From positions 2,163,501 to 2,227,500 of the forward strand of contig NZ_CP016757.1 of the NCBI RefSeq assembly GCF_001701045.1: DNA of 64,000 bases, written 5' to 3'. The DNA is from Cloacibacillus porcorum (GTDB taxonomy: Bacteria; Synergistota; Synergistia; Synergistales; Synergistaceae). Positions within the stretch are counted from its first letter, which is position 1. Every line of letters begins with the position of its first letter. The notes under the pieces were generated by a model. That model was not told the DNA's origin, did not search any database, and worked only from the letters and a program-made list of their open reading frames with translations. A program made the position numbers and the translations under genes. Below are positions 1-64,000 of the stretch, piece after piece.

Positions 1-1254
1 ATCGGTGCCGCCGCCAACGATCGGCAATTCACCCTGCGTAGTCGTTCCCGTTGGATTCTTAATATTAGAATAGTCGTCTTTATTGCCATACGTATAGCGC
101 GTGCCCAGCCCCGTCGCGCCGTAGGTGAATATCCAGCCCTTGTAGACCGCGGCGATCATCGATTCGATCTCCTGCTGCGCGCCGTCGTTTATCTCAATGA
201 GGCGCGCCTCGATCATCACCTGTCTGCCGGGATGGTCGACGCGGTTTATCAGCGTCTCTATCTGGCGGTGCTGCTCCGGCGTCGCCGTAATATAGAGCGA
301 ACGCAGCCGTTCGTCAACGACGGGCGGCTTCGGCAGAGGCACAAGCCCCATGATTATCGCCGGCATCTTCGTCACTTCGGCGTAGGCCACCTTATACTGA
401 CGCGTCTGATTCTGTCCCAGCGTCTTGCCGATACTGTCGGCGGTGCCGACGACAAGCGTCTTGCCGACCAAAGAATATGAAAGTTCGTTCATGCGCAGCA
501 TATAGGCGAATACCTCGCCGAAACGGGTATTCTTGAAGGAAAAGGTCATCGGCGTCTCCGGCACGGAGGCGTCGAGCACAAGATTCAAGTCCTTGAGCTT
601 CGCGAGCATACGGAATACCTCGCGCACAGAGACCTCGCGCAGCTCCAGGGTAACGGGCGTCGAAATGGAGAGCGGGTCTCCGGCGGGAACGGGGCGCGGT
701 TTCGGGATCAGCGGCGGCGGCGTGATATCCCTCGGGCTCTCAAGCATGATCCGCAGACTGTCGGAGCCCGGCATACCGGAGATATCCTTCAGCACCAGCG
801 GCTTCGGACCGATAAAGTTCATCGTAATCCCCTGCTGGTCGTTCGAGGTGACGCGCACCTGCTCAATGAGCGGGAAGTCATAGCGCTGCGTCCACTCCTC
901 GCTCTTTTTGAGATTCAGCTTAAAGATATCCCATTCAAACTCGTCCCACCAGTTCTTGCGGTCCGTGTCGCGCGGGAAACGCGTATCGCTGAAGACCAGC
1001 GTCGCGGCGTTGTCGGAGCTTACCGCCGTCGGCAGCGGCAGCTTCGTGCCGCGCAGCTCGATCATCATCTCCGTCGCTCCCACCTGATGCATCCGCATAC
1101 CCTCGATAACCGGCCTCTGATCGTCCAGCCTGCGCGCCTCGGTGGCGGCGGCCTCGCCTAGTCCCGGCATGGCCGCCGCGAAGAGGACGGCGCAAAACAG
1201 GGCCGTCAGGGCTCTATAATTTATAAGTCCGTGCGGTGATTTTTGTTTGCCCAT
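1..1254 (-). CDS. pilQ: Secretin, PilQ/GspD family (partial, C-terminus outside window)
   Basis: Outer-membrane secretin, the channel through which a type IV pilus or type II secretion pseudopilus passes. Translation from ATG 1254-1252 gives a signal-peptide-like N-terminus (MGKQKSPHG, then a hydrophobic stretch ending near GEAAA), an AMIN-like beta domain, a proline-rich linker, and a secretin/TonB short N-terminal (STN) region with the phrase LELREVSVREVFRML. N1-type repeats follow, including ITATPEQHRQIETLINRVD and VMIEARLIEI, typical of PilQ/GspD. The gene runs off the left edge before the beta-barrel. An AAGGAG Shine-Dalgarno lies 10 nt before the start. It overlaps the upstream pilP-like gene by 34 bp, so it is translationally coupled as the last visible gene of pilMNOPQ. 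Whether the system builds a pilus or secretes cannot be settled here because no ATPase gene is in view. Confidence 0.85.
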   Translation of the reverse strand, partial: MGKQKSPHGLINYRALTALFCAVLFAAAMPGLGEAAATEARRLDDQRPVIEGMRMHQVGATEMMIELRGTKLPLPTAVSSDNAATLVFSDTRFPRDTDRKNWWDEFEWDIFKLNLKKSEEWTQRYDFPLIEQVRVTSNDQQGITMNFIGPKPLVLKDISGMPGSDSLRIMLESPRDITPPPLIPKPRPVPAGDPLSISTPVTLELREVSVREVFRMLAKLKDLNLVLDASVPETPMTFSFKNTRFGEVFAYMLRMNELSYSLVGKTLVVGTADSIGKTLGQNQTRQYKVAYAEVTKMPAIIMGLVPLPKPPVVDERLRSLYITATPEQHRQIETLINRVDHPGRQVMIEARLIEINDGAQQEIESMIAAVYKGWIFTYGATGLGTRYTYGNKDDYSNIKNPTGTTTQGELPIVGGGTD

Positions 1255-1799
1255 CTCCAGCTCACTCCTTTTGAATCTATGGAAAGGATCTTTCCCTTTC
1301 CGCCGCCGAAGGTCATCCCCGGCTTGAATATCTGTCCCGACTCCTCGCCGTCTATGTCAAGCGTGCAGATCGTGCTGCCGCCGAGCACCACAAGCCCCTT
1401 TATCGTCACCGTCGGCACAAACTCCGGCACGCTCGTATCCGCGGCGAGAGAGGGCGAAGGCACGACCGCCGCCACCGGCGAACGCCCAATGGCGTCGGAG
1501 AGCGCGACAAGCTCGGGGCTCTGTTCTCGCATCTTGCGGAAAGCCTCGTATTTCGCGTTGAGCGCCTTCGCCGACTCCAGAGCCTGATTGCCGCGCGGCA
1601 TCTGCTGCGAGGAAAGATCCTCTCCATCTGCGGTGATGCCGTTCATCGCGATAAAATTGCGCATCGTAAAGACCGCCGCCGCGAAAAATACGAACAGAAG
1701 CAATACGAAGATATATTCCTTTTTCCGTTCCTCGGGGGAGCGCGCCGCCTCGTTCAGGCGCATCTGACGGAAGAGCTCTTTCAGCGATATTGATCTCAT
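1221..1799 (-). CDS. pilP: PilP/GspC-like inner-membrane pilus assembly protein
   Basis: A 192-residue bitopic protein. A charged cytoplasmic N-terminus (about residues 1-28) is followed by one transmembrane helix (about 29-47) and a low-complexity linker. A compact C-terminal beta domain (about 130-190) contains TVTIKGLVVLGG, CTLDIDG and GKILSIDSKGVSWRW. That layout matches the homology region of GspC and PilP, which contacts the secretin periplasmic domains. Position between pilO and the secretin supports the PilP role. The family assignment rests on architecture and context; sequence similarity to proteobacterial PilP is weak by eye. It overlaps pilO by 4 bp. Confidence 0.65.
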   Translation of the reverse strand: MRSISLKELFRQMRLNEAARSPEERKKEYIFVLLLFVFFAAAVFTMRNFIAMNGITADGEDLSSQQMPRGNQALESAKALNAKYEAFRKMREQSPELVALSDAIGRSPVAAVVPSPSLAADTSVPEFVPTVTIKGLVVLGGSTICTLDIDGEESGQIFKPGMTFGGGKGKILSIDSKGVSWRWANKNHRTDL

Positions 1800-2332
1800 T
1801 TCGCCGCCTCCTCCTCTTTCAGCGCGCCGCCGATCTTGGCGGCGACAGTAAAGCTGTACTTGACATTATTTTCCCGCAGCCCCTCGAGAGAGAGCTGCGA
1901 AATCCTCATCAGATAGGCTCCCTGCCGGAAAGAGGCGAGCAGGCGCAGCAGTTCGTTATAATTGGCCTCGCCGGAGACGCTGAAGGAGACGACGCCCTCC
2001 TTCTCATCGGCCTTCGTCACGTTGGCCTCGCCAAATCCCTGCGTCGAAAGCAGATTCAGCAGCACGGAATAGAACTTGTTCTGCGATTCAATCGCCGTGG
2101 GCAGCTCTTTGCCGTCTATCTTCACGGTGGACTTGTACTGGATGACGGCGTTGGAGCGCGCCGCGACCGTAGCCTTCAGCACCTGCGCCTCCTGCGAGGC
2201 GGAGGAGAGTTCAGCAACGCCGCCGTTCACGCCCTTCATCATAAACAGCTGCGCGGCGATCAGCAGCAGTACGACGGCGACTACGATCAATATCTGCTCA
2301 CGTTTCAGCTCCGTTATCTCAATATTCTTCAT
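1796..2332 (-). CDS. pilO: PilO-like inner-membrane platform protein
   Basis: A 178-residue protein with one N-terminal transmembrane helix (about residues 13-31, QILIVVAVVLLLIAAQLFMM), a short coiled-coil segment, and a ferredoxin-like C-terminal domain that includes VVSFSVSGEANYNELLRLLASF and LMRISQLSLEGL. This is the PilO pattern: PilO dimerises with PilN in the periplasm and links PilM to the secretin. It overlaps pilN and pilP by 4 bp on each side, so the cluster is translated as a unit. The order pilM-N-O-P-Q is the canonical one. Confidence 0.7.
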   Translation of the reverse strand: MKNIEITELKREQILIVVAVVLLLIAAQLFMMKGVNGGVAELSSASQEAQVLKATVAARSNAVIQYKSTVKIDGKELPTAIESQNKFYSVLLNLLSTQGFGEANVTKADEKEGVVSFSVSGEANYNELLRLLASFRQGAYLMRISQLSLEGLRENNVKYSFTVAAKIGGALKEEEAAK

Positions 2333-2961
2333 CTGGTTCCCGCCTCCTCGCGCGCATCTTCGGAGCGGACTCCCTTTTCCTGTCCGGCCATCCCGCCCTC
2401 AAGCACTACCTTTTGCAGAGGATTGAGCTTCAGCTCGATGGAAAAGGCCTTGAGATTCGCGCCGCTGCGCTGTGTGGGGGTGATCACCGGGAGGGAGACG
2501 CTGTTAACGCAGGAGGCCGCGAGCAGCCCGTCGCCGAACTCCAAAACCTCTTCGTCGGCAAAGGCCACGCCCTTAAGCGAGGCGCTCTCGCGGTTCATCG
2601 TCAGCGATTCGACGACGACGCCGTCGACCGTCCTCTCCCCAAGCTCATAGAGAAATTCAACGGAGGGCACGTCGTCTAGGACAAAATCCAGCTTCTCTTC
2701 GACGGCGCCGCTCTCCTTCGTCAGGCGGGCAAGTTCCGTCTCCATCAGCTTTAGATTTTCATTGTCGGCGGCAACGCCCTCCGCCATCGCCCTCCTGGCA
2801 GAGCCTATCGCATAGAGCCGGTAGCCGCCCATAGCGAACACAAGCAGCGAAGAGATAAAAAAGAGCGCCGCGAGTGAGAAGAGAATATAATGGCGCGGGC
2901 TTCTCTCCTGCTCCGCCTGCTGTTCCTGCTTATTTGTACGAAGATCAAGTTTTACGACCAT
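2329..2961 (-). CDS. pilN: PilN-like inner-membrane platform protein
   Basis: A 210-residue protein with a short cytoplasmic tail (residues 1-25, starting MVVKLDLRTNKQ), one transmembrane helix (about 27-47), a coiled-coil stretch (about 55-95) and a ferredoxin-like domain. In the family the cytoplasmic tail docks onto PilM. The classical INLLP motif is not present; VKLDLR occupies its place, so the PilM contact may have diverged. The C-terminus is a charged, probably disordered tail. The ATG start lies 4 bp after the pilM stop. Confidence 0.7.
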   Translation of the reverse strand: MVVKLDLRTNKQEQQAEQERSPRHYILFSLAALFFISSLLVFAMGGYRLYAIGSARRAMAEGVAADNENLKLMETELARLTKESGAVEEKLDFVLDDVPSVEFLYELGERTVDGVVVESLTMNRESASLKGVAFADEEVLEFGDGLLAASCVNSVSLPVITPTQRSGANLKAFSIELKLNPLQKVVLEGGMAGQEKGVRSEDAREEAGTR

Positions 2962-2965
2962 GGCC

Positions 2966-3916
2966 TCACCTCAGCGCAAGTCCGACGGCAATGTCCCAGC
3001 CGCCGTTATTTTCGAAGCTGATGCCGTGGACCTTCATCGGGTCTATGAGCATGACCGATTCCATCGACGTCGATTCCTTAAGAAGGCCGCAGAGATAAGA
3101 AGAGGCCCCGGGGCCGAAAAGGTAAATCGAATCGGCGCTGAAGGAGCGGTTCTGCGACATCGCGAACTGCAGCGAGGAACGTATCTCGCGGACAAAGGAG
3201 AAGGCGTGCTCTCTGTAAGCCTCGCTCTCAAAACCTCCGTCAAGGATATCCGCGCCGAAGCCGGAGGAGATATTACGGTAAAATATCCCGCAGCCCTTCC
3301 AGGAGAGAATCAGAACCGAACGCAGATTTCCCGCGTAGATATAGGCGCAGCCCGCGTCAATCGCCACCGGCGGATTAGCGGCGCGCTCAAGGGCGATCTG
3401 AGAGGGCTCCAGGGCGGCGAGCCTGATGCCGTGAGCCGCGGCGGCGCGGGAAATATTTTCGACCAGCGGCCTGCGGGCGGCGGCGACGAGGAAACGTTTC
3501 TCGGAAAGATCCTCGCGCACTGGATACTCGATCTCCGCGATATCATAGACGCCGTCCTTTTCGGGAAAGGGGAAATAATTTTCGAATTCATAGCGAAAGG
3601 CCATGCGCGCCTCCGCGAGCGTCATCCCCGGAAGATTGACGATACGCAGCAGCGACTCCGTCACCGGCAGGGCGAAATTCACCGCGACATTGAAACCGCC
3701 GGCGGATTTCGCGATATAGTCGAAGACCGAACCCAGGTATCCCCCGGAATCAGAGAAGGGGTCCTCCGAAGAGCCGTATTCCGCCGGGATACTTCCTGAC
3801 AGGGAATCGACAACATTATAAAAGCCGTCCCCGCCTTCGATAGATAGGTAGCGGAAGCTTCCAACATCCAGCACAAGACCGGCGGATATTGTCTTTTTCT
3901 TTGAAAAAAAGCCCAT
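2966..3916 (-). CDS. pilM: PilM-like actin-fold pilus assembly ATPase
   Basis: A 316-residue cytoplasmic protein with the actin/FtsA-like fold of PilM. Visible features are a phosphate-1-like segment near the N-terminus (GLVLDVGSFRYLSIEGG), LPVTESLLRIVNLPGM, the PilM-typical MAFRYEFENYFPFP, a second nucleotide-binding stretch (PPVAIDAGCAYIYAG), and the C-terminal DSIYLFGPGASS and WDIAVGLALR. PilM binds the PilN tail at the inner face of the membrane. It is first in the visible pilMNOPQ run, and an AT-rich region with a candidate promoter lies upstream. Confidence 0.8.
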   Translation of the reverse strand: MGFFSKKKTISAGLVLDVGSFRYLSIEGGDGFYNVVDSLSGSIPAEYGSSEDPFSDSGGYLGSVFDYIAKSAGGFNVAVNFALPVTESLLRIVNLPGMTLAEARMAFRYEFENYFPFPEKDGVYDIAEIEYPVREDLSEKRFLVAAARRPLVENISRAAAAHGIRLAALEPSQIALERAANPPVAIDAGCAYIYAGNLRSVLILSWKGCGIFYRNISSGFGADILDGGFESEAYREHAFSFVREIRSSLQFAMSQNRSFSADSIYLFGPGASSYLCGLLKESTSMESVMLIDPMKVHGISFENNGGWDIAVGLALR

Positions 3917-4272
3917 AGGACTCCTCCATAAAGCGCCGTTGGCGCTAAAAAATAGATAAAACGCATGCGGGACATTGCTGTCGACAACGATCCCGCCGCC
4001 TCATTATATAATAAAAACCCTTAAAAAAAGGGATTTTTAAAATTTAAATAAAAATATTTTTCGAAAATGTTGCGCAAAGACCACAGCAGAAAAAATGAAT
4101 TTAGCGACGGTAATTTTTACCTTTACAAAAACTATGTTTTATGTTATAGACCATTCTACAGTACTTTTAATAACGTCACTATACAATTAAAACTAACATC
4201 GCCGCAGATATAAACAGGAAACGCGCACGCCTGCGGCGTGCGCGTGCGAAAACCGCCTTCGCGTATTATAGA
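3917..4272 (-). promoter_or_regulatory. AT-rich intergenic region before pilM: candidate promoter and terminator-like repeats
   Basis: No gene is seen in these 356 bp. On the minus strand a TATAAT (4008-4003) lies about 90 bp before pilM, but no good -35 is visible. Just upstream, 4013-4037 holds an inverted repeat (AAAAACCC / GGGATTTTT) that could stop transcription from the pilin-like gene above. The region is far more AT-rich than the flanking genes. Confidence 0.35.
4221..4245 (-). terminator. Perfect 11-bp-arm hairpin after the pilin-like gene
   Basis: ACGCGCACGCC / GGCGTGCGCGT with a 3-nt loop, 28 bp beyond the stop of the upstream minus-strand gene. The hairpin is strong but is followed on the minus strand only by TTTCCTGTTT, so intrinsic termination may be partial. 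Confidence 0.5.
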
Positions 4273-4761
4273 TCAAAATTGACTGTTCGGGTTATAATCT
4301 TTTGTCTTTATCAGCATATAAACGCTCGTGCCGCCCGCGTAATCCGGCGCGGCCGCGGGATTCTTCGTCGGCTCCGCGTAGAGGCGGTCTTCACTCCTCA
4401 GCGCGGCAAGCTCCGCCGCGACGCGGTTCCCCCTCTCGGGGATAAGGGCCGTCTCCGCGCCGTCATACTTAACGAAGAGCGCGCCGTCGTCGTTTACCAC
4501 GGAGAGCCCCTCCGTATCGATGCCGACATGAGAGATCTCGTTATTCTGCACCTCGGCCACCGCCCGCGGCCAGGAGCCGGTCTCCGAATAATAGGCAAAG
4601 ACCGCCGCTCTGAGGTTGCTCATATCGGCGGCGATCCTATGGGCATCCGCCGAGGCCCTCATATTCGTGTTTGAATAATAGACGAAGCCTCCGAAGATCA
4701 CGACAGCAAGTCCAACGACGATCATGCCGGCACGTCTCTTTTCTCTGTTCATCCTATCCAT
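4273..4761 (-). CDS. Divergent pilin-like protein (paralogue 1, lacks Glu5)
   Basis: A 162-residue protein with a charged N-terminus, one hydrophobic helix (about residues 13-29) and a globular C-terminal domain. It aligns by eye with the major pilin at 5915-6370 and the neighbour at 4871-5446. All three share an A-x-A-x(3)-I-x(3)-NLR/MNQ helix, a conserved Trp (GSWP here), a beta segment (DGALFVKYDGAE) and a C-terminal VYMLIK/VGMIIRK strand. Its N-terminus reads RRAG then MIVVG, which keeps a plausible Gly/Met prepilin cleavage site but has Gly instead of Glu at +5. GspK-type tip pseudopilins also lack Glu5, so this may be a minor tip subunit. That role is inference; the paralogy is visible in the sequence. 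Confidence 0.6.
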   Translation of the reverse strand: MDRMNREKRRAGMIVVGLAVVIFGGFVYYSNTNMRASADAHRIAADMSNLRAAVFAYYSETGSWPRAVAEVQNNEISHVGIDTEGLSVVNDDGALFVKYDGAETALIPERGNRVAAELAALRSEDRLYAEPTKNPAAAPDYAGGTSVYMLIKTKDYNPNSQF

Positions 4762-4870
4762 TCTCCTCTCTCAGGCGCTCCGAGGCCGATGCTCCGCTCT
4801 CGAACGCGGCGAAGCAAAGACCGCCGCGGTGAAGCGGCGCGGCCCTCGCGCCTGTGCTTTTGCTCCTGAA

Positions 4871-5446
4871 TCAGTTCCGCGCGGGATCGATCTTGATCAG
4901 CATATAGACCGGCGCCGCGCCGCTCTCATTGTAATAGCCGTCCTCGACCGAGGCCGTCTTATATAGCCCCTCGGCCTTGCTCATCTTCTCCAGCTCGCGC
5001 AGTACGCCGCTCTCAGAGGCGTCGCCCTGATAGGCGACAAAGAGCCCCTCAGGAGTGTGAATCACCTCGTATTTTGTGATGTCCTTCGTAAATGGCCGCT
5101 CTATCTCGCCGCCGAGGCCGATATCATCGCTGAAATCGTCGGTGAACTTGATCTTCGAACCGACCGGAAAGAGCTCCCAGTTGGCGGGGTTTGAGAAGAC
5201 CATCAGCGTCAAGGCCTTGATCTGGTTCATATTCTTCACAATATCGTGCGCCGAGGCGCTGTTATTCTCCCGCTCCGCGGCCAAATACCAGACGCCGACG
5301 AGCGCGAAGGCGGCGATAAAAAATATCACCATCGCCGTGCGGTTCCACAGCGGCTTCGCGACGGGCTCCTTGACCATATACTCGCCCTGTTCGTCCTTAT
5401 CCTTTGAGACGTTTCGCGTCTCCTCTTTTTTGATCTCTTCCGACAT
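4871..5446 (-). CDS. Divergent pilin-like protein (paralogue 2, no prepilin motif)
   Basis: A 191-residue protein with a long acidic/charged N-terminus (MSEEIKKEETRNVSK), one transmembrane helix (about residues 38-55, MVIFFIAAFALVGVWYL) and a C-terminal domain homologous to the other two pilin-like genes (TPEGLFVAYQGDASES and PVYMLIKIDP match DGALFVKYDGAE and VYMLIK). The residue before the helix is Ala, not Gly, and no Glu follows, so normal prepilin peptidase processing is unlikely and it may stay membrane-anchored. I place the start at ATG 5446 because AAAGGAGCGG lies just before it; the frame is open 25 codons further upstream. A stable hairpin (5466-5487) abuts the ribosome-binding site. 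Confidence 0.6.
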   Translation of the reverse strand: MSEEIKKEETRNVSKDKDEQGEYMVKEPVAKPLWNRTAMVIFFIAAFALVGVWYLAAERENNSASAHDIVKNMNQIKALTLMVFSNPANWELFPVGSKIKFTDDFSDDIGLGGEIERPFTKDITKYEVIHTPEGLFVAYQGDASESGVLRELEKMSKAEGLYKTASVEDGYYNESGAAPVYMLIKIDPARN

Positions 5447-5465
5447 CTTTATCCGCTCCTTTTGA

Positions 5466-5487
5466 GACGGCCCCTTGACGGGCCGTC
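5466..5487 (-). promoter_or_regulatory. Leader hairpin next to the RBS of pilin paralogue 2
   Basis: GACGGCCC / GGGCCGTC pairs perfectly across a short loop and ends 4 nt before the AAAAGGAG ribosome-binding site. It could limit ribosome access or act as an attenuator; no T-tract follows. Confidence 0.4.
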
Positions 5488-5914
5488 CTGTCTTTATCTT
5501 TGATAAAGATTCTAGCGGCACGGCAGTTTTTTACGTTTGTAGGAATGCTTTTATTGGGGTAGGTGGAAAGACGGAAAAGATTGCCTGTTTAACTGGGTAC
5601 AGAAAACTAGCGCAAAGAAATACATCCATTCAACAAACCACATACAAACTATCAGTCTAAAACAGTCAATACAAGGTAAGTGATAGGACAAAAGATTAGC
5701 TACGCATTGTGTGAGAACAAAGGCTGTAGAGTTATGCATAGGTGTTGATGTGGAGGTATTTTTAGTTTTCTACGCCACAGTTTTTCTAAGAAAATTTTAG
5801 CGCAACTCAAAAATTTTTGTATTTATAGAAATGTTTTTATAGTAGTAGATAAAAATGTAAGGCTGTTAGTATAAAACTACCAACAGCCCCAAATTTATAA
5901 AAATATGACTTGAT
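5488..5914. other. AT-rich intergenic stretch with a diverged direct repeat
   Basis: No convincing gene. Two blocks, about 5530-5575 and 5815-5860, are recognisably related (each holds GTxTxTAGxAATGxTTTTAT followed by a GTAG-rich run). A second motif, TTAGCGCAA/CTAGCGCAA, occurs near 5605 and 5798. The pattern suggests a decayed tandem duplication between pilin genes. Confidence 0.4.
5861..5888 (-). terminator. Terminator-like hairpin after the major pilin gene
   Basis: GGCTGTT / AACAGCC stem 27 bp beyond the pilin stop codon, followed on the minus strand by TTACATTTTTATCT. Confidence 0.5.
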
Positions 5915-6370
5915 CTACTTTCTTATTATCATACCAACAACGCCTGATCCCTTATAATCGCTAGAAACAGCAGTATCTGCAATGAGCCCAGAGTCTTCAG
6001 CCATCTCACCTAATTTTGTCGCTACACCTCCAGAGGGCTGATCATAAACAACGACAAGAGCTCCTTCTGTTCCACCAGTGCCCTTCTTTATATCGTAAGA
6101 CTTCGGCCTCGTTGCATCAAGGTATACGTCGATACTCGCATCGGGGGTATCAGCCGTCGGCCACTCACTATGATCTGCATAGTACATCAAACATGCTGAT
6201 TTTATATTACGCAAGTTAGAAACAATTTTCACCGCTTCAGCTTTATCTGTTGCCGCACCTGTCGAAAGCATCATCATACCGGCCAGAATACCGATGATGA
6301 TTATGACGATGAGCAGTTCCACAAGGGTGAAGCCCTTCGCTTTACGGTATTTTTTAATCATTTTTTTCAT
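5915..6370 (-). CDS. Type IV major pilin / pseudopilin (GspG/PilA-like)
   Basis: A 151-residue prepilin with a full class-III signal: basic leader MKKMIKKYRKAKG, then FTLVELLIVIIIIGILAG, with Gly at -1, Phe at +1 and Glu at +5. Prepilin peptidase would cut after Gly13 and methylate Phe14. The remaining helix and small globular domain (conserved Trp in HSEWP, GALVVVYDQPSGG, VGMIIRK at the end) match the two divergent paralogues downstream. An AGGAGG Shine-Dalgarno stands 10 nt before the ATG. It has its own good promoter (-10 TATAAT at 6567-6562) and a terminator-like hairpin after it, consistent with high-level monocistronic expression. DNA here is less GC-rich than its neighbours. Confidence 0.85.
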   Translation of the reverse strand: MKKMIKKYRKAKGFTLVELLIVIIIIGILAGMMMLSTGAATDKAEAVKIVSNLRNIKSACLMYYADHSEWPTADTPDASIDVYLDATRPKSYDIKKGTGGTEGALVVVYDQPSGGVATKLGEMAEDSGLIADTAVSSDYKGSGVVGMIIRK

Positions 6371-6539
6371 TTAAATTTTTCCTCCTAAGGTAGTTTTGCC
6401 AAATACCGTGCGCGCGCCCACCCGACACGGACCGGACTCGCCTTCCGATCCCCCTTGATTATGACAGATATGCTCTCCCCGCATATCCCTCCTTACAGTG
6501 ATAACTCTATTTTTATAATTCCATTGACATATAAATACA

Positions 6540-6556
6540 GGGCCATAATATGGCCC
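6540..6556. promoter_or_regulatory. Perfect 17-bp palindrome at the pilin transcription start
   Basis: GGGCCATA-T-TATGGCCC (read on the minus strand) falls at about +1 of the pilin promoter. Placement fits a repressor operator or a stabilising 5' hairpin in the mRNA; the binding protein is unknown. Confidence 0.5.
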
Positions 6557-6561
6557 ACACC

Positions 6562-6590
6562 ATTATAATATTAATTTTAATAAAAGTGAA
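6562..6590 (-). promoter_or_regulatory. Promoter of the major pilin gene
   Basis: Minus strand -35 TTCACT (6590-6585), 17-bp spacer, -10 TATAAT (6567-6562). The predicted start lies at or beside the 17-bp palindrome at 6540-6556 and leaves a leader of about 185 nt. Confidence 0.6.
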
Positions 6591-6629
6591 GCTCTTTTTA
6601 CTAAAAATCAAAAGTGTTTTTTACTGAAT

Positions 6630-7880
6630 TTACATGAATGCGTTAATCGCGGAGATGATCGGCAGGAAGATGGCGAGCACCATGAAGCCGACGATGATGC
6701 CGACGAAGACGACCATCACCGGCTCGAGTATCGAGCTGAGGCGCTTGATCTTCTCCGATAGCTCCGCGTCATACCAGTCGGCGATCTTCTCGAGCATCTC
6801 GTCGGTGCGGCCCGTCTCCTCGCCGACGGCGATCATGTGGCCGATCATCGGCGGAAAGAGCTTCTTCTCGCGCACGACGGCGTTGAGAGCCCTGCCCATC
6901 GAGGCGCCGTCGCGCATCTCAAGGAAGCCCCGCTTTATCCTCTCGTTGCCCGCGACCTCGGCCGTCATCTCCAGCGAGGAGAGCACGGGGACGCCGGAGC
7001 GCAGCAGCGAACCCATCGTACGGAAGGAGCGCGTCAGCGAGGCCTTGAAGATGATGTCGCCGAAGATCGGTATCTTCAATAAAAGGGTATCGACCGGCAT
7101 CTTCATCGACTTCATCTTACGCAGCTGCCTGAGAAGAATAGCGGCCACGATAATAACGAGCGGGATAACATACCAGTTATGCTGCATCCAGCGGCCGAAT
7201 TTAAATGTCATCAGCGTAAGTGTGGGAAGCTCTATATTGAGATTGCCAAAGGCCTTCTCGAACTGCGGGACGACGACGGCGACCATCACGCCGAGGACGA
7301 GCAGCGCGATGCAGATGACCACCGTCGGATAGGTCATCGCCGAGATGATCTTTTTGCGGAGGTTTTCCTGGTCCTCCATAAAGGAGGCGATCTTCGCGAG
7401 GCTCATGTCAAGCGTACCGGACTCCTCGCCGGAGCGCACGAGCGGTATCGTGATCGCGTCGAAGCATTTGGGGTTCTCCGCAAGGGCGCTGCCGAGCGTC
7501 GTACCGGCGCTGACGCGTTTGTAGACGCGCGTGAGCACGCTGCGGAAGCGCCGGTTCTGCGTCTGCTCTGTGAGGATCGCGAGCGAGGCCGTCACGGGGA
7601 TGCCGGCGGCGATCATCGTCGCGAGCTGGCGGAAGAATACGAGCTTGTCGCGCAGCCTGATGCGCGGCGAGAGGTCCCAGAATTCGCTGCGCTCCTTCGC
7701 GGCGCTGTCCGCGAGTTTATCGCCGGGAACGGTCAGGGATATCTCCCTGTGCTGTGAGACGTTGAGCGGGACCCAGCCGTTGCCGCGAATCCACGAAAGC
7801 AGCTCCTGCTCCCCCGGCGAGTTATGCGTGCCGCTTATAGTCTTGCCGCTCCGGTCTTTCGCGTCATAGTAAAACTCCAT
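6630..7880 (-). CDS. pilC: PilC/GspF inner-membrane platform protein
   Basis: A 416-residue polytopic protein with the duplicated T2SSF domain. An N-terminal cytoplasmic segment with the YDAKDRSGKTISGT opening is followed by domain 1 (about 90-215: FFRQLATMIAAGIPVTASL, SGEESGTLDMSL) with TM helices about 190-215 and 240-255. Domain 2 (about 290-410: RTMGSLLRSGVPVLSSLE, VGEETGRTDEML) ends in a TM helix with VMVVFVGIIVGFMVLAIF. PilC/GspF forms the membrane base turned by the assembly ATPase. I chose ATG 7880, preceded by GGGAG at 9 nt, over an in-frame TTG three codons earlier. No pilB or pilT gene lies nearby, so the ATPases must be elsewhere. Confidence 0.9.
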   Translation of the reverse strand: MEFYYDAKDRSGKTISGTHNSPGEQELLSWIRGNGWVPLNVSQHREISLTVPGDKLADSAAKERSEFWDLSPRIRLRDKLVFFRQLATMIAAGIPVTASLAILTEQTQNRRFRSVLTRVYKRVSAGTTLGSALAENPKCFDAITIPLVRSGEESGTLDMSLAKIASFMEDQENLRKKIISAMTYPTVVICIALLVLGVMVAVVVPQFEKAFGNLNIELPTLTLMTFKFGRWMQHNWYVIPLVIIVAAILLRQLRKMKSMKMPVDTLLLKIPIFGDIIFKASLTRSFRTMGSLLRSGVPVLSSLEMTAEVAGNERIKRGFLEMRDGASMGRALNAVVREKKLFPPMIGHMIAVGEETGRTDEMLEKIADWYDAELSEKIKRLSSILEPVMVVFVGIIVGFMVLAIFLPIISAINAFM

Positions 7881-8010
7881 CAAAACCAACTCCCGCTGTA
7901 AGCGCTTCTGTTTGAGAGAATATAATCATTATTGAAAAAAGTCAAATGAAAGAGTGCGGAAACCAGAAACGAAGGCGCCTGACCATAGATGATAGACTAA
8001 AAATGATAAA

Positions 8011-8270
8011 CAGAGGTTTGGCTTCGAGAGAGGAAAAGAGATAAATAGGCGTTTATAAGCACGATTTGCGTCATAAAATGGGGTCTCCGAATCCTCACCG
8101 TATGAAGATACGGTTACGGTATCGGAGCCCCCATTTCATTTAGCAACTCGCACTTCTAAACGCCGATTTCCTTCGGATGGGAAAAGAGATAAATTGCGAT
8201 TTACCAAAGATTTCGGCTCCCTGGCCGCCTCGGAGAGGGAGGCTACAAGGGCAGAAGCTAAATCGAAATT
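8011..8270. repeat. Composite repeat region: palindromic unit (copy 1) plus side modules
   Basis: The 445-bp gap between pilC and the PHP gene is filled by repeats. A 127-bp palindrome (8043-8169) opens AAATAGGCGTTTATAAG and closes CTTCTAAACGCCGATTT. Its central stem is GGGG(T)CTCCGA / TCGGAGCCCCC and its apical hairpin is CCGTAT-GAAG-ATACGG. The side module CTTCGGATGGGAAAAGAGAT (8172-8191) follows and continues AAATTGCGATTT; an imperfect copy of it (8024-8042) precedes. A GGCTCCCT...GAGAGGGAGG segment (8217-8244) resembles the MITE ends at 44337/45963. Copies 3, 4 and 5 repeat the palindrome-plus-module layout. Confidence 0.75.
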
Positions 8271-8334
8271 TATCCTATTCCTATGGTTCTCGACCTACAT
8301 TCAGCGTGACAATCCACCCCAAAATTTTCCTCTC

Positions 8335-9324
8335 CTACTGCTCCCGCAAAAATATCGGGTTCGTCCAGGCGGTGCGGCCGTATCTGTCGATACATTCGGC
8401 GCGCAGGTAGCTTTCGCTGCCGCTGAGTTTATATTCGGCGTATTCCATCGTCTCGTCAGGCGAGCCGCAGAGCACGGAGGCGCCGTCGTTGACACAGCCG
8501 CCGGCGATGAAATTCACCCGGCTGACAGCGCCGCAGGAGACGAAGGCCCGGCCGTTTTTCACGCCCCAGTCGTATATTTCGGGGCCGGACGAGGAGTAGT
8601 AGTTGCCCGCGAGGATATTTGTGATTATTTCGTCGTGCGTGAGACGCTCGGACTTCACCGTTATCCAGCCGCCGCAGGCGTCGTCGAATTTGCCCTCGTT
8701 GTGGTTGTCGTCGGTCGCCGCGCCGAGGATACGCCTCCCCTCGCGCAGCATGAGGTCCCAGTGCAGGGTGTCGAAGCCCGTGCCGCTCTCGTTGACGGTG
8801 TTGTAGTTGAATATCTCCATCGCGAAGAGGCCGCGCGTGCCGGTAAATTCATATTCGGAGACCCGCGACCAGACCGGGTGGTTGTACATCGCGATAAAAC
8901 CGCACCTCTCCATGCGGCCGACCATCTCCTGCAGCACCGCCGCGCCGTTCCAGCTGCCGAAGAAGACCCGCTGGGGCAGGAATTCAAGGTGTTCGGGACG
9001 TCCGCAGACCGCCCGGCGCTGCATTTCGGAGGTTCCGAGGATCGCGTTCACGTGGTGCACTTTGATACGGCGGCGCAGCGTGATGCCGCTGTAAAGGACC
9101 GCCGAGGCCTCGTAACCGGGCAGGATGAGGAAGTTTTCATCACCCAGCTCGCCGCTGTAATCAGAATAGCGGTCGTGGTCGGTTATGCAGAGGAAGGAGT
9201 AGCCGCGGCTTTTGAAGAGCGCCGCGGACTCCCCCGGCGTCAGCATACCGTCGGAGTTCGTCGTGTGGCTGTGGAGGTTGCCTTTGTACCAGGCACCCTT
9301 TTCCGAGAATCCTCTGATATCCAT
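8335..9324 (-). CDS. PHP-domain metal-dependent phosphoesterase
   Basis: A 329-residue PHP-superfamily hydrolase. Metal-binding motifs are visible: NLHSHTTNSDG (about 16-26), CITDHDRYSDYSG, LILPGYEAS, a central MYNHPVW and the late GAATDDNHNEG. PHP proteins outside polymerases hydrolyse phosphate monoesters or diesters using several metals. It is the last gene of an ABC-importer operon, 3 bp after the ATPase. The context suggests it processes a phosphorylated compound brought in by that transporter, possibly a nucleotide, phosphodiester or phosphonate-like ligand. The substrate is not identifiable from the sequence. No signal peptide is seen, so it should act in the cytoplasm. Confidence 0.8.
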   Translation of the reverse strand: MDIRGFSEKGAWYKGNLHSHTTNSDGMLTPGESAALFKSRGYSFLCITDHDRYSDYSGELGDENFLILPGYEASAVLYSGITLRRRIKVHHVNAILGTSEMQRRAVCGRPEHLEFLPQRVFFGSWNGAAVLQEMVGRMERCGFIAMYNHPVWSRVSEYEFTGTRGLFAMEIFNYNTVNESGTGFDTLHWDLMLREGRRILGAATDDNHNEGKFDDACGGWITVKSERLTHDEIITNILAGNYYSSSGPEIYDWGVKNGRAFVSCGAVSRVNFIAGGCVNDGASVLCGSPDETMEYAEYKLSGSESYLRAECIDRYGRTAWTNPIFLREQ

Positions 9325-9327
9325 CGT

Positions 9328-10338
9328 CTACAGCCTGATACAGTTGCGGTTCATGATCGTGATATGGACGCGGTCGCCCTTCGCGAAGAGCGCGCGGCTG
9401 CGGAAGAGGGTGTCGGAGACTATCTCCATGCCGCCCGCCTCAATCTTGTAGCGCAGCACGTTGCCGCGCGGCGTCTGGTCGATTATCTTCCCCTGGAACT
9501 GGTAGGCCCCGTCTACGGGCGCGAATTCGGACGACAGCTCGACGGTCTCAGGGCGGATGGCGACCTCGTGCGATTCGGCGTAGAGCCGCCCCGTCATCGA
9601 GGCGAACTCCGCGCTCGAGAGGATGTTGTAGTTGCCGATGAAACTGGCGGCGAAGCTCGTCTCCGGCTGCGTGTACATCTCTATCGGGCTGCCGGACTGC
9701 TCCACCCTGCCGGCGTTGAAGAGGTGTATCACGTCGGACATCACCATCGCCTCGTCCTGGTCGTGAGTGACGAAGATGGTCGTGATGCCCATATCGCGCT
9801 GTATGCGGCGGATCTCCTTTTGCAGCGACTTGCGCAGCTTCGCGTCTATCGCCGAGAGCGGCTCGTCGAGCAGCAGCACCTTCGGCTCGGTGACGATGGA
9901 GCGCGCGAGCGCGACGCGCTGCTGCTGGCCGCCGGAGAGCTGCGCGGGCATGGCGTTCTCTTTTCCCTCAAGGGCTACCATCGCCACCGCCTTCGCGACC
10001 TTGCCGCGGATGTCTTCGATGTGCATTTTTTTCATCCGCAGGCCGAAGGCGATATTCTCAAAGACGTTCATGTTCGGGAAGAGGCTGTACTGCTGGAAGA
10101 CCATTCCTATTTGGCGGTCTTTGGGGTCGGTGTAGGTGACGTCCCTGCCGTCAACGTATATGCGGCCGCCGCTGACCTGCTCAAGTCCAGCGAGGCAGCG
10201 CAGCAGGGTGCTTTTACCGCAGCCGGAGGGGCCGAGCAGGGTCACGAGCTCTCCCCGCTCCACCGTGAGGCTGACATCACGCAGTACGGTGTTATCGCCA
10301 TATTTTTTCACTATTTTTTCAAATTTTATATAACTCAT
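9328..10338 (-). CDS. ABC importer ATPase, PotA/FbpC type
   Basis: A 336-residue nucleotide-binding subunit. Walker [12 protein letters not shown] (about 36-46), Q-loop QQYSLF, signature [13 protein letters not shown], Walker [13 protein letters not shown] and switch HD (FVTHDQDEA) are all intact. The C-terminal TOBE-like domain (about 240-336: [24 protein letters not shown]) is that of importers for Fe3+, polyamines or 2-aminoethylphosphonate. It energises the two permeases encoded upstream and overlaps the second permease by 4 bp. Confidence 0.85.
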
Positions 10339-11141
10339 GCCTTTTTTCCTTCCTTTGCGCCGATTTCCACGGTCTTGGATTTGAGCCAGAATACCGCCGC
10401 CGAGATGGCGAGGGTGACGACGAAGAGTACGATGATCACCGCGCTCGTAACCTGCCCGGAGATAAACATTTTTTTGAGCAGGTACATCTGCGCGGTGGAA
10501 TAGTAGCTGCCGCCGATGGTGTTGACGATGACGAAATCCCCGAAGATGAGGGCGACGGAGAGCATCGAGGAGATGACGACGCCGGAGAGCATGCAGGGGA
10601 CGATAATCCTGAAGAAGGCGAAGAATTTATCGGCCCCCAGCATCTGCGCCGCCTCGAGCAGCCTCGGCGCGTCCACGCTTATCAGACTGTTTTTAATCCC
10701 CTGGTACATGTAGGGGAGTATTACCACGCAGTAGGTGAAGGTGAGCATGGCGATACGGTTCGAGAGGGGCGCGGGCGCTCCGGCGTAGAGGGAGAGGACG
10801 CTGACCGGCAGGATGACGCCCTGCACCGCATACGGTATGGTGCAGATTATCTGCAGGTATTTGTCGAGCCACGGCAGGTATACCACGACGACGTACATCG
10901 CAAGCAGGATCATCGCCGCGGCGGCGATGACGGGTACTATCGAGATGACGACCGTCCGCGCGAGCGCCTGCCAGAAGGCGGCGTCCCTGAAGATCACGGC
11001 GTAGTATTTAAGCGTAAAGCCCTTCGGCAGCACGTCCATCCATTCGGTGAAGAGGGAGTAGACGAGCGTCATGAATAGCGGTATCAGCAGATAGAGCACA
11101 ATGGCCCAGAGGATTATGGAGCTGCCCTTTCCGCCTCTCAT
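10335..11141 (-). CDS. ABC importer permease (second subunit, BPD_transp_1)
   Basis: A 268-residue inner-membrane permease with about six helices and the EAA-type cytoplasmic loop LLEAAQMLGADKFFAFFRIIVP, which couples to the ATPase. It belongs to the PotC/FbpB-like binding-protein-dependent transporter family. It overlaps the ATPase gene by 4 bp and lies 1 bp after the first permease, so it probably forms a heterodimeric channel with it. Confidence 0.8.
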   Translation of the reverse strand: MRGGKGSSIILWAIVLYLLIPLFMTLVYSLFTEWMDVLPKGFTLKYYAVIFRDAAFWQALARTVVISIVPVIAAAAMILLAMYVVVVYLPWLDKYLQIICTIPYAVQGVILPVSVLSLYAGAPAPLSNRIAMLTFTYCVVILPYMYQGIKNSLISVDAPRLLEAAQMLGADKFFAFFRIIVPCMLSGVVISSMLSVALIFGDFVIVNTIGGSYYSTAQMYLLKKMFISGQVTSAVIIVLFVVTLAISAAVFWLKSKTVEIGAKEGKKA

Positions 11142-11142
11142 C

Positions 11143-11985
11143 TCAGCCCCTCCCGCCTCTCTTTTTAAGTATCATGCCGTTCGCGGCGATCGTCGCCACC
11201 ATCATCAGCATGAGCACGACGGCAAGCGCGGAGCCGAACTCCTTACGCTGCACGACGTCGCCGACAAACTGCTCCGATATCCTTATCGGCAGCAGCTGGA
11301 AGTTGTTCTGCATCAGCGCGTAGGCCGTCGCGAAGGCGGCGATCGCGTTCGCGAAGAGGATGCTGAAGGTCCCGAGCAGACTCGGAAGCAGGTTCGGCAG
11401 GCCGACCCGCAGCCAGAATGCCGCCGCGCCGCCGCCAAGGAGCGCCGCCGCCTCGCGCCACTCCTTTTTGAGCGCGTCGAAGGCGGGGATCAGAAGCAGC
11501 GTCGCGAGCGGGATCTGGAAGTAGATGTAGCAGAGCAGCAGCCCCCTGATGCTGTAAATGTTGAAGTTCGCAAGCGCCTCGATGCCGTGGTTTTTGCCGA
11601 ACATCACGAGCACGCCGACGTTGCCGAAGAGGATTATGTATGAAAAGGCAAGCGGGATGCCAGAGAAATTCGAGGTCATGTTCAGCACGCTGAGGAATAT
11701 GTTCTTCGTCCCCGGCTTCGCCTCGCGACAGCTTTTCGCGCCCCAGAAGGCGGCAAAGAGGCCGATAAGCGACGAGGCGGCCGCCACCCAGAGGCTGTTC
11801 ATCACCGCGACGCGATAGAGCCTTTTAGTGAAAATCGAGGCGTAGTGCGTGAGGGTGAGGCCGCCGCCGTTCTCCTCCATGAAGCTCCGCATGACGACGC
11901 CCGCCACCGGCATCAGCTCGAAGAGCAGCACCACGGCGGCGAAGGGAAGCAGCGCGGCAAGGTAGGTCTTTTTGCTGTTATTCAA
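11143..11985 (-). CDS. ABC importer permease (first subunit, BPD_transp_1)
   Basis: A 280-residue permease with about six transmembrane helices (first at about residues 7-27) and an EAA loop, WREAAALLGGGAAAFWLRVGLP. It pairs with the permease encoded just downstream. I place the start at TTG 11985 because GGAGAG stands 6 nt before it and the product then opens MNNSKKTYLAALLPF, as expected for this family. The frame remains open 22 codons further upstream. The next upstream gene encodes the binding protein. Confidence 0.75.
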   Translation of the reverse strand: MNNSKKTYLAALLPFAAVVLLFELMPVAGVVMRSFMEENGGGLTLTHYASIFTKRLYRVAVMNSLWVAAASSLIGLFAAFWGAKSCREAKPGTKNIFLSVLNMTSNFSGIPLAFSYIILFGNVGVLVMFGKNHGIEALANFNIYSIRGLLLCYIYFQIPLATLLLIPAFDALKKEWREAAALLGGGAAAFWLRVGLPNLLPSLLGTFSILFANAIAAFATAYALMQNNFQLLPIRISEQFVGDVVQRKEFGSALAVVLMLMMVATIAANGMILKKRGGRG

Positions 11986-12058
11986 GAGTTTCTCTCCAAT
12001 CGTCGTAAAAAAGAGGGAGCCCGCGGAATAGCAGCGGCCTCCCTTTATCATCAGCGCT

Positions 12059-13168
12059 CTACTTCGCGTAGGCCATTACCTCTTCCTGCCATTTTGTCCC
12101 CAGACTCTTGGCCGCCTCTTCCCAGGCCTTGAAGTCCGAGATGGGGCGCGCCTTCGCGTACTGTTCCGACGGGAGCATCTTAGCCTTTACGTCGTCGGGA
12201 AGCTCCACACTGCCTCTGATCGGCGTCGCGTAGCCGCGCGCGAGGTTTATCTGACCGGCGTCGCTGAGGATGTATTCACGCGTGAAGGCCGCGGCGTGCG
12301 GGCGTTTCGTGTAGGCGTTGATTATCGTCGCGTAGCCGCTCTGCACGGAGCCGTCGGCGGGGATGCAGACGTCATATTCCGCTTCGGGGTTGTTTGCCTT
12401 GAACTGGTCACGGTAGCCGAGCGCGTTGTAGTCCCAGACGAAGTAGCAGGCTATCTCGCCCTTTTCGAGGCGCGCGACGTTGGGCTCGCCCATGTCGATG
12501 CGTCCCTGCTCGGCGAGTTTCCTGAAGAAGTCGAAGCCCGGCTGGAGGTTGGTCTCCGAGCCGCCGTTGGCGATCGCCGCCGCAAGCAGCGCGCACTGAG
12601 CCTGCGTCGCCTGCGCGACGTTGCCTGGGGTCACCATATATTCGCCCTCGAGGATGTCGGCGAATGATTTCGGCGGGTTGGGAACGAGTTTCCTGTTGGT
12701 GATGACGGCGATGGTCCCGTAGTAGCCGATCAGCCAGTCGCCGTTGTCGTCCTTCGCCCATTCGGGAATCTCGTCCCAGTAGCTCGTCTTGTAGGGAAGC
12801 GTGAGCCCTTTGCTCTCCGCGAGCGGTCCGAAGGACTGCCCCACGTCGCCGATGTCCTTCGTGGCGTTTTCTTTCTCCGCCTCGAAGATCGCCAGCTCCT
12901 CCGCCGAGGACATGTCCACGTCGGCGTGCTCGATACCGAATTTATCCTTGAGGTCCGTCCAGGTCCCTACCCAGTTCGCCCATGAGTCGGGCATACCGAC
13001 AGATTCCACCCGGCCCTCTTCCTGCGCCTTTTTCTGAAGTTCCGCGACGGTGAGGCTGTTGAGGTCAACCTTGCCGGCGCTCTCTTTGCCCGGCTGCATC
13101 TGCGTAAAGGCGAATACCGCGATAATTACGACGGCAACCGCCGCTCCGATCATAACTTTCCTGTTCAA
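12059..13168 (-). CDS. Extracellular substrate-binding protein of the ABC importer
   Basis: A 369-residue class-D-like (iron/polyamine/phosphonate) solute-binding protein. The N-terminus is a membrane anchor or uncleaved signal helix (MNRKVMIGAAVAVVIIAVFAF) with no lipobox Cys. The mature domain has the family's bilobed layout, including LQKKAQEEGRVESVGMPDSW, a hinge near GYYGTIAVITNRKLV and C-terminal AAAFTREYILSDAGQINLARGYATPI. The TTG start at 13168 has AAGGAG 8 nt upstream, so I prefer it to the ATG seven codons earlier. It is the first gene of the five-gene operon ending in the PHP phosphoesterase. The ligand cannot be read from the sequence. Confidence 0.8.
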   Translation of the reverse strand: MNRKVMIGAAVAVVIIAVFAFTQMQPGKESAGKVDLNSLTVAELQKKAQEEGRVESVGMPDSWANWVGTWTDLKDKFGIEHADVDMSSAEELAIFEAEKENATKDIGDVGQSFGPLAESKGLTLPYKTSYWDEIPEWAKDDNGDWLIGYYGTIAVITNRKLVPNPPKSFADILEGEYMVTPGNVAQATQAQCALLAAAIANGGSETNLQPGFDFFRKLAEQGRIDMGEPNVARLEKGEIACYFVWDYNALGYRDQFKANNPEAEYDVCIPADGSVQSGYATIINAYTKRPHAAAFTREYILSDAGQINLARGYATPIRGSVELPDDVKAKMLPSEQYAKARPISDFKAWEEAAKSLGTKWQEEVMAYAK

Positions 13169-13270
13169 AATAATTTCTCCTTTTCCCATATGTTTTCCAA
13201 AGCAGTTTTATTATAAAAAACGGGAGTAAAGGAAAGGTTTTATAAACGCAACGAAAATGTAAGCGTAAAA

Positions 13271-13294
13271 AAAAGAGGCCGCGCGGCCTCTTTT
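13271..13294. terminator. Second terminator after groEL
   Basis: AAAAGAGGCCGC / GCGGCCTCTTTT is a near-perfect palindrome with a run of eight T on the minus strand. It backs up the terminator at 13317-13347 and shields the ABC operon downstream. Confidence 0.75.
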
Positions 13295-13316
13295 CATCAA
13301 ATTAAATGAGGATAAG

Positions 13317-13347
13317 AAAAAGCCGGAGACTGGTGTCTCCGGCTTTT
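13317..13347 (-). terminator. groEL intrinsic terminator
   Basis: AGCCGGAGAC / GTCTCCGGCT stem with a TGGT-type loop and a T-rich tail on the minus strand, 38 bp after the groEL stop. Confidence 0.85.
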
Positions 13348-13384
13348 GTATCTGCTTATTGAGCTGTGGGTTTTGCCGCCGGAC

Positions 13385-15049
<1,665 letters not shown>

Positions 15050-15066
15050 TTATCTATCTGTCTTAA

Positions 15067-15357
15067 TTACTTCTCGACTACCGCGAGAACGTCTCTTTCA
15101 CCGATAATGAGGTATGTCTCGTCGTCGACCTTGACTTCGGTTCCTGAATATTTGCTGTAGATGACCTTGTCGTCAACTTTGACTTCCATCGGCTGACGTG
15201 AGCCGTTGTCAAGAACCTTACCGGCTCCGACCGCCACGACGATCCCTTCGACGGGCTTCTCTTTCACTGTATCCGGAAGCACGAGGCCTCCCTTTGTCTT
15301 CTCTTCGTTCGGCGCTGCCTTTACTACGATTCTGTCTCCAAGTGGCTTAAGTTTCAT
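15067..15357 (-). CDS. groS: Co-chaperonin GroES (Hsp10)
   Basis: A 96-residue co-chaperonin that caps the GroEL ring. It opens MKLKPLGDRIVVKAAPNEE, carries the mobile-loop region TKGGLVLPDTVKEKP, and ends YLIIGERDVLAVVEK. The start at ATG 15357 is set by AGGAGGG 8 nt upstream; the frame is open 17 codons further but the family begins here. It is first in the groESL operon, with CIRCE in its leader. Confidence 0.97.
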   Translation of the reverse strand: MKLKPLGDRIVVKAAPNEEKTKGGLVLPDTVKEKPVEGIVVAVGAGKVLDNGSRQPMEVKVDDKVIYSKYSGTEVKVDDETYLIIGERDVLAVVEK

Positions 15358-15397
15358 TAAGAGATCCCTCCTGTAATTTTTAAAGCGGTTTTTCGTG

Positions 15398-15424
15398 TTA
15401 GCACTCACTTTCGTTGAGTGCTAA
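15398..15424. promoter_or_regulatory. CIRCE operator (HrcA-binding) of groESL
   Basis: A perfect 9-bp inverted repeat TTAGCACTC-N9-GAGTGCTAA lies between the groESL promoter and the groES RBS. CIRCE is the binding site of the heat-shock repressor HrcA. hrcA itself is not in this window. Confidence 0.97.
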
Positions 15425-15441
15425 TTTTCTTTACGCCTGAA

Positions 15442-15470
15442 ATTTTAATGACTGCCGGCGCTTTTCTCAA
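15442..15470 (-). promoter_or_regulatory. groESL promoter
   Basis: Minus strand -35 TTGAGA (15470-15465), 17-bp spacer, -10 TAAAAT (15447-15442). The predicted start is about 11 bp before CIRCE, the usual arrangement. Confidence 0.7.
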
Positions 15471-15621
15471 ATATGATTATAGCCAAATATTTTTTATTTC
15501 ACTCTGTAATATTGCTTTATCTTCGATTTACTCAATTATTCATAAAAACTTTTGACTTAATTAAATCTTACGGATAATTACTTAATCCGTGATGGTTTTA
15601 TGTCAAGTTTTCGTATTTTTA

Positions 15622-16179
15622 TTACAGCCGCGGCCCATGCCGCTCTCTTTTTTCAATTATGCAGCTCTTGCGGCTGATATAGGAATTATCCGGCGACGTG
15701 AACAACGAATTACAGCAATATGTCTCTCCGGGATTCCTTTTTATGGTAAACGCGTACGATATCTCAAGCGGTTCAAACGACCTGTACTGATAAAACATGT
15801 AATCGGCCTTTATTTTGCTGCGCGCGTTTGCGTGTCTCTGTATTTTGAGTTTTTCAAGAGGCAGTTCCAGAAAATTTTCGAGGTCTGTCAACAGAGATAT
15901 TCGGCTCTCTATGTCGTATGGGACCGGCATATTACTCTTTTGGGCCGTTTTCCAAAGGTCGCTGTATAGAATCCGTCCCCGCAGGGCATCCTCAAAAAAT
16001 CTTTTCTTGTCTCTGTACATGTTGCCCGCCAGATAATGGATTCCGCTGAGATGCAAAAAATCACCGGCGGCAAAATTCAGGATTATTTCTGATTTACAGC
16101 CCTTATCTACAATGAAGAAAGAATATGATATTGACAAAAGTCTATTAAATGCTTCTGCGGCCCGAGATAAGATATCCAT
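15622..16179 (-). CDS. PBECR4-domain (phage-Barnase-EndoU-Colicin-RelE-like) nuclease-fold protein
   Basis: A 185-residue protein that I recognise as a PBECR4-type domain. Family-like landmarks are FAAGDFLHLSGI (about 35-46), RFFEDALRGRI, RISLLTDLENFLELPLEKLKI, DYMFYQYR, ISYAFTIKR, and a late FTSPDNSYI segment. The family is proposed to adopt an RNase-like fold and occurs mostly in phages, mobile elements and toxin systems. Here it stands alone between groESL and codA with no immunity or antitoxin gene next to it. The start is ATG 16179, with AAGGAG 7 nt before it; an in-frame ATG 23 codons upstream has no RBS. Lower GC than the neighbours fits acquired DNA. Activity is not proven by the sequence. 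Confidence 0.65.
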   Translation of the reverse strand: MDILSRAAEAFNRLLSISYSFFIVDKGCKSEIILNFAAGDFLHLSGIHYLAGNMYRDKKRFFEDALRGRILYSDLWKTAQKSNMPVPYDIESRISLLTDLENFLELPLEKLKIQRHANARSKIKADYMFYQYRSFEPLEISYAFTIKRNPGETYCCNSLFTSPDNSYISRKSCIIEKRERHGPRL

Positions 16180-16216
16180 AAGAACACTCCTTAAAGCCTC
16201 TGCATTTATAATAACA

Positions 16217-16242
16217 AAGGCTCCGCATATATGCGAAGCCTT
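16217..16242 (-). terminator. Terminator after codA
   Basis: AAGGCTTCGCATA / TATGCGGAGCCTT, a 13-bp stem with one mismatch, followed on the minus strand by TTTGTTATTAT. It lies about 210 bp after codA. The stretch between holds no gene; a TATAAT-like box occurs near 16380. Confidence 0.65.
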
Positions 16243-16451
16243 CGGCACTTTCCTTTTTGGATAAAAATCCTATCCGGCTTGTGGTTATGTGCGAACCCAT
16301 TAAAGCTACAAGCAGAACCGAACGCCGGCACGACCCTGCATATCAACGCTCCACGGGAAAACCCGCTCTTAACTGGCTTTATTATACCATAAGATGAATC
16401 CGACGCCCATCATCTTTGAGAAAGTCAAAGATACCTCTTCCGGCCTTTAAA

Positions 16452-17687
16452 TTAAAACATTACCTTTCTTACCGCCGGTTCCGCGGAGGCGATGAGGCGT
16501 CCCCTGTTGTATGAATAGAGTATCTCGCCCTTTTTGTTGAGCGCGTTGTAGAAGTTGTCACCGTCAAGGACGATGAAGCTCGCGGGGTTTCCCTCGCGGA
16601 TGCCGTAGCTTTCACCGAGATGGAGCGTCTTCGCCGCGTTGTGGGTACAGAGGCGGTATGAATCCATTATCTCCTGATAGCCCATCATCTGGCAGACGTG
16701 CAGCCCCATGTGGATGACGTCGCGCATGTTGCCGCTGCCGAGCGGATACCAGGGGTCAAAGATGTCGTCGTGGCCAAAGGAGACGTTGTTGCCGTTGGCG
16801 AGCAGCTCCTTGACGCGCGTCACACCGCGGCGTTTGGGATAGGTGTCGAAGCGCCCCTGCAAATGCGTATTAACGAGCGGGTTGCAGACAAAGTTTATGT
16901 CGCTCATGCGCAGGAGGCGGAAGAGTTTGCCGCAGTAGGCGTTGTTGTAGCTGTGCATTGCCGTCGTGTGGCTGGCCGTCACCATGTCCTTCATGCCGCT
17001 TTCAAGGGCGCGGCAGGCGAGCACTTCAAGCCCCTTCGACTGTTCGTCGTCTATCTCGTCGCAGTGGACGTCGACGAGGCGGCCATATTTTTCCGCGAGC
17101 TTCACGCAGAAGTCGACCGACTCGACGGCGTATTCGCGGGTAAATTCAAAATGCGGGATCGCGCCGACGCAGTCGGCCCCCATCTTAACCGCGTTTTCCA
17201 TCAGCGTCTCGCCGTTGGGATAGCTTTTTATCCCCTCCTGCGGGAAGGCGACTATCTGGATGTCGACGTAGTCTTTAAGCTCTTCTTTGAGTTCGAGCAT
17301 CCCCTCCATAGCCACCAGCGAGGGGTCGGTCACGTCGACGTGGGTGCGGACGAACTGCACGCCGTTCGCGGCCTGCATCTGCACGGCGCGGCGCGCGCGC
17401 TCCTTGACGTCGTTCTTTGAAAGTTTTTCTTTGCGTTTGCTCCAGCATTCGATGCCTTCAAAGAGCGTCCCCGATATGTTCCAGACGGGATCGCCGGCGG
17501 TGAGGCAGGTATCTAGGTGGACGTGGCTCTCGATGAAGGGCGGCAGCGCCATCTTTCCCGTGCAGTCGACGACCTCTTCCCCGCCGCGCGCGGCAAGACC
17601 GGCCTTTATCTCTTCAAATTTGCCGTCCGTAACGCGGATGTCTTTCGCCTCTGTGGAATTTTCAATAAATATGTTTTTTATCAGCAT
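16452..17687 (-). CDS. codA: Cytosine deaminase
   Basis: A 411-residue amidohydrolase-fold enzyme that converts cytosine to uracil and ammonia for pyrimidine salvage. Active-site motifs match CodA closely: metal ligands in ESHVHLDTC (about 53-61), DVHCDEIDDEQSKG (catalytic His and Glu), the TASHTTAMHSYNNAY loop and the signature FGHDDIFDPWYPLGSGNM. It lies 35 bp after codB, the cognate permease, in a codBA operon with a palindromic operator at the codB promoter. A true cytosine deaminase is more likely than a generic amidohydrolase because all these motifs are intact. Confidence 0.92.
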   Translation of the reverse strand: MLIKNIFIENSTEAKDIRVTDGKFEEIKAGLAARGGEEVVDCTGKMALPPFIESHVHLDTCLTAGDPVWNISGTLFEGIECWSKRKEKLSKNDVKERARRAVQMQAANGVQFVRTHVDVTDPSLVAMEGMLELKEELKDYVDIQIVAFPQEGIKSYPNGETLMENAVKMGADCVGAIPHFEFTREYAVESVDFCVKLAEKYGRLVDVHCDEIDDEQSKGLEVLACRALESGMKDMVTASHTTAMHSYNNAYCGKLFRLLRMSDINFVCNPLVNTHLQGRFDTYPKRRGVTRVKELLANGNNVSFGHDDIFDPWYPLGSGNMRDVIHMGLHVCQMMGYQEIMDSYRLCTHNAAKTLHLGESYGIREGNPASFIVLDGDNFYNALNKKGEILYSYNRGRLIASAEPAVRKVMF

Positions 17688-17722
17688 CAGAAATCATTCC
17701 TTCCGTGATATTTTTCGTTTTT

Positions 17723-18979
17723 TTAGCTCTTTTTCGCGGTCAGGCGGTCGAGGACGAGAAATACCAGCGCCGCCGCGGCCAGCGAGTTGACGGGCTTTAT
17801 GCCGCAGGTGACGAAGATGCCGACCAGCGATCCCGCCGCCACCGCTAGGACGCCAGCCAGATTGACCGCGGGACCGTTTACGGCGGGTTTGTAGTATTCA
17901 TCTTTATGCAGGAAGTAGTGAAGGATGAGCACCGCACCGACGGGGGGAATCATGCCGGAGAGCAGGTTCAGCATCCCGACGAAGTTATAGTAGAGCCAGA
18001 CTGCGGTCAGGGTTCCCGCCGCGCCACTGAGCAGAACGAGGGGCTTGTTTGGTATCTTGGTGATGTTCGAGACGCCGAGACCCGCCGTATAGAGCGCGTT
18101 GTTGTTGGTGGTCCAGATGTTCAGCCCGAGGGTGAGGATCGCGGGTATGGCCAGCCCCTGAAGAATCAGGATGTCAAAGATGTCGGCGACGCCTGTCACC
18201 GCTCCGCCGACCGCGCCGAAGATCATCATGACGGAGTTGCCGACAAAGAAGGCGACGACGGTGGCAAGGACCGCCACGCGCGGCGTCTTGGAGAAGCGGG
18301 TAAAGTTCGGCGTCGCGGTGCCGCCGGAGATGAAGGAGCCGACGACAATGGCGATGCCCGTCGCGAGGCTGATCGGTTTCTGTGGTATCTGGGCAAATAC
18401 GTTCATGAAGCCGCCGACCTTATCCACCCCCCAGCCGACCGAGTAGAGGCCGAGAACGGCGATCAGCGGAACGGCGATCGAGCCAAGTACCGCGAGCGCC
18501 CTGATCCCCAGGTAGGCGGTGGCCGTCATTACCGTTCCCGTGATGATTATGAGCGCCCAGACGGGAATCCGGCCGCCGGTCAGCCCGGATACGGGGATCG
18601 CGAACATCGCGACGCCGACGCCGAACCAGCCGATCTGCGTGAAGCTGATGAGCGCGGAGGGCAGGTAGGAGCCCTTTTCGCCAAAGGAACGGTGGGCCAT
18701 CAGGTCGAGCGTGAGCCCCGTCTTCTGTCCGATGTACCCCAGCAGGCCGCAGTAGACGCCGAGGAAGGCGTTGCCCAGGATCATCGCGAGGAGGAATCCG
18801 TTGAGCGTAAGCCCGATGCCGAGGTTGCCGCCCGCGGTCATGCTCGGCGAGAAGAAGGTGAAGCCCACGAGGACAACCATCGCCGCCCAGAGTCCCTGCA
18901 CCTTTTTCGCGGCAGGCACCGCGGAGAGAGAGCACTCGCTGTCCGCAATCACTTTTTTCGCTGTCGTCTGTTCACTCAT
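17723..18979 (-). CDS. codB: Cytosine permease (NCS1 family)
   Basis: A 418-residue inner-membrane symporter with about 12 helices, of the nucleobase:cation symporter-1 family. Landmarks include LMAHRSFGEKGSYLPSALIS, TQIGWFGVGVAMFAIP, SGGTATPNFTRFSKTP and LNIWTTNNNALYTAGLG, all characteristic of CodB. It imports cytosine for the deaminase encoded next. The GGAGAG RBS is close to the ATG. The promoter region holds the operator-like palindrome at 19009-19022. Confidence 0.92.
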   Translation of the reverse strand: MSEQTTAKKVIADSECSLSAVPAAKKVQGLWAAMVVLVGFTFFSPSMTAGGNLGIGLTLNGFLLAMILGNAFLGVYCGLLGYIGQKTGLTLDLMAHRSFGEKGSYLPSALISFTQIGWFGVGVAMFAIPVSGLTGGRIPVWALIIITGTVMTATAYLGIRALAVLGSIAVPLIAVLGLYSVGWGVDKVGGFMNVFAQIPQKPISLATGIAIVVGSFISGGTATPNFTRFSKTPRVAVLATVVAFFVGNSVMMIFGAVGGAVTGVADIFDILILQGLAIPAILTLGLNIWTTNNNALYTAGLGVSNITKIPNKPLVLLSGAAGTLTAVWLYYNFVGMLNLLSGMIPPVGAVLILHYFLHKDEYYKPAVNGPAVNLAGVLAVAAGSLVGIFVTCGIKPVNSLAAAALVFLVLDRLTAKKS

Positions 18980-18997
18980 AAAAAACTCTCCGTTTCA

Positions 18998-19025
18998 AAT
19001 ATAAACTATGCAACCGGTTACACAA
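18998..19025 (-). promoter_or_regulatory. codBA promoter with LacI-family-like operator
   Basis: The palindrome TGCAACCGGTTACA (19009-19022) sits between a weak -35 TTGTGT (19025-19020) and -10 TATATT (19003-18998), 16-bp spacer. A near-identical site, TGCAAGCGGTTGCA, overlaps the pyrR promoter at 37539-37552. Central CG and AA/TT shoulders are typical of LacI/PurR/CcpA-family operators. Confidence 0.6.
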
Positions 19026-19069
19026 ACCTCGGACTATTATATTACGCGAAGCCGTTTTTTTGTAGCCTC

Positions 19070-19199
19070 AAATCGGTGCGGATAAAAACCGTATGCGTCA
19101 TAATTTGCCCCCTGAGCGTCCAGTGCCGTGTGGATATACGGCTTTCGGTTCTCAGGGGGCAGGTTATATTTAGCCCGCGGCGCTTATTCGCACCGATTT
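19070..19199. repeat. Palindromic intergenic unit, copy 2
   Basis: 130 bp between codB and the hydrogenase operon end. Outer arms AAATCGGTGCG / CGCACCGATTT; shared shoulder CCGTATGCGTCATAA / TTATATTTAGC; central stem GCCCCCTGAG / CTCAGGGGGC, unrelated in sequence to the other copies; apical hairpin GCCGTGT-GGA-TATACGGC. The side module is not recognisable here. Confidence 0.75.
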
Positions 19200-19265
19200 A
19201 TCTGTTTGAAAGATTTTGTTTTATCCGCCATGACGGATTTACGCAGGTGTTCCGCCGTCAATGTT

Positions 19266-19508
19266 TCACAGGCGCGGCATTATCGTCTCCTCAAAGAATT
19301 TATACGCGGTCTCCGGCGAAACATTGTAGACGGTCCCGTCCACGTCTACGGAGACGTCGTTCTGGCACTGCCCCATGCAGAATGAGCCGCTGATCTCTAT
19401 TTTGTCGTGCAGTCCCCGCGCTTCGATCTCATGCTGAAAGAGCTGGAGCACGTTGTAGGCTCCCTTGAGGTAGCAGGAGGTCCCGATACATATTCTCACT
19501 ATGGCCAT
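19266..19508 (-). CDS. Thioredoxin-like [2Fe-2S] ferredoxin of the hydrogenase operon
   Basis: An 80-residue protein with the thioredoxin-like ferredoxin fold seen in the NuoE C-terminal half. Four cysteines, Cys7 and Cys12 (RICIGTSCYLKG) and Cys44/Cys48 (SFCMGQCQ), are placed to bind one [2Fe-2S] cluster. It is the last gene of the hyd operon, 2 bp after hydA. Small proteins like this accompany some multimeric [FeFe] hydrogenases (HydD-like) and may pass electrons to or from the complex. That partner role is inferred from context. Confidence 0.75.
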   Translation of the reverse strand: MAIVRICIGTSCYLKGAYNVLQLFQHEIEARGLHDKIEISGSFCMGQCQNDVSVDVDGTVYNVSPETAYKFFEETIMPRL

Positions 19509-19510
19509 GA

Positions 19511-21205
19511 CTATGCCTCCTTCGCGTGGTAGTGTACGTGGAGCAGCTCGTGGACGCGCCCCTTCAGCAGCCCGCTGTAGAGCGAAAGCATGAGCGGGTT
19601 CTCCTCCGAACGTTTGATGCTCGACATCTTGTCCGCCGAGTAGAGTCCCTTGGCGCGGCTCACTTTGCCTTCGCGGAGGATGAAGGGCTGTCCAGCGCCG
19701 CAGACACAGCCGCCGGGGCAGGCCATGACCTCCACAAAGTCGTAGTGTTCGCCCTCCTTGATGCGTTTTATCAGCTCATGGGCGTTTCCAAGGCCGCTGA
19801 CCACCGCAATCTTAAGCTCCCTGTCCCCGTATTTCACCGTCGCCACTTTGATTCCCTCGCCGCCGCGCACACCTTTAAAGGCGATCGTACGGAGCGCCGC
19901 CGCCGATTTGTCAGAGATTACCCGGCGCAGTACCGCCTCGGTGACGCCGCCTGTGACTCCGAAGATGACGCCAGCGCCGCTCATCGTGCCGAAGGGCATG
20001 TCGACCGCCTCCGGCTCAAGCTCTGAGAATACGATGCCGGACTCTTTTATCATCTGAATGAGCTCCTGCGTGGTGATTACGTAGTCAACGTCGGGTCCCA
20101 GCTCGCCGCGGAATTCCTCGCGCGCCGCCTCCGCCTTTTTCGCCGTGCAGGGCATGACCGCCACATGTACATGCTTTCTCGGCGAATGTTTGTGGTGTTC
20201 CTTAATCACCGCGGCGAACATCTGCATCGGCGAGCGGCAGGTGGAGAGGTTTTTAACCACTTCCGGCTCGTTCTTTTCCGCGTAGCTGACCCAGGCGGGA
20301 CAGCAGGAGGTGAAGAGCGGCATCTCGTGTTCGCCCTTGCCGAGACGCGCGAGAAACTCCGCCGATTCTTCAAGCACCGTGAGGTCCGCGCCCGTCGAGG
20401 TGTCAAATACCTCGTTGAAGCCCATCCGGCGCAGCGCCGCGACGATGAGCCCCATCGCGTTTTCGCCGTCGCCGATGCCAAGCTCTTTGCCGAGCGCGAC
20501 GCGCACCGCGGGGGCTATCTGCACGGAGACGCGCGTCTCTTTTTCGTCGAGCGCCTTCCAGACCCGCGCGCTGTCGTTCTTTATCACGATCGCGCCCGTC
20601 GGGCAGACGGCGGCGCACTGGCCGCAGCCGACGCAGACGCTTTCGCAGATGGGGATGTCAAAGACGGTGCTGATCGTCATTTTTGAGCCGCGCCCCGCGA
20701 AGTCGATCGCGCCGACCTGCTGTATTTCGTTGCACATTCTCACGCAGTCGCCGCAGAGGATGCACTTGTTGTGGTCGCGCGTGATACAGAGCGACGACTC
20801 GTCGCGGCGGGGCGTCTCCGCTCCGTTCGGGAAACGCACGCCCTCGATGTTGAAGCGCATCGCGAGGTCCTGTAATTTGCATTTGCCGTTATTGTTGCAG
20901 GTGGTGCAGTCGCGGCAGTGGTCGGCGAGCAGAAGTTCAAGGATCATCTTGCGGTATTTGCGGAGACGGCCGGTGTTCGTCCATATCTCCATACCCTCTT
21001 TGGGCGGGGTCGAGCAGGCCGCGTCAAGACCGCCCCATTTATTCTCCACCATGCACATGCGGCAGGCGCCGTAGATGGAGAGCTCCGAATAGTAGCAGAA
21101 GGTCGGAAGCTTGATACCAGCCTTGCGGATAACCTCAAGGATATTCTTTTCGTCCTCTATTTCAACGGGGAGCCCGTCTATCATCATATATTTTTTCGTA
21201 TCCAT
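19511..21205 (-). CDS. hydA: [FeFe] hydrogenase catalytic subunit HydA (multimeric, NAD(P)-linked type)
   Basis: A 564-residue iron-only hydrogenase. Domains in order: N-terminal [2Fe-2S] (about 1-80: CYYSELSIYGACRMC), a His-ligated [4Fe-4S] (HCRDCTTCNNNGKC), two [4Fe-4S] ferredoxin motifs (CILCGDCVRMC, CVGCGQCAAVCP), the H-cluster domain with TSCCPAW, MPCTAKKAEA and ACPGGCVCGAGQP, and a C-terminal small-subunit-like tail (ENPLMLSLYSGLLKG). All H-cluster cysteines are present; the last motif reads GAG where GGG is common. With the NuoF- and NuoE-like subunits it should oxidise NADH and possibly reduced ferredoxin to release H2, or run in reverse. Maturases HydEFG are not in the window. Confidence 0.93.
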   Translation of the reverse strand: MDTKKYMMIDGLPVEIEDEKNILEVIRKAGIKLPTFCYYSELSIYGACRMCMVENKWGGLDAACSTPPKEGMEIWTNTGRLRKYRKMILELLLADHCRDCTTCNNNGKCKLQDLAMRFNIEGVRFPNGAETPRRDESSLCITRDHNKCILCGDCVRMCNEIQQVGAIDFAGRGSKMTISTVFDIPICESVCVGCGQCAAVCPTGAIVIKNDSARVWKALDEKETRVSVQIAPAVRVALGKELGIGDGENAMGLIVAALRRMGFNEVFDTSTGADLTVLEESAEFLARLGKGEHEMPLFTSCCPAWVSYAEKNEPEVVKNLSTCRSPMQMFAAVIKEHHKHSPRKHVHVAVMPCTAKKAEAAREEFRGELGPDVDYVITTQELIQMIKESGIVFSELEPEAVDMPFGTMSGAGVIFGVTGGVTEAVLRRVISDKSAAALRTIAFKGVRGGEGIKVATVKYGDRELKIAVVSGLGNAHELIKRIKEGEHYDFVEVMACPGGCVCGAGQPFILREGKVSRAKGLYSADKMSSIKRSEENPLMLSLYSGLLKGRVHELLHVHYHAKEA

Positions 21206-21209
21206 CTCA

Positions 21210-23084
21210 CTAGACCTCCTTGACTGCGTGGAAGGGGCATGCGGTGACGCACGCGCCGCATTTGATGCACTTATCTTTGTCGATCGTGAAGGGTTCTTTT
21301 ATCTTGCCGCTGATGGCCTCGGTGGGACAGCCGCGCGCGCACTTGGAACAGCCTTTGCAGAGCGCGGGATCTATCTCGAAGCTCTTTAGCTTCGCACAGG
21401 CGCCGACGGGACAGTATTTTTTATTGATATGCGCCTCGTATTCCTCACGGAAATTTTTGATGGTGCTCACCACGGGAAGGGCGGCGGTCTTTCCGAGCCC
21501 GCAGAGCGCGGTGTGCGAGATCATGTCGGCAAGCTCGAGCAGCAGTTCGATGTCACCCTCTCGCCCCTCGCCGGCGACGATACGCTCAAGAATGGCAAGC
21601 ATCTGTTTCGTGCCGCCGCGGCAGGGAACGCACTTGCCGCAGGACTCGTTCTGCGTGAAGTTCATAAAGAAGCGCGCCACCTCGACCATGCAGGTCTTGC
21701 TGTCCATGACGACGAGGCCGCCGGAGCCGATCATCGCCCCCGCCGCCGTCAGCGAATCAAAGTCGAGGGGCAGGTCAAGGTCCTTTGCCGTGAGGCAGCC
21801 GCCTGAGGGTCCGCCGATCTGTACCGCCTTGAAATCCGCGCCGCCGCGCATGCCGCCGCCGACCTCGAAGACGATCTCGCGCAGCGTCGTGCCCATCGGC
21901 ACCTCTATCAGTCCGGTGTTTTCAATATTTCCCGTCAGCGCGAAGGCCTTCGTTCCCGGGCTCTTTTCAGGGCCGAGCTCCTTGTTCCACGCCACGCCCT
22001 TATTGATGATAAGCGGCACGTTGGCAAAGGTCTCAACGTTGTTGAGCACCGTCGGGCTGTCAAAGAGGCCATGCTCCACGGTACGCGGCGGCTTGACGCG
22101 CGGCATGCCGCGCTTACCCTCGATGGAGGCGGTCAGAGCGCTGCCCTCGCCGCAGACGAACGCGCCCGCGCCGCGGTTTATGTGCATATGGAAGGAGAAG
22201 CCGCTGCCGAGGATGTCGTCGCCGAGGAGCCCCAACTCCTCCGCCTGCGCGATCGCGGTGCGCAGCCGCGAGACCGCCATCGGATATTCGGCGCGCACGT
22301 AGATGTAGCCGTTCTGCGCTCCGCAGGCGAGTCCGGCGATCATCATGCCCTCCAGCATGCGGTGCGGGTCTCCCTCCATGATGCTTCTGTCCATAAAGGC
22401 TCCGGGGTCGCCCTCGTCGCCGTTGCAGACGATATATTTTTGCGCCGCCTTCTGGCGTTTTACCTGGCTCCATTTACGGCCTGTGGGAAATCCGCCGCCG
22501 CCGCGCCCGCGAAGGTTTGATTCCTCAATCATTCCGACAATTTCGTCGCCGTCCATATCGAAGAGAGCGCGCTCAAAGGCCGAATAGCCGCCGATCGCGA
22601 GATATTCTTTGATGGAGGTGGCGTCGATGTGGCCGCAGTGCTCGAGGACATGGCGCGTCTGTTTTTTATAGAAGGGGATCTCGTCCTGTTTCTTGAAGAC
22701 CTCACCGCCTTTCTGATAGGCGAGGCGTTCGATGTGGGTGCCGCCGATTATCGTCTTTTCCACGATCTCCGCGCAGTCCTCCGGCTTCACCTTGACGTAG
22801 AGCCAGCCCTGTGGTTCGATACGCACCAGCGGCCCCATCTCGCAGAAGCCGTGGCAGCCGGACTTTTTCAGCCCGACGGAATGTTCGTGCGGCTCCTCTT
22901 TAAGTTCGACTGCGACATTGATACCGCGCTCCGTCATGATCTTTTTCAGCTCGTCATATATCTCCAGGGAGCCGCTCGATATACAGCCGGTACCGGCGCA
23001 GATGAGGATTTTTTTGTCTTCCTCGCCGAGGCTGGCGGCGTAAATTTTGCGCAGTTTCTGAAGTTCTTCGCGTCCCTTTATCAT
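21210..23084 (-). CDS. hydB: Hydrogenase diaphorase subunit HydB (NuoF-like)
   Basis: A 624-residue flavo-iron-sulfur subunit. N-terminal thioredoxin-like [2Fe-2S] domain (about 20-110: CAGTGCISSGS, GCHGFCEMGPLV), NuoF core with NADH/FMN-binding GRGGGGFPTGRKWS and ICNGDEGDPGAFMDRS, the [4Fe-4S] site ESCGKCVPCRGGTKQM, and a C-terminal two-cluster ferredoxin domain (CKGCSKCARGCP, CIKCGACVTACP). It takes electrons from NAD(P)H and passes them to HydA. The fused N- and C-terminal ferredoxin domains are those of the trimeric or bifurcating hydrogenase type, so bifurcation is possible but cannot be decided from sequence. It is 4 bp from hydA and 1 bp from hydC. Confidence 0.93.
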   Translation of the reverse strand: MIKGREELQKLRKIYAASLGEEDKKILICAGTGCISSGSLEIYDELKKIMTERGINVAVELKEEPHEHSVGLKKSGCHGFCEMGPLVRIEPQGWLYVKVKPEDCAEIVEKTIIGGTHIERLAYQKGGEVFKKQDEIPFYKKQTRHVLEHCGHIDATSIKEYLAIGGYSAFERALFDMDGDEIVGMIEESNLRGRGGGGFPTGRKWSQVKRQKAAQKYIVCNGDEGDPGAFMDRSIMEGDPHRMLEGMMIAGLACGAQNGYIYVRAEYPMAVSRLRTAIAQAEELGLLGDDILGSGFSFHMHINRGAGAFVCGEGSALTASIEGKRGMPRVKPPRTVEHGLFDSPTVLNNVETFANVPLIINKGVAWNKELGPEKSPGTKAFALTGNIENTGLIEVPMGTTLREIVFEVGGGMRGGADFKAVQIGGPSGGCLTAKDLDLPLDFDSLTAAGAMIGSGGLVVMDSKTCMVEVARFFMNFTQNESCGKCVPCRGGTKQMLAILERIVAGEGREGDIELLLELADMISHTALCGLGKTAALPVVSTIKNFREEYEAHINKKYCPVGACAKLKSFEIDPALCKGCSKCARGCPTEAISGKIKEPFTIDKDKCIKCGACVTACPFHAVKEV

Positions 23085-23085
23085 C

Positions 23086-23562
23086 TTAGAGCTCCTCCTT
23101 GAGCGCGGCGACGAGCTCGGAGGCCTTATCGGGCGTCATCGCGGGATAGACTTTGTCGTTTACGGTGAGTACCGGCGCGAGACCGCAGGCGCCGAGGCAG
23201 GAGACGGTCTCCACGGTGAAGCCAAGGTCGTCGGTCGTCACCTTTTTATCGGAGAGTGCCAGCTCGGAGCGCAGACGGTCTAGGATGGGGATCGATTTGC
23301 GCACGTGACAGGCGGTGCCGTCGCAGACTTTGATTACAAATTTTCCCTTCGGGTTGAGGGAAAAATTCTCATAAAAGGTGGCTACGCTGTATATGCGCGC
23401 CTGAGGAACCCTCAGCTTCTTCGAGAGGTAGGGAAAAATCTCACGGGGCAGATAGCGGTAATGCTCCTGAATATCCTGCAATATCGCGATAACGGCCGTA
23501 CTCGAGGATTCATGAGCCTCAAGTATCTTATCGATGAGCGAGTAATCAAATTTTTCTGTCAC
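23086..23562 (-). CDS. hydC: Hydrogenase subunit HydC (NuoE-like [2Fe-2S])
   Basis: A 158-residue NuoE-family protein with a helical N-terminal part (HYRYLPREIFPYLSKKL, VATFYENFSLNPKGKF) and a thioredoxin-like [2Fe-2S] domain with cysteines in VCDGTACHV and CLGACGLAP. It completes the HydABC complex with the NuoF-like subunit. It starts 118 bp after rex on the same strand and is probably co-transcribed with it. A short GCCC/GGGC repeat near 23595-23608 and the repeated CCGGTTA motif near 23669-23682 lie in that gap. Confidence 0.92.
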   Translation of the reverse strand: MTEKFDYSLIDKILEAHESSSTAVIAILQDIQEHYRYLPREIFPYLSKKLRVPQARIYSVATFYENFSLNPKGKFVIKVCDGTACHVRKSIPILDRLRSELALSDKKVTTDDLGFTVETVSCLGACGLAPVLTVNDKVYPAMTPDKASELVAALKEEL

Positions 23563-23680
23563 GATAACATCCCTCTTTTTTATTTATTTGTATCGCCCTT
23601 TTCAGGGCAAGCGCCATCAGTACCCCGCACCACCGCGGAGCAGACGGACGATCGCTTTTAATTTTGCTGCCGGTTACCGG

Positions 23681-24337
23681 TTAAATACAGAGACTTTCCT
23701 GGCGCTGACGCAGCCTGCTGGAGAGCGCCGCGAACGAAGCGGCGAGATTTTCATTCGAGATTATCACATCGCCGGGGACATTGAGGTGCGCCGGCGCAAA
23801 GTTCCAGATCGCCTTGATGCCGCCGCGTACCATCGCGTCGCAGATATCCTGCGCGTACTGCGCGGGAGCCGTGATGATGCCGATGTGGACAGTGAAACGT
23901 CCGCAGAGCTCCGTCAGCCGCGAGACGTCGAATATCTCCTTGCCGTGCACGGTGCTCCCGATCACCGCGGGGTCGCTATCGAATCCGGCGATGATCGAAA
24001 GGCCGTAGCGGTCGAAATTTTTATATGAAAGAAGGGCGCGGCCAAGATTGCCCACACCGGCGACCACCGCCTCATGAGCGTTTTTGCAGCCCAGGAACTC
24101 TTCCATATCCTCGATAAGCCCCTCCAGGGCAAAGCCGATACGCGGGTTTCCGTCGACCTTGGAGACGGCGGCGAGATCTTTTCTCACCTGCACGGGGTGA
24201 AGCCCCAGCTCTCCCGCGAGAAAGGCCGCCGACACATGGCTGCTGCCATCGGCGCGCAGCTTTTTGAGGTGTTCAAGATAGAGCGGCATTCGCTGCAGAG
24301 ATTGTCTTGATATGCTTAAAGGTTTTGTATTAGGCAC
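23681..24337 (-). CDS. rex: Redox-sensing transcriptional repressor Rex
   Basis: A 218-residue repressor that senses the NADH/NAD+ ratio and controls fermentation and hydrogenase genes. N-terminal winged helix (about 1-75: RMPLYLEHLKKL, HVSAAFLAGELGLHPVQVRKDLAAV) and Rossmann NAD(H) domain (GVGNLGRALLSY) are intact, with the C-terminal domain-swapped helix. I set the start at GTG 24337, 7 nt after GGAGGG; an in-frame start eight codons upstream lacks an RBS. It precedes hydCBA on the same strand, which implies that it regulates hydrogenase expression. The perfect palindrome around its own -10 box suggests autoregulation. Confidence 0.93.
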   Translation of the reverse strand: MPNTKPLSISRQSLQRMPLYLEHLKKLRADGSSHVSAAFLAGELGLHPVQVRKDLAAVSKVDGNPRIGFALEGLIEDMEEFLGCKNAHEAVVAGVGNLGRALLSYKNFDRYGLSIIAGFDSDPAVIGSTVHGKEIFDVSRLTELCGRFTVHIGIITAPAQYAQDICDAMVRGGIKAIWNFAPAHLNVPGDVIISNENLAASFAALSSRLRQRQESLCI

Positions 24338-24365
24338 CTGCTCACCCTCCATTACTCTCACATCG

Positions 24366-24406
24366 TTTATTATCGATAATTATATATCGATAATAAAAAT
24401 ATGCAA
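24366..24406 (-). promoter_or_regulatory. rex promoter embedded in a 13-bp-arm palindrome
   Basis: Minus strand -35 TTGCAT (24406-24401), 16-bp spacer, -10 TATAAT (24384-24379). The -10 hexamer is exactly the centre of a perfect palindrome, TTTATTATCGATA-N6-TATCGATAATAAA (24366-24397). A third TATCGATA lies at 24449-24456. Placement predicts repression by whatever binds it, with Rex as the obvious candidate, though the motif differs from the usual TTGTTAA-type Rex site. Confidence 0.65.
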
Positions 24407-24480
24407 CCCCTATTCTGAGAAAACGCAGGATAAATCTTTCAGTCTGCTTATCGATATGGAATATATCCTCTCTAAACACA

Positions 24481-24509
24481 TTGATTTTATACCATATATG
24501 GTGTATATT
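24481..24509 (+). promoter_or_regulatory. hipB-like promoter with internal inverted repeat
   Basis: -35 TTGATT (24481-24486), 17-bp spacer, -10 TATATT (24504-24509). Within it lies TATACC-N6-GGTGTATA (24488-24507), whose core ACCATATATGGT is a perfect palindrome. The layout fits autorepression, as in hipBA systems. Confidence 0.55.
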
Positions 24510-24550
24510 TTGCCGCAAAAGCATATTTTATACCCATTCGGGGTGATTTT

Positions 24551-24766
24551 TTGAATAAGAATAATCTTGCTATAACTGTGAAAAAAAACCGGAAAAAATT
24601 ACACCTCACCCAAGTAGAGGCGGCGGAACGGGCTGGAGTCGGGCTGCGCTTTATCCGTGAGCTGGAGTGCGGCAAGAAGACGCTGCGCATGGATAAGGTA
24701 AACGACCTGCTCTTTCTCTTTGGACTGGAGCTGGGACCTGTACCGATGGAGCGAGACGATGAGTGA
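24551..24766 (+). CDS. HipB-like antitoxin/regulator, Y4mF family (XRE)
   Basis: A 71-residue helix-turn-helix protein. LHLTQVEAAERAGVGLRFIR and ELECGKKTLRMDKVNDLL match the Y4mF/HipB subfamily, which normally pairs with a HipA kinase toxin. The start is TTG 24551 with a GGGGTG RBS-like stretch. A frame overlapping its stop (ATGA) opens like a HipA N-terminus but ends after 36 codons, so the toxin appears lost. HipB alone may still bind its own promoter palindrome. It is divergent from rex, and the two promoters share about 180 bp of AT-rich DNA. Confidence 0.75.
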   Translation: MNKNNLAITVKKNRKKLHLTQVEAAERAGVGLRFIRELECGKKTLRMDKVNDLLFLFGLELGPVPMERDDE

Positions 24767-24869
24767 GCCTCTGCGCCGCTGTGTCGTTAATTTTTTCGGG
24801 CGTCCCGCAGGCGAGCCATACTGCAAGGAAAAACATTTTACACAATTAAGATACAAAACAACCAAATAA
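24759..24869 (+). pseudogene. Truncated hipA-like remnant
   Basis: An ATG overlapping the hipB stop codon (ATGA) opens 36 codons (MSEPLRRCVVNFFGRPAGE onward), with the VxxNGRPAGE-like opening common to HipA N-terminal domains, then stops at TAA 24867-24869. No kinase domain follows before tsaD; a repeat unit (24923-25078) occupies the space. I read this as the stub left after a deletion. An unrelated short peptide is possible. Confidence 0.45.
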
Positions 24870-24922
24870 ATCATCTTTTATAACATGGCAAACGCATTGG
24901 CAAAAGACAGAAGGAATATGAA

Positions 24923-25078
24923 TCGCTGTTTACCTCTTTTCCCACCAGAAGTAAATCGGCGTTTAGACGTGTCGATGACGACGCGAAATAAGGCCGGAAA
25001 ACCGCAGGCGCACTTCGGTGCGTCAAGGATTTTCCGGCCTTGTTGAGCTAAGTCAGCGGCGCGTATAAACGCCGATTT
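24923..25078. repeat. Palindromic intergenic unit, copy 3, with side module
   Basis: Side module (24923-24952, reverse orientation: CTTCTGGTGGGAAAAGAGGT then AAACAGCGAT) followed by a 126-bp palindrome (24953-25078) with arms AAATCGGCGTTTA / TAAACGCCGATTT. Central stem AAGGCCGGAAAA / TTTTCCGGCCTT and apical GCGCAC-TTCG-GTGCGT differ in sequence from all other copies but still pair. The right end supplies the tsaD stop codon (25077-25079). Confidence 0.8.
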
Positions 25079-26108
25079 ACCAGATGCTCCACGACGGATT
25101 CGGCGACAGATGCAGATCTGAGCGGTTTCCGCGCATGTAGGAGCTGTACCCGGCGGCGGCGATCATCACCGCGTTGTCGGTACACATACCGCGCGGCGGC
25201 AGAAAGAGCTCCACTCCCCTGTCACGCGAGTATTCCGCAAGCGCGGCGCGCAGTCCGGAGTTCGCGGCGACGCCGCCCGATACGGTGAGGCGCTTCACGC
25301 CGGTACGCTTCACGGCGAGCTTTATCTTCCCCATCAGGCTGTCGACGACGGCCTTTTGAAAGGAGGCACAGAGGTCCGCGAGCGGAAATTCCTCGCCGAG
25401 CGCCGTCTCTTTCCCGATGAGCGTCATTGCGGCGGTCTTGAGGCCGCTGAAACTGAATTCTATCTCCTTCGTCGAGGCCAGCGGCAGTGGCAGCTGGAAG
25501 GCGTTAGGGTCTCCGTCGGCGGCAAGCCTGTCTATTATCGGGCCGCCGGGATAACCGAGTCCCAGCACCTTTGACACCTTATCGTAGGCCTCGCCCGCCG
25601 CGTCGTCGCGTGTCGAGCCAAGCAGCTCATAGTCGCCGAAGGCGCGCACAAGCACCACCTCGGTATGTCCGCCGGAGACTATCAGCGAGATGAATGGCGG
25701 TTTAAGCTCCTCCGAGACGGCGGCATTGGCAAAGATATGCCCCTCCAGGTGGTTGACTCCAATCAGCGGCACCCCCCATCCCTGCGATAGGGCCTTCGCC
25801 GTCATCACGCCGACAAGCAGAGAACCCATGAGCCCGGGGCCGGAGGTCACGGCGATCAGGCTCAGCTCCTTCGCCGGCTCCCCGATTCCCGCCTTGGCGA
25901 GCACGCTCTCAAGCAGCGGCAGGATCGCCTCCTGGTGCATACGCGAGGCAAGCTCCGGCACCACACCGCCGTAGACGCTGTGTGAGTCTATCTGGCTCGA
26001 TATGACCTCAGCTAGCAGCCCATGGCCTCCCTCAAGCACCGCGAGCGCGGTGTCGTCGCAGCTGGACTCGATACCAAGAGTCAAAAACCTTTTACCGCCC
26101 TCAGCCAT
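25077..26108 (-). CDS. tsaD: tRNA N6-threonylcarbamoyladenosine transferase TsaD
   Basis: A 343-residue enzyme that, with TsaB/TsaE, transfers threonylcarbamoyl to A37 of ANN-decoding tRNAs. Family motifs: LGIESSCDDTALAVLEG (N-terminal), metal-binding NHLEGHIFAN, LIVSGGHTEVVLV, GRT-like ATP-site segment LGSTRDDAAGEAYDKVSKVLGLGYPGGP, VSGGVAANSGLR and PPRGMCTDNAVMIA. The C-terminus ends inside repeat copy 3. Its start overlaps the stop of the zinc-ribbon gene by 1 bp. Confidence 0.95.
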   Translation of the reverse strand: MAEGGKRFLTLGIESSCDDTALAVLEGGHGLLAEVISSQIDSHSVYGGVVPELASRMHQEAILPLLESVLAKAGIGEPAKELSLIAVTSGPGLMGSLLVGVMTAKALSQGWGVPLIGVNHLEGHIFANAAVSEELKPPFISLIVSGGHTEVVLVRAFGDYELLGSTRDDAAGEAYDKVSKVLGLGYPGGPIIDRLAADGDPNAFQLPLPLASTKEIEFSFSGLKTAAMTLIGKETALGEEFPLADLCASFQKAVVDSLMGKIKLAVKRTGVKRLTVSGGVAANSGLRAALAEYSRDRGVELFLPPRGMCTDNAVMIAAAGYSSYMRGNRSDLHLSPNPSWSIW

Positions 26109-26305
26109 CAGTGTGAGCAGCCTCCGCAGCCGGCACAGCTTCCGCCGCAGTTACACCCCTTAGCGCGCCGCATCTCGCCCTTTTGGTGGATGAGCACGCG
26201 GCAGCGGCACTGCGGGCATTTTTCGGCAAAGGTCTCCGTCTCGAAGACGAGCCCGCATTCGGCGCATTTATAGATGTGCAGAGCCTCTACTTGGGAACTT
26301 TCCAT
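26108..26305 (-). CDS. Small zinc-ribbon protein with Cys-rich tail
   Basis: A 65-residue protein. The N-terminal half is a rubredoxin/FmdB-like zinc ribbon (YKCAECGLVF ... KCPQCRCRV). The tail GCNCGGSCAGCGGCSH adds five further cysteines in a Gly-rich string, suggesting a second metal or Fe-S site. No function can be assigned. It overlaps tsaD by 1 bp and the upstream secreted-protein gene by 19 bp, so the three are probably co-translated. Confidence 0.65.
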   Translation of the reverse strand: MESSQVEALHIYKCAECGLVFETETFAEKCPQCRCRVLIHQKGEMRRAKGCNCGGSCAGCGGCSH

Positions 26306-26835
26306 GTCTCAGAATCATCTCCGTAACCAATCTTTATCTCTTTGCCGGCTTTGACCTCCGCGCTCGGAACCGCAAAGGCGAAGTAACCGTCACTCTTCGA
26401 CGCCATAGGGCCGAAGGGATTCGTCATGCTTGAGGAGAGAATGTCCCCCTTTTGCAGATGATAGCCGCCGATGAATACCTGAGTGTAATCGAAATCCCAG
26501 GGCTTATAGACGTCAATGTGGGCTATGAAGAGCCTCTTTTTACGGGTGGCGTCCGTACCGTAATACTGCGCCATGTCATATACCCAGGGCTGAAGACGGC
26601 TATCGGCGGCGATCGACTTGGATAGCTTATCGTCGACGTAAATTACCTGCATCGCGCCGCGCGCGCCGAGCACCATATCGCCGAAACGCTCGCCCTCCAC
26701 CCATATATCGGTCTGCCGTTCGTCAAGAAGCTCCGACACATCCTGCGCTGTATTGGAGGGACCGGCAAGGGCGGCCTGAACCGAAAATATTACAAACGCA
26801 ACTATCGCGATGGCCGCTGCAAATGATTTTTTCAT
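26287..26835 (-). CDS. Secreted protein of unknown function
   Basis: A 182-residue protein. MKKSFAAAIAIVAFVIFSVQAALA is a clear Sec signal peptide with cleavage after the final Ala; no lipobox. The mature part is rich in beta-forming segments (DIWVEGERFGDMVLGARGAMQVIYV, DFDYTQVFIGGYHLQKGDIL, GYFAFAVPS), ending GDDSETWKVPK. I do not recognise the family. The start is ATG 26835, 4 nt after GGAGAG; an in-frame ATG five codons earlier lies over the RBS. It follows the terminator at 26859-26900 and leads a small operon with the zinc ribbon and tsaD. Confidence 0.7.
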   Translation of the reverse strand: MKKSFAAAIAIVAFVIFSVQAALAGPSNTAQDVSELLDERQTDIWVEGERFGDMVLGARGAMQVIYVDDKLSKSIAADSRLQPWVYDMAQYYGTDATRKKRLFIAHIDVYKPWDFDYTQVFIGGYHLQKGDILSSSMTNPFGPMASKSDGYFAFAVPSAEVKAGKEIKIGYGDDSETWKVPK

Positions 26836-26858
26836 TTTACTCTCCTTCAAAAAAGTTT

Positions 26859-26900
26859 TCAGCTATAGGAGGGTTTTTATCTTTACCCCCCTACAGCTGA
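26859..26900 (-). terminator. Terminator between nhaC and the secreted-protein gene
   Basis: TCAGCTxTAGGGGGG pairs with CCCTCCTATAGCTGA across a 12-nt loop, followed on the minus strand by AAACTTTTTT. It also forms the leader of the next gene, so it could act as an attenuator. Confidence 0.65.
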
Positions 26901-27014
26901 ATATCATAGCATAATATGAGCCGCGTTATAAACTCTTTTCCCACGGACAGGATAAACACATGAAAGTTCGCCGTCCGCGGTACACCCCTGAAGAAACCGC
27001 AGCGTTCAGCCGGT

Positions 27015-28388
27015 CTATAAAAAGCGGTACGAACCCAGCCATGATCTCAGAAAGCGCCTGTACACCGACGCGCGGCGAAAATGTATCTCTTTTCCGAGGA
27101 AGTAGCATATGGGTATAAGGAATATATAAAATTCCCAGCGGAGCGCCTCCACACCGACGCCGAGCAGCTTCAGCGGCACAGAGCATGAGAGGCACCACGG
27201 CACCATCGGCGCGATAATCACCAGCGAGTTTTCAAGGTCTAGGGCAAGCTCTTCCTTAGGCTGGCCGCGCTTCGTGTACTGTTTTTTCAGGAGGGTGGCC
27301 GCCATGATGCAGGAGGTTATCTGGCTGCAGAATATTCCCGAGGCGAAGAGGCTCGACAGTATCACGGTGCATGATTTGCCGATCCGCCGCATCATCGCCT
27401 CCACGATCTCGTTCAGCTGACGCAGGAGGCCGGAGACGGAGAGTATCTTCGCATAGGTGCTGGATATCGCGAGTATCATGATGATGCCGGCCATCGACAC
27501 CAGGCCGCCGCCGTTCCAGAGATCCCCCATGACCGCATCCTGCGGATAGTAACCGAAGACCGCCGTATGAAGCAGCTCCGCGGCGCTCTCTCCCTGAACG
27601 GCGCAGGCGATGAGGCAGGCCGCAGCCGAGCTTACGATCAGCGCGTATTTGACCCTGATCCTCATAAGCGGGAAGCAAAACATCACGGCGACCGGCAGCA
27701 GCGCCCACCAGCTGATCACAAAGTCCTTCTTTATCTCCGCAAGATATCCCGCGTTTGAGATATAGAGCGGATTATTGAAAGAGAGGAAGCAATAGGCGGC
27801 GATGCAGACCACCGTCGGGATCAGCGCGGTACGGAACATCCGGCTCACGTTGCCGTAAAGGTCTGTTTTGGTAAGCGCGGCGATGAGGTTCGCGCTCGAG
27901 GCGGTAGGCGAACAGCGGTCGCCAAAGTAGACGCCGGAGAGTATCGCGCCTGCGGCAAGCAGTTCGTTCACGCCGCCCGAGCGCGCGATGGCCATCAGGA
28001 TGACGCCCGCGGTGCCAGCGACACCGATGCTCGTGCCGAGGGCATAGGAGATAAAGCAGGTAAGAAGGAAGGCTATTAGGATAAAGAGCTTCGGCGTTAT
28101 CAGACCTACGCCATGGTAGACAAAGAAGGCGATCACGCCGCCGGCGCGCCATTCGGCGGTCAGCAGCCCGATGAGAAGCAGTATCTCAATGACGAGCAGC
28201 GCCTCTTTCACGCCCAGCGCCGAGGCCCGCAGCACCGTGGAGAGGCGGCTGCCGCGGCGCATCGCGGCGGCGGCGAGCAGTACATAGCCCAGAATCATCG
28301 CATAGACCATCTGATAGCTATATACAAGGCATACGGCAATCGAGGTCACGAAGAGGAGAAACGACAACAGAAAATACATAGAGCTCAC
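27015..28388 (-). CDS. nhaC: Na+/H+ antiporter, NhaC family
   Basis: A 457-residue inner-membrane protein with about 11-12 helices. Family-like segments include LLLIGLLTAEWRAGGVIAFF, SYALGTSIGVAGTAGVILM, GVYFGDRCSPTASSANLIAA (the conserved GDRxSP motif) and a second half with SLFASGIFCSQITS and ENSLVIIAPMVPWCLSCSVP. NhaC exchangers move Na+ out for H+ and can double as amino-acid/Na+ exchangers. A structured leader (28454-28507) lies upstream and a strong terminator follows. Confidence 0.85.
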   Translation of the reverse strand: MSSMYFLLSFLLFVTSIAVCLVYSYQMVYAMILGYVLLAAAAMRRGSRLSTVLRASALGVKEALLVIEILLLIGLLTAEWRAGGVIAFFVYHGVGLITPKLFILIAFLLTCFISYALGTSIGVAGTAGVILMAIARSGGVNELLAAGAILSGVYFGDRCSPTASSANLIAALTKTDLYGNVSRMFRTALIPTVVCIAAYCFLSFNNPLYISNAGYLAEIKKDFVISWWALLPVAVMFCFPLMRIRVKYALIVSSAAACLIACAVQGESAAELLHTAVFGYYPQDAVMGDLWNGGGLVSMAGIIMILAISSTYAKILSVSGLLRQLNEIVEAMMRRIGKSCTVILSSLFASGIFCSQITSCIMAATLLKKQYTKRGQPKEELALDLENSLVIIAPMVPWCLSCSVPLKLLGVGVEALRWEFYIFLIPICYFLGKEIHFRRASVYRRFLRSWLGSYRFL

Positions 28389-28453
28389 TCAGCTTTCAGA
28401 TATTTTTGAGATTTGCATCAATGTCGGCGTTCACAGGTTGTTACACATGAGGC

Positions 28454-28507
28454 ACGGCAGGCAAACGGGGCGAATGTTAGCACCCTTTCGCCGCCCTGTA
28501 CAGCCGT
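28454..28507 (-). promoter_or_regulatory. Structured leader upstream of nhaC (possible riboswitch)
   Basis: On the minus strand CACGGC / GCCGTG closes a stem that encloses GGCGAA-N12-TTCGCC and a small AGG/CCT pairing, about 65 bp before the nhaC start. No matching terminator or known riboswitch consensus is recognised. Ion-sensing leaders are known for some Na+/H+ antiporter genes, which makes this position suggestive only. Confidence 0.3.
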
Positions 28508-28568
28508 GTTGTCTTTCTTATGTCATCTGAACAAATAAGTATTCTGAATATAGAGACTTGATAAGAAG

Positions 28569-28589
28569 GAAGCGGCAAATTGCCGCTTC
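28569..28589. terminator. murJ terminator
   Basis: GAAGCGGCAA-A-TTGCCGCTTC, a perfect 10-bp-arm palindrome, with CTTCTTATC following on the minus strand. It lies 26 bp beyond the murJ stop. Confidence 0.7.
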
Positions 28590-28614
28590 ACAGCAGTATT
28601 TTTTAAGCTGCGGA

Positions 28615-30294
28615 CTATTGCCTTTTGGCCTTTCCTCCTGCCGCGTCCTTTATCCAGCGCCACTCGGGGCAGCGCAGGGCCATCGTGGCGGCGGCGTAGA
28701 TCAAAGCGCTGCCAGCCATCGCGGAGGCGAGCCAAAGCACCCGCAGGATAAGCCTCGCCTCCGCGGGATATGGTAAAAGATATTTGAAGGCCAGCAGCGC
28801 GCCTACCATCAGCAAAAGGGGCGTCAGCACCCGCCAAAGCCACTTTATCTCAAATATGCCGAGCCGTTCACCGATATTGCGCGAAAGCATCCAGGCGGCG
28901 AACAGGCTCGCCGAGGTGAAGGCGGCCGCCGAGGCCGCGGCGAGGCCCGCATAGGCAAAGAGGCGCATCAGCACGACGCTCGCGCAGAGGTTCACGGCGA
29001 CGGTGACGCCGGTTATCATCACCGCGGCGCGCGGCATGCGTCGCGCGTATATCGCGCGCATTATCACCGTGCTGCTCGCCATCCCCGGCAGCCCGAAGGC
29101 GTAGAGGGAGAGCGCCGTCGCGGTGGCGTGCCACGCCCATTCAGAAAAGGCTCCCCGGTAGAAGAGTATGTGAACGACCTCGCTGGAGACGACGCAGAGT
29201 CCCGCCGCCACCGGCAGCACGACAAAGAGGTTGAAACGCATCGCGTCGCGGATAAAGTCACGGAATTCCCCCGTATTGTTCGGGTCCTGCCGTGAGAGCA
29301 TCGGCAGTACCGCCTGGGAGATGGCGATAACAAAGAGGCCCAGCGGCAGCTGAAGCACGCGGTCCGCATAGGTGAGCACAGAGATAGAACCGGCGGAGAG
29401 ATAGGAGCCGAGCATCCTGCTGATCACGGGGTTGAGCTGATTCAAAGAGAGTCCCGCCGCGTAGGGCAGAAAGAGCACCATCATGCTGCGCAGCTGCGGA
29501 TCGTGACGGTTGGGCATCGCGGGACAGAGTCTCATCTTCAGCCTGCCGCACCAGTAGACCTGCAGGAACATATGAAAAGCCCCGCCGAGCAGCACCGCGA
29601 CCGCGAGGTTCCAGATCGAGAGCCGGCTCCGCATCGCCAGCAGGAAGAGGATATAGACAAGGTTGCTGAGGGCGGGCGCGATAGCGGGAACAAAGAAGCT
29701 GCCCATGCTGTTCAGCACCCCCATCGCCAGCGCGCCGACTGAGACCAGCATGAGGAAGGGAAACATTATGCGCGTCAGCGAGATCGCGAGCAGGCGCTCG
29801 TGCGAGACAAAGCCGGGCGCCATGATGTCGACGAAGAGCGGCGCGAAGATGAGGCCGACGGCGACGACGAGGCTGCAGCCGAATATCAGCACCGTCAAAG
29901 CCTCGTTCGCGAGCTTGCGCGCCCTGTCCTGACCGTCGGCGGAGAGGGTACGGGAAAAGACCGGTACGAAGGAGGCGGAGAGCGCGCCCTCCGCGAGCAG
30001 CTGCCGCGCAAGGTTTGCGAGCGTGTAGGCTACAAAGAAGGCATCCAGCTGGCGCGTCGCGCCGAAGAGCGCCGCCGTGAGCATTTCACGGACGAGCCCC
30101 AGCACGCGGCTCACGAGGGTACCGGCCATCATACGCATCGCATGGAAGACCATGCCGGTTAACGCATCCGGACGCTCGCCCCCTGTGGGTTTTTCTTGAT
30201 CTCTTGTTTCGTTACCGGGAACGCCCTCCGCTTCGACTGACATCTCTTCCGTCTCCGACGGGGAGGCTTTCTCTCTCGGGGCTTCCAGCATCAC
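28615..30294 (-). CDS. murJ: Lipid II flippase MurJ (MviN family)
   Basis: A 559-residue polytopic protein of the MOP exporter superfamily that flips the peptidoglycan precursor lipid II. About 14 helices follow a 45-residue hydrophilic, acidic N-terminal extension that MurJ proteins normally lack. The conserved core begins RMMAGTLVSRVLGLVREML and contains LLAEGALSASFVPVFS, FVSHERLLAISLTRIMFPFL, LQLPLGLFVIAISQAVLP and FYRGAFSE. The extension may be real or translation may begin later (ATG at residue 48), but no good internal RBS is evident. The gene overlaps lptB by 4 bp, linking envelope assembly genes. Confidence 0.92.
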   Translation of the reverse strand: MMLEAPREKASPSETEEMSVEAEGVPGNETRDQEKPTGGERPDALTGMVFHAMRMMAGTLVSRVLGLVREMLTAALFGATRQLDAFFVAYTLANLARQLLAEGALSASFVPVFSRTLSADGQDRARKLANEALTVLIFGCSLVVAVGLIFAPLFVDIMAPGFVSHERLLAISLTRIMFPFLMLVSVGALAMGVLNSMGSFFVPAIAPALSNLVYILFLLAMRSRLSIWNLAVAVLLGGAFHMFLQVYWCGRLKMRLCPAMPNRHDPQLRSMMVLFLPYAAGLSLNQLNPVISRMLGSYLSAGSISVLTYADRVLQLPLGLFVIAISQAVLPMLSRQDPNNTGEFRDFIRDAMRFNLFVVLPVAAGLCVVSSEVVHILFYRGAFSEWAWHATATALSLYAFGLPGMASSTVIMRAIYARRMPRAAVMITGVTVAVNLCASVVLMRLFAYAGLAAASAAAFTSASLFAAWMLSRNIGERLGIFEIKWLWRVLTPLLLMVGALLAFKYLLPYPAEARLILRVLWLASAMAGSALIYAAATMALRCPEWRWIKDAAGGKAKRQ

Positions 30295-31040
30295 CAGCTG
30301 AAGTCTTCGCCAAGGTAGAACTTGCGGGCGTCTTTGTTTTCGGTTATGTAATCGGGCTTACCCTCGAGGAAGACCTTTCCCTCATAGATGAGATAGGCCC
30401 TGTCCGTTATCGAGAGGGTCTCGCGAACGTTGTGGTCGGTGAGGAGTATGCCGTAGCCGCGGTCTTTAAGGTCGCGGATTATCGACTGCAGGTCGGCGAC
30501 CGCGATCGGGTCAATGCCGCTGAACGGCTCGTCCAGCAGTATGAAAAGCGGCTCCAGCGCAAGACAGCGCGCGATCTCGACGCGGCGGCGCTCGCCTCCG
30601 GAGAGGGCGACGGCCTTGGTATCGGCGAGATGGCTCAGACCATATTCTCCAAGCAGATAGCTTATCTTGTCCCCGCGCACGTCGCGCGGCACTCCCGATT
30701 CCTCAAGAACGAGGTCGAGATTCTGACGCACGGTAAGGCTTCTGAATACTGAGGCCTCCTGCGGCAGATAACCGATACCGGCACGCGCGCGCTGGTACAT
30801 CGGCTGGTCGGAGAGCTGCGTATCACCGAGCCAGACGCTGCCGGAATCGGGCAGGATACGGCCTACGATCATATAGAAGGTCGTACTCTTCCCCGCGCCG
30901 TTCGGACCAAGCAGCCCGATGATCTCACCCTTCTTTATTTCGATACTGACTTCGTCTACGACGCGGCGTCCGCCGAAGGCCTTAACAAGTCTGTCGGCGC
31001 GGAGTATTGTCGCGTCTTTCTCTATCATCTGGCGGGCCAT
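30291..31040 (-). CDS. lptB: LPS export ABC ATPase LptB
   Basis: A 249-residue ATPase that powers extraction of lipopolysaccharide from the inner membrane with LptFG. Walker A GPNGAGKSTTFYMIVG (about 39-54), LptB-type IGYLPQEASVFRSLTV, signature LSGGERRRVEIARCLA, Walker B FILLDEPFSGIDPIAV and DHNVRETL are intact. Overlap of 1 bp with lptA and 4 bp with murJ. Presence of lptA-lptB is direct evidence for a diderm envelope with LPS-like molecules; lptFG are not in the window. Confidence 0.95.
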   Translation of the reverse strand: MARQMIEKDATILRADRLVKAFGGRRVVDEVSIEIKKGEIIGLLGPNGAGKSTTFYMIVGRILPDSGSVWLGDTQLSDQPMYQRARAGIGYLPQEASVFRSLTVRQNLDLVLEESGVPRDVRGDKISYLLGEYGLSHLADTKAVALSGGERRRVEIARCLALEPLFILLDEPFSGIDPIAVADLQSIIRDLKDRGYGILLTDHNVRETLSITDRAYLIYEGKVFLEGKPDYITENKDARKFYLGEDFSW

Positions 31041-32104
31041 TATTCTTCCACCCAGTTTTTTTCCTGATCTGAGAGCTGAGGAGGATTTTTCTCCACAACT
31101 GGTTTTTTATCGGCGGAGGCCGGTTCTTTCGGAACTTCCACCAGCGGCTCCTTTTTAACGGGAACACCGCCCTTCGCCGTACCGGAGTTTTTAGCGCCGT
31201 CATCCTTTTTCTTGGCCTTCTCCTCAACGACGAATACTATCTTTGAGTTTCCACGCGCCTCGATGTTGCGCGTATCTTCATGTACTACCATAGTGTCTGC
31301 GGTCACGGTCTTGCCGTCGCTGCGTACAGCCTTCGTATTGCCGGAGATGACGACCGTCCCCCTCGCCTTTGAATAGACGGCCTTGTCGCCGGTGACCCGG
31401 GTCTTGAGTCCCTCGCGGTCCACATAGTCGAAGACCACGTTTTTATCAGCCACCATCTCCTGAAGGACCTCTTCTCCGCTCTTCGCGTCCTTGGCGAGGC
31501 GGCCCTCCACGGTCTTCGCGGAGAGGGCGAACTTCTCTGCAAGGTCCTCGTAACGGCGCACGTCGCGCGCCCAGAATTTATCTCCCGTCCTCGTCGCCTC
31601 GGCAGCCTTGAGGATCTTGTTCTGCATGATGCCGTCGACATTGCCCCTGGCCTTATAGTTTTCGGTGCCTATCTCCCAGAGTACATAGTCGGCGTTGAGC
31701 CTGTCCTTGGGCGCGCGCGTCAGCAGCACGTCGCCGAAGGCCTCCACGGTACCGTCGGTCTTTTTAGTCTTGTCCCCGGTCCAGGTGGCGCTCTCGGATT
31801 TCAGCGTCGCCTGCTGTTCGGGAAAGTTACCGCTCACATTGCCGCGGATCGTCATGATCTCTTTATCGGTGTTGCCCTCGGCCTCGTCGCCCTTGAGTAC
31901 CGAGCCCTCCCGCGTTATCACGACTCTGCCCTTGGCGCGGGCGTCGCCGGTGTTCACGTTGTACTGAATGTCGTCGGCCGAGAGAGTATTCTGGCGCTTA
32001 ACGGTCTCCGCGGGAGCTTCGGTAGCCGCCGCAGGAATGGCGGCGCACATCAGACAGAAAACCGCCGCGGCGCAAAATCTTCGCAGTTTTTTTTCTATTA
32101 TCAT
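31040..32104 (-). CDS. lptA: LptA/OstA-like periplasmic LPS-transport protein
   Basis: A 354-residue exported protein. A Sec signal (KKLRRFCAAAVFCLMCAAIPAAATE) precedes a beta-jellyroll OstA region with the recurrent pattern SADDIQYNVNTGDARAKGRV and LKGDEAEGNTDKEIMTIRG, plus two or three more such repeats (NADYVLWEIGTENYKARGNV, GDKAVYSKARGTVVISGN). It is about twice the length of E. coli LptA, so it may itself span more of the periplasm. The C-terminal 60 residues are Lys/Pro/Glu-rich and probably disordered. LptA proteins form the bridge carrying LPS outward. It precedes lptB directly. Confidence 0.82.
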   Translation of the reverse strand: MIIEKKLRRFCAAAVFCLMCAAIPAAATEAPAETVKRQNTLSADDIQYNVNTGDARAKGRVVITREGSVLKGDEAEGNTDKEIMTIRGNVSGNFPEQQATLKSESATWTGDKTKKTDGTVEAFGDVLLTRAPKDRLNADYVLWEIGTENYKARGNVDGIMQNKILKAAEATRTGDKFWARDVRRYEDLAEKFALSAKTVEGRLAKDAKSGEEVLQEMVADKNVVFDYVDREGLKTRVTGDKAVYSKARGTVVISGNTKAVRSDGKTVTADTMVVHEDTRNIEARGNSKIVFVVEEKAKKKDDGAKNSGTAKGGVPVKKEPLVEVPKEPASADKKPVVEKNPPQLSDQEKNWVEE

Positions 32105-32234
32105 AGAGGATTCCTCTTTTCCGTTAAAATAACAGCATACGGCAACCAGTGCCGGATGTTTTCAGGCGCATTTATTTTACATTATTTATCATGATATGTA
32201 TTGATTATTTTCAGTAAATAGAATTACGGTTATG

Positions 32235-33092
32235 CTATATTTTAGCCCTTTGCGCGCCGGTCTTCACACGGTTGGCGATGATCGTGAATATTTCATGCAG
32301 AAAGACGAAAAATTCCGTATCTTTCGGCGGCAGGGGCAGCGTGAGGCGGTAGGGGTAGGCTGTGGCCGCGGAGCGTATCGCCTCCGGCGTCCAGGGGTCT
32401 AACAGCAGCAGCCAGCCGCGCCGCGAGGCCTCGTCAAGCGCCGCGCGCAGGGCGACGCTGTCTCCCGCGAGCCATCCGGCCCAGACTGATTCGGGAGGAC
32501 GCACGACGCCGGTTATCGACGAACGCACCCACGTCCCCTCCGCGCCGGTGAGGTCAAGAATATTTACGCCCGCGAGCAGATGCCTGCCGATGCCCATCGT
32601 ACTGTCGATACGCGACTGAAATTCCGCCAGCCTCCGCTGGTAATAGGAGTAATTTCTCTGATCGGCGGCGGCCATGATCTTCATGATCTCCTGCGCGATG
32701 AAGGGCAGCATCGCGGGGTCGAAAAAGGCCGCTCGCATCTTGGCTTCGCTCATCGGCCTCTTTTGGTAAAGCAGTCTGAGGTTCTTATTCTGAGCGCCGA
32801 TCTTTAAGCGGGCGGCGTCTTCCGGGTCGAATGCAATCACCAGTTCGCCGGCACGCGGGCGCCCCGTGGCGACGGTATTGCCAGCCTCGTTCCATACCGA
32901 CAGGGCGCGTACCTGCGCCTGTCGGCCGCCGATAAAAGATGCGACCTCATAGAGCCACGGCGAAGTGACCGCGATCTTCATAACGCCCGCGGCTGCCGCC
33001 TCCGTACCGCGGCAGCCGAAGGACAATATCAAAGCGAAAGCCATGAGGCGCAGCATAAAAAGCAGACCGCGCCGCGGCGATTCTTTCCTCAT
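32235..33092 (-). CDS. ZnuA-like periplasmic protein lacking the usual metal ligands
   Basis: A 285-residue protein with an N-terminal signal or anchor helix (LLFMLRLMAFALILSFG). The mature part resembles cluster A-I metal-binding proteins (KIAVTSPWLYEVASFIGG, then EIMKIMAAADQRNYSYYQRRLAEF as the linker helix, and ALDEASRRGWLLLLDPWTPEAI in lobe 2). The DPHxW-type metal-binding motif and the His-rich loop are absent, so ordinary Zn/Mn binding is doubtful. It lies directly after pyrE at the end of the pyr operon, with no ABC permease nearby. Function unknown. Confidence 0.6.
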   Translation of the reverse strand: MRKESPRRGLLFMLRLMAFALILSFGCRGTEAAAAGVMKIAVTSPWLYEVASFIGGRQAQVRALSVWNEAGNTVATGRPRAGELVIAFDPEDAARLKIGAQNKNLRLLYQKRPMSEAKMRAAFFDPAMLPFIAQEIMKIMAAADQRNYSYYQRRLAEFQSRIDSTMGIGRHLLAGVNILDLTGAEGTWVRSSITGVVRPPESVWAGWLAGDSVALRAALDEASRRGWLLLLDPWTPEAIRSAATAYPYRLTLPLPPKDTEFFVFLHEIFTIIANRVKTGAQRAKI

Positions 33093-33692
33093 TTATTTCG
33101 CGTCTGGACGGCTCCCCGGCTTTACAAGAGGAAGCCCCTCTTTGCAGAGCGGGCACTCCTCCGCCGTGTAGGTGGCGAAACAGACTTTGACGAGAGACTT
33201 GAGATCCCAGTCCGGCAGGCAGTCGGGCGAACGGCGGTCGACGATGCTGCCGGAGGCGACCCATTCCGCGCCGTCTGCGGCCAATATCTGCGCCGCTTCA
33301 CGCGATGATTTGCCGGTCGTGCAGACATCCTCCACCAGAGCGAAGCGGAGTTTGCCGGGATGCGGGAATCTTTTAAGACGCATCTCGCCGTCGACCCTCT
33401 CGGTGAATATAAATGGCACGCCGAGCGCGCGGGCGACCTCGTGGCCGATTATCAGGCCGCCGAGGGCGGGTGAAAGGATAAAGTCCGGTTTCGCGGGCGC
33501 AAGCAGCTTCGCGAGCTCCTCGCCGGCATAGGCGGCAAACTTGGGATAGCGCAGCATCAGCGCGCACTGCATGTAGTTGTCGCTGTGCAGTCCGGAGGTG
33601 AGCTTGAAGTGACCCTGCAGATGCGCACCGCTCTCCTTCATCATTTCCAGTATTTTTTTTGAAACTTCATTTTTTTCGCAGGAACAGCTCAT
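33093..33692 (-). CDS. pyrE: Orotate phosphoribosyltransferase
   Basis: A 199-residue enzyme that joins orotate to PRPP to give OMP. The PRPP loop RFALVEDVCTTGKSSREAA (about 112-130) is intact, with upstream SPALGGLIIGHEVARALG. The C-terminal CPLCKEGLPLVKPG segment, with two Cys, is typical of a bacterial PyrE subgroup. It overlaps pyrF by 1 bp and abuts the ZnuA-like gene. Confidence 0.94.
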   Translation of the reverse strand: MSCSCEKNEVSKKILEMMKESGAHLQGHFKLTSGLHSDNYMQCALMLRYPKFAAYAGEELAKLLAPAKPDFILSPALGGLIIGHEVARALGVPFIFTERVDGEMRLKRFPHPGKLRFALVEDVCTTGKSSREAAQILAADGAEWVASGSIVDRRSPDCLPDWDLKSLVKVCFATYTAEECPLCKEGLPLVKPGSRPDAK

Positions 33693-34399
33693 CAGTGCGA
33701 GACCTCCCCCAGAGTTTTCAGTATATCCTTCGCGGCCGCGATGGGATCGGCGGCCTCCAGTATCGGACGTCCGACGACGATATATGATGCGCCGGCCTCC
33801 GCCGCGTCCTTCGCGGTGGCGACGCGCGTCTGATCCTCGGTGCTCACCTTTTTAGCGCGGATTCCCGGCACGACGCGCAGCAGCTTTTCCGCGCGGCCCT
33901 TGAGAAGTTCGAGGTCGAGCGGCGAACAGACGATGCCGTCGAGTCCCGCGCGCTGAGCGGTCTCCGCGCGTCCAACCAGCGCCTGCTGCATGTCGCAGCC
34001 GGGGTGGACGTCGCTCCAGAGTTCGCCGCCGAGGCTCGTAAGCACGGTGATGCCGAGCAGCTTCATGCGGCTGCCCGTCTTATCGCGCATCGCGACGCTG
34101 CGGGCCATCATCTCGTAGCCGCCGGAGGTGTGAATGGTAAGCGCCCAGAGGCCGAGCTCGGAGAGCGGCTCCACCGCCGAGGCCACCGTATTGGGAATGT
34201 CATGCAGTTTGAGGTCGAGAAAGAGCTCGTAGCCGCGGTCGATTATCTCCTTCGCGAAGGCGACGCCGCCGAGCGCGTAAAGGCGCGGCCCTACCTTAAC
34301 ATATTTTGTAGCCTTGTCGAGCCTGTCGAGAAAATCCCTCGCACCGTCAAGCGACGGCAGGTCAAGCGCCACAATGAGTCCGCATTTATTGTTATCCAT
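33692..34399 (-). CDS. pyrF: Orotidine 5'-phosphate decarboxylase
   Basis: A 235-residue TIM-barrel enzyme making UMP from OMP. It opens MDNNKCGLIVALDLPSLDGA; the catalytic Lys/Asp cluster is in LFLDLKLHDIPNTVASAV, and phosphate binding in the late TRVATAKDAAEAGASYIVVGRPI. I use ATG 34399, preceded by GGAGGGACG, instead of the in-frame start 14 codons upstream that lies in the hairpin 34420-34456. It overlaps pyrE by 1 bp. Confidence 0.94.
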   Translation of the reverse strand: MDNNKCGLIVALDLPSLDGARDFLDRLDKATKYVKVGPRLYALGGVAFAKEIIDRGYELFLDLKLHDIPNTVASAVEPLSELGLWALTIHTSGGYEMMARSVAMRDKTGSRMKLLGITVLTSLGGELWSDVHPGCDMQQALVGRAETAQRAGLDGIVCSPLDLELLKGRAEKLLRVVPGIRAKKVSTEDQTRVATAKDAAEAGASYIVVGRPILEAADPIAAAKDILKTLGEVSH

Positions 34400-34419
34400 A
34401 TATGTTCGTCCCTCCGTAC

Positions 34420-34456
34420 GACGATAGCACAACCGCGTCACAGTTGTGCTATCGTC
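34420..34456. promoter_or_regulatory. Strong 14-bp-arm hairpin between pyrC and pyrF
   Basis: GACGATAGCACAAC / GTTGTGCTATCGTC pair perfectly around a 9-nt loop, starting 21 bp upstream of the pyrF ATG. No T-tract follows, so it is more likely an mRNA-processing or translation-control structure, or a leaky terminator, inside the pyr operon. Confidence 0.6.
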
Positions 34457-34532
34457 AGTCTTTCAATATTATAACTTCATTACCGTCACTTGTGGTATAC
34501 GGCGAATTTTTATGCTGCGGGCGGTATTTCCC

Positions 34533-35837
34533 TTAGAGCTCCTCTTCGTCCTGCCAGATTTTACGGCCTTCGACGAAGGTCATCACCGGCCAGGCCGTCA
34601 GCGCGACGCCCTCCCAGGGGCAGCAGCGGGCCTTGCTCTTCCAGGTGCGGCAGTCGACGATGCGGGTCCTGTCCTCGTCAATGACCGTGAGGTCGGCGGT
34701 TGCGCCCTCTTCGATGCGGCCGAGCCCCTGCCATTTTTCGGGAAGCAGCGAGGCCGGCGAGGCGGTCATCTTCGTGAAGAGAAGTTCGAGCGGGACGTCG
34801 GGATAGTTGCGGCTGCGGTAGTCGAGAAGCACGGCGACGGCGCATTCGAGGGAGGCTATTCCGAAGGGGGCCTCCTGGAAGGGCTCATCCTTCTCATCCA
34901 TGTGCCACGGCGCGTGATCCGTGACGATCGCGTCTATCGTGCCGTCCTTTATACCCTCCCAGAGCGCCTTCTGGTCCTCGGCGGAGCGAAGCGGCGGGTT
35001 CACCTTGAAGCGCGAGTTGTATCCGCTGTTGATGACCGCGTTCTCGTTGAGCGTGAGGTGATGGAAGGTTGTATCGCAGGTGATGTCGAGCCCCGCGCGT
35101 TTCGCGTTGCGGATGAGTTCGACGGCGCCCGCGCTTGAGAGGTGCGTGAAGTGGATGCGTCCGCCGGTGTCGCGCACAAGGGCGATGCCGCGCGCCACGT
35201 CGATCTCTTCGGAGGCTCCGGGGATGCCCTTAAGGCCGGACATTACGCTGACGCGGCCCTCGTGGACCTGTCCGCCCTTGAAGAGGCTGATCTCCTCGGG
35301 GTGCTCCATGACGCGGGGGAGCTTCTTCCCCGTGTAGAGCAGCGCGAGGCGCAGAAGCTGGCTGGTGGCTACCGGCGCGCCGTCGTCGGTGAAGAATACC
35401 GCGCCCGCCTCAGTCATCTTTTCCATCTCGCATATCTCTTTGCCTTCGCGGTTCTTGCTCACGCAGCCCGCCGGCAGGATGCGCGCGGCCTTGGCCGCCG
35501 CCCCGTGGCTTATGACATATTCGATAAGCGCCGGTTCGGAGACCGCGGGCTTCGTGTTCGGCATCGCTACGAGCGTCGTAAATCCGCCCGCGGCGCCCGC
35601 GTGCGCGCCGCTGTTAAGATCCTCGTTCCACTCGCCGCCGGGATCGCGGAAGTGCGCGTGAAGGTCGATGAAGCCGGGGGTCAGCAGACGGCCGCCGCCC
35701 TCGACGACCTCCGCCCCTTCGCAGGTAAGCGCCGTCCCGATCTTCGCGACCCTGCCCTCTTCGACGAGAAGACAGTCGTCCTTTATGAATTCCTTGCCAT
35801 TGAATATTTTAAAACCCTTAAAAAGAATCTTTTCCAT
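34533..35837 (-). CDS. pyrC: Dihydroorotase
   Basis: A 434-residue type I (PyrC/AllB-like) amidohydrolase that cyclises carbamoyl aspartate. Zinc ligands are in LLTPGFIDLHAHFRDPGGEW (about 56-75), with FTHLSSAGAVELIR, CDTTFHHLTL and VTDHAPWHMDEK carrying the further His/Asp residues. It overlaps pyrB by 1 bp. Confidence 0.94.
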   Translation of the reverse strand: MEKILFKGFKIFNGKEFIKDDCLLVEEGRVAKIGTALTCEGAEVVEGGGRLLTPGFIDLHAHFRDPGGEWNEDLNSGAHAGAAGGFTTLVAMPNTKPAVSEPALIEYVISHGAAAKAARILPAGCVSKNREGKEICEMEKMTEAGAVFFTDDGAPVATSQLLRLALLYTGKKLPRVMEHPEEISLFKGGQVHEGRVSVMSGLKGIPGASEEIDVARGIALVRDTGGRIHFTHLSSAGAVELIRNAKRAGLDITCDTTFHHLTLNENAVINSGYNSRFKVNPPLRSAEDQKALWEGIKDGTIDAIVTDHAPWHMDEKDEPFQEAPFGIASLECAVAVLLDYRSRNYPDVPLELLFTKMTASPASLLPEKWQGLGRIEEGATADLTVIDEDRTRIVDCRTWKSKARCCPWEGVALTAWPVMTFVEGRKIWQDEEEL

Positions 35838-36793
35838 TACCTTGCACCTCCGCCGCAGAGATAGAGAAGCGCCATTCTTGTAGCGACTCCTGAACGCACC
35901 TGTTCGAGTATCACGCTCTGATGTCCGTCGGCAACCTCGGAGGCGATCTCAACGCCCCTGTTTATCGGGCCGGGGTGCATCGCGAGAGCGCCGGGATTGG
36001 CATATTTCATGAGCTCCTCGTCGGCGCCCCACCAGCGGTGGTACTCGTCGACCGAGGGGAAGAGGCCGTCCTGCTGTCTCTCGCGCTGTATTCTCAACAT
36101 GTAGACCATGTCGGCGTTCTCGACAGCTTTGCGCGGGTCGCGGTCATACTTCACGCCGAGCTGTTCGACCTCTCTCGGCATCAGCGTCGGCGGTCCGGAG
36201 AGCACCACTTCGCAGCCCATCGTCTTGAAGGCTATGACGTCGCTGCGCGCCACGCGGCTGTGAAGGACGTCGCCGACGAGGGCGATCTTACGGCCTTCTA
36301 GATCTCCGAAGTGCTTCCAGGCCGTGTAAACATCAAGCAGAGCCTGCGTCGGGTGCGCGTGGGTGCCGTCGCCCGCGTTGAGGACGATGCCGCGCTTGAG
36401 CTTCGAGGCAAGGTACTGCGCCGCGCCTACCGCTCCGTGGCGCATGACGACGATATCCGCGCCCATCGCCTCAAGCGTCCAGGCCGTATCGCGCATCGTC
36501 TCGCCCTTCGCGGCGCTTGAGCCGGAGACCGACCAGTTGACGACGTCGGCGGAGAGCATCTTCTCCGCAAGCTCGAAGGAGACCCTGGTGCGCGTCGAGT
36601 TCTCAAAGAAGAGGTTGACGCACATCTTGCCGCGAAGCGCGGGGACCTTCTTCACGGGGCGGTCCATTACATTTTCCATATGCCGCGACTGATCGAGGAA
36701 GAAATAGAGCTCCTCTCTTGTCCAGCAGTCAAGGTCTATTACGCTGCGATGACGCCAGGTCATCTGTCCGATCTCGTTAAGCATCGCGCTCAC
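35837..36793 (-). CDS. pyrB: Aspartate carbamoyltransferase catalytic subunit
   Basis: A 318-residue ATCase catalytic chain. The carbamoyl-phosphate site is FFENSTRTRVSFELAEKML; other motifs are VMRHGAVGAAQYLA, LNAGDGTHAHPTQALLD, GDVLHSRVARSD and AMHPGPINRGVEI. No pyrI gene follows. It overlaps pyrR by 17 bp. Three in-frame Met codons lie in the first 11 residues and the exact start is uncertain. Confidence 0.95.
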   Translation of the reverse strand: MSAMLNEIGQMTWRHRSVIDLDCWTREELYFFLDQSRHMENVMDRPVKKVPALRGKMCVNLFFENSTRTRVSFELAEKMLSADVVNWSVSGSSAAKGETMRDTAWTLEAMGADIVVMRHGAVGAAQYLASKLKRGIVLNAGDGTHAHPTQALLDVYTAWKHFGDLEGRKIALVGDVLHSRVARSDVIAFKTMGCEVVLSGPPTLMPREVEQLGVKYDRDPRKAVENADMVYMLRIQRERQQDGLFPSVDEYHRWWGADEELMKYANPGALAMHPGPINRGVEIASEVADGHQSVILEQVRSGVATRMALLYLCGGGAR

Positions 36794-37331
36794 AGATTAC
36801 CACCTCGTCCTTTCCGTCAAGTTCTTCTACTTTTACTTCGATTACTTCGTTTTTCGATGTCGGTACGTTCTTTCCGCAGATGTCGGCGTGTATCGGGAGC
36901 TCGCGGTGGCCGCGGTCGATGATGACGGCCAGCTGCACTATCTGGGGACGGCCAAGGTCCACAAGGGCCTCTAGGGCCGCGCGGACGGTGCGTCCGGTGA
37001 AGAGCACGTCGTCCACAAGGAAGAGATGCTTGCCGGAGATATCCACCGGCATTCTCGTGCTGTGCACGATCGGCTGCTCGGAAAGAGTCGTGAGGTCGTC
37101 GCGGTAGAGCGTGATGTCCAGCTCTCCGCAGGGCACCTTCGAGCCCTCGGCCTCTTCAATGAGCTTCTGCAGACGGCGCGCGATGTAGACGCCGCGCCGG
37201 TGGATACCCACCAGTACCATGTTGTCGGTACCCTTGTTGTGCTCCACCATCTCGTGGGCGATGCGGCGAATGACGCGATTAAGATCCTGCGCGTTCATCA
37301 GTTTCGCCTTTTCTCTAAGTTCCGCCATCAA
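36777..37331 (-). CDS. pyrR: PyrR bifunctional pyr attenuation regulator / uracil phosphoribosyltransferase
   Basis: A 184-residue PRT-fold protein. In B. subtilis and relatives PyrR binds pyr mRNA in the presence of UMP and promotes termination, and it also has weak UPRTase activity. The PRPP loop LFLVDDVLFTGRTVRAAL (about 100-117), VGIHRRGVYIARRL and LDITLYRDDL are diagnostic. It is the first gene of pyrRBCFE. An attenuator hairpin (37382-37406) lies 50 bp upstream, which fits autogenous control. Confidence 0.95.
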   Translation of the reverse strand: MMAELREKAKLMNAQDLNRVIRRIAHEMVEHNKGTDNMVLVGIHRRGVYIARRLQKLIEEAEGSKVPCGELDITLYRDDLTTLSEQPIVHSTRMPVDISGKHLFLVDDVLFTGRTVRAALEALVDLGRPQIVQLAVIIDRGHRELPIHADICGKNVPTSKNEVIEVKVEELDGKDEVVICERDA

Positions 37332-37373
37332 AAACCCCTCCTACGCTTTTATTTTGTAAATCCGTATTTCCGC

Positions 37374-37406
37374 AAAAAACAAGACCGCCCCCCAACGGAA
37401 CAGTCT
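37374..37406 (-). terminator. Attenuator hairpin in the pyr leader
   Basis: AGACTGTTCC / GGGGCGGTCT pairs across a GTTGG loop, followed by TTGTTTTTT on the minus strand: an intrinsic terminator between promoter and pyrR. An upstream ACGAGACC (about 37455-37448) can pair with the GGTCT arm as an alternative antiterminator. PyrR is the expected effector; its exact binding loop was not identified. Confidence 0.65.
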
Positions 37407-37514
37407 CTCTTAAAAAACACCCGGCATAACGGCGAAGCTGTCAATATGGTCTCGTATCTCCCGTGAAATCCGCGTCTTCATCCGTCATGCCTCCCTTTGA
37501 TTTGAACTGATGGT

Positions 37515-37552
37515 ATTATACAGTATATTTTTTAATCATGCAAGCGGTTGCA
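37515..37552 (-). promoter_or_regulatory. pyr operon promoter overlapped by a LacI-family-like operator
   Basis: Minus strand -35 TTGCAT (37543-37538), exactly 17-bp spacer, -10 TATAAT (37520-37515). The palindrome TGCAAGCGGTTGCA (37539-37552) covers the -35 box, so bound protein would block polymerase. It matches the codBA site at 19009-19022 in 12 of 14 positions. Confidence 0.7.
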
Positions 37553-37727
37553 AAAATTAGTAAAAAACAACAAAATTGCCGGCTGGAGACGGCAAAGTTA
37601 AGCCGGGACGCTCAATTCCGCCAAAAAAGCTGAACGTTATGCCTCTAAAAGATAAGAATTTTCCACAGGGCCAAGGCGCGCGCTATATAAAAATCTAAAT
37701 TATAATATGAATATGGAGAGATACGAA

Positions 37728-39605
37728 ATGAACAGCGAATGGAAAACTACCGCCTGCCCCTACGACTGCCCCTGCGCCTGCTCGATGCTCGCGCGGGTAA
37801 ACGGCGGCAACATAGAGCTGCGCGTAAATCCCGCCAACAAACAGTGCTCCTTCATCTGTGCCAAGGGGCGGCGTTTTATAAAACGGATCAACGACCCGCG
37901 GCGGCTGCTTCATCCGCTTATGCGCCGCGGCGCGGATTGGGTAAAAATTTCCTGGGATGAGGCGCTCGGCCTGTGGGCCGAAAAGATATCGGCGGCAGTT
38001 AAGGACTGCGGCCCGCTCTCCGTGATGTCATTCGCCAGCGCGGGCTCCATGACCTTTTCCAAACAGCTGATCCCCGCCTTCTACGCCGCCCTCGGCGGCT
38101 TCACGAAAACCAAAGGAACCCTCTGCTCCTCCATCGGCTCGGCGGGGCTTAAAGAATCTACCTGCGGCTTCGGCGTCCCCTATGTTCCTCTGGAGGATAT
38201 CTCCACGGCGCGCGGCCTGCTCTTCTGGGGACGCAACAGCCGCCATACGCAGCCGCAGATGGCCCCCGGCCTCGCGGCGCTGCGGCGCGGCGGCGGGGAG
38301 ACGGCCTGCGTCGAGGTGCGCCTCTCGGCGACGGCGGCGCAGAGCGACCGCTTCTGGCGGATATCGCCGGGCGGAGACTGGGCGCTCGCCGCCTGGCTCT
38401 GCCGCCGGTTGGTGGATGATAAAAGGGACTGCCGCGGCTGGCGCGCGCGTGCCGTAAATCACGGAGAATTTCTCCGGGTACTGCATAACGCGGATATGGA
38501 GCGGCTGCTGGCGCAGGCAGGCCTTTCGGAGGAAACCGCCGAGGAGATATACCGCTGGCTCCTCTCGCATTACCCCGTCGTCCACATTCCCGCCTACGGC
38601 GCGCAGCGCTATCTGCACGGAGACATGCAGTTTCGCTGGATATTCGCCCTCGCGGTGCTCTGCGGCGGCTTTGAAGACGCGCGGGCGGGGCTCTCGTTCA
38701 GCAAAGACGAGGGGGCGCTCTTTCCCGAGGGGATTTTTGAGGAAAGTTCCAACATACGCCGCTTCGGCGTCACCACCTGGCCCGCCGAGCTGCTGAAGGC
38801 GGAGCCTCCCGTGCGGGTGCTGAACATCCTCTGCGCCAACCCCGCGCAGCAGTCGCCCGATTCGCGGCTGATCGAGGAGGCACTGGCCGCGGTGGATTTC
38901 AAAGTATGCAGCGAGGTCTTTATGACGCGTACCGCCGAGCTCTGCGACCTTGTGCTGCCCGCCTCGATCTTCCTCGAAGAGGAGGACTGGATCGGCGGCT
39001 ACGGGCACAGCTACATCAGCCGCAATGAACGCGTCGCCGCCCCGCGAGGCGAGTGCCGCAGCGACTGGGAGACATACGGCGCCCTCGCGGAACGTCTCGG
39101 CCTCGACCTTGATATGAGGGGGCTCTTCTCGCAAATGGGACGGATGATCTCCGTCGACGCCCGCCTCCGCGAGGTCTCGCGGAACCTCTATCTCTGGGAC
39201 GAACCATGCTACTGGAAGCTCTCCGCCTCCCGTGCGCGGCTGCCGGAGACGACGCCGCTGCCGCTGAAAATACCGGCGGGACACCTGCGCCTCGTCACCG
39301 TTCACTCGGAGCTGTACATCAACGGGCAAAATATCGACGCTCCGGCGTCGTGTATGGAGCCGATCGTCAATCTGCCGGAAAGATTTTGTCTGGAGAGAAA
39401 GATAGCGGACGGAGACAGGGTGCGCATTCTCTCCGCCAACGGCGCGGAACTTACCATGCGCGCGGCGATAGACCGCTCCCTCGGGGAAGATACCGCCTGG
39501 GCGATGCAGGGGCTGCCGGGACTAAACAGGCTGACCAGCGCATACGAGGCTCCGGGGAGGGGCGCGCCCTACGCGGAGTGTTTTATAACAGTAGAAAAGA
39601 TGTAA
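37728..39605 (+). CDS. Molybdopterin (bis-MGD) oxidoreductase of unknown substrate
   Basis: A 625-residue member of the DMSO-reductase/formate-dehydrogenase superfamily. A [4Fe-4S] motif is near the N-terminus (TACPYDCPCACSM ... CSFICAKG), followed by the Mo/W-MGD domains (SSIGSAGLKESTCGFGVPY, LLFWGRNSRHTQPQM, LCANPAQQSPDSRLIEEAL, VFMTRTAELCDLVLPAS) and a C-terminal MoCo dinucleotide domain (NIDAPASCMEPIVNLP, DRVRILSANGAEL). No Tat signal is present, so it is cytoplasmic. No electron-transfer partner genes adjoin it. I chose ATG 37728 because GGAGAG lies 8 nt upstream; TATAAT at 37701-37706 lies too close to the earlier ATG (37707). The substrate cannot be assigned. Confidence 0.85.
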   Translation: MNSEWKTTACPYDCPCACSMLARVNGGNIELRVNPANKQCSFICAKGRRFIKRINDPRRLLHPLMRRGADWVKISWDEALGLWAEKISAAVKDCGPLSVMSFASAGSMTFSKQLIPAFYAALGGFTKTKGTLCSSIGSAGLKESTCGFGVPYVPLEDISTARGLLFWGRNSRHTQPQMAPGLAALRRGGGETACVEVRLSATAAQSDRFWRISPGGDWALAAWLCRRLVDDKRDCRGWRARAVNHGEFLRVLHNADMERLLAQAGLSEETAEEIYRWLLSHYPVVHIPAYGAQRYLHGDMQFRWIFALAVLCGGFEDARAGLSFSKDEGALFPEGIFEESSNIRRFGVTTWPAELLKAEPPVRVLNILCANPAQQSPDSRLIEEALAAVDFKVCSEVFMTRTAELCDLVLPASIFLEEEDWIGGYGHSYISRNERVAAPRGECRSDWETYGALAERLGLDLDMRGLFSQMGRMISVDARLREVSRNLYLWDEPCYWKLSASRARLPETTPLPLKIPAGHLRLVTVHSELYINGQNIDAPASCMEPIVNLPERFCLERKIADGDRVRILSANGAELTMRAAIDRSLGEDTAWAMQGLPGLNRLTSAYEAPGRGAPYAECFITVEKM

Positions 39606-39622
39606 CGGGAGGACACGCTTTT

Positions 39623-40852
39623 TTATCCGGTCTCCTTCAGCGCTTCGCGCAGCGCCCGGATTTCATTTGAACGGATATATTCGCCTATCTGGGGCCCCTC
39701 GAGAGTCTCGGGCACACGGCATTTCGCGGCGGCCTTAATAGTCGCCAGAAATCTTTCATAATCGAGGAGAAAGTCCGGGATCTCGCCGCCGTCGGCGGCG
39801 ATGACGGTCCGAAAACCGTCAGCTCCCAGCGGCTCGCCCTCAAGCGCCCGGAGCAGATCCCTGATCTTCGCGGGGTTTTTCATGCGCGAGGGGCGCATAT
39901 GCTCCACCGCCGCAAACCTCGCGCAGCGGCTCCAGAGGCGCGGCAGCCCTAAGGTCTCCGAGATATCCTTCATAAGCGCGCCGCCGCGCTCCTCGTGTCC
40001 GTAATGGTGCGGCAGCGTCTCCGCCGGCGTCTCACCCTTGCCGATATCGTGCATCAGCGCCGCGAAGCGCACCTCGGCTCGCTCCGTCATCGCCGCGGCA
40101 CGGTCGAGTACCAGCATCGTATGCTCGAAGGCGTCGCCTTCGGGGTGGTATTCCGGCGGCTGGCTCTGGCCTATGAGCCTGTACAGCCAGGGAAATTCCT
40201 GCTCAAGGAGCCCCGCGGCCAGCAGACTGCGGAAATAGCGCGAGGGACGCGGCGCGCCGAGCGCCTTCTCAAGCTCGGCAAATTTACGCTCCCGCGGCTC
40301 GTCCCTCAGCTCTGCCGCGCAGCGTCCCATCATCGCAAGCGTCGCCGCCTCTATGGAAAAGTCTAACTGCGCCGCCTGACGCGCCGCGCGCAGGGCTCGC
40401 AGCGGGTCTTCGCAAAAGTGTTCCGAGGTGGCCCGTATCAGCCGCAGCTTAATATCGCACGCTCCGCCGTAGGGGTCGACCAGGCAGCCGTCCGCGCCGA
40501 GCGCCATGCTGTTTACCGTCGTATCCCGCCGGTAAAGGTCTTCCTCTATCGTTATATCGGGAGCGCAGCAGACCTCAAACCCCTTATAGCCGGAGCCGTT
40601 TTTTCGCTCGCGGCGCGCGAAGGCGGTCTCGCAAAGCTGGCCGTCCACCTCCAGAAGAAAGACCGGAAAGGAACGTCCCACCAGCCGCGCCCCAGGGAAG
40701 AGCGCGTGAAATACCTCCGGCGACAGGCCGCAGACGACATAGTCGCGGTCGTGAGCCGCGCGCCCCATCAGCCTGTCGCGGACGGCGCCGCCTACAAGAT
40801 AGGCTTTTCCGCCCGCCTCTTTTACCCTTGCAAACAATTCTCTCTCTGTCAT
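39623..40852 (-). CDS. cca: CCA tRNA nucleotidyltransferase (HD-domain type)
   Basis: A 409-residue polymerase-beta-family enzyme that adds or repairs the tRNA 3' CCA. N-terminal AYLVGGAVRDRLMGR and HDRDYVVCG carry the metal-binding aspartates; RRDTTVNSMALG and EDPLRALRAARQAAQL follow. An HD phosphohydrolase domain lies at about 230-340 (FEHTMLVLDRAA ... ALMHDIGKGETP). The HD form usually belongs to full CCA-adding enzymes. It is convergent with the Mo oxidoreductase, ending 17 bp from it, and follows the frr terminator. Confidence 0.9.
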   Translation of the reverse strand: MTERELFARVKEAGGKAYLVGGAVRDRLMGRAAHDRDYVVCGLSPEVFHALFPGARLVGRSFPVFLLEVDGQLCETAFARRERKNGSGYKGFEVCCAPDITIEEDLYRRDTTVNSMALGADGCLVDPYGGACDIKLRLIRATSEHFCEDPLRALRAARQAAQLDFSIEAATLAMMGRCAAELRDEPRERKFAELEKALGAPRPSRYFRSLLAAGLLEQEFPWLYRLIGQSQPPEYHPEGDAFEHTMLVLDRAAAMTERAEVRFAALMHDIGKGETPAETLPHHYGHEERGGALMKDISETLGLPRLWSRCARFAAVEHMRPSRMKNPAKIRDLLRALEGEPLGADGFRTVIAADGGEIPDFLLDYERFLATIKAAAKCRVPETLEGPQIGEYIRSNEIRALREALKETG

Positions 40853-40865
40853 GGCGGCAACAAAA

Positions 40866-40887
40866 AAGCCGCCGTATCCGGCGGCTT
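40866..40887 (-). terminator. frr intrinsic terminator
   Basis: AAGCCGCC / GGCGGCTT with a 6-nt loop and a T6 tail on the minus strand, 10 bp after the frr stop and just before the cca start. Confidence 0.85.
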
Positions 40888-40897
40888 GAGGTTTGCG

Positions 40898-41455
40898 CTA
40901 CTTATCCATTATCTCTTTTTCTTTATCCGCAAGCACCGCGTCTATCTTCTTGATGAAGGCGTCAGTCTTGTCCTGCGCCTCCTTTTGGAACTTCTTTAGG
41001 TCGTCCTCGGTTATCTTGCTCTCTTTTTCCATCTTTTTAAGGATTTCGAGCGCGTCGCGGCGGATGTTGCGCACAGCTACACGCCCGTCCTCCGCCATCT
41101 TATTGACCATCTTCTTGAGTTCGACGCGGCGCTGCTGCGTGAGCTCAGGCAGATTGAGGCGGATAGACTCGCCGTCGTTCTGCGGCGTGATGCCGAGGCT
41201 CGAAGACTGTATAGCCTTTTCAATGGCCTTCATGGCGGTCTTGTCCCACGGGGTGATAACGATCTGGCGTGCCTCCGGCACATTAACGCTGCCCATATTC
41301 TTGACGGGAGTCGGCGTTCCGAAATAATCCACCTTTATCTCTTCAACAAGTGCGGGATGCGCTCTTCCTGTGCGGACGCCAAGCATAGAACCCTTCAGGT
41401 GTTCGATGCTCTTTTCGCAGCGTGAGGTCAGTTCTTTAAGTACGTTCTGAGGCAT
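40898..41455 (-). CDS. frr: Ribosome recycling factor
   Basis: 185 residues, the standard RRF length. It splits post-termination ribosomes with EF-G. Characteristic segments: GRAHPALVEEIKVDYFGTPTP, GSVNVPEARQIVITPWDK, IRLNLPELTQQRRVELKKMV and the long helical C-terminus. ATG 41455 has AAGGAG 8 nt upstream; the frame is open three codons earlier. It is downstream of pyrH in the usual rpsB-tsf-pyrH-frr order. Confidence 0.96.
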   Translation of the reverse strand: MPQNVLKELTSRCEKSIEHLKGSMLGVRTGRAHPALVEEIKVDYFGTPTPVKNMGSVNVPEARQIVITPWDKTAMKAIEKAIQSSSLGITPQNDGESIRLNLPELTQQRRVELKKMVNKMAEDGRVAVRNIRRDALEILKKMEKESKITEDDLKKFQKEAQDKTDAFIKKIDAVLADKEKEIMDK

Positions 41456-41539
41456 GCAGGTCACTCCTTATGTTTTTTATGATTATAACACTCTTTAGCC
41501 TCTTTCCAAAGGCGGAGGAAAAAGCAATTCCTCGCTGCT

Positions 41540-42247
41540 TTAAGAGACCATCGAGCCGATATTTTCTCCGTCGATCAGCAGTCTGCGCAGATTGCCTTTC
41601 TTGAGCACGTCGAACACGACGATGGGAATTTTATTTTCCTGGCAGAGCGAGAAGGCCGCGGCGTCCATCACCTTAAGCTGCATCTGCAGCGCGTCCATAT
41701 ACGAGACGTGCGGCAGCTTCACGGCGTCGCTGTACTTCGCCGGGTCTTTGTCATATATCCCGTCGACCTTCGTCGCCTTCAGCAGGCAGTCCGCACCGAT
41801 CTCAGAGGCGCGCAGCGCGGCGGTCGTATCAGTGGAAAAATAGGGTGAGCCGGTACCGGCGGCAAAGATGACGATCCGTCCCTTTTCAAGGTGGCGTATC
41901 GCGCGGCGGCGGATGACCGTCTCCGCGATCTGACGCATCTCGATCGCCGACTGCACGCGCGTCGGCTGTCCTAGGCGTTCAAGCGTATCCTGCAGGGCCA
42001 GCGCGTTTATCACCGTGCCGAGCATTCCCATATAGTCGGCCTGCGCGCGTTCGATACTTGTGGTCTGCGCGCCGCGGATGATATTCCCGCCGCCGACCAC
42101 CATCGATATGGCGATACCCTCGCCTGCGACCTCAACTATCTGTTCGCATATCCCGCGTATTGCCTCATAGTCAAGGCCGAAATGTCCCTCTCCCGCCAAG
42201 ATTTCACCGGAGAGTTTGAGAAGAACCCTGCTGTATTTGCGTTCCAT
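41540..42247 (-). CDS. pyrH: Uridylate kinase (UMP kinase)
   Basis: A 235-residue hexameric bacterial UMP kinase of the amino-acid-kinase fold. Motifs: LLKLSGEILAG, ISMVVGGGNIIRG, RRAIRHLEKGRIVIFAAGTGSPYFSTDT and DAAAFSLCQENKIPIVVFD. ATG 42247 lies 8 nt from AAGGTGG; a GTG four codons upstream sits too close. It is in the translation-factor cluster and feeds UTP synthesis from the UMP made by the pyr operon. Confidence 0.95.
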   Translation of the reverse strand: MERKYSRVLLKLSGEILAGEGHFGLDYEAIRGICEQIVEVAGEGIAISMVVGGGNIIRGAQTTSIERAQADYMGMLGTVINALALQDTLERLGQPTRVQSAIEMRQIAETVIRRRAIRHLEKGRIVIFAAGTGSPYFSTDTTAALRASEIGADCLLKATKVDGIYDKDPAKYSDAVKLPHVSYMDALQMQLKVMDAAAFSLCQENKIPIVVFDVLKKGNLRRLLIDGENIGSMVS

Positions 42248-42259
42248 AACATTAACCAC

Positions 42260-42486
42260 CTTCCGAACAGATTTATTTTTTCTATTAGCAGCCGCTTTTT
42301 ATAATAACCCAATAACCGCCCGGCGGACAAATAAGTTCGCTTGTAAAATTCTAATATCCCTCCCGCGCGCCGCAGGCGGACCGCCTCATTCGCGCAGGAG
42401 CTAAAAATTCAGCCGGCCGCCTGAAACGACGGCACAGAGGCCGTTAAATACATTGAAAAAAATCGCCGGATCGGCATTCGCCTAGA
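42260..42486. other. Intergenic region between tsf terminator and pyrH
   Basis: 227 bp with no gene. On the minus strand a TTGTCC-N18-TATTAT pair about 60 bp before pyrH could be its promoter. Nothing else is recognisable. Confidence 0.3.
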
Positions 42487-42520
42487 AAAAAGGCGAGGGA
42501 TTAAAAATCCCTCGCCTTTA
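42487..42520 (-). terminator. tsf intrinsic terminator
   Basis: AAAGGCGAGGGA / TCCCTCGCCTTT stem with a short AT loop and a T6 run on the minus strand, 17 bp after tsf. It separates rpsB-tsf from pyrH-frr. Confidence 0.88.
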
Positions 42521-42536
42521 ACGGTTCGTTTGGAAG

Positions 42537-43133
42537 CTAGCCCTCGATCATGAAGCGGGCGTAGCGGCGAACGACGATATTTTCACCGATCTTCGCGATG
42601 TTCTCGACGATAAGATCCTTTATCTTGACGTCGGGGTTGCGTATGTACTTCTGCTCCAGGAGGCAGTTTTCCTCGTAGAACTTGTTGATACGGCCCTCGG
42701 CGATCTTTTCAAGCATCTTCTCGGGTTTGCCCTCTTCGCGCGCCTGAGCCATGATGACCATCTTCTCATGCTCCAGCACTTCGGCGGGGACATCCTCCGG
42801 CTTGATGTATGAGGGGTTGGCGGCGGCGATATGCATCGCGATCTCATGTCCGAGCGTGTTGAACTCTTCCGTGCGGGCGACAAAGTCCGTCTCGCAGTCA
42901 AGTTCAAGAAGAACGGCAAGCTTCGCGTTGCTGTGAATATAGGTAAACATCTTGCCCTGAGCCGCGGTGCGCTCAGCCTTCTTGGCCGCCTTGGCGAGTC
43001 CCTTCTCACGAAGATAGTCGCAGGCCTTCTCCATATCGCCTGAGCACTCTACGAGCGCCTTTTTGCAGTCCATCATTCCGACCGATGTGCGAGCGCGAAG
43101 CTCGGACACCATTGCTGCTGTAATTTCTGCCAT
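42537..43133 (-). CDS. tsf: Translation elongation factor Ts
   Basis: A 198-residue nucleotide exchange factor for EF-Tu. N-terminal UBA-like domain (MAEITAAMVSELRARTSVGM then MDCKKALVECSGD), the conserved YIHSNAKLAVLLELDCETDFVART core, and C-terminal LEQKYIRNPDVKIKDL. It is shorter than the 280-residue E. coli form, with a single core repeat as in many other phyla. ATG 43133, with AAGGAG upstream, starts 1 bp after the rpsB stop. Confidence 0.95.
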   Translation of the reverse strand: MAEITAAMVSELRARTSVGMMDCKKALVECSGDMEKACDYLREKGLAKAAKKAERTAAQGKMFTYIHSNAKLAVLLELDCETDFVARTEEFNTLGHEIAMHIAAANPSYIKPEDVPAEVLEHEKMVIMAQAREEGKPEKMLEKIAEGRINKFYEENCLLEQKYIRNPDVKIKDLIVENIAKIGENIVVRRYARFMIEG

Positions 43134-43134
43134 C

Positions 43135-43965
43135 TTAGTTAGTCTCCTTCCAGCCCTTCTGCTCGGCAAGCTCTTTCGCGCGAAGCTTCATTTCATCCTC
43201 CGAGATATCCTCGGCGGGAAGTTCGGCGACCTCTTCTTCCACTACAGGGGCGGCTTCTTCCTTCTCCTCTATGCGGGCATCCTGACCCTGACGACCCTCT
43301 ATGAAGGCGTTGGCCATCAGGCCAACGACGAGCTCTATCGCGCGGATAGCGTCGTCATTGCCGGGGATGGGATAATCAACGACATCAGGATCGCAGTTCG
43401 TATCTACGATCGCGATTACGGGGATGTCAAGCTTGTGAGCCTCAAGAACGGCGATCGTCTCACGACGGGGGTCAATGATGAAGAGGGCATCGGGGATGTC
43501 CTTCATATCTTTAATGCCGGAGAGATACTTTTCCAGCTTCTCGCGTTCCTTGCGAAGCTGGATGATCTCTTTCTTCGGATACTTGTTGATGCTGCCGTCC
43601 TCTTCCATCTGCTGCAGCTCCGTCATACGCATCACGCGGCGGCGGATCGTAGTAAAGTTTGTGAGAAGACCGCCAAGCCAGCGCTGGTTGATATAGAACT
43701 GTCCGGCCTTAAGAGCCTCGTCGCGGATGGGGTCCTGCGCCTGGCGCTTCGTCCCTACAAAGAGGATGCTTCCGCCCGACTTCGAGACTTCGCGGACGAA
43801 ATCGTAGGCCTTCTCAAGGCCCTTGACCGTCTTCTGAAGGTCGATGATGTAGATACCATTGCGCTCCGTGAAGATGAACGGCTTCATCTTCGGGTTCCAG
43901 CGTCTCGTCTGGTGTCCAAAGTGGACGCCGCATTCAAGAAGCTGTTTCATACTTACTACTCCCAT
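43135..43965 (-). CDS. rpsB: 30S ribosomal protein S2
   Basis: A 276-residue S2 protein. [20 protein letters not shown] at the N-terminus and [19 protein letters not shown] plus [19 protein letters not shown] are diagnostic. An acidic, Glu-rich C-terminal tail extends beyond the E. coli length. ATG 43965 has AGGAGG 7 nt upstream; the frame is open 52 codons further but lacks family similarity there. Confidence 0.97.
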
Positions 43966-44050
43966 GTGAATCCCTCCTGTTTTTTCCTCCAGACGTCTCA
44001 TCCGCGCCGGAGCCCGCTCTGCGGGAACCTCCTTTGCGTCAACGCCTGTG

Positions 44051-44100
44051 TGTGCTATACACCGCTCCTTAGTATAGCACAGCTTCCTCTCAAAAAGCAA
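44051..44100 (-). promoter_or_regulatory. rpsB-tsf promoter with overlapping inverted repeat
   Basis: Minus strand -35 TTGCTT (44100-44095), 18-bp spacer, -10 TATACT (44076-44071). A perfect inverted repeat, TGTGCTATAC-N11-GTATAGCACA (44051-44081), covers the -10 box and the transcription start. It could be an operator or fold at the mRNA 5' end. The leader is about 100 nt. Confidence 0.55.
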
Positions 44101-44120
44101 ACTTAAATCGGCGTTTATCA

Positions 44121-44336
44121 AAATCGGCGTGAATAAGCACCGTATGCGTCATAAGCCGGTCTCTGAGTGTCCTCACCGTATGAACAATACGGCTCCGGTA
44201 CTCAGAGACCGGCTTATCTAGCCTACGGCACTTCTTCGCGCCGATTTTCCTACTATCATGTGAATTTTGCAAAACCGATTTTCTTCGGGTGGGCGAAGAG
44301 ATAAACAGCGATTTATCTTTTGACTTTGCCCTTAAA
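44121..44336. repeat. Palindromic intergenic unit, copy 4, with side module
   Basis: A 127-bp palindrome (44121-44247), arms AAATCGGCG / CGCGCCGATTT. Shared shoulder ACCGTATGCGTCATAA; central stem AAGCCGGTCTCTGAGT / ACTCAGAGACCGGCTT (16 bp); apical CCGTAT-GAACA-ATACGG. An extra half-arm AAATCGGCGTTTAT lies at 44105-44118. The side module CTTCGGGTGGGCGAAGAGAT (44284-44303) follows and continues AAACAGCGATTT. Confidence 0.8.
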
Positions 44337-44430
44337 GGCGCCCTCTGTTGAACAGCATCCCGAAAATCGGACAGCCAAATAAAGCCCCTGGATTATAATA
44401 AAACTAAATACATATAAAGGGGGATCTTCT

Positions 44431-44874
44431 ATGCGTAAACGTAAAACAGAAGAAAGAATAAGAGCAATTGAGATGCACAAACAGGGAATTCCACGAAGGC
44501 GGATTGCTGAAGAACTTGGTGTTAGTCCTGATTCTGTTAAAACATGGATATCTTTATATAAGAGCGGACAGAAGGACTTACTGGATGATACAAGGAAAAA
44601 AAGAACCTACAGCAAGGCTGTAAAACTTGAAGCTGTTTCGGCTCATTTAGAAGAGGGACGTACTATGGTAGATGTTACCTCATCTTTTAACATTTCAAGT
44701 CCCTCTCTTTTAAGACGATGGTGTAAGGAATTTATCGAACAAGGGGATATTTCTAGTTCAAAACAAGACTGTCCAGATAAGAAATTGGAAGTTACAAATA
44801 GCATAGAAAAGATTAAAGAGCTGGAAATGCAGGTCGACGTATTAAAAAAAGCCTTAGAGCTGCAAAGGTGGTGA
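44431..44874 (+). CDS. IS3-family transposase OrfA (DNA-binding)
   Basis: A 147-residue protein with two helix-turn-helix segments (PRRRIAEELGVSPDSVKTWI at about 21-40 and ISSPSLLRRWCKEFI at about 88-102) and a C-terminal leucine-zipper-like coiled coil (EKIKELEMQVDVLKKALEL). OrfA binds the IS ends. Its 3' end overlaps orfB by 7 bp and contains the A7 slippery run, so an OrfAB fusion made by -1 frameshifting is the likely active transposase. Confidence 0.9.
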   Translation: MRKRKTEERIRAIEMHKQGIPRRRIAEELGVSPDSVKTWISLYKSGQKDLLDDTRKKRTYSKAVKLEAVSAHLEEGRTMVDVTSSFNISSPSLLRRWCKEFIEQGDISSSKQDCPDKKLEVTNSIEKIKELEMQVDVLKKALELQRW

Positions 44875-45740
44875 TAGAAAGAAATATTAAATACAGGATC
44901 ATTTTTGAATTTTCAACAAAACATTCTGTCTGTGGAATGTGTAGATTTTTGTCCGTATCACGCTCCGCATACTACAGTTGGCTAAAGCGGCGTGGAATGA
45001 AAGATAAAGACGGTCCTCTCATAGAAGCAATAAGAACGGGACAGAATATCAACAAAAACACTTATGGGTACAGGCGAATGACTCTGTGGCTCAACAACTT
45101 CATTGGCATTCATGTAAACAATAAGAGGGTAAGGCGTGTTATGAAAAAAGCGGGACTTCAAGCGGAAATAAGAAAAAAGAAAAAGTTTAAAGTGATGTCA
45201 GGAAATATCCACAGCTATGAGAATATCCTGAACAGAGAATTTCGTTCCGACAGACCAAACCAGAAACTGGTTACTGATATCACATATATACGAACAAAAA
45301 AGGGTAATATATTCCTCTCCATGATAAAAGATCTCTTTGATAATTCCATACAGGGATATCAAATCAGTCGTAATAATAATATTAAGTTAGTAACCGATAC
45401 ATTGAAGAAAGCATTTGAAAATAATAATAAGGTGGTCGCTGATGGACCAATCCTCCACAGCGACCAGGGGTTTCAATATACAAGCCATGCATATTTCAAC
45501 CTGACACAAAGATACGGACTCAAGGTCTCAATGTCAAGGAAAGGAAATTGTTTGGATAATGCATGTGCAGAAAACTTCTTTAGTCACATTAAATCAGAAC
45601 TCGTCAACCGAGTAAAATGGGAGAACTACGAGGAGGCCAAAGATGCCATAGACGAATATATAAGGTATTATAATAACGACAGGATACAGATAAAATTGAA
45701 AAAGGCTCCGATGCAATATCGAAGTCTCTTTATTGAATAA
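44868..45740 (+). CDS. IS3-family transposase OrfB (DDE integrase domain)
   Basis: A 290-residue retroviral-integrase-fold domain. N-terminal HTH_21-like region (MCRFLSVSRSAYYSWLKRRG, YGYRRMTLWLN), then the catalytic triad: Asp in LVTDITYIRT, Asp in ILHSDQGFQYTS, Glu in DNACAENFFSHIK. All are intact, so the element could be active. OrfB is probably made as an OrfAB fusion and not from its own weak GTG start. Confidence 0.93.
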   Translation: MVIERNIKYRIIFEFSTKHSVCGMCRFLSVSRSAYYSWLKRRGMKDKDGPLIEAIRTGQNINKNTYGYRRMTLWLNNFIGIHVNNKRVRRVMKKAGLQAEIRKKKKFKVMSGNIHSYENILNREFRSDRPNQKLVTDITYIRTKKGNIFLSMIKDLFDNSIQGYQISRNNNIKLVTDTLKKAFENNNKVVADGPILHSDQGFQYTSHAYFNLTQRYGLKVSMSRKGNCLDNACAENFFSHIKSELVNRVKWENYEEAKDAIDEYIRYYNNDRIQIKLKKAPMQYRSLFIE

Positions 45741-45963
45741 ATTTTTGATACCCTTGGGAGCTTTTATAGCGTTGTCCGGTTTGCGGGACTCTGTTCATGT
45801 GAGGGAGCTGGCTCGGCGGTGTTTTTCCGCCGAGACTGAGGGAGTGTTGCTCTGTATGTCGCGGGAACCGCGACATACAGAGCCCGCGGCAAAAGCCGAG
45901 GGAGAACCTAAGGTCAAAACTCCCTCACCCCGCTTCGCGGGGAGCTCCCTCAGAGAGGGCGCC

Positions 45964-46135
45964 AAAATCTTTGCCAAATCGCGATATACCGTTTCCCCAC
46001 TCGAAGCTAAATCGGCGTTTAGAAGTGCGAGTTGCTAAATAAAATGGGGGCTCCGATACCGGAACCGTATCTTCATACGGTGAGGATTCGGAGCCCCCTT
46101 TTTATGACGCAAATCGTGCTTATAAACGCCGATTT
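45964..46135. repeat. Palindromic intergenic unit, copy 5, with side module (inverted)
   Basis: A 127-bp palindrome (46009-46135), arms AAATCGGCGTTTA / TAAACGCCGATTT, is nearly copy 1 in opposite orientation: central stem GGGGGCTCCGA / TCGGAGCCCCC, apical CCGTAT-CTTC-ATACGG. The side module lies to its left in reverse (45964-46008), so copies 4 and 5 face each other across the MITE/IS. It ends 6 bp before the panF stop. Confidence 0.8.
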
Positions 46136-46141
46136 ATGATG

Positions 46142-47620
46142 CTAGATTTCAAAAACCTTAAGCTTTTCTTCGCTTTCAGGACGGCCCAGAAGGCTTCCCG
46201 CGACAAAGGCGGTGATCGCGATAACCAGCGTCGGCACGATGGCGGTCGTACCGGCGATACTCGTCTTTGTGATGTTGAACCAGAAGAAAGCCGCCGCGCC
46301 GCAGATCATCGACAAAATGGCGCCCGTGGAATTGGCCCGCTTCCAGTAGAGGCCAAAGAGCGTCGGGCAGAAGAATACAGCCTCGAGGCCGCCGAAGGCG
46401 AAGAGGTTTATCCATACGAGCAAAGAGGGCGGCTTCATCGCCGCGAAAAATACCAGCACGCCGACGACCGCTGTCACCACAAGGCTCATGCCGCGTACCT
46501 TCTTCGGCGACAGACGGCTCTCGTCGTTCTTCACGATATAGTGGAAATAAAGATCCTTTACGATGGCCGCCGAACACATGATCAGCATCGAGTCCACCGT
46601 CGACATGATCGCGGCGAGCGGTCCCGCGATAAATATCCCCGCCCAGAATGGTGACATCAGGCGTACCGTAAGCGTGGGCACGGCAAGGTCGCCAACCGTG
46701 ATATCAGGAATTACGGCGCGGCCCATCGCACCGACAAGATGCATCGCCAGCATCGTGAAGCCGACGACGAAGGTCCCGATGATCATCGCGTTGTGCATCG
46801 AACGCGAATCCTTATAGCCTAGACATTTCTGCGTCGTCTGCGGCAGTCCTAGGATACCGATGCCAACGAGCACCCAAAAGGAGAGTATGAAGGGCTTAGG
46901 GATCGCGTTGCCGCCGCCTGTGGGAGTCAGAAGCTGGGGGTCTATTGAATATAGCGTCTGCATGATACTCTCCACACCGCCGCCGGCGGTGATGACCGCG
47001 TAGAGGATCGCAAGCGAGGCGAAAAGCATCATCACTCCCTGGATCGTATCGGTCAGCACTACGGCGCGGAAGCCGCCGACCGTCGTATAAATGACCACAG
47101 TAAGTCCAAAAATCAGCAGCCCCGTCTGGTAGGAATACCCCGTGACGGACTCAAAGAGTCTCGCGCCGCCGATAAACTGCGCCAGCATCGAGGCCATGAA
47201 AAATACCAGCAGAGACAGAGATGCGAGGATCACCACGAGGTCGCTGCCATAGCGGGCGCGGATAAAATCCGTTATAGTCACCGCGTTCGTGCGCCGCGCG
47301 ATGAGCGCGAAACGTTTGCCCAGCACGCCGAGTGTAAGAAAGGCCGTAGGCACCTGGATCATTGAGAGAAGTATCCATCCAAGACCGACGTTATAGGCGA
47401 CGCCGGGGCCGCCGACAAAGCTGCTGGCACTCGTATATGTCGTGATTATCGCCATTGCGAGTACAAAACCGCCCATCGAACGGCTGCCGATAAAATATTC
47501 CTCCATAAACCCCTTGGTGTCGCTCCGCTTACCGGCTGCGCGGCTGCCCCATAGCGCGATCCCCATAATCAGGATAAAGTACAGGATCAGCGGCACGATC
47601 ATCCCCATATGGTCAATCAT
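46142..47620 (-). CDS. panF: Sodium/pantothenate symporter
   Basis: A 492-residue sodium:solute symporter (SSS family) with about 13 helices. Landmarks: SRSMGGFVLAMAIITTYTSASSF, GGPGVAYNVGLGWILLSMIQ, TTVGGFRAVVLTDTIQGVMM, LGIGILGLPQTTQKCLGYKDS and AGPLAAIMSTVDSMLIMCSA. The closest family by pattern is PanF, and the adjacent yhdT-like gene supports it, because yhdT-panF is a known pair. It imports pantothenate with Na+. It overlaps yhdT by 8 bp. Confidence 0.85.
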   Translation of the reverse strand: MIDHMGMIVPLILYFILIMGIALWGSRAAGKRSDTKGFMEEYFIGSRSMGGFVLAMAIITTYTSASSFVGGPGVAYNVGLGWILLSMIQVPTAFLTLGVLGKRFALIARRTNAVTITDFIRARYGSDLVVILASLSLLVFFMASMLAQFIGGARLFESVTGYSYQTGLLIFGLTVVIYTTVGGFRAVVLTDTIQGVMMLFASLAILYAVITAGGGVESIMQTLYSIDPQLLTPTGGGNAIPKPFILSFWVLVGIGILGLPQTTQKCLGYKDSRSMHNAMIIGTFVVGFTMLAMHLVGAMGRAVIPDITVGDLAVPTLTVRLMSPFWAGIFIAGPLAAIMSTVDSMLIMCSAAIVKDLYFHYIVKNDESRLSPKKVRGMSLVVTAVVGVLVFFAAMKPPSLLVWINLFAFGGLEAVFFCPTLFGLYWKRANSTGAILSMICGAAAFFWFNITKTSIAGTTAIVPTLVIAITAFVAGSLLGRPESEEKLKVFEI

Positions 47621-47888
47621 CTTTTCTTACCCCATCTCTCTCTTCATCAAGCGGCAATTCCTTAAAAAAGAGCCGGATCACGATCCACAGGATAAAAGAT
47701 ATTCCCACATAGCCCGCGATACAGCTGTAGAAAAACCATTCAGGAAAGCCGAATACATAGCGGTACTGCGACGGGTCGTCGCCAAAACCGTATGCGGTCA
47801 TATACCACCAAAAGAAAAACAACAGGTAAAGACCGATGATGATAAAGGTCTCCCGCTTAGTCGTCTGTAAAAATTTTTTTGAAGCCAC
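47613..47888 (-). CDS. yhdT: YhdT family small membrane protein (DUF997)
   Basis: A 91-residue protein with two transmembrane helices (about residues 13-36 and 53-75). The FWWYMTAYGFG and FPEWFFYSCIAGYVGISFILW segments are typical of YhdT/DUF997. It is probably an accessory subunit of the panF symporter encoded downstream. I place the start at GTG 47888, 8 nt after GGAGG; the ATG five codons earlier would put the RBS inside the gene. Its function is not established. Confidence 0.8.
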   Translation of the reverse strand: MASKKFLQTTKRETFIIIGLYLLFFFWWYMTAYGFGDDPSQYRYVFGFPEWFFYSCIAGYVGISFILWIVIRLFFKELPLDEERDGVRKDD

Positions 47889-47933
47889 GTTTCTGCCCTC
47901 CATTTTGTTAACTTTAGAAGTTTATGGCGTATA

Positions 47934-47962
47934 AGTATAGTACAATTACAGAATATCAACAA
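47934..47962 (-). promoter_or_regulatory. yhdT-panF promoter
   Basis: Minus strand -35 TTGTTG (47962-47957), 17-bp spacer, -10 TATACT (47939-47934), giving a leader of about 40 nt. Confidence 0.55.
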
Positions 47963-48061
47963 CATATGTCAGGGATTATACGGCAAAAAACATATTTTAT
48001 CGAGATTGAGCTTGAAAAGTTATAAAAATCGAGTATAATGCTCTATGTCCTTCAGATGCGG

Positions 48062-48154
48062 GGAGGGGTGGCCGAGTGGTCGAAGGCGGGCGACTCGAAA
48101 TCGTCTTAGCGGTGCTGAGCCGCTACGTGGGTTCAAATCCCACCTTCTCCGCCA
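48062..48154 (+). tRNA. tRNA-Ser (CGA)
   Basis: Cloverleaf by inspection: acceptor GGAGGGG / CTTCTCC, D-arm GCCGAGTGGTCGAAGGC, anticodon stem GGCGA / TCGTC with loop CTCGAAA (anticodon CGA), long class II variable arm (TAGCGGTGCTGAGCCGCTAC), T-arm GTGGG-TTCAAAT-CCCAC and encoded CCA. Decodes UCG. Confidence 0.96.
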
Positions 48155-48269
48155 GTAAATATCAAGTCTTGCAAACACTACGTTTGTGAGACTTTTTTAT
48201 TTTCAACCGCCGGCCAGCTCACAGGGAGAGAGCCTTTCCAGCGGATAAGGCTCGAAGAGGCGCGGCGTC

Positions 48270-48440
48270 TTATTTTCTGGCGTCGAGAAATATTATCGCC
48301 GCGGACATTACGGCGGCAAGCCCCGAGACCGAGAGCACGAGCCAGGCGACGACCCCGGGCCGCCAGTCCAGCAGCCAGGCGTAAAACACCGAGGATACAA
48401 ATATAACGAGCACAAGATAATGCAAAATTTTTGAATTCAC
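48270..48440 (-). CDS. Small two-helix membrane protein
   Basis: A 56-residue open frame starting GTG 48440 (MNSKILHYLVLVIFVSSVF at the N-terminus) with two hydrophobic helices (about 6-23 and 29-51) joined by LLDWRPG, ending LDARK. A GAGGGAAG ribosome-binding-like stretch lies 8-11 nt upstream. I do not recognise the family. It lies between tRNA-Ser and the sensor-phosphodiesterase gene and is 60 bp downstream of the latter. Confidence 0.5.
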   Translation of the reverse strand: MNSKILHYLVLVIFVSSVFYAWLLDWRPGVVAWLVLSVSGLAAVMSAAIIFLDARK

Positions 48441-48499
48441 AGATTCACTTCCCTCTGCCGCACCAACGGCAGGAAATATAATGCGTACACTACAACTGT

Positions 48500-51385
48500 C
48501 TATGGCAGAAATTTTTTCTCAAAGTCATCCAGCGGCATCGGCTTGGCGTAGTAGAATCCCTGTGCGGCGATACATCCCATCCCGATCAGCATCTCCGCCT
48601 GTTCCTTCGTCTCAACGCCTTCGCAAATTACATCGATGCCCAGTTCTTTCGCCATAGAGATTATCCCCTGGACAATAATTCTTCCGCGCCTCTCATGGCA
48701 GCTGTCGGAGATGAGGCTCCGGTCAAGTTTGATCGTATCGGCGGAGAGCTGCTGCAGAACGCTGAGCGACGAATAACCTGAGCCAAAATCATCTATGGAA
48801 AGGAGGAATCCCAGTTTTTTCAGCAGATCACGATGGCTCAGCATCTGCCCGACATTCTCCATAAGAATATTTTCCGTGATCTCCACCTCAAGATATTCAT
48901 GCGGAACACCGTATCTGTCCGCGATCTCAGCGAGGGTATAGGGAAAATTCCGGTCTTCAAAATGCAGCCTTGAAAAGTTGGACGACACGGGAAAGAGGCG
49001 TACCCCCCTGTCCATCCACCGCCTTATCGTTTTACAGACCTGTTCATAGATATAGAGGTCGATCTCAATAATAAAGCCGTTGCTCTCAAAAAACGGGATA
49101 AAATCACCGGGAGAAATCGGCCCCTCATCGCGGCGGAGCCAACGCACGAGCGCCTCGGCCCCCACTGTCTCCCCCGTGCGCATATCGGTCTTTTGCTGAA
49201 AATAGGGCACAAACTCGCCGTTTTGCAGGGCCGGCGCCATTATATCGGCCAGATGTCTGCGCCGAAGCTCCTCTTGGCGCATTTTTTCGTCATACCGCAG
49301 GGTCACACTCTTACCCGTGTTCTTGCCGTTTATCCTCGCGTAGTTGGCAAAGTCCATAAGCAGAGAGACGTCGGGGCTGTCTCCGCGCTGTGTGACATAG
49401 ACGCCAAAGGTGAGACAGATGGAATATGATTTCTTCATCGCCGCCACCGCGGCGCCCATCTGTTTCGCGATGAGATTCGTCCGCGACAGCAGCCCGTCCC
49501 AATCGCTGTAATGCAGGAGAAGTACGAATTGGTCTGCGGATACCCTCGCGCAGCACTCGTCGGGAGAGGTGTTTTCTTTGAGCGTCCGCGCCGCCAGTTT
49601 CAGTATCTCGTCGCCCTCCTTGAAACCAAAGCTGTCGTTGATCGTCTTAAACTGATTGATATCCATGTATACGAGAGCCAAGGGATCATCCCCGGCCTCC
49701 TTAAGCATCTTCTCCGCATCCAGACGGAATTTATTAAGATTGAATATCCCCGTAACGCCGTCTACGTATAGCAGCGCGTGGAAGCGTCTGTTATTCGCGG
49801 CATTCGTGACAGCTATGTAGCCCAGGACCCCGATAATGACAAGAAAGACAACGCTCGTCACGCCGGCCGCCGCCAACGGATATTCGCTGACGATCCGCCG
49901 CAGAGTCACCGGTCTTGAGATGACGGAATTATCAAGGATTATTGAGTCCATCTGCTCACGGGAAATATACTGAATACATTTATCCAATATGGAGAAAACG
50001 CGGGGATCGGCGCTTTTAGAAACCCCGATGCTGAGATCGTCATAATAGTTGCTCAGCACAGCCATATTGAAGTTTTCATATTTTCGTTCCGACAGCAGGT
50101 AATTCGCAACATAGGTGTTCGTATATGTGACATCGGCCCTTTTTTTCGCGACAGCGTCAAAGCAGTCGCTGATCGAGGGATAATAGACCACCTCAGCCTG
50201 TGGATTATCTTCCGCTATCTTTTGAGAAAAGTAGCAGCCCTCCGGCAGAGCGATACGCTTACGGACGGAGACGCCGCTTACGCTGACGGAGACAAATGGC
50301 GCGCGTAAATAATAGACGGTGGTGTTAACATGTTTTCTTTCCGCCCACAGGTAATCGTTCGCCACACCGCAAATAATATCCGCGCTGCCGCCGTCGACCA
50401 TATTCCATGATTCATTACGGTTATGTACCGGCAAAAATTCAAATGTCAAACCGGAATAGGCCGCGATAACACGGAACATATCGGCTACGATACCTTTAAA
50501 TTCTCCGGTTTTTGGGTCAGTATATTCCAAAGGGGCCTCAGTGTAATTATAAACGGCCCTTAAAGTCGGCGCTTTAGGGATATAATCCATCTCTTCCCTG
50601 GTAAATACCGGCCGCTGCAAAGCGTTGACGGCGAAGTACTTTTCAAAAAGCCTCTGCTCGTAGTATGGATCACGCAGCTTTATCGTGGTCATCGCTTCGT
50701 CAAGGGTACGGGCCAGCCTCTCCCTGTCTTTCGCCACGGCGAAATACAGCGGCTGCGGGGCAAACTGCGCCACGCTGCGAAAAACACTGTTCTTTCCAAG
50801 ATGTGATATGGCGACGCCGTCAAGTTCGCCGCGGTCAAGGGCGGACAAAAGATCTGCGGTCTCCCTATAGGGGACGATCGTGACGGAAAAACCGTTTTTG
50901 CGGCAGTACTCCTTAAAATACTCGGCGTCCAGACCATCTTTTATCACGCCTACGCGCATGCCGTTAAACGACGAGAAATCTTCATAATCGTACCGCATAT
51001 CATCTACGCGTACATTCAGCGTAGAATAGATACTGCACATCGGCCTCTGTGAAAAAAGAAATCTTTTAGCCCTCTCGTCGTTGTAATAGACCGCGGGGAG
51101 AATATCGATCTCTCCTCTTTCGAGCATATTAAGGGTATTTTCCCAGCTTTTGCCGTCAACGACCTCATACTTCCAGCCGGCATACTTGGTGATTTTTTGA
51201 AAATACTCGAAGTTGAAACCGACATACTCGCCGCTCTTGTTCCGGCTCATATAATCGCCGTCTTCATAAAAGCCTATCTTTACCGCCTCACCCTGCCCGT
51301 TAGCGGCTGCAATATGCGCATTCAGCACGAGAAAAAAGACGATATAAATAAGTAAACAGGCACCTCTTTTGCAGATATCTATAAT
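48500..51385 (-). CDS. Periplasmic-sensor c-di-GMP protein: two SBP-like domains, degenerate GGDEF, EAL
   Basis: About 961 residues. A signal peptide (KRGACLLIYIVFFLVLNAH) is followed by two amino-acid-binding-protein-like periplasmic domains (about 35-260 and 280-510), one transmembrane helix (about 520-545), a GGDEF domain (about 570-710) and an EAL domain (about 725-955). The cyclase signature reads SADQF, not GGDEF, so it should not make c-di-GMP. The EAL domain keeps EALVRW, the SNFS Asn, EITEN, DDFGSGYSSL, CEGVE and the final Gln, so it should degrade c-di-GMP. The first canonical in-frame start (GTG 51328) would cut off the signal peptide. GGGAG stands 6 nt before an ATT (51385-51383) and 9 nt before the following ATA, so I extend the gene to there. 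Ligand unknown. Confidence 0.8.
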   Translation of the reverse strand: MIDICKRGACLLIYIVFFLVLNAHIAAANGQGEAVKIGFYEDGDYMSRNKSGEYVGFNFEYFQKITKYAGWKYEVVDGKSWENTLNMLERGEIDILPAVYYNDERAKRFLFSQRPMCSIYSTLNVRVDDMRYDYEDFSSFNGMRVGVIKDGLDAEYFKEYCRKNGFSVTIVPYRETADLLSALDRGELDGVAISHLGKNSVFRSVAQFAPQPLYFAVAKDRERLARTLDEAMTTIKLRDPYYEQRLFEKYFAVNALQRPVFTREEMDYIPKAPTLRAVYNYTEAPLEYTDPKTGEFKGIVADMFRVIAAYSGLTFEFLPVHNRNESWNMVDGGSADIICGVANDYLWAERKHVNTTVYYLRAPFVSVSVSGVSVRKRIALPEGCYFSQKIAEDNPQAEVVYYPSISDCFDAVAKKRADVTYTNTYVANYLLSERKYENFNMAVLSNYYDDLSIGVSKSADPRVFSILDKCIQYISREQMDSIILDNSVISRPVTLRRIVSEYPLAAAGVTSVVFLVIIGVLGYIAVTNAANNRRFHALLYVDGVTGIFNLNKFRLDAEKMLKEAGDDPLALVYMDINQFKTINDSFGFKEGDEILKLAARTLKENTSPDECCARVSADQFVLLLHYSDWDGLLSRTNLIAKQMGAAVAAMKKSYSICLTFGVYVTQRGDSPDVSLLMDFANYARINGKNTGKSVTLRYDEKMRQEELRRRHLADIMAPALQNGEFVPYFQQKTDMRTGETVGAEALVRWLRRDEGPISPGDFIPFFESNGFIIEIDLYIYEQVCKTIRRWMDRGVRLFPVSSNFSRLHFEDRNFPYTLAEIADRYGVPHEYLEVEITENILMENVGQMLSHRDLLKKLGFLLSIDDFGSGYSSLSVLQQLSADTIKLDRSLISDSCHERRGRIIVQGIISMAKELGIDVICEGVETKEQAEMLIGMGCIAAQGFYYAKPMPLDDFEKKFLP

Positions 51386-51399
51386 CGTCCACTCCCAGA

Positions 51400-51803
51400 G
51401 AATAAAGCTTAAAACGCCTGCAAAACCCGGCCTTACAGCCCCAGCGGCACGGGCAAAGACTTTAGTTTATCCAATAAACAGTTTACCATAATATAGTTAT
51501 GAAAGATATCTGAAAAAGCAAATCAACGACGCCGTTTCATACCTGCCGCTCATGAAAACCGATTAGCCTCTTCGTTTACATAAGTGTCATGCTCCGCGAA
51601 CGGAGGATAACCCATTAGTAATTTCGGCTTTATTAGAACAGTGATAAAAGACCGCATATGGACATTTTGAATGGCTGATGAACGAAGCCCATATCGAAAA
51701 ATATACCGGACACAATACACGCGCCCCTACGTCAGGGTACGACACAAAATTTTATAGGCATTTTTTCAAAATTACCTGTCTTTATCCGGCCACGGTTACG
51801 ACT
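51400..51803. other. Intergenic region with no recognised gene
   Basis: About 400 bp between the PII-like gene and the sensor gene, AT-rich and without a supported frame, RNA or repeat. The promoter of the sensor gene should lie here, but no strong -35/-10 pair was found. Confidence 0.3.
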
Positions 51804-51833
51804 AAAATACCGCCTCGCTTCCGACGGCATTTT
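51804..51833 (-). terminator. Terminator-like hairpin after the PII-like gene
   Basis: AAAATGCCG / CGGTATTTT (one G-T pair), 28 bp beyond the stop; the tail on the minus strand is only weakly T-rich. Confidence 0.45.
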
Positions 51834-51861
51834 CTTTTATATATTGAAACTTTGAAAATCC

Positions 51862-52530
51862 TCAAAGTTTTGAGAATCCCGCAACCCGCTCAACCGGCAC
51901 CGTAAAGGCGATCGCCCTCGCCTCTGTGGAGGGACCGGCCTTGTCAATGATTGCGTCGATAATGGCTTCCTTGCCCTCACTGCTGGTGACAAGGTAGATC
52001 ATCTCTTTTTCCGCCGCAATAGTAAGGCCGAAAAATTTGGCGCCAAAGCGGGCTCCGGTGCCCTTAGCGTGGATGACGGTACCGCCGCGCGCTCCGGCCT
52101 CACGCGCCGCATCCATAACCATATCGACGTAGCCCCTTTCGGCAATCGCGACAATCAGCGAATACTGCATATCTTCCACCCTCTTCTTAAATTCGTCGTC
52201 TATCAAACCTTCCGGCAGACATTGCGCGTTAGATACTCCGGAGACACCGTCCACGGGGAGCATCAGGGCCACACCGGCATTCGGCGCGTCTATCCGCATC
52301 TCCGACACAAGCCCGTCAAGAAGCCTGTTGGCAGCCTCCGAACCGCACAGACAGCAGATGATCTGCATCTCCTTTTTCTCCAGCCCCCACAGATGGAGCG
52401 CCTTCTTCTGCGCCGTTCCCTCGCAGAGATAGCTGAATACAAGGTTGGCGCCATGTTTATGAAAAAAATCTATGTAGCTGTCACTCAACTCGCGCTGAAC
52501 GACCGTAATCACGAAACTAACTCCGTTCAT
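51862..52530 (-). CDS. Tandem PII-like domain protein
   Basis: A 222-residue protein that reads as two ferredoxin-like PII-type domains (about 1-105 and 115-222). The second has the clearer pattern: SLIVAIAERGYVDMVMDAAR, AGARGGTVIHAKGTG, EKEMIYLVTSSEGKEAIIDAI. The uridylylated T-loop Tyr of GlnB is not evident. PII-like proteins often sit beside transporters and control them by binding nucleotides. This one precedes no ammonium transporter but follows a DUF1538 membrane protein by 39 bp, a pairing seen elsewhere. A regulatory role on that protein is inferred. Confidence 0.75.
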   Translation of the reverse strand: MNGVSFVITVVQRELSDSYIDFFHKHGANLVFSYLCEGTAQKKALHLWGLEKKEMQIICCLCGSEAANRLLDGLVSEMRIDAPNAGVALMLPVDGVSGVSNAQCLPEGLIDDEFKKRVEDMQYSLIVAIAERGYVDMVMDAAREAGARGGTVIHAKGTGARFGAKFFGLTIAAEKEMIYLVTSSEGKEAIIDAIIDKAGPSTEARAIAFTVPVERVAGFSKL

Positions 52531-52569
52531 AACCGCTCCCCTCCGAACCTGTAGGTTTAAGCAAATCCA

Positions 52570-54174
52570 TCATAGGCAAGGCTCATTTTTCTTCATCGCC
52601 GAGACGCCGCGCATATACAGCAGTCCCAAAAGCTGAATGGTGATCAGCGGCGTCATTGCCACCATCGCCACCACACCAAATGCATCCTGTGTAATATTAC
52701 CGCCGACCGCCGAACAAAGCCCCATCGCCAGCGGCAGCAGGAAGGTCGCCGTCATCGCCCCGGAGGCCACCCCGCCGGAGTCGAAGGCGATCGCCGTAAA
52801 GATAGGGGGCACTATGAAACTCAGCGCCAACGCTATCGCATATCCGGGAACGATGAGCCACATCAGCGGCAGCCCCGTCAGGATACGCATCATCGCGAGC
52901 CCAACAGAGATAGAGACGCCGATCGAGAGGCTGACGCTCATCGCCTTTTTGGGAATCGCGCCGGCCGTTATCTCCACCACCTGCTTATTCAGCACGTGGA
53001 CGGCAGGCTCAGCCATGACGATAAAGTAACCGATCACCATACCGATGGGGACGATCACCCAGTTGTTCTCCAGTCCTCCGATCAGCTGCCCAATATAATT
53101 GCCAACGGGCAGAAAGCCGACATTCACGCCGGTAAGAAAGAGAACCAATCCAAGATAAGTATACAGGATACCGACCGTGATCTGGATAATTTCCGTTCCA
53201 TAGAGCCTTAGCTTAAAGATTTGGAAGGCGAGGAAAAAGAGGACGATCGGCAGTACGGAAAGGGCGATCTCATAAAAGAAGCGCGGGAATTCAACGGCAA
53301 AGAGATGCCAAAGCTCCTGAGAATTTTCAATATCAGGCACTACCACCGGCGTATATTCGCTGCCACCTCCGGGATAGAGAAGGCCAAGTATCAGAACCGC
53401 AAGTATCGGGCCGATGGAACCGATGGCCACAAGACCAAAGCTGTCGTTCTGCGCGCTGCTGTCGCTGCGGGAGGCAGCCACGCCGACGCCGAGCGCCATG
53501 ATAAAAGGTACAGTCATCGGCCCGGTGGTGACGCCTCCTGAGTCAAAGGCGACCCCGATATAATCCACCGGTATAAAAAAGGCCAGAATAATGATAAGCG
53601 CGTAAGAGACGATCAGAACATTCCGCAGCGGTACCCCTAGGAACATACGCAACATCGCCAGCATCAGGAATACGCCGACACCGGCTGCCACCGCCCCGAT
53701 AATGGCCGCGTTAGGGATATTGGGGACCTGCCCCGCAAGGACCTGAAGATCCGGCTCCGAAACAGTGATAAAGCTGCCGACAAGAAAGCTGATCAGCAGG
53801 ATGAACCACAGGCTCCTCGTCCGTGTAACGGCCGAACCGATATGCTCGCCAATCGGCGTCATCGCGATATCGGCCCCCAGCGTAAAGAGCCCCATTCCAA
53901 TGACAAGGAGGATCGAACCAAAGACAAAGGCCAGCAGCGCACCGACGGGCACAGGCACAAGCGCGAAACAGACGGCGAAGACTATCGCCGCAATCGGCAG
54001 GACCGATTTCAAAGCCTCTTCCATTTTTGAAAAGAGGATGGTGTTGCTCAGTCCAAATTTTTTCAGCATTCTCTGTGACAGAGCCGGAGACACCGTCCGG
54101 TCCAACAGGCCATCGACTCGCTCTCCTTTCGTTGGAATCATCAGGAGCTGCTCGGCTCCGCCGCGCCGCCGCAA
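52570..54174 (-). CDS. DUF1538 membrane protein (duplicated; putative cation antiporter)
   Basis: A 534-residue polytopic protein made of two homologous halves. Each has the DUF1538 pattern, with a SEPDLQVLAGQV (half 1) or AEPAVHVLNKQV (half 2) loop and a late segment AFDSGGVTTGPMTVPFIMAL or AFDSGGVASGAMTATFLLPL. DUF1538 pairs (UmpA/UmpB) have been reported to act as Na+(K+)/H+ antiporters, from memory; here both are fused in one chain. The N-terminal 30 residues are hydrophilic and the exact start is uncertain (ATG at residue 12 is possible). Followed by the PII-like gene. Confidence 0.75.
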   Translation of the reverse strand: MRRRGGAEQLLMIPTKGERVDGLLDRTVSPALSQRMLKKFGLSNTILFSKMEEALKSVLPIAAIVFAVCFALVPVPVGALLAFVFGSILLVIGMGLFTLGADIAMTPIGEHIGSAVTRTRSLWFILLISFLVGSFITVSEPDLQVLAGQVPNIPNAAIIGAVAAGVGVFLMLAMLRMFLGVPLRNVLIVSYALIIILAFFIPVDYIGVAFDSGGVTTGPMTVPFIMALGVGVAASRSDSSAQNDSFGLVAIGSIGPILAVLILGLLYPGGGSEYTPVVVPDIENSQELWHLFAVEFPRFFYEIALSVLPIVLFFLAFQIFKLRLYGTEIIQITVGILYTYLGLVLFLTGVNVGFLPVGNYIGQLIGGLENNWVIVPIGMVIGYFIVMAEPAVHVLNKQVVEITAGAIPKKAMSVSLSIGVSISVGLAMMRILTGLPLMWLIVPGYAIALALSFIVPPIFTAIAFDSGGVASGAMTATFLLPLAMGLCSAVGGNITQDAFGVVAMVAMTPLITIQLLGLLYMRGVSAMKKNEPCL

Positions 54175-54300
54175 GAATCAGCGGAGAACAGGCGAAACGA
54201 AAAACACCTTTAACTGAGTATAACATATCGTAAAAAAAACTATCCTGCCGATGACAATAGACTAAATTTACATTATTTTCTCATAATTATCACATGTTTC

Positions 54301-54505
54301 TTAACCCTCAATATTACCGATGCGCGGCGAAGCAGCGGCACATAGAATATAATATTGCGTGCTCGTCACATGAAAAGGCAACAGCCCCTGCCGTATCAAG
54401 GATATTGGGGCATGCAAAGCGTGATAGACACAGTAATACCCATCCCGATCACCTGCAATCAGCGCACCTAAATCATTTAAGATATTGCCGCCGTGGGTAT
54501 TTTAT
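54301..54505 (-). other. Open frame without start, next to the tRNA-Arg scar (possible gene fragment)
   Basis: On the minus strand a frame stays open for about 68 codons from the truncated tRNA copy to TAA 54303-54301, without a usable start. The peptide (e.g. GALIAGDRDGYYCVYHALHA) is not recognised. It may be the tail of a gene cut by the same event that duplicated the tRNA end, or chance. The rest of the gap to 54174 shows nothing. Confidence 0.25.
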
Positions 54506-54552
54506 AAGTGGCGTGCCTGTGGAGATTCGAACTCCAGACCTTCGCCTCCGGA
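54506..54552. repeat. Truncated tRNA-Arg copy (attachment-site-like direct repeat, left)
   Basis: 47 bp identical to 54639-54685, corresponding to the 3' half of tRNA-Arg from the anticodon loop through the acceptor end plus 5 bp beyond. The second copy begins exactly 133 bp later. This is the geometry of an att site left by an integrase that targets tRNA 3' ends. Confidence 0.75.
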
Positions 54553-54638
54553 TAAGCAGCGAACCGAAACGCCGCTTTCCGCGTTTCGTGTGAGTCGCTT
54601 AGTCTTTTCGTTTATAATAGCCACCGAGGGATTTTTAA

Positions 54639-54685
54639 AAGTGGCGTGCCTGTGGAGATTCGAACTCCAGACCTTCGCCTCCGGA
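54639..54685. repeat. Direct repeat copy within the intact tRNA-Arg (attachment-site-like, right)
   Basis: Second copy of the 47-bp repeat; it forms the 3' half of the functional tRNA-Arg. The 86 bp between the copies hold no gene. Confidence 0.75.
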
Positions 54686-54720
54686 GGGCGGCACTCTATC
54701 CAGCTGAGCTACAGGCACGC
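54644..54720 (-). tRNA. tRNA-Arg (CCG)
   Basis: Minus-strand cloverleaf: acceptor GCGTGCC / GGCACGC, D-arm AGCTCAGCTGGATAGAGT, anticodon stem-loop CGCC-CTCCGGA-GGCG (anticodon CCG), T-arm CTGGA-GTTCGAAT-CTCCA-type. CCA is not encoded. Its 3' half is duplicated at 54506-54552. Decodes CGG. Confidence 0.94.
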
Positions 54721-54766
54721 ATGAAGCGTTAGTAAGTATATCACAAGAAACGGGGAGCCGCCATAG

Positions 54767-55234
54767 ATGGATGATATTATTTATATGAAAGAGGCGATCA
54801 AAGAGGCGCGCCGCGCGCTTGAGTGCGGTGAGATACCGGTGGGCGCGGTGGTGGTCCGCGGTGGAGAGATCATCGGCCGCGGGCATAATGTGCGCAGCCG
54901 CGACAATTCGCCCTTTGGGCACGCGGAGATCGCCGCGATGACGGAGGCGGCGAAGAAGATAAATTCCTGGCGCTTCGACGGCTGCTCCATCTATGTGACG
55001 CTGGAGCCCTGCGTCATGTGCTCTGGCGCACTCGTCCAGTGCCGTATGGGCTGGATCGTCTTCGGCGCTAAGGACCCAAAGGCCGGCGGCTGCCGTTCCC
55101 TTTATGAGATTCCCGGCGACCCGCGGATGTATCACCGGTGCGCCGTGACCGGCGGCCTGCTGGCCACGGAATGCGCGGAAATGCTGCAAAAATTTTTCAT
55201 TGAAAAAAGAAGGGCACGGGCGGCCAAAAAGTAG
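54767..55234 (+). CDS. tadA: tRNA-specific adenosine deaminase
   Basis: A 155-residue zinc deaminase that converts A34 of tRNA-Arg(ACG) to inosine. The catalytic motif HAE (PFGHAEIAAMTEA) and zinc-binding PCVMCSGAL are intact, with EIPVGAVVV at the N-terminus and the C-terminal helix EMLQKFF. The ATG has GGGGAG upstream. It is divergent from tRNA-Arg(CCG), which starts 46 bp away. Confidence 0.93.
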   Translation: MDDIIYMKEAIKEARRALECGEIPVGAVVVRGGEIIGRGHNVRSRDNSPFGHAEIAAMTEAAKKINSWRFDGCSIYVTLEPCVMCSGALVQCRMGWIVFGAKDPKAGGCRSLYEIPGDPRMYHRCAVTGGLLATECAEMLQKFFIEKRRARAAKK

Positions 55235-55248
55235 CCGCTTCCGCGCCG

Positions 55249-56460
55249 TTACCGGCCCTCAAGATATTTCACGGTGAACTCCTCACTGGGCAGCGGTCTG
55301 TCGATGAGATACCCCTGCACGTCGGGGCACCCAAGGGTGGTCAGTATCTCCGCCTGTTCTTTATTTTCGACGCCCTCAGCGATACAGCCGATGCCAAGTT
55401 TGCCGCAGATATTCACGGTACTCTCCACGAGCGCCCGGCTGATCTCGTTGTCCGCGACCTCCGCCACGACGGCTTTGTCTATCTTTATCACATCGAAGCG
55501 GAAGGCCGACATCATGTAGAGGTTGGAATATTCGCTGCCGAAATCGTCAAGGGCGAGCCTGTATCCGGCGGCGCGAAGAGCCGCGCAGGCCGCGGTGAAA
55601 TCGGGGCGTGAAACATTCCCCACGCTCTCCGTGATCTCAATCTCCATGTATCCCCGCAGCGCCTCAAAACCGGCCCCGATCCTCTCCACCTCGTCAAGTA
55701 GACCGGGGGCAAGCAGTGTATTTTTTGAAAAGTTGACGGATAATGGGATCAGTTTCAGACCGGCCGCCCGTAGGTCACGGAGCAGACGGTAACTCCGCTC
55801 CATAATATAGAGGTCGAGCATCCCTATCAGCCCCGCGTCTTCCAGCTGAGGGATAAAATCGTCGGGCGTAAGCAGCCCTTTACTAGGATCTTCGTAACGC
55901 GCCAGCACCTCGGCGCCGGTTATCTCTTGGCGCGTCAAATTCATCTTCGGCTGCAGATAGAGCTTTACAAAACCGTTTTTAATGCCGCGATTGAGCCAAT
56001 CGTCAAGACAGGCCCTGTGTTCGGCGCAGAAAGATCTTGTCTCCTCCATCCGCAGCCTGCGCATGAGGCAGACAGACCTGCTATGGCCGCCTGAGTCTTC
56101 TATGAGACTTTTATACGATACCTCAGTACGCCACCGCTCGCCGCCTGCGATTGAAAAGCTGCAGATCATGCGGTCACGCTCTCTGCCTTTGAACATCCCC
56201 TCGACAAATGCGGCAAGGGCTTCGTCGGTCTCCTCGCATGACCCGCCGCAGTACTGAAAAAAGAGCTTGGTAATATCACCGCCACCGGGAATTTTAGCGC
56301 AGCAATGCTCTTTGGCGTCCCACAAATAGAGGGTCCTGCTGGGAAGATCAGCTATATAAAGAGTCGAAGCGGTCAGGTCCAGCATCCCAGACAGCATTTT
56401 ATCTGTATTGTATAAACTCGTTCCATTAAACACAGCCGGTTTCCTCACCGTTTCTGTCAT
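55249..56460 (-). CDS. EAL-domain c-di-GMP phosphodiesterase
   Basis: A 403-residue cytoplasmic protein. The N-terminal 150 residues form an unassigned sensor region (TASTLYIADLPSRTLYLWDAK suggests a PAS-like fold). The EAL domain (about 160-400) retains the EVLARYED start, the NFSKN Asn, EITES, DDFGSEYSNLYMM, KIDKAVV, AEGVENKEQAE and VQGYLIDRPL, so the catalytic residues look complete. No GGDEF domain. The start at ATG 56460 follows AGGAATATG. It is divergent from the XRE gene, which may regulate it. It is similar in its C-terminal half to the large sensor at 48500. Confidence 0.85.
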   Translation of the reverse strand: MTETVRKPAVFNGTSLYNTDKMLSGMLDLTASTLYIADLPSRTLYLWDAKEHCCAKIPGGGDITKLFFQYCGGSCEETDEALAAFVEGMFKGRERDRMICSFSIAGGERWRTEVSYKSLIEDSGGHSRSVCLMRRLRMEETRSFCAEHRACLDDWLNRGIKNGFVKLYLQPKMNLTRQEITGAEVLARYEDPSKGLLTPDDFIPQLEDAGLIGMLDLYIMERSYRLLRDLRAAGLKLIPLSVNFSKNTLLAPGLLDEVERIGAGFEALRGYMEIEITESVGNVSRPDFTAACAALRAAGYRLALDDFGSEYSNLYMMSAFRFDVIKIDKAVVAEVADNEISRALVESTVNICGKLGIGCIAEGVENKEQAEILTTLGCPDVQGYLIDRPLPSEEFTVKYLEGR

Positions 56461-56648
56461 AAAAACATATTCCTTTCCCCGTCCGCGGCAATGAATGTCA
56501 TTTCCCGCGGCTGCTTGCAGCAGCAACCATATATACGCTTCTCCATTATACAACATATAAGATGTTAATAAGACTCTAATTAATGATTATAGCGTTAACA
56601 TTAATCTCGCACTCACCATAAAATTGACAGCAGGTGAGGTGAAAAAAA

Positions 56649-56960
56649 TTGGACAGTGAATTTATCAGAAAACGAATCACCGAACTGAGAATAAAAAAAG
56701 GCGTCTCAGAATATAAGATGAGCCTTGATCTTGGGCACAGCAGAAGTTACATGCAGAGCATCGTGAGCGGGCGCAGCCTGCCCTCCATGGCGGAATTTTT
56801 ATACATCTGCAAGTATCTTGACGTCACTCCAAGCGATTTTTTCAATGAGGAGATCGACCACCCCGCTCTTGTGAAGAGCGCCCGGGAGGGAATTTCAGGA
56901 CTTTCGGAAAAAGATTTATCGCTTTTGCTCACTCTGATCGAAAGACTTCATTTTAAATGA
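56649..56960 (+). CDS. XRE-family transcriptional regulator
   Basis: A 103-residue protein with an N-terminal helix-turn-helix (IRKRITELRIKKGVSEYKMS then LDLGHSRSYMQSIVSG, about 5-45) of the Cro/CI type and a short helical C-terminus (GISGLSEKDLSLLLTLIERL). The start is TTG 56649 with GGTGAGGTG upstream. It is divergent from the EAL gene; the 188-bp shared region holds ATGTTAA/TTAACAT half-sites (about 56562 and 56594) that may be its operator. Target unknown. Confidence 0.75.
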   Translation: MDSEFIRKRITELRIKKGVSEYKMSLDLGHSRSYMQSIVSGRSLPSMAEFLYICKYLDVTPSDFFNEEIDHPALVKSAREGISGLSEKDLSLLLTLIERLHFK

Positions 56961-57059
56961 CCGAAAAGCGGCCCCTACCCTCTTCTACCCTTTTGACATC
57001 GCCCCCGCAATAAGATATAATGTCCTCCGTCGATATGACGATATAGTAACGGCGCACGC

Positions 57060-57151
57060 GGAGAGGTGTCTGAGCGGTCGAAGGAGCTCGCCTGGAAAGT
57101 GAGTGAAGGGGTCAAACTCTTCCATGGGTTCAAATCCCATCCTCTCCGCCA
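57060..57151 (+). tRNA. tRNA-Ser (GGA)
   Basis: Acceptor GGAGAGG / CCTCTCC, anticodon stem CTCGC / GTGAG with loop CTGGAAA (anticodon GGA), long variable arm, T-arm ATGGG-TTCAAAT-CCCAT, CCA encoded. Decodes UCC/UCU. Confidence 0.96.
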
Positions 57152-57175
57152 TTATTATGTCCAAAGATTGTCGAT

Positions 57176-57302
57176 GTGCCTTTTACGGGCACTCCAGTCC
57201 CATGCGGCGCGAGCCCGTGAACCTCGTCAGGTCCGGAAGGAAGCAGCGATAAGCGGAATCTCGCGGGTGCCATGGGGGAGCTGGAGTTCCCGTAAAGGGC
57301 AC
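57176..57302 (+). ncRNA. ffs: Signal recognition particle RNA (bacterial small/4.5S type)
   Basis: The universal Ffh-binding hairpin is present: GTCAGGTCCGGAAGGAAGCA then GCGATAAGC (about 57225-57253). The ends pair over a long rod (TACGGG / CCCGTA, CCAGTCCCATG / CATGGGGGAGCTGG). It has no Alu domain, as in the short bacterial class. It lies 25 bp after tRNA-Ser(GGA), and TTTTATTA follows as a weak termination tail. Confidence 0.95.
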
Positions 57303-57346
57303 TTTTATTATCGGTTCTATTATCTTTCAGTCTGGACGGTGAGGTT

Positions 57347-57814
57347 ATGAAAGAGGCTCCCGATTATTTTCTTCCGCTCAAAGTCATGCCCGCCGAGGGC
57401 GACAAAATAATACTCTCTCCGGCATATTTCTTTCCCGCGAACATCATGTCGCGGGGGCTCTTCGCAGGCGTCAGCCTCGTCACAAAAACGATCGTCGTAG
57501 ACGCCTCAAACGGCAGGGCCGTAATCTCCGACGCCGATATCCGGCCCTGCGCGGCGCCGGATTTTCCCTGCATTCCCCGCGAGCTGCCCGTTAAACTGAG
57601 CGAACACCAGGCCCTCTCCGCCGCCGAAATGATGGCGACGCCGGAGGAGGCGCGGGGCTGGCGGCGCGGCTTCAATTCCGTGAGGGTGTTCTTCCGCAAC
57701 AGTGAGTTCAATTTTGTCTGGCATACATATATAATCCGCGGCTCCCTGCTTATCGACGCCTTTACGGGCGAGGAAAGCGAAGCCGCGGATGTGATCGATA
57801 TTTTACTTCGGTAG
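57347..57814 (+). CDS. Conserved-looking protein of unknown function
   Basis: A 155-residue soluble protein, MKEAPDYFLPLKVMPAEGDK at the start, no signal peptide or membrane helix. Beta-rich central part (TKTIVVDASNGRAVISDADIR) and a C-terminal segment with NFVWHTYIIRGSLLIDAFTG. I do not recognise the family. A GGTGAG RBS precedes the ATG. It overlaps phoR by 12 bp tail to tail, so the two genes are convergent. Confidence 0.65.
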   Translation: MKEAPDYFLPLKVMPAEGDKIILSPAYFFPANIMSRGLFAGVSLVTKTIVVDASNGRAVISDADIRPCAAPDFPCIPRELPVKLSEHQALSAAEMMATPEEARGWRRGFNSVRVFFRNSEFNFVWHTYIIRGSLLIDAFTGEESEAADVIDILLR

Positions 57815-59572
57815 CCTGATTACGAAGGCCGTACCTCCGAGCTCGGACTCCCCAAGCTCAAGGGTGCCGCCGTGGCGCTCGATTATCCTCCGTGAGATCG
57901 AGAGGCCGAGGCCGTAGCCGCCGCTTTTCTTCCTGCCGCGCGCCCTGTGGCTGTCGCCGCGCCGGAAGCGTTCAAAGATCAGCTTTCGCTCGTTTTCTGC
58001 GACCCCGGGGCCGTTGTCGTCGACCGTGAGCCGCCACATACCGCCCTCTTCACAGAGCGATACCTTAATGATGCCGGCGGGGCTGTCACTGAACTGGATA
58101 TATTTCTGCGCGTTTTCCATAATATTCAGCAGCGCCCGGCGCATATCCTCGTAGACTCCCATCACATGTGCGCCGCCCGTAGGAGCCGTTATCTCGATCT
58201 TCGTCTCTTTGGACTGCGGCAGCGCCGCGATCTCGTCCTTTACCTCTTCCGCGACTCCCACAAGGTCAACGTTGGCCACATCTTTGCGCATCGGATCGGC
58301 ATCAAGACGCACCAGCAGCAAAAGGTCGTCGACAAGTCCGCTGATCCGCTCCTGCTGCCGCAGCAGGCTGTCTATCGTTTCGACATCCTCGGAGCGTTCG
58401 GGACCGTTCATCTGCGGAGAGCTCTTGAGCAGCTCCAGACCGGTGCGGATTATCGCAAGCGGGGTCTGGAACTCATGTCCCGCGTCGATGAAAAAGTCGC
58501 GCCGCACCTCTTCGAGCTTCGCCTTTTCCGTAAGATCCTGAAGGGCGATGAGTCTGCCGCGCGGCAGCCTCAGAGTCGTCGCCTCCACCTGCATCGCCAT
58601 CGCGCCGCTGCGCATGATTGACAGCGTGCGCGTTGTGTCGGGCTCGTCCAGCATGAAGTAAAGCTCGTTGGAGGGCAGTATCAGCTCCACGGAGGAGCCG
58701 CGCGCGGGAAGCTCGCTCTGCCCGCAGATCGTCGAGGCCTCTTTGTTTATATAGCGTATCTTTTTTTCGTCGTCAATGAGAATGACACCAATCGGCAGCG
58801 CGCCCACAAGCTGGGCAAGCTCCTCCTTGCGCTCCTGCGCCTCGCGTATCGTCTTTTGCAGCGAGTCCTGCATGGAGTTCAGCGTATTGGAGAGCGCCTG
58901 TATCTCGTCGTCGTTGGTTATGGGGAAGCGCGCCTTCTCGCCCCTCGCTATCTGCGAGGCTGCCCTGCTCAGAGAATTGAGCGGCGTCAGGATCAGACGC
59001 AGTACGAGGTATGTTCCGAGCCAGACCAATATCAGAATGAGTGCGAAGTATTTGATAAATGGTATTGTAACGCTCTTTATGAGTCCCGATAGCTTCGCCA
59101 CCGGGTAAGAGAGGCGCACCACATAGACCTCACCGGGGCTGCCTGGAGTAATGACCCTCTTCGCCATATATATCTGCCACTCGCGCTGCGTCTTGCTGTA
59201 GCGCAGCTCCGCCCCCTCGCCGTTCTCAAAGGCCCCCATCACCTCGCCGCGCGTGTAGTGGTTCTCCATCTGCGAGACGTCGGCCTTCGTATCCGTCACC
59301 ACCTCGCCGTTGAGACCGACGACGGTGACGCGTCCGTCAGGATAGAGGGAGGTCCAGATGCCGGAGATATTCTTTATTCCCGCGACTCCCTTCTCCTCTC
59401 CTGAAACGGCCATAAGATCCAGATAACGGGAGAGCATCGTGCGCGTATATTCTATGCTGTCGCTGCGCTCCGCGCGGTATATTATTATCCAGGCCGCGAG
59501 GCCGATGACGGAGACCGCCAGCGTCATGAGGATGGCGATCTTTTTTTTCAGCGTCAGCTTGCTGAAGCTCAT
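57803..59572 (-). CDS. phoR: Sensor histidine kinase PhoR
   Basis: A 589-residue kinase of the phosphate regulon. TM1 about 12-29, periplasmic loop about 30-165, TM2 about 166-190, HAMP, PAS (about 250-350: ALPIGVILIDDEKKIRYINK), HisKA with phospho-acceptor His in FIDAGHEFQTPLAIIRTGLE, and HATPase with NIMENAQKYI, VDDNGPGV and GGYGLGLSISRRIIERHGG. It has a larger periplasmic domain than E. coli PhoR, as in Firmicutes-type PhoR. It overlaps phoB by 4 bp. Confidence 0.9.
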   Translation of the reverse strand: MSFSKLTLKKKIAILMTLAVSVIGLAAWIIIYRAERSDSIEYTRTMLSRYLDLMAVSGEEKGVAGIKNISGIWTSLYPDGRVTVVGLNGEVVTDTKADVSQMENHYTRGEVMGAFENGEGAELRYSKTQREWQIYMAKRVITPGSPGEVYVVRLSYPVAKLSGLIKSVTIPFIKYFALILILVWLGTYLVLRLILTPLNSLSRAASQIARGEKARFPITNDDEIQALSNTLNSMQDSLQKTIREAQERKEELAQLVGALPIGVILIDDEKKIRYINKEASTICGQSELPARGSSVELILPSNELYFMLDEPDTTRTLSIMRSGAMAMQVEATTLRLPRGRLIALQDLTEKAKLEEVRRDFFIDAGHEFQTPLAIIRTGLELLKSSPQMNGPERSEDVETIDSLLRQQERISGLVDDLLLLVRLDADPMRKDVANVDLVGVAEEVKDEIAALPQSKETKIEITAPTGGAHVMGVYEDMRRALLNIMENAQKYIQFSDSPAGIIKVSLCEEGGMWRLTVDDNGPGVAENERKLIFERFRRGDSHRARGRKKSGGYGLGLSISRRIIERHGGTLELGESELGGTAFVIRLPK

Positions 59573-60270
59573 TCCTGCCCCTCCTCCCAGACGAGCCGGT
59601 ACCCGCGGCCGCGCAGCGTCTGCGCGGAGAGCATCGGCCTCCTGCCGTCGTCAAGCTTCTTGCGCAGACGCGAGAGGTGGACGTCCACCGTGCGCGTGTC
59701 ACAGTTGGACATACCCCATATCCGCCGCAGCAGCTCTTCGCGCGAAACGGTGTGACCCATGCGCCGCGCGAGCACCTCGAGTATCGAATACTCCGTCGGG
59801 CTCAGGTCGATCAGCGAACCGCGCAGCCAGGCCTCCTTCTCCACCGTATCCAGCTTGAAGGCGCCGTTTTCGATGATCTTGCGGATATCGGCCTGCTGCT
59901 GGGTGCGCCGCAGCAATACGCGGACGCGCGCGAGCAGCTCGTCCAGCGGGAAGGGCTTGCGCATGTAGTCGTCGGCCCCGAGGTCGAGCCCCTGCACGAC
60001 ATCCTCGGCGGAGCTGCGCGCCGTAAGCATGAGGATAGGGATATGTTTCGTCTCCGTATCAGACTTCACACGCCGGCAAATCTCCCAGCCGTCCATCAGC
60101 GGCAGCATGAGGTCAAGTATCACAAGATCCGGCAGCTCTTCATATATCAGGGAGAGAGCGGAGTCGCCGTCAAAGGCGCAGACGGTCTTATAGCCCTGCT
60201 GCCTCAGAGCGCGGCAGACAAATTCCGCGAGGCTCTCTTCGTCGTCTACGACCAGTATCTTCTGCGTCAT
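59569..60270 (-). CDS. phoB: Phosphate regulon response regulator PhoB
   Basis: A 233-residue OmpR-family regulator. The receiver has Asp in DLVILDLMLPLMDG (about residue 53), Thr in PILMLTARS and Lys in YMRKPFPLDEL. The C-terminal winged helix (about 130-230) includes LSPTEYSILEVLARRMG, RTVDVHLSRLRKKL and RGRGYRLVWE. It activates pst and other phosphate genes when phosphorylated by PhoR. It lies 4 bp downstream of phoU. Confidence 0.92.
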   Translation of the reverse strand: MTQKILVVDDEESLAEFVCRALRQQGYKTVCAFDGDSALSLIYEELPDLVILDLMLPLMDGWEICRRVKSDTETKHIPILMLTARSSAEDVVQGLDLGADDYMRKPFPLDELLARVRVLLRRTQQQADIRKIIENGAFKLDTVEKEAWLRGSLIDLSPTEYSILEVLARRMGHTVSREELLRRIWGMSNCDTRTVDVHLSRLRKKLDDGRRPMLSAQTLRGRGYRLVWEEGQE

Positions 60271-60274
60271 CGTC

Positions 60275-60967
60275 CTATGCCATCTTCTTACGGCGGTAGC
60301 TGCTGGCCTTCACAGGCCGTCCCGTATACATGTAGGCCACGCGTTCGGCGACGTTCGTCGCGTGGTCCCCCGCGCGCTCGAGCGTCTTGGAGACGTTCAT
60401 CAAATTGAAGGACTGCTCGATACGCTCCGGCTTTTCCATGATCAGCAGCAGCAGTTCGCGCATGATCTGTTTTTCCAGGTCGTCCACCTCGTCGTCCATC
60501 GGGAATACCCTGAGCGCCGCCTCGCCGTCATGGGTCTCTATCGCCGTCATCGAGAGCCGCAGCATCTCTTTAATGGTCTCCACCATGCGCGGTATGTCGA
60601 TAAGCGGTTTAAGCTGCGGCAGTTTGCAGAGCGAGAGCGTCACCTTCGCGATATTCTCGCCGTAGTCGCCGATGCGCTCAAGGTCGACCGCTATGTGCAT
60701 TATGCTGACGACGACGCGCAGATCCTCGCCAAGCGGCTGGTAGCGCGCCGCGAATTCCATACAGGCCGCGTCAAGCTTCTCTTCAAGATCGTCGATGACG
60801 TCGCCATCGGCAATCACCTTCTGCGCCATCTCCGCATCATTGTTTTTAAGCGCCCAGACCGCCCTTTCAATCGATTCGGCGGCCAGCCCGCTCATACGGT
60901 ATATCATGTTCTTCAGAAGAGAAAGGTCTTCCTCTATTCTTTTTCTTGTGTTTATCACATCCATCAC
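60275..60967 (-). CDS. phoU: Phosphate signalling protein PhoU
   Basis: A 230-residue protein of two three-helix bundles. The metal-binding repeats are HIAVDLERIGDYGENIAKVT and SKTLERAGDHATNVAERV. PhoU connects the Pst transporter to PhoR and represses Pho signalling when phosphate is plentiful. It lies between pstB and phoB as expected. Confidence 0.93.
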   Translation of the reverse strand: MMDVINTRKRIEEDLSLLKNMIYRMSGLAAESIERAVWALKNNDAEMAQKVIADGDVIDDLEEKLDAACMEFAARYQPLGEDLRVVVSIMHIAVDLERIGDYGENIAKVTLSLCKLPQLKPLIDIPRMVETIKEMLRLSMTAIETHDGEAALRVFPMDDEVDDLEKQIMRELLLLIMEKPERIEQSFNLMNVSKTLERAGDHATNVAERVAYMYTGRPVKASSYRRKKMA

Positions 60968-60992
60968 TGCAATCCCCCTGACCCTTTATTTA

Positions 60993-61805
60993 TTAGCCGA
61001 AACGTCCCGAAATATAGTCTTCCGTGCGCTTATCGTGCGGCGAGGTGAACATCTTCGCCGTCCTGTCGTATTCGATCAGGTCGCCGAGAAGGAAGAAGGC
61101 CGTATAGTCCGAGATTCGCGCCGCCTGCTGCATGTTGTGCGTAACGATAACGACTGTATAGTCCCGCTTGAGCTCACTGATAAGCTCCTCAACACGCGCC
61201 GTCGACATCGGGTCGAGGGCGCTCGTCGGCTCGTCCATGAGCAGGATGTCGGGCTGAGTCGCTATGGCGCGCGCGATACAGAGGCGCTGCTGCTGGCCGC
61301 CGGAAAGCCCCGTCCCGGAACTTTTCAGCTTGTCCTTAACCTCATCCCAGAGCGCCGCCCCCTGAAGGCTGTTCTCTACTATCTCGTCGAGGCGTCCCTT
61401 GTCCTTCACACCGTTCAGACGCGGGCCGTAGGCGATATTGTCATATATCGACATCGGAAAGGGATTCGGTTTCTGGAAAACCATCCCCACCTTGCGCCGC
61501 AGCGCGATGACGTCCGTATCGTCCGCCAGAATATTTTCCCCGTCAAATTCAATTATACCCTCTACGCGCGCCGACGAAATAAAATCATTCATCCGATTGA
61601 GGCAGCGTAGATAGCTGCTCTTGCCGCAGCCGGAGGGGCCGATAAAGGCCGTCACCATATTCTCTCCCATGTCGAAGGTGATGTTTTTCAGCACCTGCCT
61701 GTCGCCGTAGTAGAGGTCGACGCCGCGCGTGCGTATCTTGACCGACATCTGCTTCGCGTCGGCGGCCGCTTCAAACCTTTCGTTGTTCACCGATGTGTAA
61801 TCCAT
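60993..61805 (-). CDS. pstB: Phosphate ABC importer ATPase PstB
   Basis: A 270-residue ATPase. Walker [20 protein letters not shown], signature [16 protein letters not shown], Walker [15 protein letters not shown] and [15 protein letters not shown] are intact, and the [18 protein letters not shown] end is typical of PstB. It drives high-affinity Pi uptake with PstA/PstC. Confidence 0.95.
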
Positions 61806-62669
61806 CTATCTTCCGTTCCTTTCTGCGAGACGGGCGCGCGCTATCACTCCCACCGCGCTCGTTCCCATTACAAGTCCGATGAGCACCAGTATCGCCCCGT
61901 ACTCTATCGGGGCCGCCGCCTCGGGGTCCGTCGCCGAGGTGGCGAGAACATATATGTGGTACGGCAGCGCCATAACCTGGCTGAAGACGCTTTTGGCAAT
62001 CTCCGGCGCGAAGTAGGCGGCGCCCGTGAACATTATCGGCGCCGTCTCGCCGGCGACGCGGCCCACCGCAAGGATGGCGCCCGTGATTATCGTCGAGGCC
62101 GCCGAGGGCAGCACGACCTTGATTATCGTCTGGTACTTCGTCGCGCCGAGCGCGTAGGAGGCGTCGCGGTAATCCTGCGGCACCGCGAGAAAGGCCTGTT
62201 CCGCCACCGTGACCACGAGCGGCAGGGAGAGACAGGCCAGCGTCAGCCCCGCCGAAAGCAGGCAGGAGCCAAACTGCATGAATACGACGAAGAGCGAGAG
62301 GCCGAAGAGCCCGAAGATTACCGAGGGAACGCCCGCCAGCGAACGGATCGAAATTCTCATCAGCCTGACAATCCAGGTATCCTTGGCGTACTCCGCGAAG
62401 TAGAGCCCCGTCATGATGCCTACGGGAAGCGCCACCCCCATCGAGACGAGCACCAGCTGCATCGTACCCACCAGCGGCGTCAGTATCCCCCCCGCCAGCA
62501 TACCGTCCTTGGGCGGTTCGGAGAGAAACTCCCAGGAGAGGGCCTCCGCGCCGTTCCTTATCAGGTAGACGGCTACCGCGCCGATAACCGCCACAAGCAG
62601 CAGCGCGAAGAGGCATAGGACGAGAGTCATCAGCCTGTCGTATATCTTGCGCATAAAAGTACGGTTCAT
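61806..62669 (-). CDS. pstA: Phosphate ABC importer permease PstA
   Basis: A 287-residue permease with six helices and the EAA-type loop VPQDYRDASYALGATKYQTI. PstA-typical GGILTPLVGTMQLVLVSMGV and RSLAGVPSVIFGLFGL are present. The stop abuts pstB and the start overlaps pstC by 4 bp. Confidence 0.94.
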   Translation of the reverse strand: MNRTFMRKIYDRLMTLVLCLFALLLVAVIGAVAVYLIRNGAEALSWEFLSEPPKDGMLAGGILTPLVGTMQLVLVSMGVALPVGIMTGLYFAEYAKDTWIVRLMRISIRSLAGVPSVIFGLFGLSLFVVFMQFGSCLLSAGLTLACLSLPLVVTVAEQAFLAVPQDYRDASYALGATKYQTIIKVVLPSAASTIITGAILAVGRVAGETAPIMFTGAAYFAPEIAKSVFSQVMALPYHIYVLATSATDPEAAAPIEYGAILVLIGLVMGTSAVGVIARARLAERNGR

Positions 62670-63580
62670 CTCTTTGTACCTCTTTTTTCAATATAAAGTG
62701 AAGCCAGATTTATCATCAGCGTCATCACCAGAAGGATGAGCCCCGCGAAGAAGAGCGCGTAATAGTGGACGCTGCCCACAGGCGTCTCTCCCATCTCGGC
62801 GGCAATCGTCGAGGTGAGCGGCCTCACCGGCTCCGTAAACAGCGTGGGAATGATCGCCGCGCCGCCGGCGGCCATCAGCACGACCATAGTCTCGCCGAGG
62901 GCGCGCATCACGCCAAGGAGCACCGAGGCGATTATCCCGGGCAATGCGCTGGGGAATACAACCTTTTGTATCGTCTCCATCCTTGTCGCTCCGAGCGCGT
63001 ACGAGGCGTCCCGAAGCTCAAGGGGGACCGCGGCGAGCGCCTCGTCAGAGAGCGAGGCGACCACCGGTATTATCAAAAATCCCAAAAGTATAGAAGCGTT
63101 GAGCAGGTTTAGCCCGCTTGCGATACCCAGCGTATCCTGCATCCAGGGCGCGATCAGCATCATGCCGATGAAGCCGAGGACTATCGAGGGCAGGAAGCCG
63201 AGCATCTCAAGCAGGACCTTGAAGAAGTTTCTCAGTTTGCGGGGAGCTATCTCCGCGGTAAAAACCGCGAGCGCGAGCGCCGCGGGTATCGCGATGATGC
63301 TGGAAAGAAGGGTGGCGGCGAGCGTTCCCGCTATAAGCGCCGCCATCCCCAGTGCTGGTGGCTCCTCAGTCGGATACCAGTCTCTTGAAAAGAAAATCTC
63401 TTTAAGTGAAACCGTCTTGAGTACCGGCAGCCCATTTGCGATCAGGAAGCCGAGAATGAAAATCAGGACGATGATTCCCGTCACCGCCACGCAGAAGACC
63501 GTGCGTGACATTATCCTGTCTCCCATTCCTCCGAAGGCCTGTTTCTTCGCCGGCCGTTCGGCCTTTGTCAATGCGCTCAT
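62666..63580 (-). CDS. pstC: Phosphate ABC importer permease PstC
   Basis: A 304-residue permease with six helices; AAVPLELRDASYALGATRME forms the EAA loop, and LLEMLGFLPSIVLGFIGMMLI and MRALGETMVVLMAAGG are PstC-like. It pairs with PstA. It starts 31 bp after pstS. Confidence 0.94.
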   Translation of the reverse strand: MSALTKAERPAKKQAFGGMGDRIMSRTVFCVAVTGIIVLIFILGFLIANGLPVLKTVSLKEIFFSRDWYPTEEPPALGMAALIAGTLAATLLSSIIAIPAALALAVFTAEIAPRKLRNFFKVLLEMLGFLPSIVLGFIGMMLIAPWMQDTLGIASGLNLLNASILLGFLIIPVVASLSDEALAAVPLELRDASYALGATRMETIQKVVFPSALPGIIASVLLGVMRALGETMVVLMAAGGAAIIPTLFTEPVRPLTSTIAAEMGETPVGSVHYYALFFAGLILLVMTLMINLASLYIEKRGTKR

Positions 63581-63611
63581 GGGCTGTCCGTCCTCTCCTG
63601 TTGACGATAGG

Positions 63612-64000
63612 CTATTTCTTAAGCTCGCGGAGTGATACGAAACCGGTGCCGTTTACGATCTTCTGTCCGGCGTCGCTCTGCATGTACATAATGAAGTCGA
63701 GCACCTCACCCTTGGGCCAGCCGTTTGTGAACATGTAGAGGTAGCGTGAGAGGGGATATTTGCCGCTGCGCGCGGTCGCCGCCGTCGCGCTCACGCCGTC
63801 GACCTGGAGCCCCTTAACCGTCTTGTTGACGTAGCCCATTCCCTCATAGCCGATCGCGTTCTTGTTCTTGCTGACAGAGGAGAGCATCGCGCCGCTGGAA
63901 GAGGCGACCTGGGCCTTCGGCGTCACGCGGATCTTTTCGCCCTTGTCCATGATCATCTCCTGCCAGGTGCCGTAGGTGCCGGAGCTGGTGTCGCGTCCGA
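63612..64000 (-). CDS. pstS: Periplasmic phosphate-binding protein PstS (partial, N-terminus outside window)
   Basis: Only the C-terminal 129 residues are inside the window. The frame enters at the right edge reading GRDTSSGTYGTWQEM, the phosphate-binding SRDxxSGT loop. It continues GAMLSSVSKNKNAIGYEGMG and ends YMQSDAGQKIVNGTGFVSL, the typical PstS C-terminus. First gene of pstSCAB-phoUBR; its promoter and any Pho box lie outside the window. Confidence 0.92.
   Translation of the reverse strand, partial: GRDTSSGTYGTWQEMIMDKGEKIRVTPKAQVASSSGAMLSSVSKNKNAIGYEGMGYVNKTVKGLQVDGVSATAATARSGKYPLSRYLYMFTNGWPKGEVLDFIMYMQSDAGQKIVNGTGFVSLRELKK

Follow-up and report, generated by a model that had tools for sequence, protein, structure and literature searches.

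A paired-octamer palindrome at a rex-hydABC promoter as the predicted operator of a divergent Rex clade

Results

A perfect palindrome encloses the -10 hexamer of the rex-hydABC promoter

The window analysed here is a 64,000-nucleotide stretch of the Cloacibacillus porcorum genome, itself a single 3,585,187-bp contig. On its minus strand, the window carries a gene for a 218-residue Rex-type repressor (23681..24337; NF003994, 267.8 bits for a cut-off of 130). Downstream of this gene, on the same strand, lie genes for a hydE/nuoE-like [2Fe-2S] subunit (23086..23562), a hydB/nuoF-like NADH-binding subunit (21210..23084) and the [FeFe] hydrogenase HydA (19511..21205; TIGR02512 above cut-off). The best model for HydA is NF040763, that of the NADH-dependent group A6, at 672 bits and thus below its cut-off of 765. 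This Rex falls into a clade of its own, described below, for which we coined the label 'Rex2'. The longest open reading frame of rex2 begins at 24361; we infer that translation starts at the GTG preceded by GGAGGG, a sequence also found in the nearest relative (G001).

Upstream of rex2, direct reading and an inverted-repeat search identify a perfect 32-bp palindrome (24366..24397), which reads TTTATTATCGATA-ATTATA-TATCGATAATAAA on the plus strand. Its 13-nt arms are 100% complementary and flank a 6-nt spacer, which on the rex strand (minus, 24384-24379) is TATAAT, the -10 hexamer of the rex-hydABC promoter. Within the palindrome lies a paired box, TATCGATA-N6-TATCGATA (24371..24392), made of two half-sites that are themselves palindromic and have their centres 14 bp apart; the outer 5 bp on each side are less conserved than this box. 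We propose this 'Rex2 box', which recurs before other rex2 and fermentation genes, as the operator.

A sequence-only reading of this DNA had described the palindrome as centred on the -10 box and as very unlikely to arise by chance, and both statements hold. At local composition, such a palindrome is expected about 0.09 times per 64 kb and 0.0003 times per 250 bp. Perfect 13-nt arms with loops of 0-20 nt give 10 overlapping entries in the window, corresponding to five places, among which 24366-24397 is the sole AT-rich one. Two other elements of that reading stand in part. The -35-like TTGCAT (24401..24406, minus strand) is indeed 16 bp upstream of the -10 hexamer and its position is kept in four relatives (TTGCAA in L006 and L007, TTGCAG in L009 and TTGAAT in L010), but it matches the consensus at only 3/6 positions and is absent from the promoter-scan listing. 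Likewise, a third TATCGATA octamer does exist at 24449..24456, giving three copies in the window (mean 0.80 in shuffled sequence, with three or more in 6/100 shuffles). Because no second octamer lies 14 bp from it and orthologous upstream regions do not show it, it is probably incidental and outside the element.

The exact coincidence of spacer and TATAAT is found in 4 of the 48 collected rex2 boxes, all from close relatives, with TATCAT or TATTAT in two others, and is therefore a local feature and not a rule.

Rex2 forms a distinct clade with an altered wing

The window genome encodes two Rex proteins, namely Rex2 and a canonical Rex with the canonical helix and wing (Rex1, G000:C1:1293129), which share 27% identity. 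Rex2 itself belongs to the Rex family: it has an N-terminal winged helix followed by a Rossmann domain (PF06971 and PF02629) and scores above cut-off with the Rex model. When its AlphaFold model is compared with the PDB, ranks 1-39 of the best 50 matches belong to the Rex family (two of these chains are named AT-rich DNA-binding protein); the domain orientation is unsure because the model has a pTM of 0.55 and TM-scores are mostly about 0.5.

Residues expected for NAD binding and for reading the major groove are retained. Across 14 aligned Rex2 proteins, G102, G104, G107, Y113 and D128 are invariant, the equivalents of the GxGxxG motif and of Tyr100 and Asp115 in Thermotoga maritima Rex, as are R60 and K61, the counterparts of the major-groove readers Arg48 and Lys49. 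The T. maritima NADH-switch residue Asp191 is replaced by Asn in 14/14 (Asn205); the T. ethanolicus Rex has His at this position.

The wing is where the two types part. The Rex2 wing, exemplified by VSKVDGNPRIGF, typically follows the pattern G-[KNR]-P-[RK]-x-G-[FY], in contrast to the glycine-rich canonical form G-x-x-G-x-G-Y found in 29/29 reference rows (25 Rex1 and 4 PDB chains). The proline wing, and not the canonical one, was scored in 85 of 88 Rex2 rows. Among the other three, L182 owes its score to a wrongly picked frame, the right frame reading GGRPRTGY, and L226 and L231 lack the proline. Six further Rex2 rows fell outside the wing extraction; five of these read GKPR or GRPR and L224 has no proline.

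In a tree of 116 rows, all 87 Rex2 rows lie on one side of a long branch with support 100/99, although the program warned of an unsettled bootstrap and of a long T. ethanolicus row. Members of the clade are found in Synergistota, Bacillota, Chloroflexota, Omnitrophota, Bacteroidota and other phyla. Five loci (L172, L187, L191, L205 and L213) contain, within 10 kb, another Rex-like gene whose score against the window Rex2 is 186-216 bits; the Rex2 subfamily thus seems to have been duplicated as well.

The paired box marks fermentation genes in the window genome

To follow the box across orthologues, we compared the 450-bp upstream regions of the window's rex2 and of eight orthologous genes. The octamer pair is present in 6/9 (L005, L006, L007, L009, L010 and L011), L008 has one octamer only, and L012 and L013 have none. 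Because the upstream flanks differ widely and the neighbouring genes are different, this conservation is that of a promoter-operator and not of a long conserved block.

Genome-wide, the paired box at up to one mismatch occurs six times in the window genome, compared to none for the reversed control pattern. Five of these six stand before rex-hydABC, adhE (two overlapping boxes), a gldA-like gene and an NADH:flavin oxidoreductase gene (OYE), and a two-mismatch box precedes an Fe-alcohol dehydrogenase (Fe-ADH) gene. Target calls are based on domain matches, and 'gldA-like' is our own reading of a protein of the Fe-ADH family. The search for TATCGATA-type sites before other fermentation genes, which the sequence-only reading had put forward as a check, is accordingly positive. 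G001, the nearest relative, likewise carries boxes at all five targets. When three mismatches are allowed, the pattern occurs 25 times against 12 for the control, so these looser sites are in good part chance and were left out as targets. The single palindrome TTATCGATAA was tried as a genome-wide motif and performs poorly (7 sites versus 3 reversed); it is the paired form that separates from the control.

The sixth box (211716; L089:2717-2738) is located downstream of OYE and has a counterpart in G001 (L136:5206-5227), so that both genomes of the genus share it. No recognised gene follows, and the box perhaps serves a small RNA or small protein. Another two-mismatch box (L095:2153-2174) precedes a TOBE-domain gene, behind what by eye appears to be a P-type ATPase gene, and may be real or due to chance; it was left out of the target counts together with sites in L041, L046, L048 and L139. 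Locus L049 holds repeats and open reading frames that by eye resemble Cas1 and Cas2, and is probably a CRISPR locus.

The box follows Rex2 across genomes and phyla

We assessed co-distribution in 121 genomes, the window genome and 120 relatives, calling Rex2 at 47% identity or more, which yields 13 genomes. The box (up to one mismatch) is found in 12/13 genomes with Rex2 compared to 3/108 without (G032, G035 and G098), a Fisher p of 5e-13 computed without correction for relatedness; the reversed control pattern is found in 4/121. In the 12 genomes having both, 30 of 36 boxes have, starting within 350 bp, rex2, adhE, Fe-ADH, the gldA-like gene, OYE, a PAS-containing [FeFe]-hydrogenase gene, the pyruvate:ferredoxin oxidoreductase gene (PFOR) or lysR/ldh, where G012 counts through lysR alone, its ldh starting 629 bp away. 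The six boxes without a listed target are G000:211716, G001:3207705, one in G014, one in G028 that adjoins lysR close to the end of a contig, and two of the three in G115. Rex2-bearing G021 has three-mismatch copies only, and the rex2 genes of G012 and G027 have no box upstream.

A canonical Rex is also encoded in 8 of the 13 Rex2 genomes. No match to it was found in five box-bearing ones, G027, G066, G068, G070 and G115, which are 72-97% complete, with only G115 above 90%. A LysR-type regulator gene (L089:5264-6196) travels with Rex2, often as a rex2-lysR pair.

Scanning GTDB genomes with an alignment of Rex2 proteins gave at least 544 confirmed relatives, of which we analysed the best 80. 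These come mostly from Bacillota, but also from Chloroflexota, Omnitrophota, Bacteroidota, Spirochaetota, Thermodesulfobacteriota and, in two cases, Synergistota, with many metagenome bins among them. Within 350 bp upstream of the gene at the best 80 loci, the box is present at up to 0, 1, 2, 3 and 4 mismatches in 14, 29, 34, 39 and 45 loci, respectively, compared to 0, 0, 0, 2 and 17 for the reversed pattern and to maxima of 0, 1, 1, 2 and 7 over 50 rounds of dinucleotide shuffling, in a set that is uncorrected for relatedness, holds close pairs and includes three upstream regions shorter than 350 bp. Scanning spacers of 0-24 in the same best 80, a spacer of 6 dominates, with smaller peaks at 20 (two 14-bp periods) and 7. 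The remaining 46 of these 80 best-matching loci have no box at up to two mismatches within 350 bp; some of them have related half-sites such as TATCAGTA, or are placed behind other genes of the set. The best 80 once more have adhE, Fe-ADH, [FeFe]-hydrogenase and hydABC genes as neighbours.

Among 16 named Rex2 genomes, boxes are found in 13, with 26 boxes in total versus 1 for the control. In Acetivibrio mesophilus and A. straminisolvens, adhE and a hydrogenase-like gene come after rex2, and two Acetivibrio genomes with the rex2-adhE pair have perfect boxes.

The box keeps the geometry of a Rex operator with a different sequence

In the T. maritima Rex-DNA complex, Arg48 reads Gua5 and Lys49 recognises Ade8 of ATTTGAGAAATTTATCACAAAA (PMC8836258, as excerpted). 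Counted on that complex, these bases are 6.5 and 3.5 bp from the dyad. In TCGATA-N6-TATCGA, the core of the Rex2 box, a G and an A lie at identical distances. In the left arm of the 48 collected boxes, this A is present in 48/48 and the G in 45/48, counts that are inflated by the choice of sites on consensus similarity. The window box has the half-site spacing and the G/A contact positions of a canonical operator, including its 18-bp core symmetry, and does not have the sequence TTGTKAA-N4-TTMACAA, in agreement with the earlier remark that the core differs from standard Rex sites. Both kinds of site also share their genomic setting, as canonical operators (TTGTTAA-N4-TTAACAA or TTGTGAA-N4-TTCACAA) are likewise described upstream of rex and hydrogenase genes in excerpts of PMC8836258, PMC8457756 and PMC6391272. 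They differ at half-site positions 2 and 4 and in an outward TA that widens TCGATA to the self-palindromic octamer TATCGATA, often with a third half-site at 14 bp, while the proteins differ in the wing.

Rex binding to a canonical TTGTTAA-type site elsewhere, and not here, had been named by the sequence-only reading as the observation that would speak against it. Such sites are not enriched in the window genome: at up to two mismatches there are 34 versus 31 for the control, with 0 exact. In the 16 named Rex2 genomes, TTGTTAA-N4-TTAACAA at up to one mismatch is not above control in total (65 versus 69), though exact canonical sites precede an adhE in G132 and G135. Upstream of the best 80 of at least 544 rex2 genes, at up to two mismatches, TTGTTAA-N4-TTAACAA occurs 5 times and TTGTGAA-N4-TTCACAA twice, versus 0 reversed for each. 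Because canonical-like sites are slightly above control, canonical Rex may additionally control some Rex2 genes; a clean split into two regulons, one for canonical Rex and one for Rex2, is a suggestion.

Half-sites recur at a strict 14-bp period

To look for additional half-sites, we collected boxes with up to two mismatches from the full length of 106 loci, counting each cluster once and keeping all relatives, which gave 92. A third half-site at exactly 14 bp accompanies 33/92. Among the 184 flanks, a half-site at offset 14 is seen in 36, and none of the other offsets from 9 to 25 gives more than 3. In the window genome, the adhE and Fe-ADH promoters are of this three-half-site type and the rex2 promoter is not. 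Since the half-sites are self-palindromic and recur at a strict 14-bp period, Rex2 might conceivably bind such arrays by occupying several registers or by forming an oligomer on the DNA, beyond one dimer per inverted repeat, a reading that we hold only tentatively and consider doubtful. If true, array binding would lead to a graded or cooperative NADH response; to our knowledge, no Rex is known to respond in this way.

Discussion

A predicted autoregulatory operator read by Rex2

We propose that the palindrome serves the adjacent rex2 gene as an autoregulatory operator and that its reader is, very probably, Rex2 itself, with an altered DNA specificity. In this model, Rex2 would use TATCGATA-N6-TATCGATA in place of TTGTTAA-N4-TTAACAA, its dimer placing one recognition helix on each TCGATA half-site. 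As in T. maritima Rex, the contacts would be made by the Arg and Lys of VRKDL, the former with the G 6.5 bp from the dyad and the latter with the A at 3.5 bp; the altered half-site sequence would go together with the altered wing. While NAD+ dominates and NADH is low, a dimer over the -10 box would exclude RNA polymerase; accumulation of NADH would, by homology with other Rex proteins, release Rex2 and switch on rex2-hydABC. Other genomic copies of the box would bring adhE, the Fe-alcohol dehydrogenase, the gldA-like gene and the NADH:flavin oxidoreductase, enzymes able to reoxidise NADH, under the same switch. Binding by Rex2, the individual contacts and promoter occlusion are predictions drawn from what the computational analysis shows: the box, its conservation, its co-distribution with Rex2, its target set, its geometry and its spacing.

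The sequence-only reading had left a choice between a new Rex motif in this lineage and another regulator controlling rex. A new motif is strongly supported, with two amendments: the predicted reader is the paralogous Rex2 and not the ordinary Rex of the lineage, and the motif is not confined to the lineage, as it follows Rex2 into other phyla.

Within Synergistota, a serious rival is the LysR-type regulator that accompanies Rex2, with the box as its site and rex2 among its targets, because an orthologue (E<=1e-40) is found in 12/13 Rex2 genomes of this phylum versus 0/11 others tested; lysR also adjoins rex2 in several loci and some boxes lie beside lysR. LysR-type sites are, like the box, AT-rich inverted repeats at promoters, but they differ in symmetry, being usually of the odd-length form T-N11-A, whereas the dyad of the box is even-length, as in Rex sites. 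G026 moreover has Rex2 and a perfect box with no LysR match at E<=1e-40. Among the 16 named genomes, all of which have Rex2 by construction, 8 of the 13 bearing boxes show no LysR match at E<=1e-20, in a search whose prefilter could miss one; the site thus also occurs where no such regulator is found. We consider LysR very unlikely to be the reader of the box and take it as a frequent partner or target.

That the canonical paralogue Rex1 binds the box seems very unlikely indeed. Rex1 is a Rex of the same genome, and canonical Rex regulates such genes (PMC8457756, as excerpted); yet the box is present in only 3/108 genomes without Rex2, most of which have a canonical Rex match (G032 and G098 do, G035 has none), the five box-bearing Rex2 genomes listed above have no such match, and the Rex1 wing is canonical in 25/25 extracted. 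It is hardly credible that the palindrome is a hairpin, a terminator-like element or a chance product of AT-rich sequence. Perfect palindromes of equal arm length do occur at the four other places in the window, but the two-octamer pattern is conserved with variable spacer letters in several phyla and before the same kinds of genes, and chance predicts far less than one such palindrome per window. A Fur-type reading, based on GATAAT repeats, was dropped: conservation sits in the paired octamers and follows Rex2.

A second Rex in Clostridium thermocellum and wider implications

C. thermocellum also has two Rex proteins. In excerpts of PMC8457756, Rex_2471 binds the canonical motif by DAP-seq and EMSA, and Rex_1799 (Cthe_0422, Clo1313_1799) is discussed through expression data. 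Like Rex2, the latter is a second Rex located beside adhE and hydrogenase genes (PMC8457756, PMC3848806). Cthe_0422 is, on its gene context, a presumed Rex2. An excerpt of PMC3848806 reports that Cthe_0422-0432, comprising rex, adhE and hydrogenase genes, are the most down-regulated upon furfural treatment, which its authors link to NAD(P)H depletion. Such a response is consistent with, though no proof of, a self-repressing Rex that is released by NADH, provided that furfural reduction drains NAD(P)H. The same excerpts of PMC8457756 and PMC3848806 give no operator for Rex_1799/Cthe_0422. Searching open-access literature by title and abstract start, we found no description of TATCGATA or TCGATA as a Rex operator; it may already be mentioned by Ravcheev et al. 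2012.

The operator described in the open-access papers found is that of canonical Rex, and the box provides a specific candidate operator and a target list for Rex2. Since two Rex proteins coexist in 8 of the 13 Rex2 genomes and in C. thermocellum (PMC8457756, as excerpted), and rex2 often has adhE and [FeFe] hydrogenase genes as neighbours, at the point where the routes to ethanol and hydrogen part, two NADH sensors of different DNA specificity possibly divide the fermentation genes. Rex1 and Rex2, differing in wing and half-site, make a natural pair for learning how the Rex wing helps choose DNA. Finally, the Rex2 box is a candidate orthogonal NADH-sensor promoter.

Neighbouring features of the window locus

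Divergent from rex2, the interval 24551-24869 on the plus strand contains a small helix-turn-helix gene of the Y4mF/HipB antitoxin type (TIGR03070). A palindrome upstream of this gene, ACCATATATGGT (24491-24502), is possibly its own operator. The helix-turn-helix gene is followed by a 36-residue open reading frame (24759-24869), which has no Pfam match and by eye resembles the start of a lost hipA. Because a HipA_C fragment lies upstream of rex2 in G001 (L006:859-1458), this arrangement suggests a hipBA pair decaying beside rex2.
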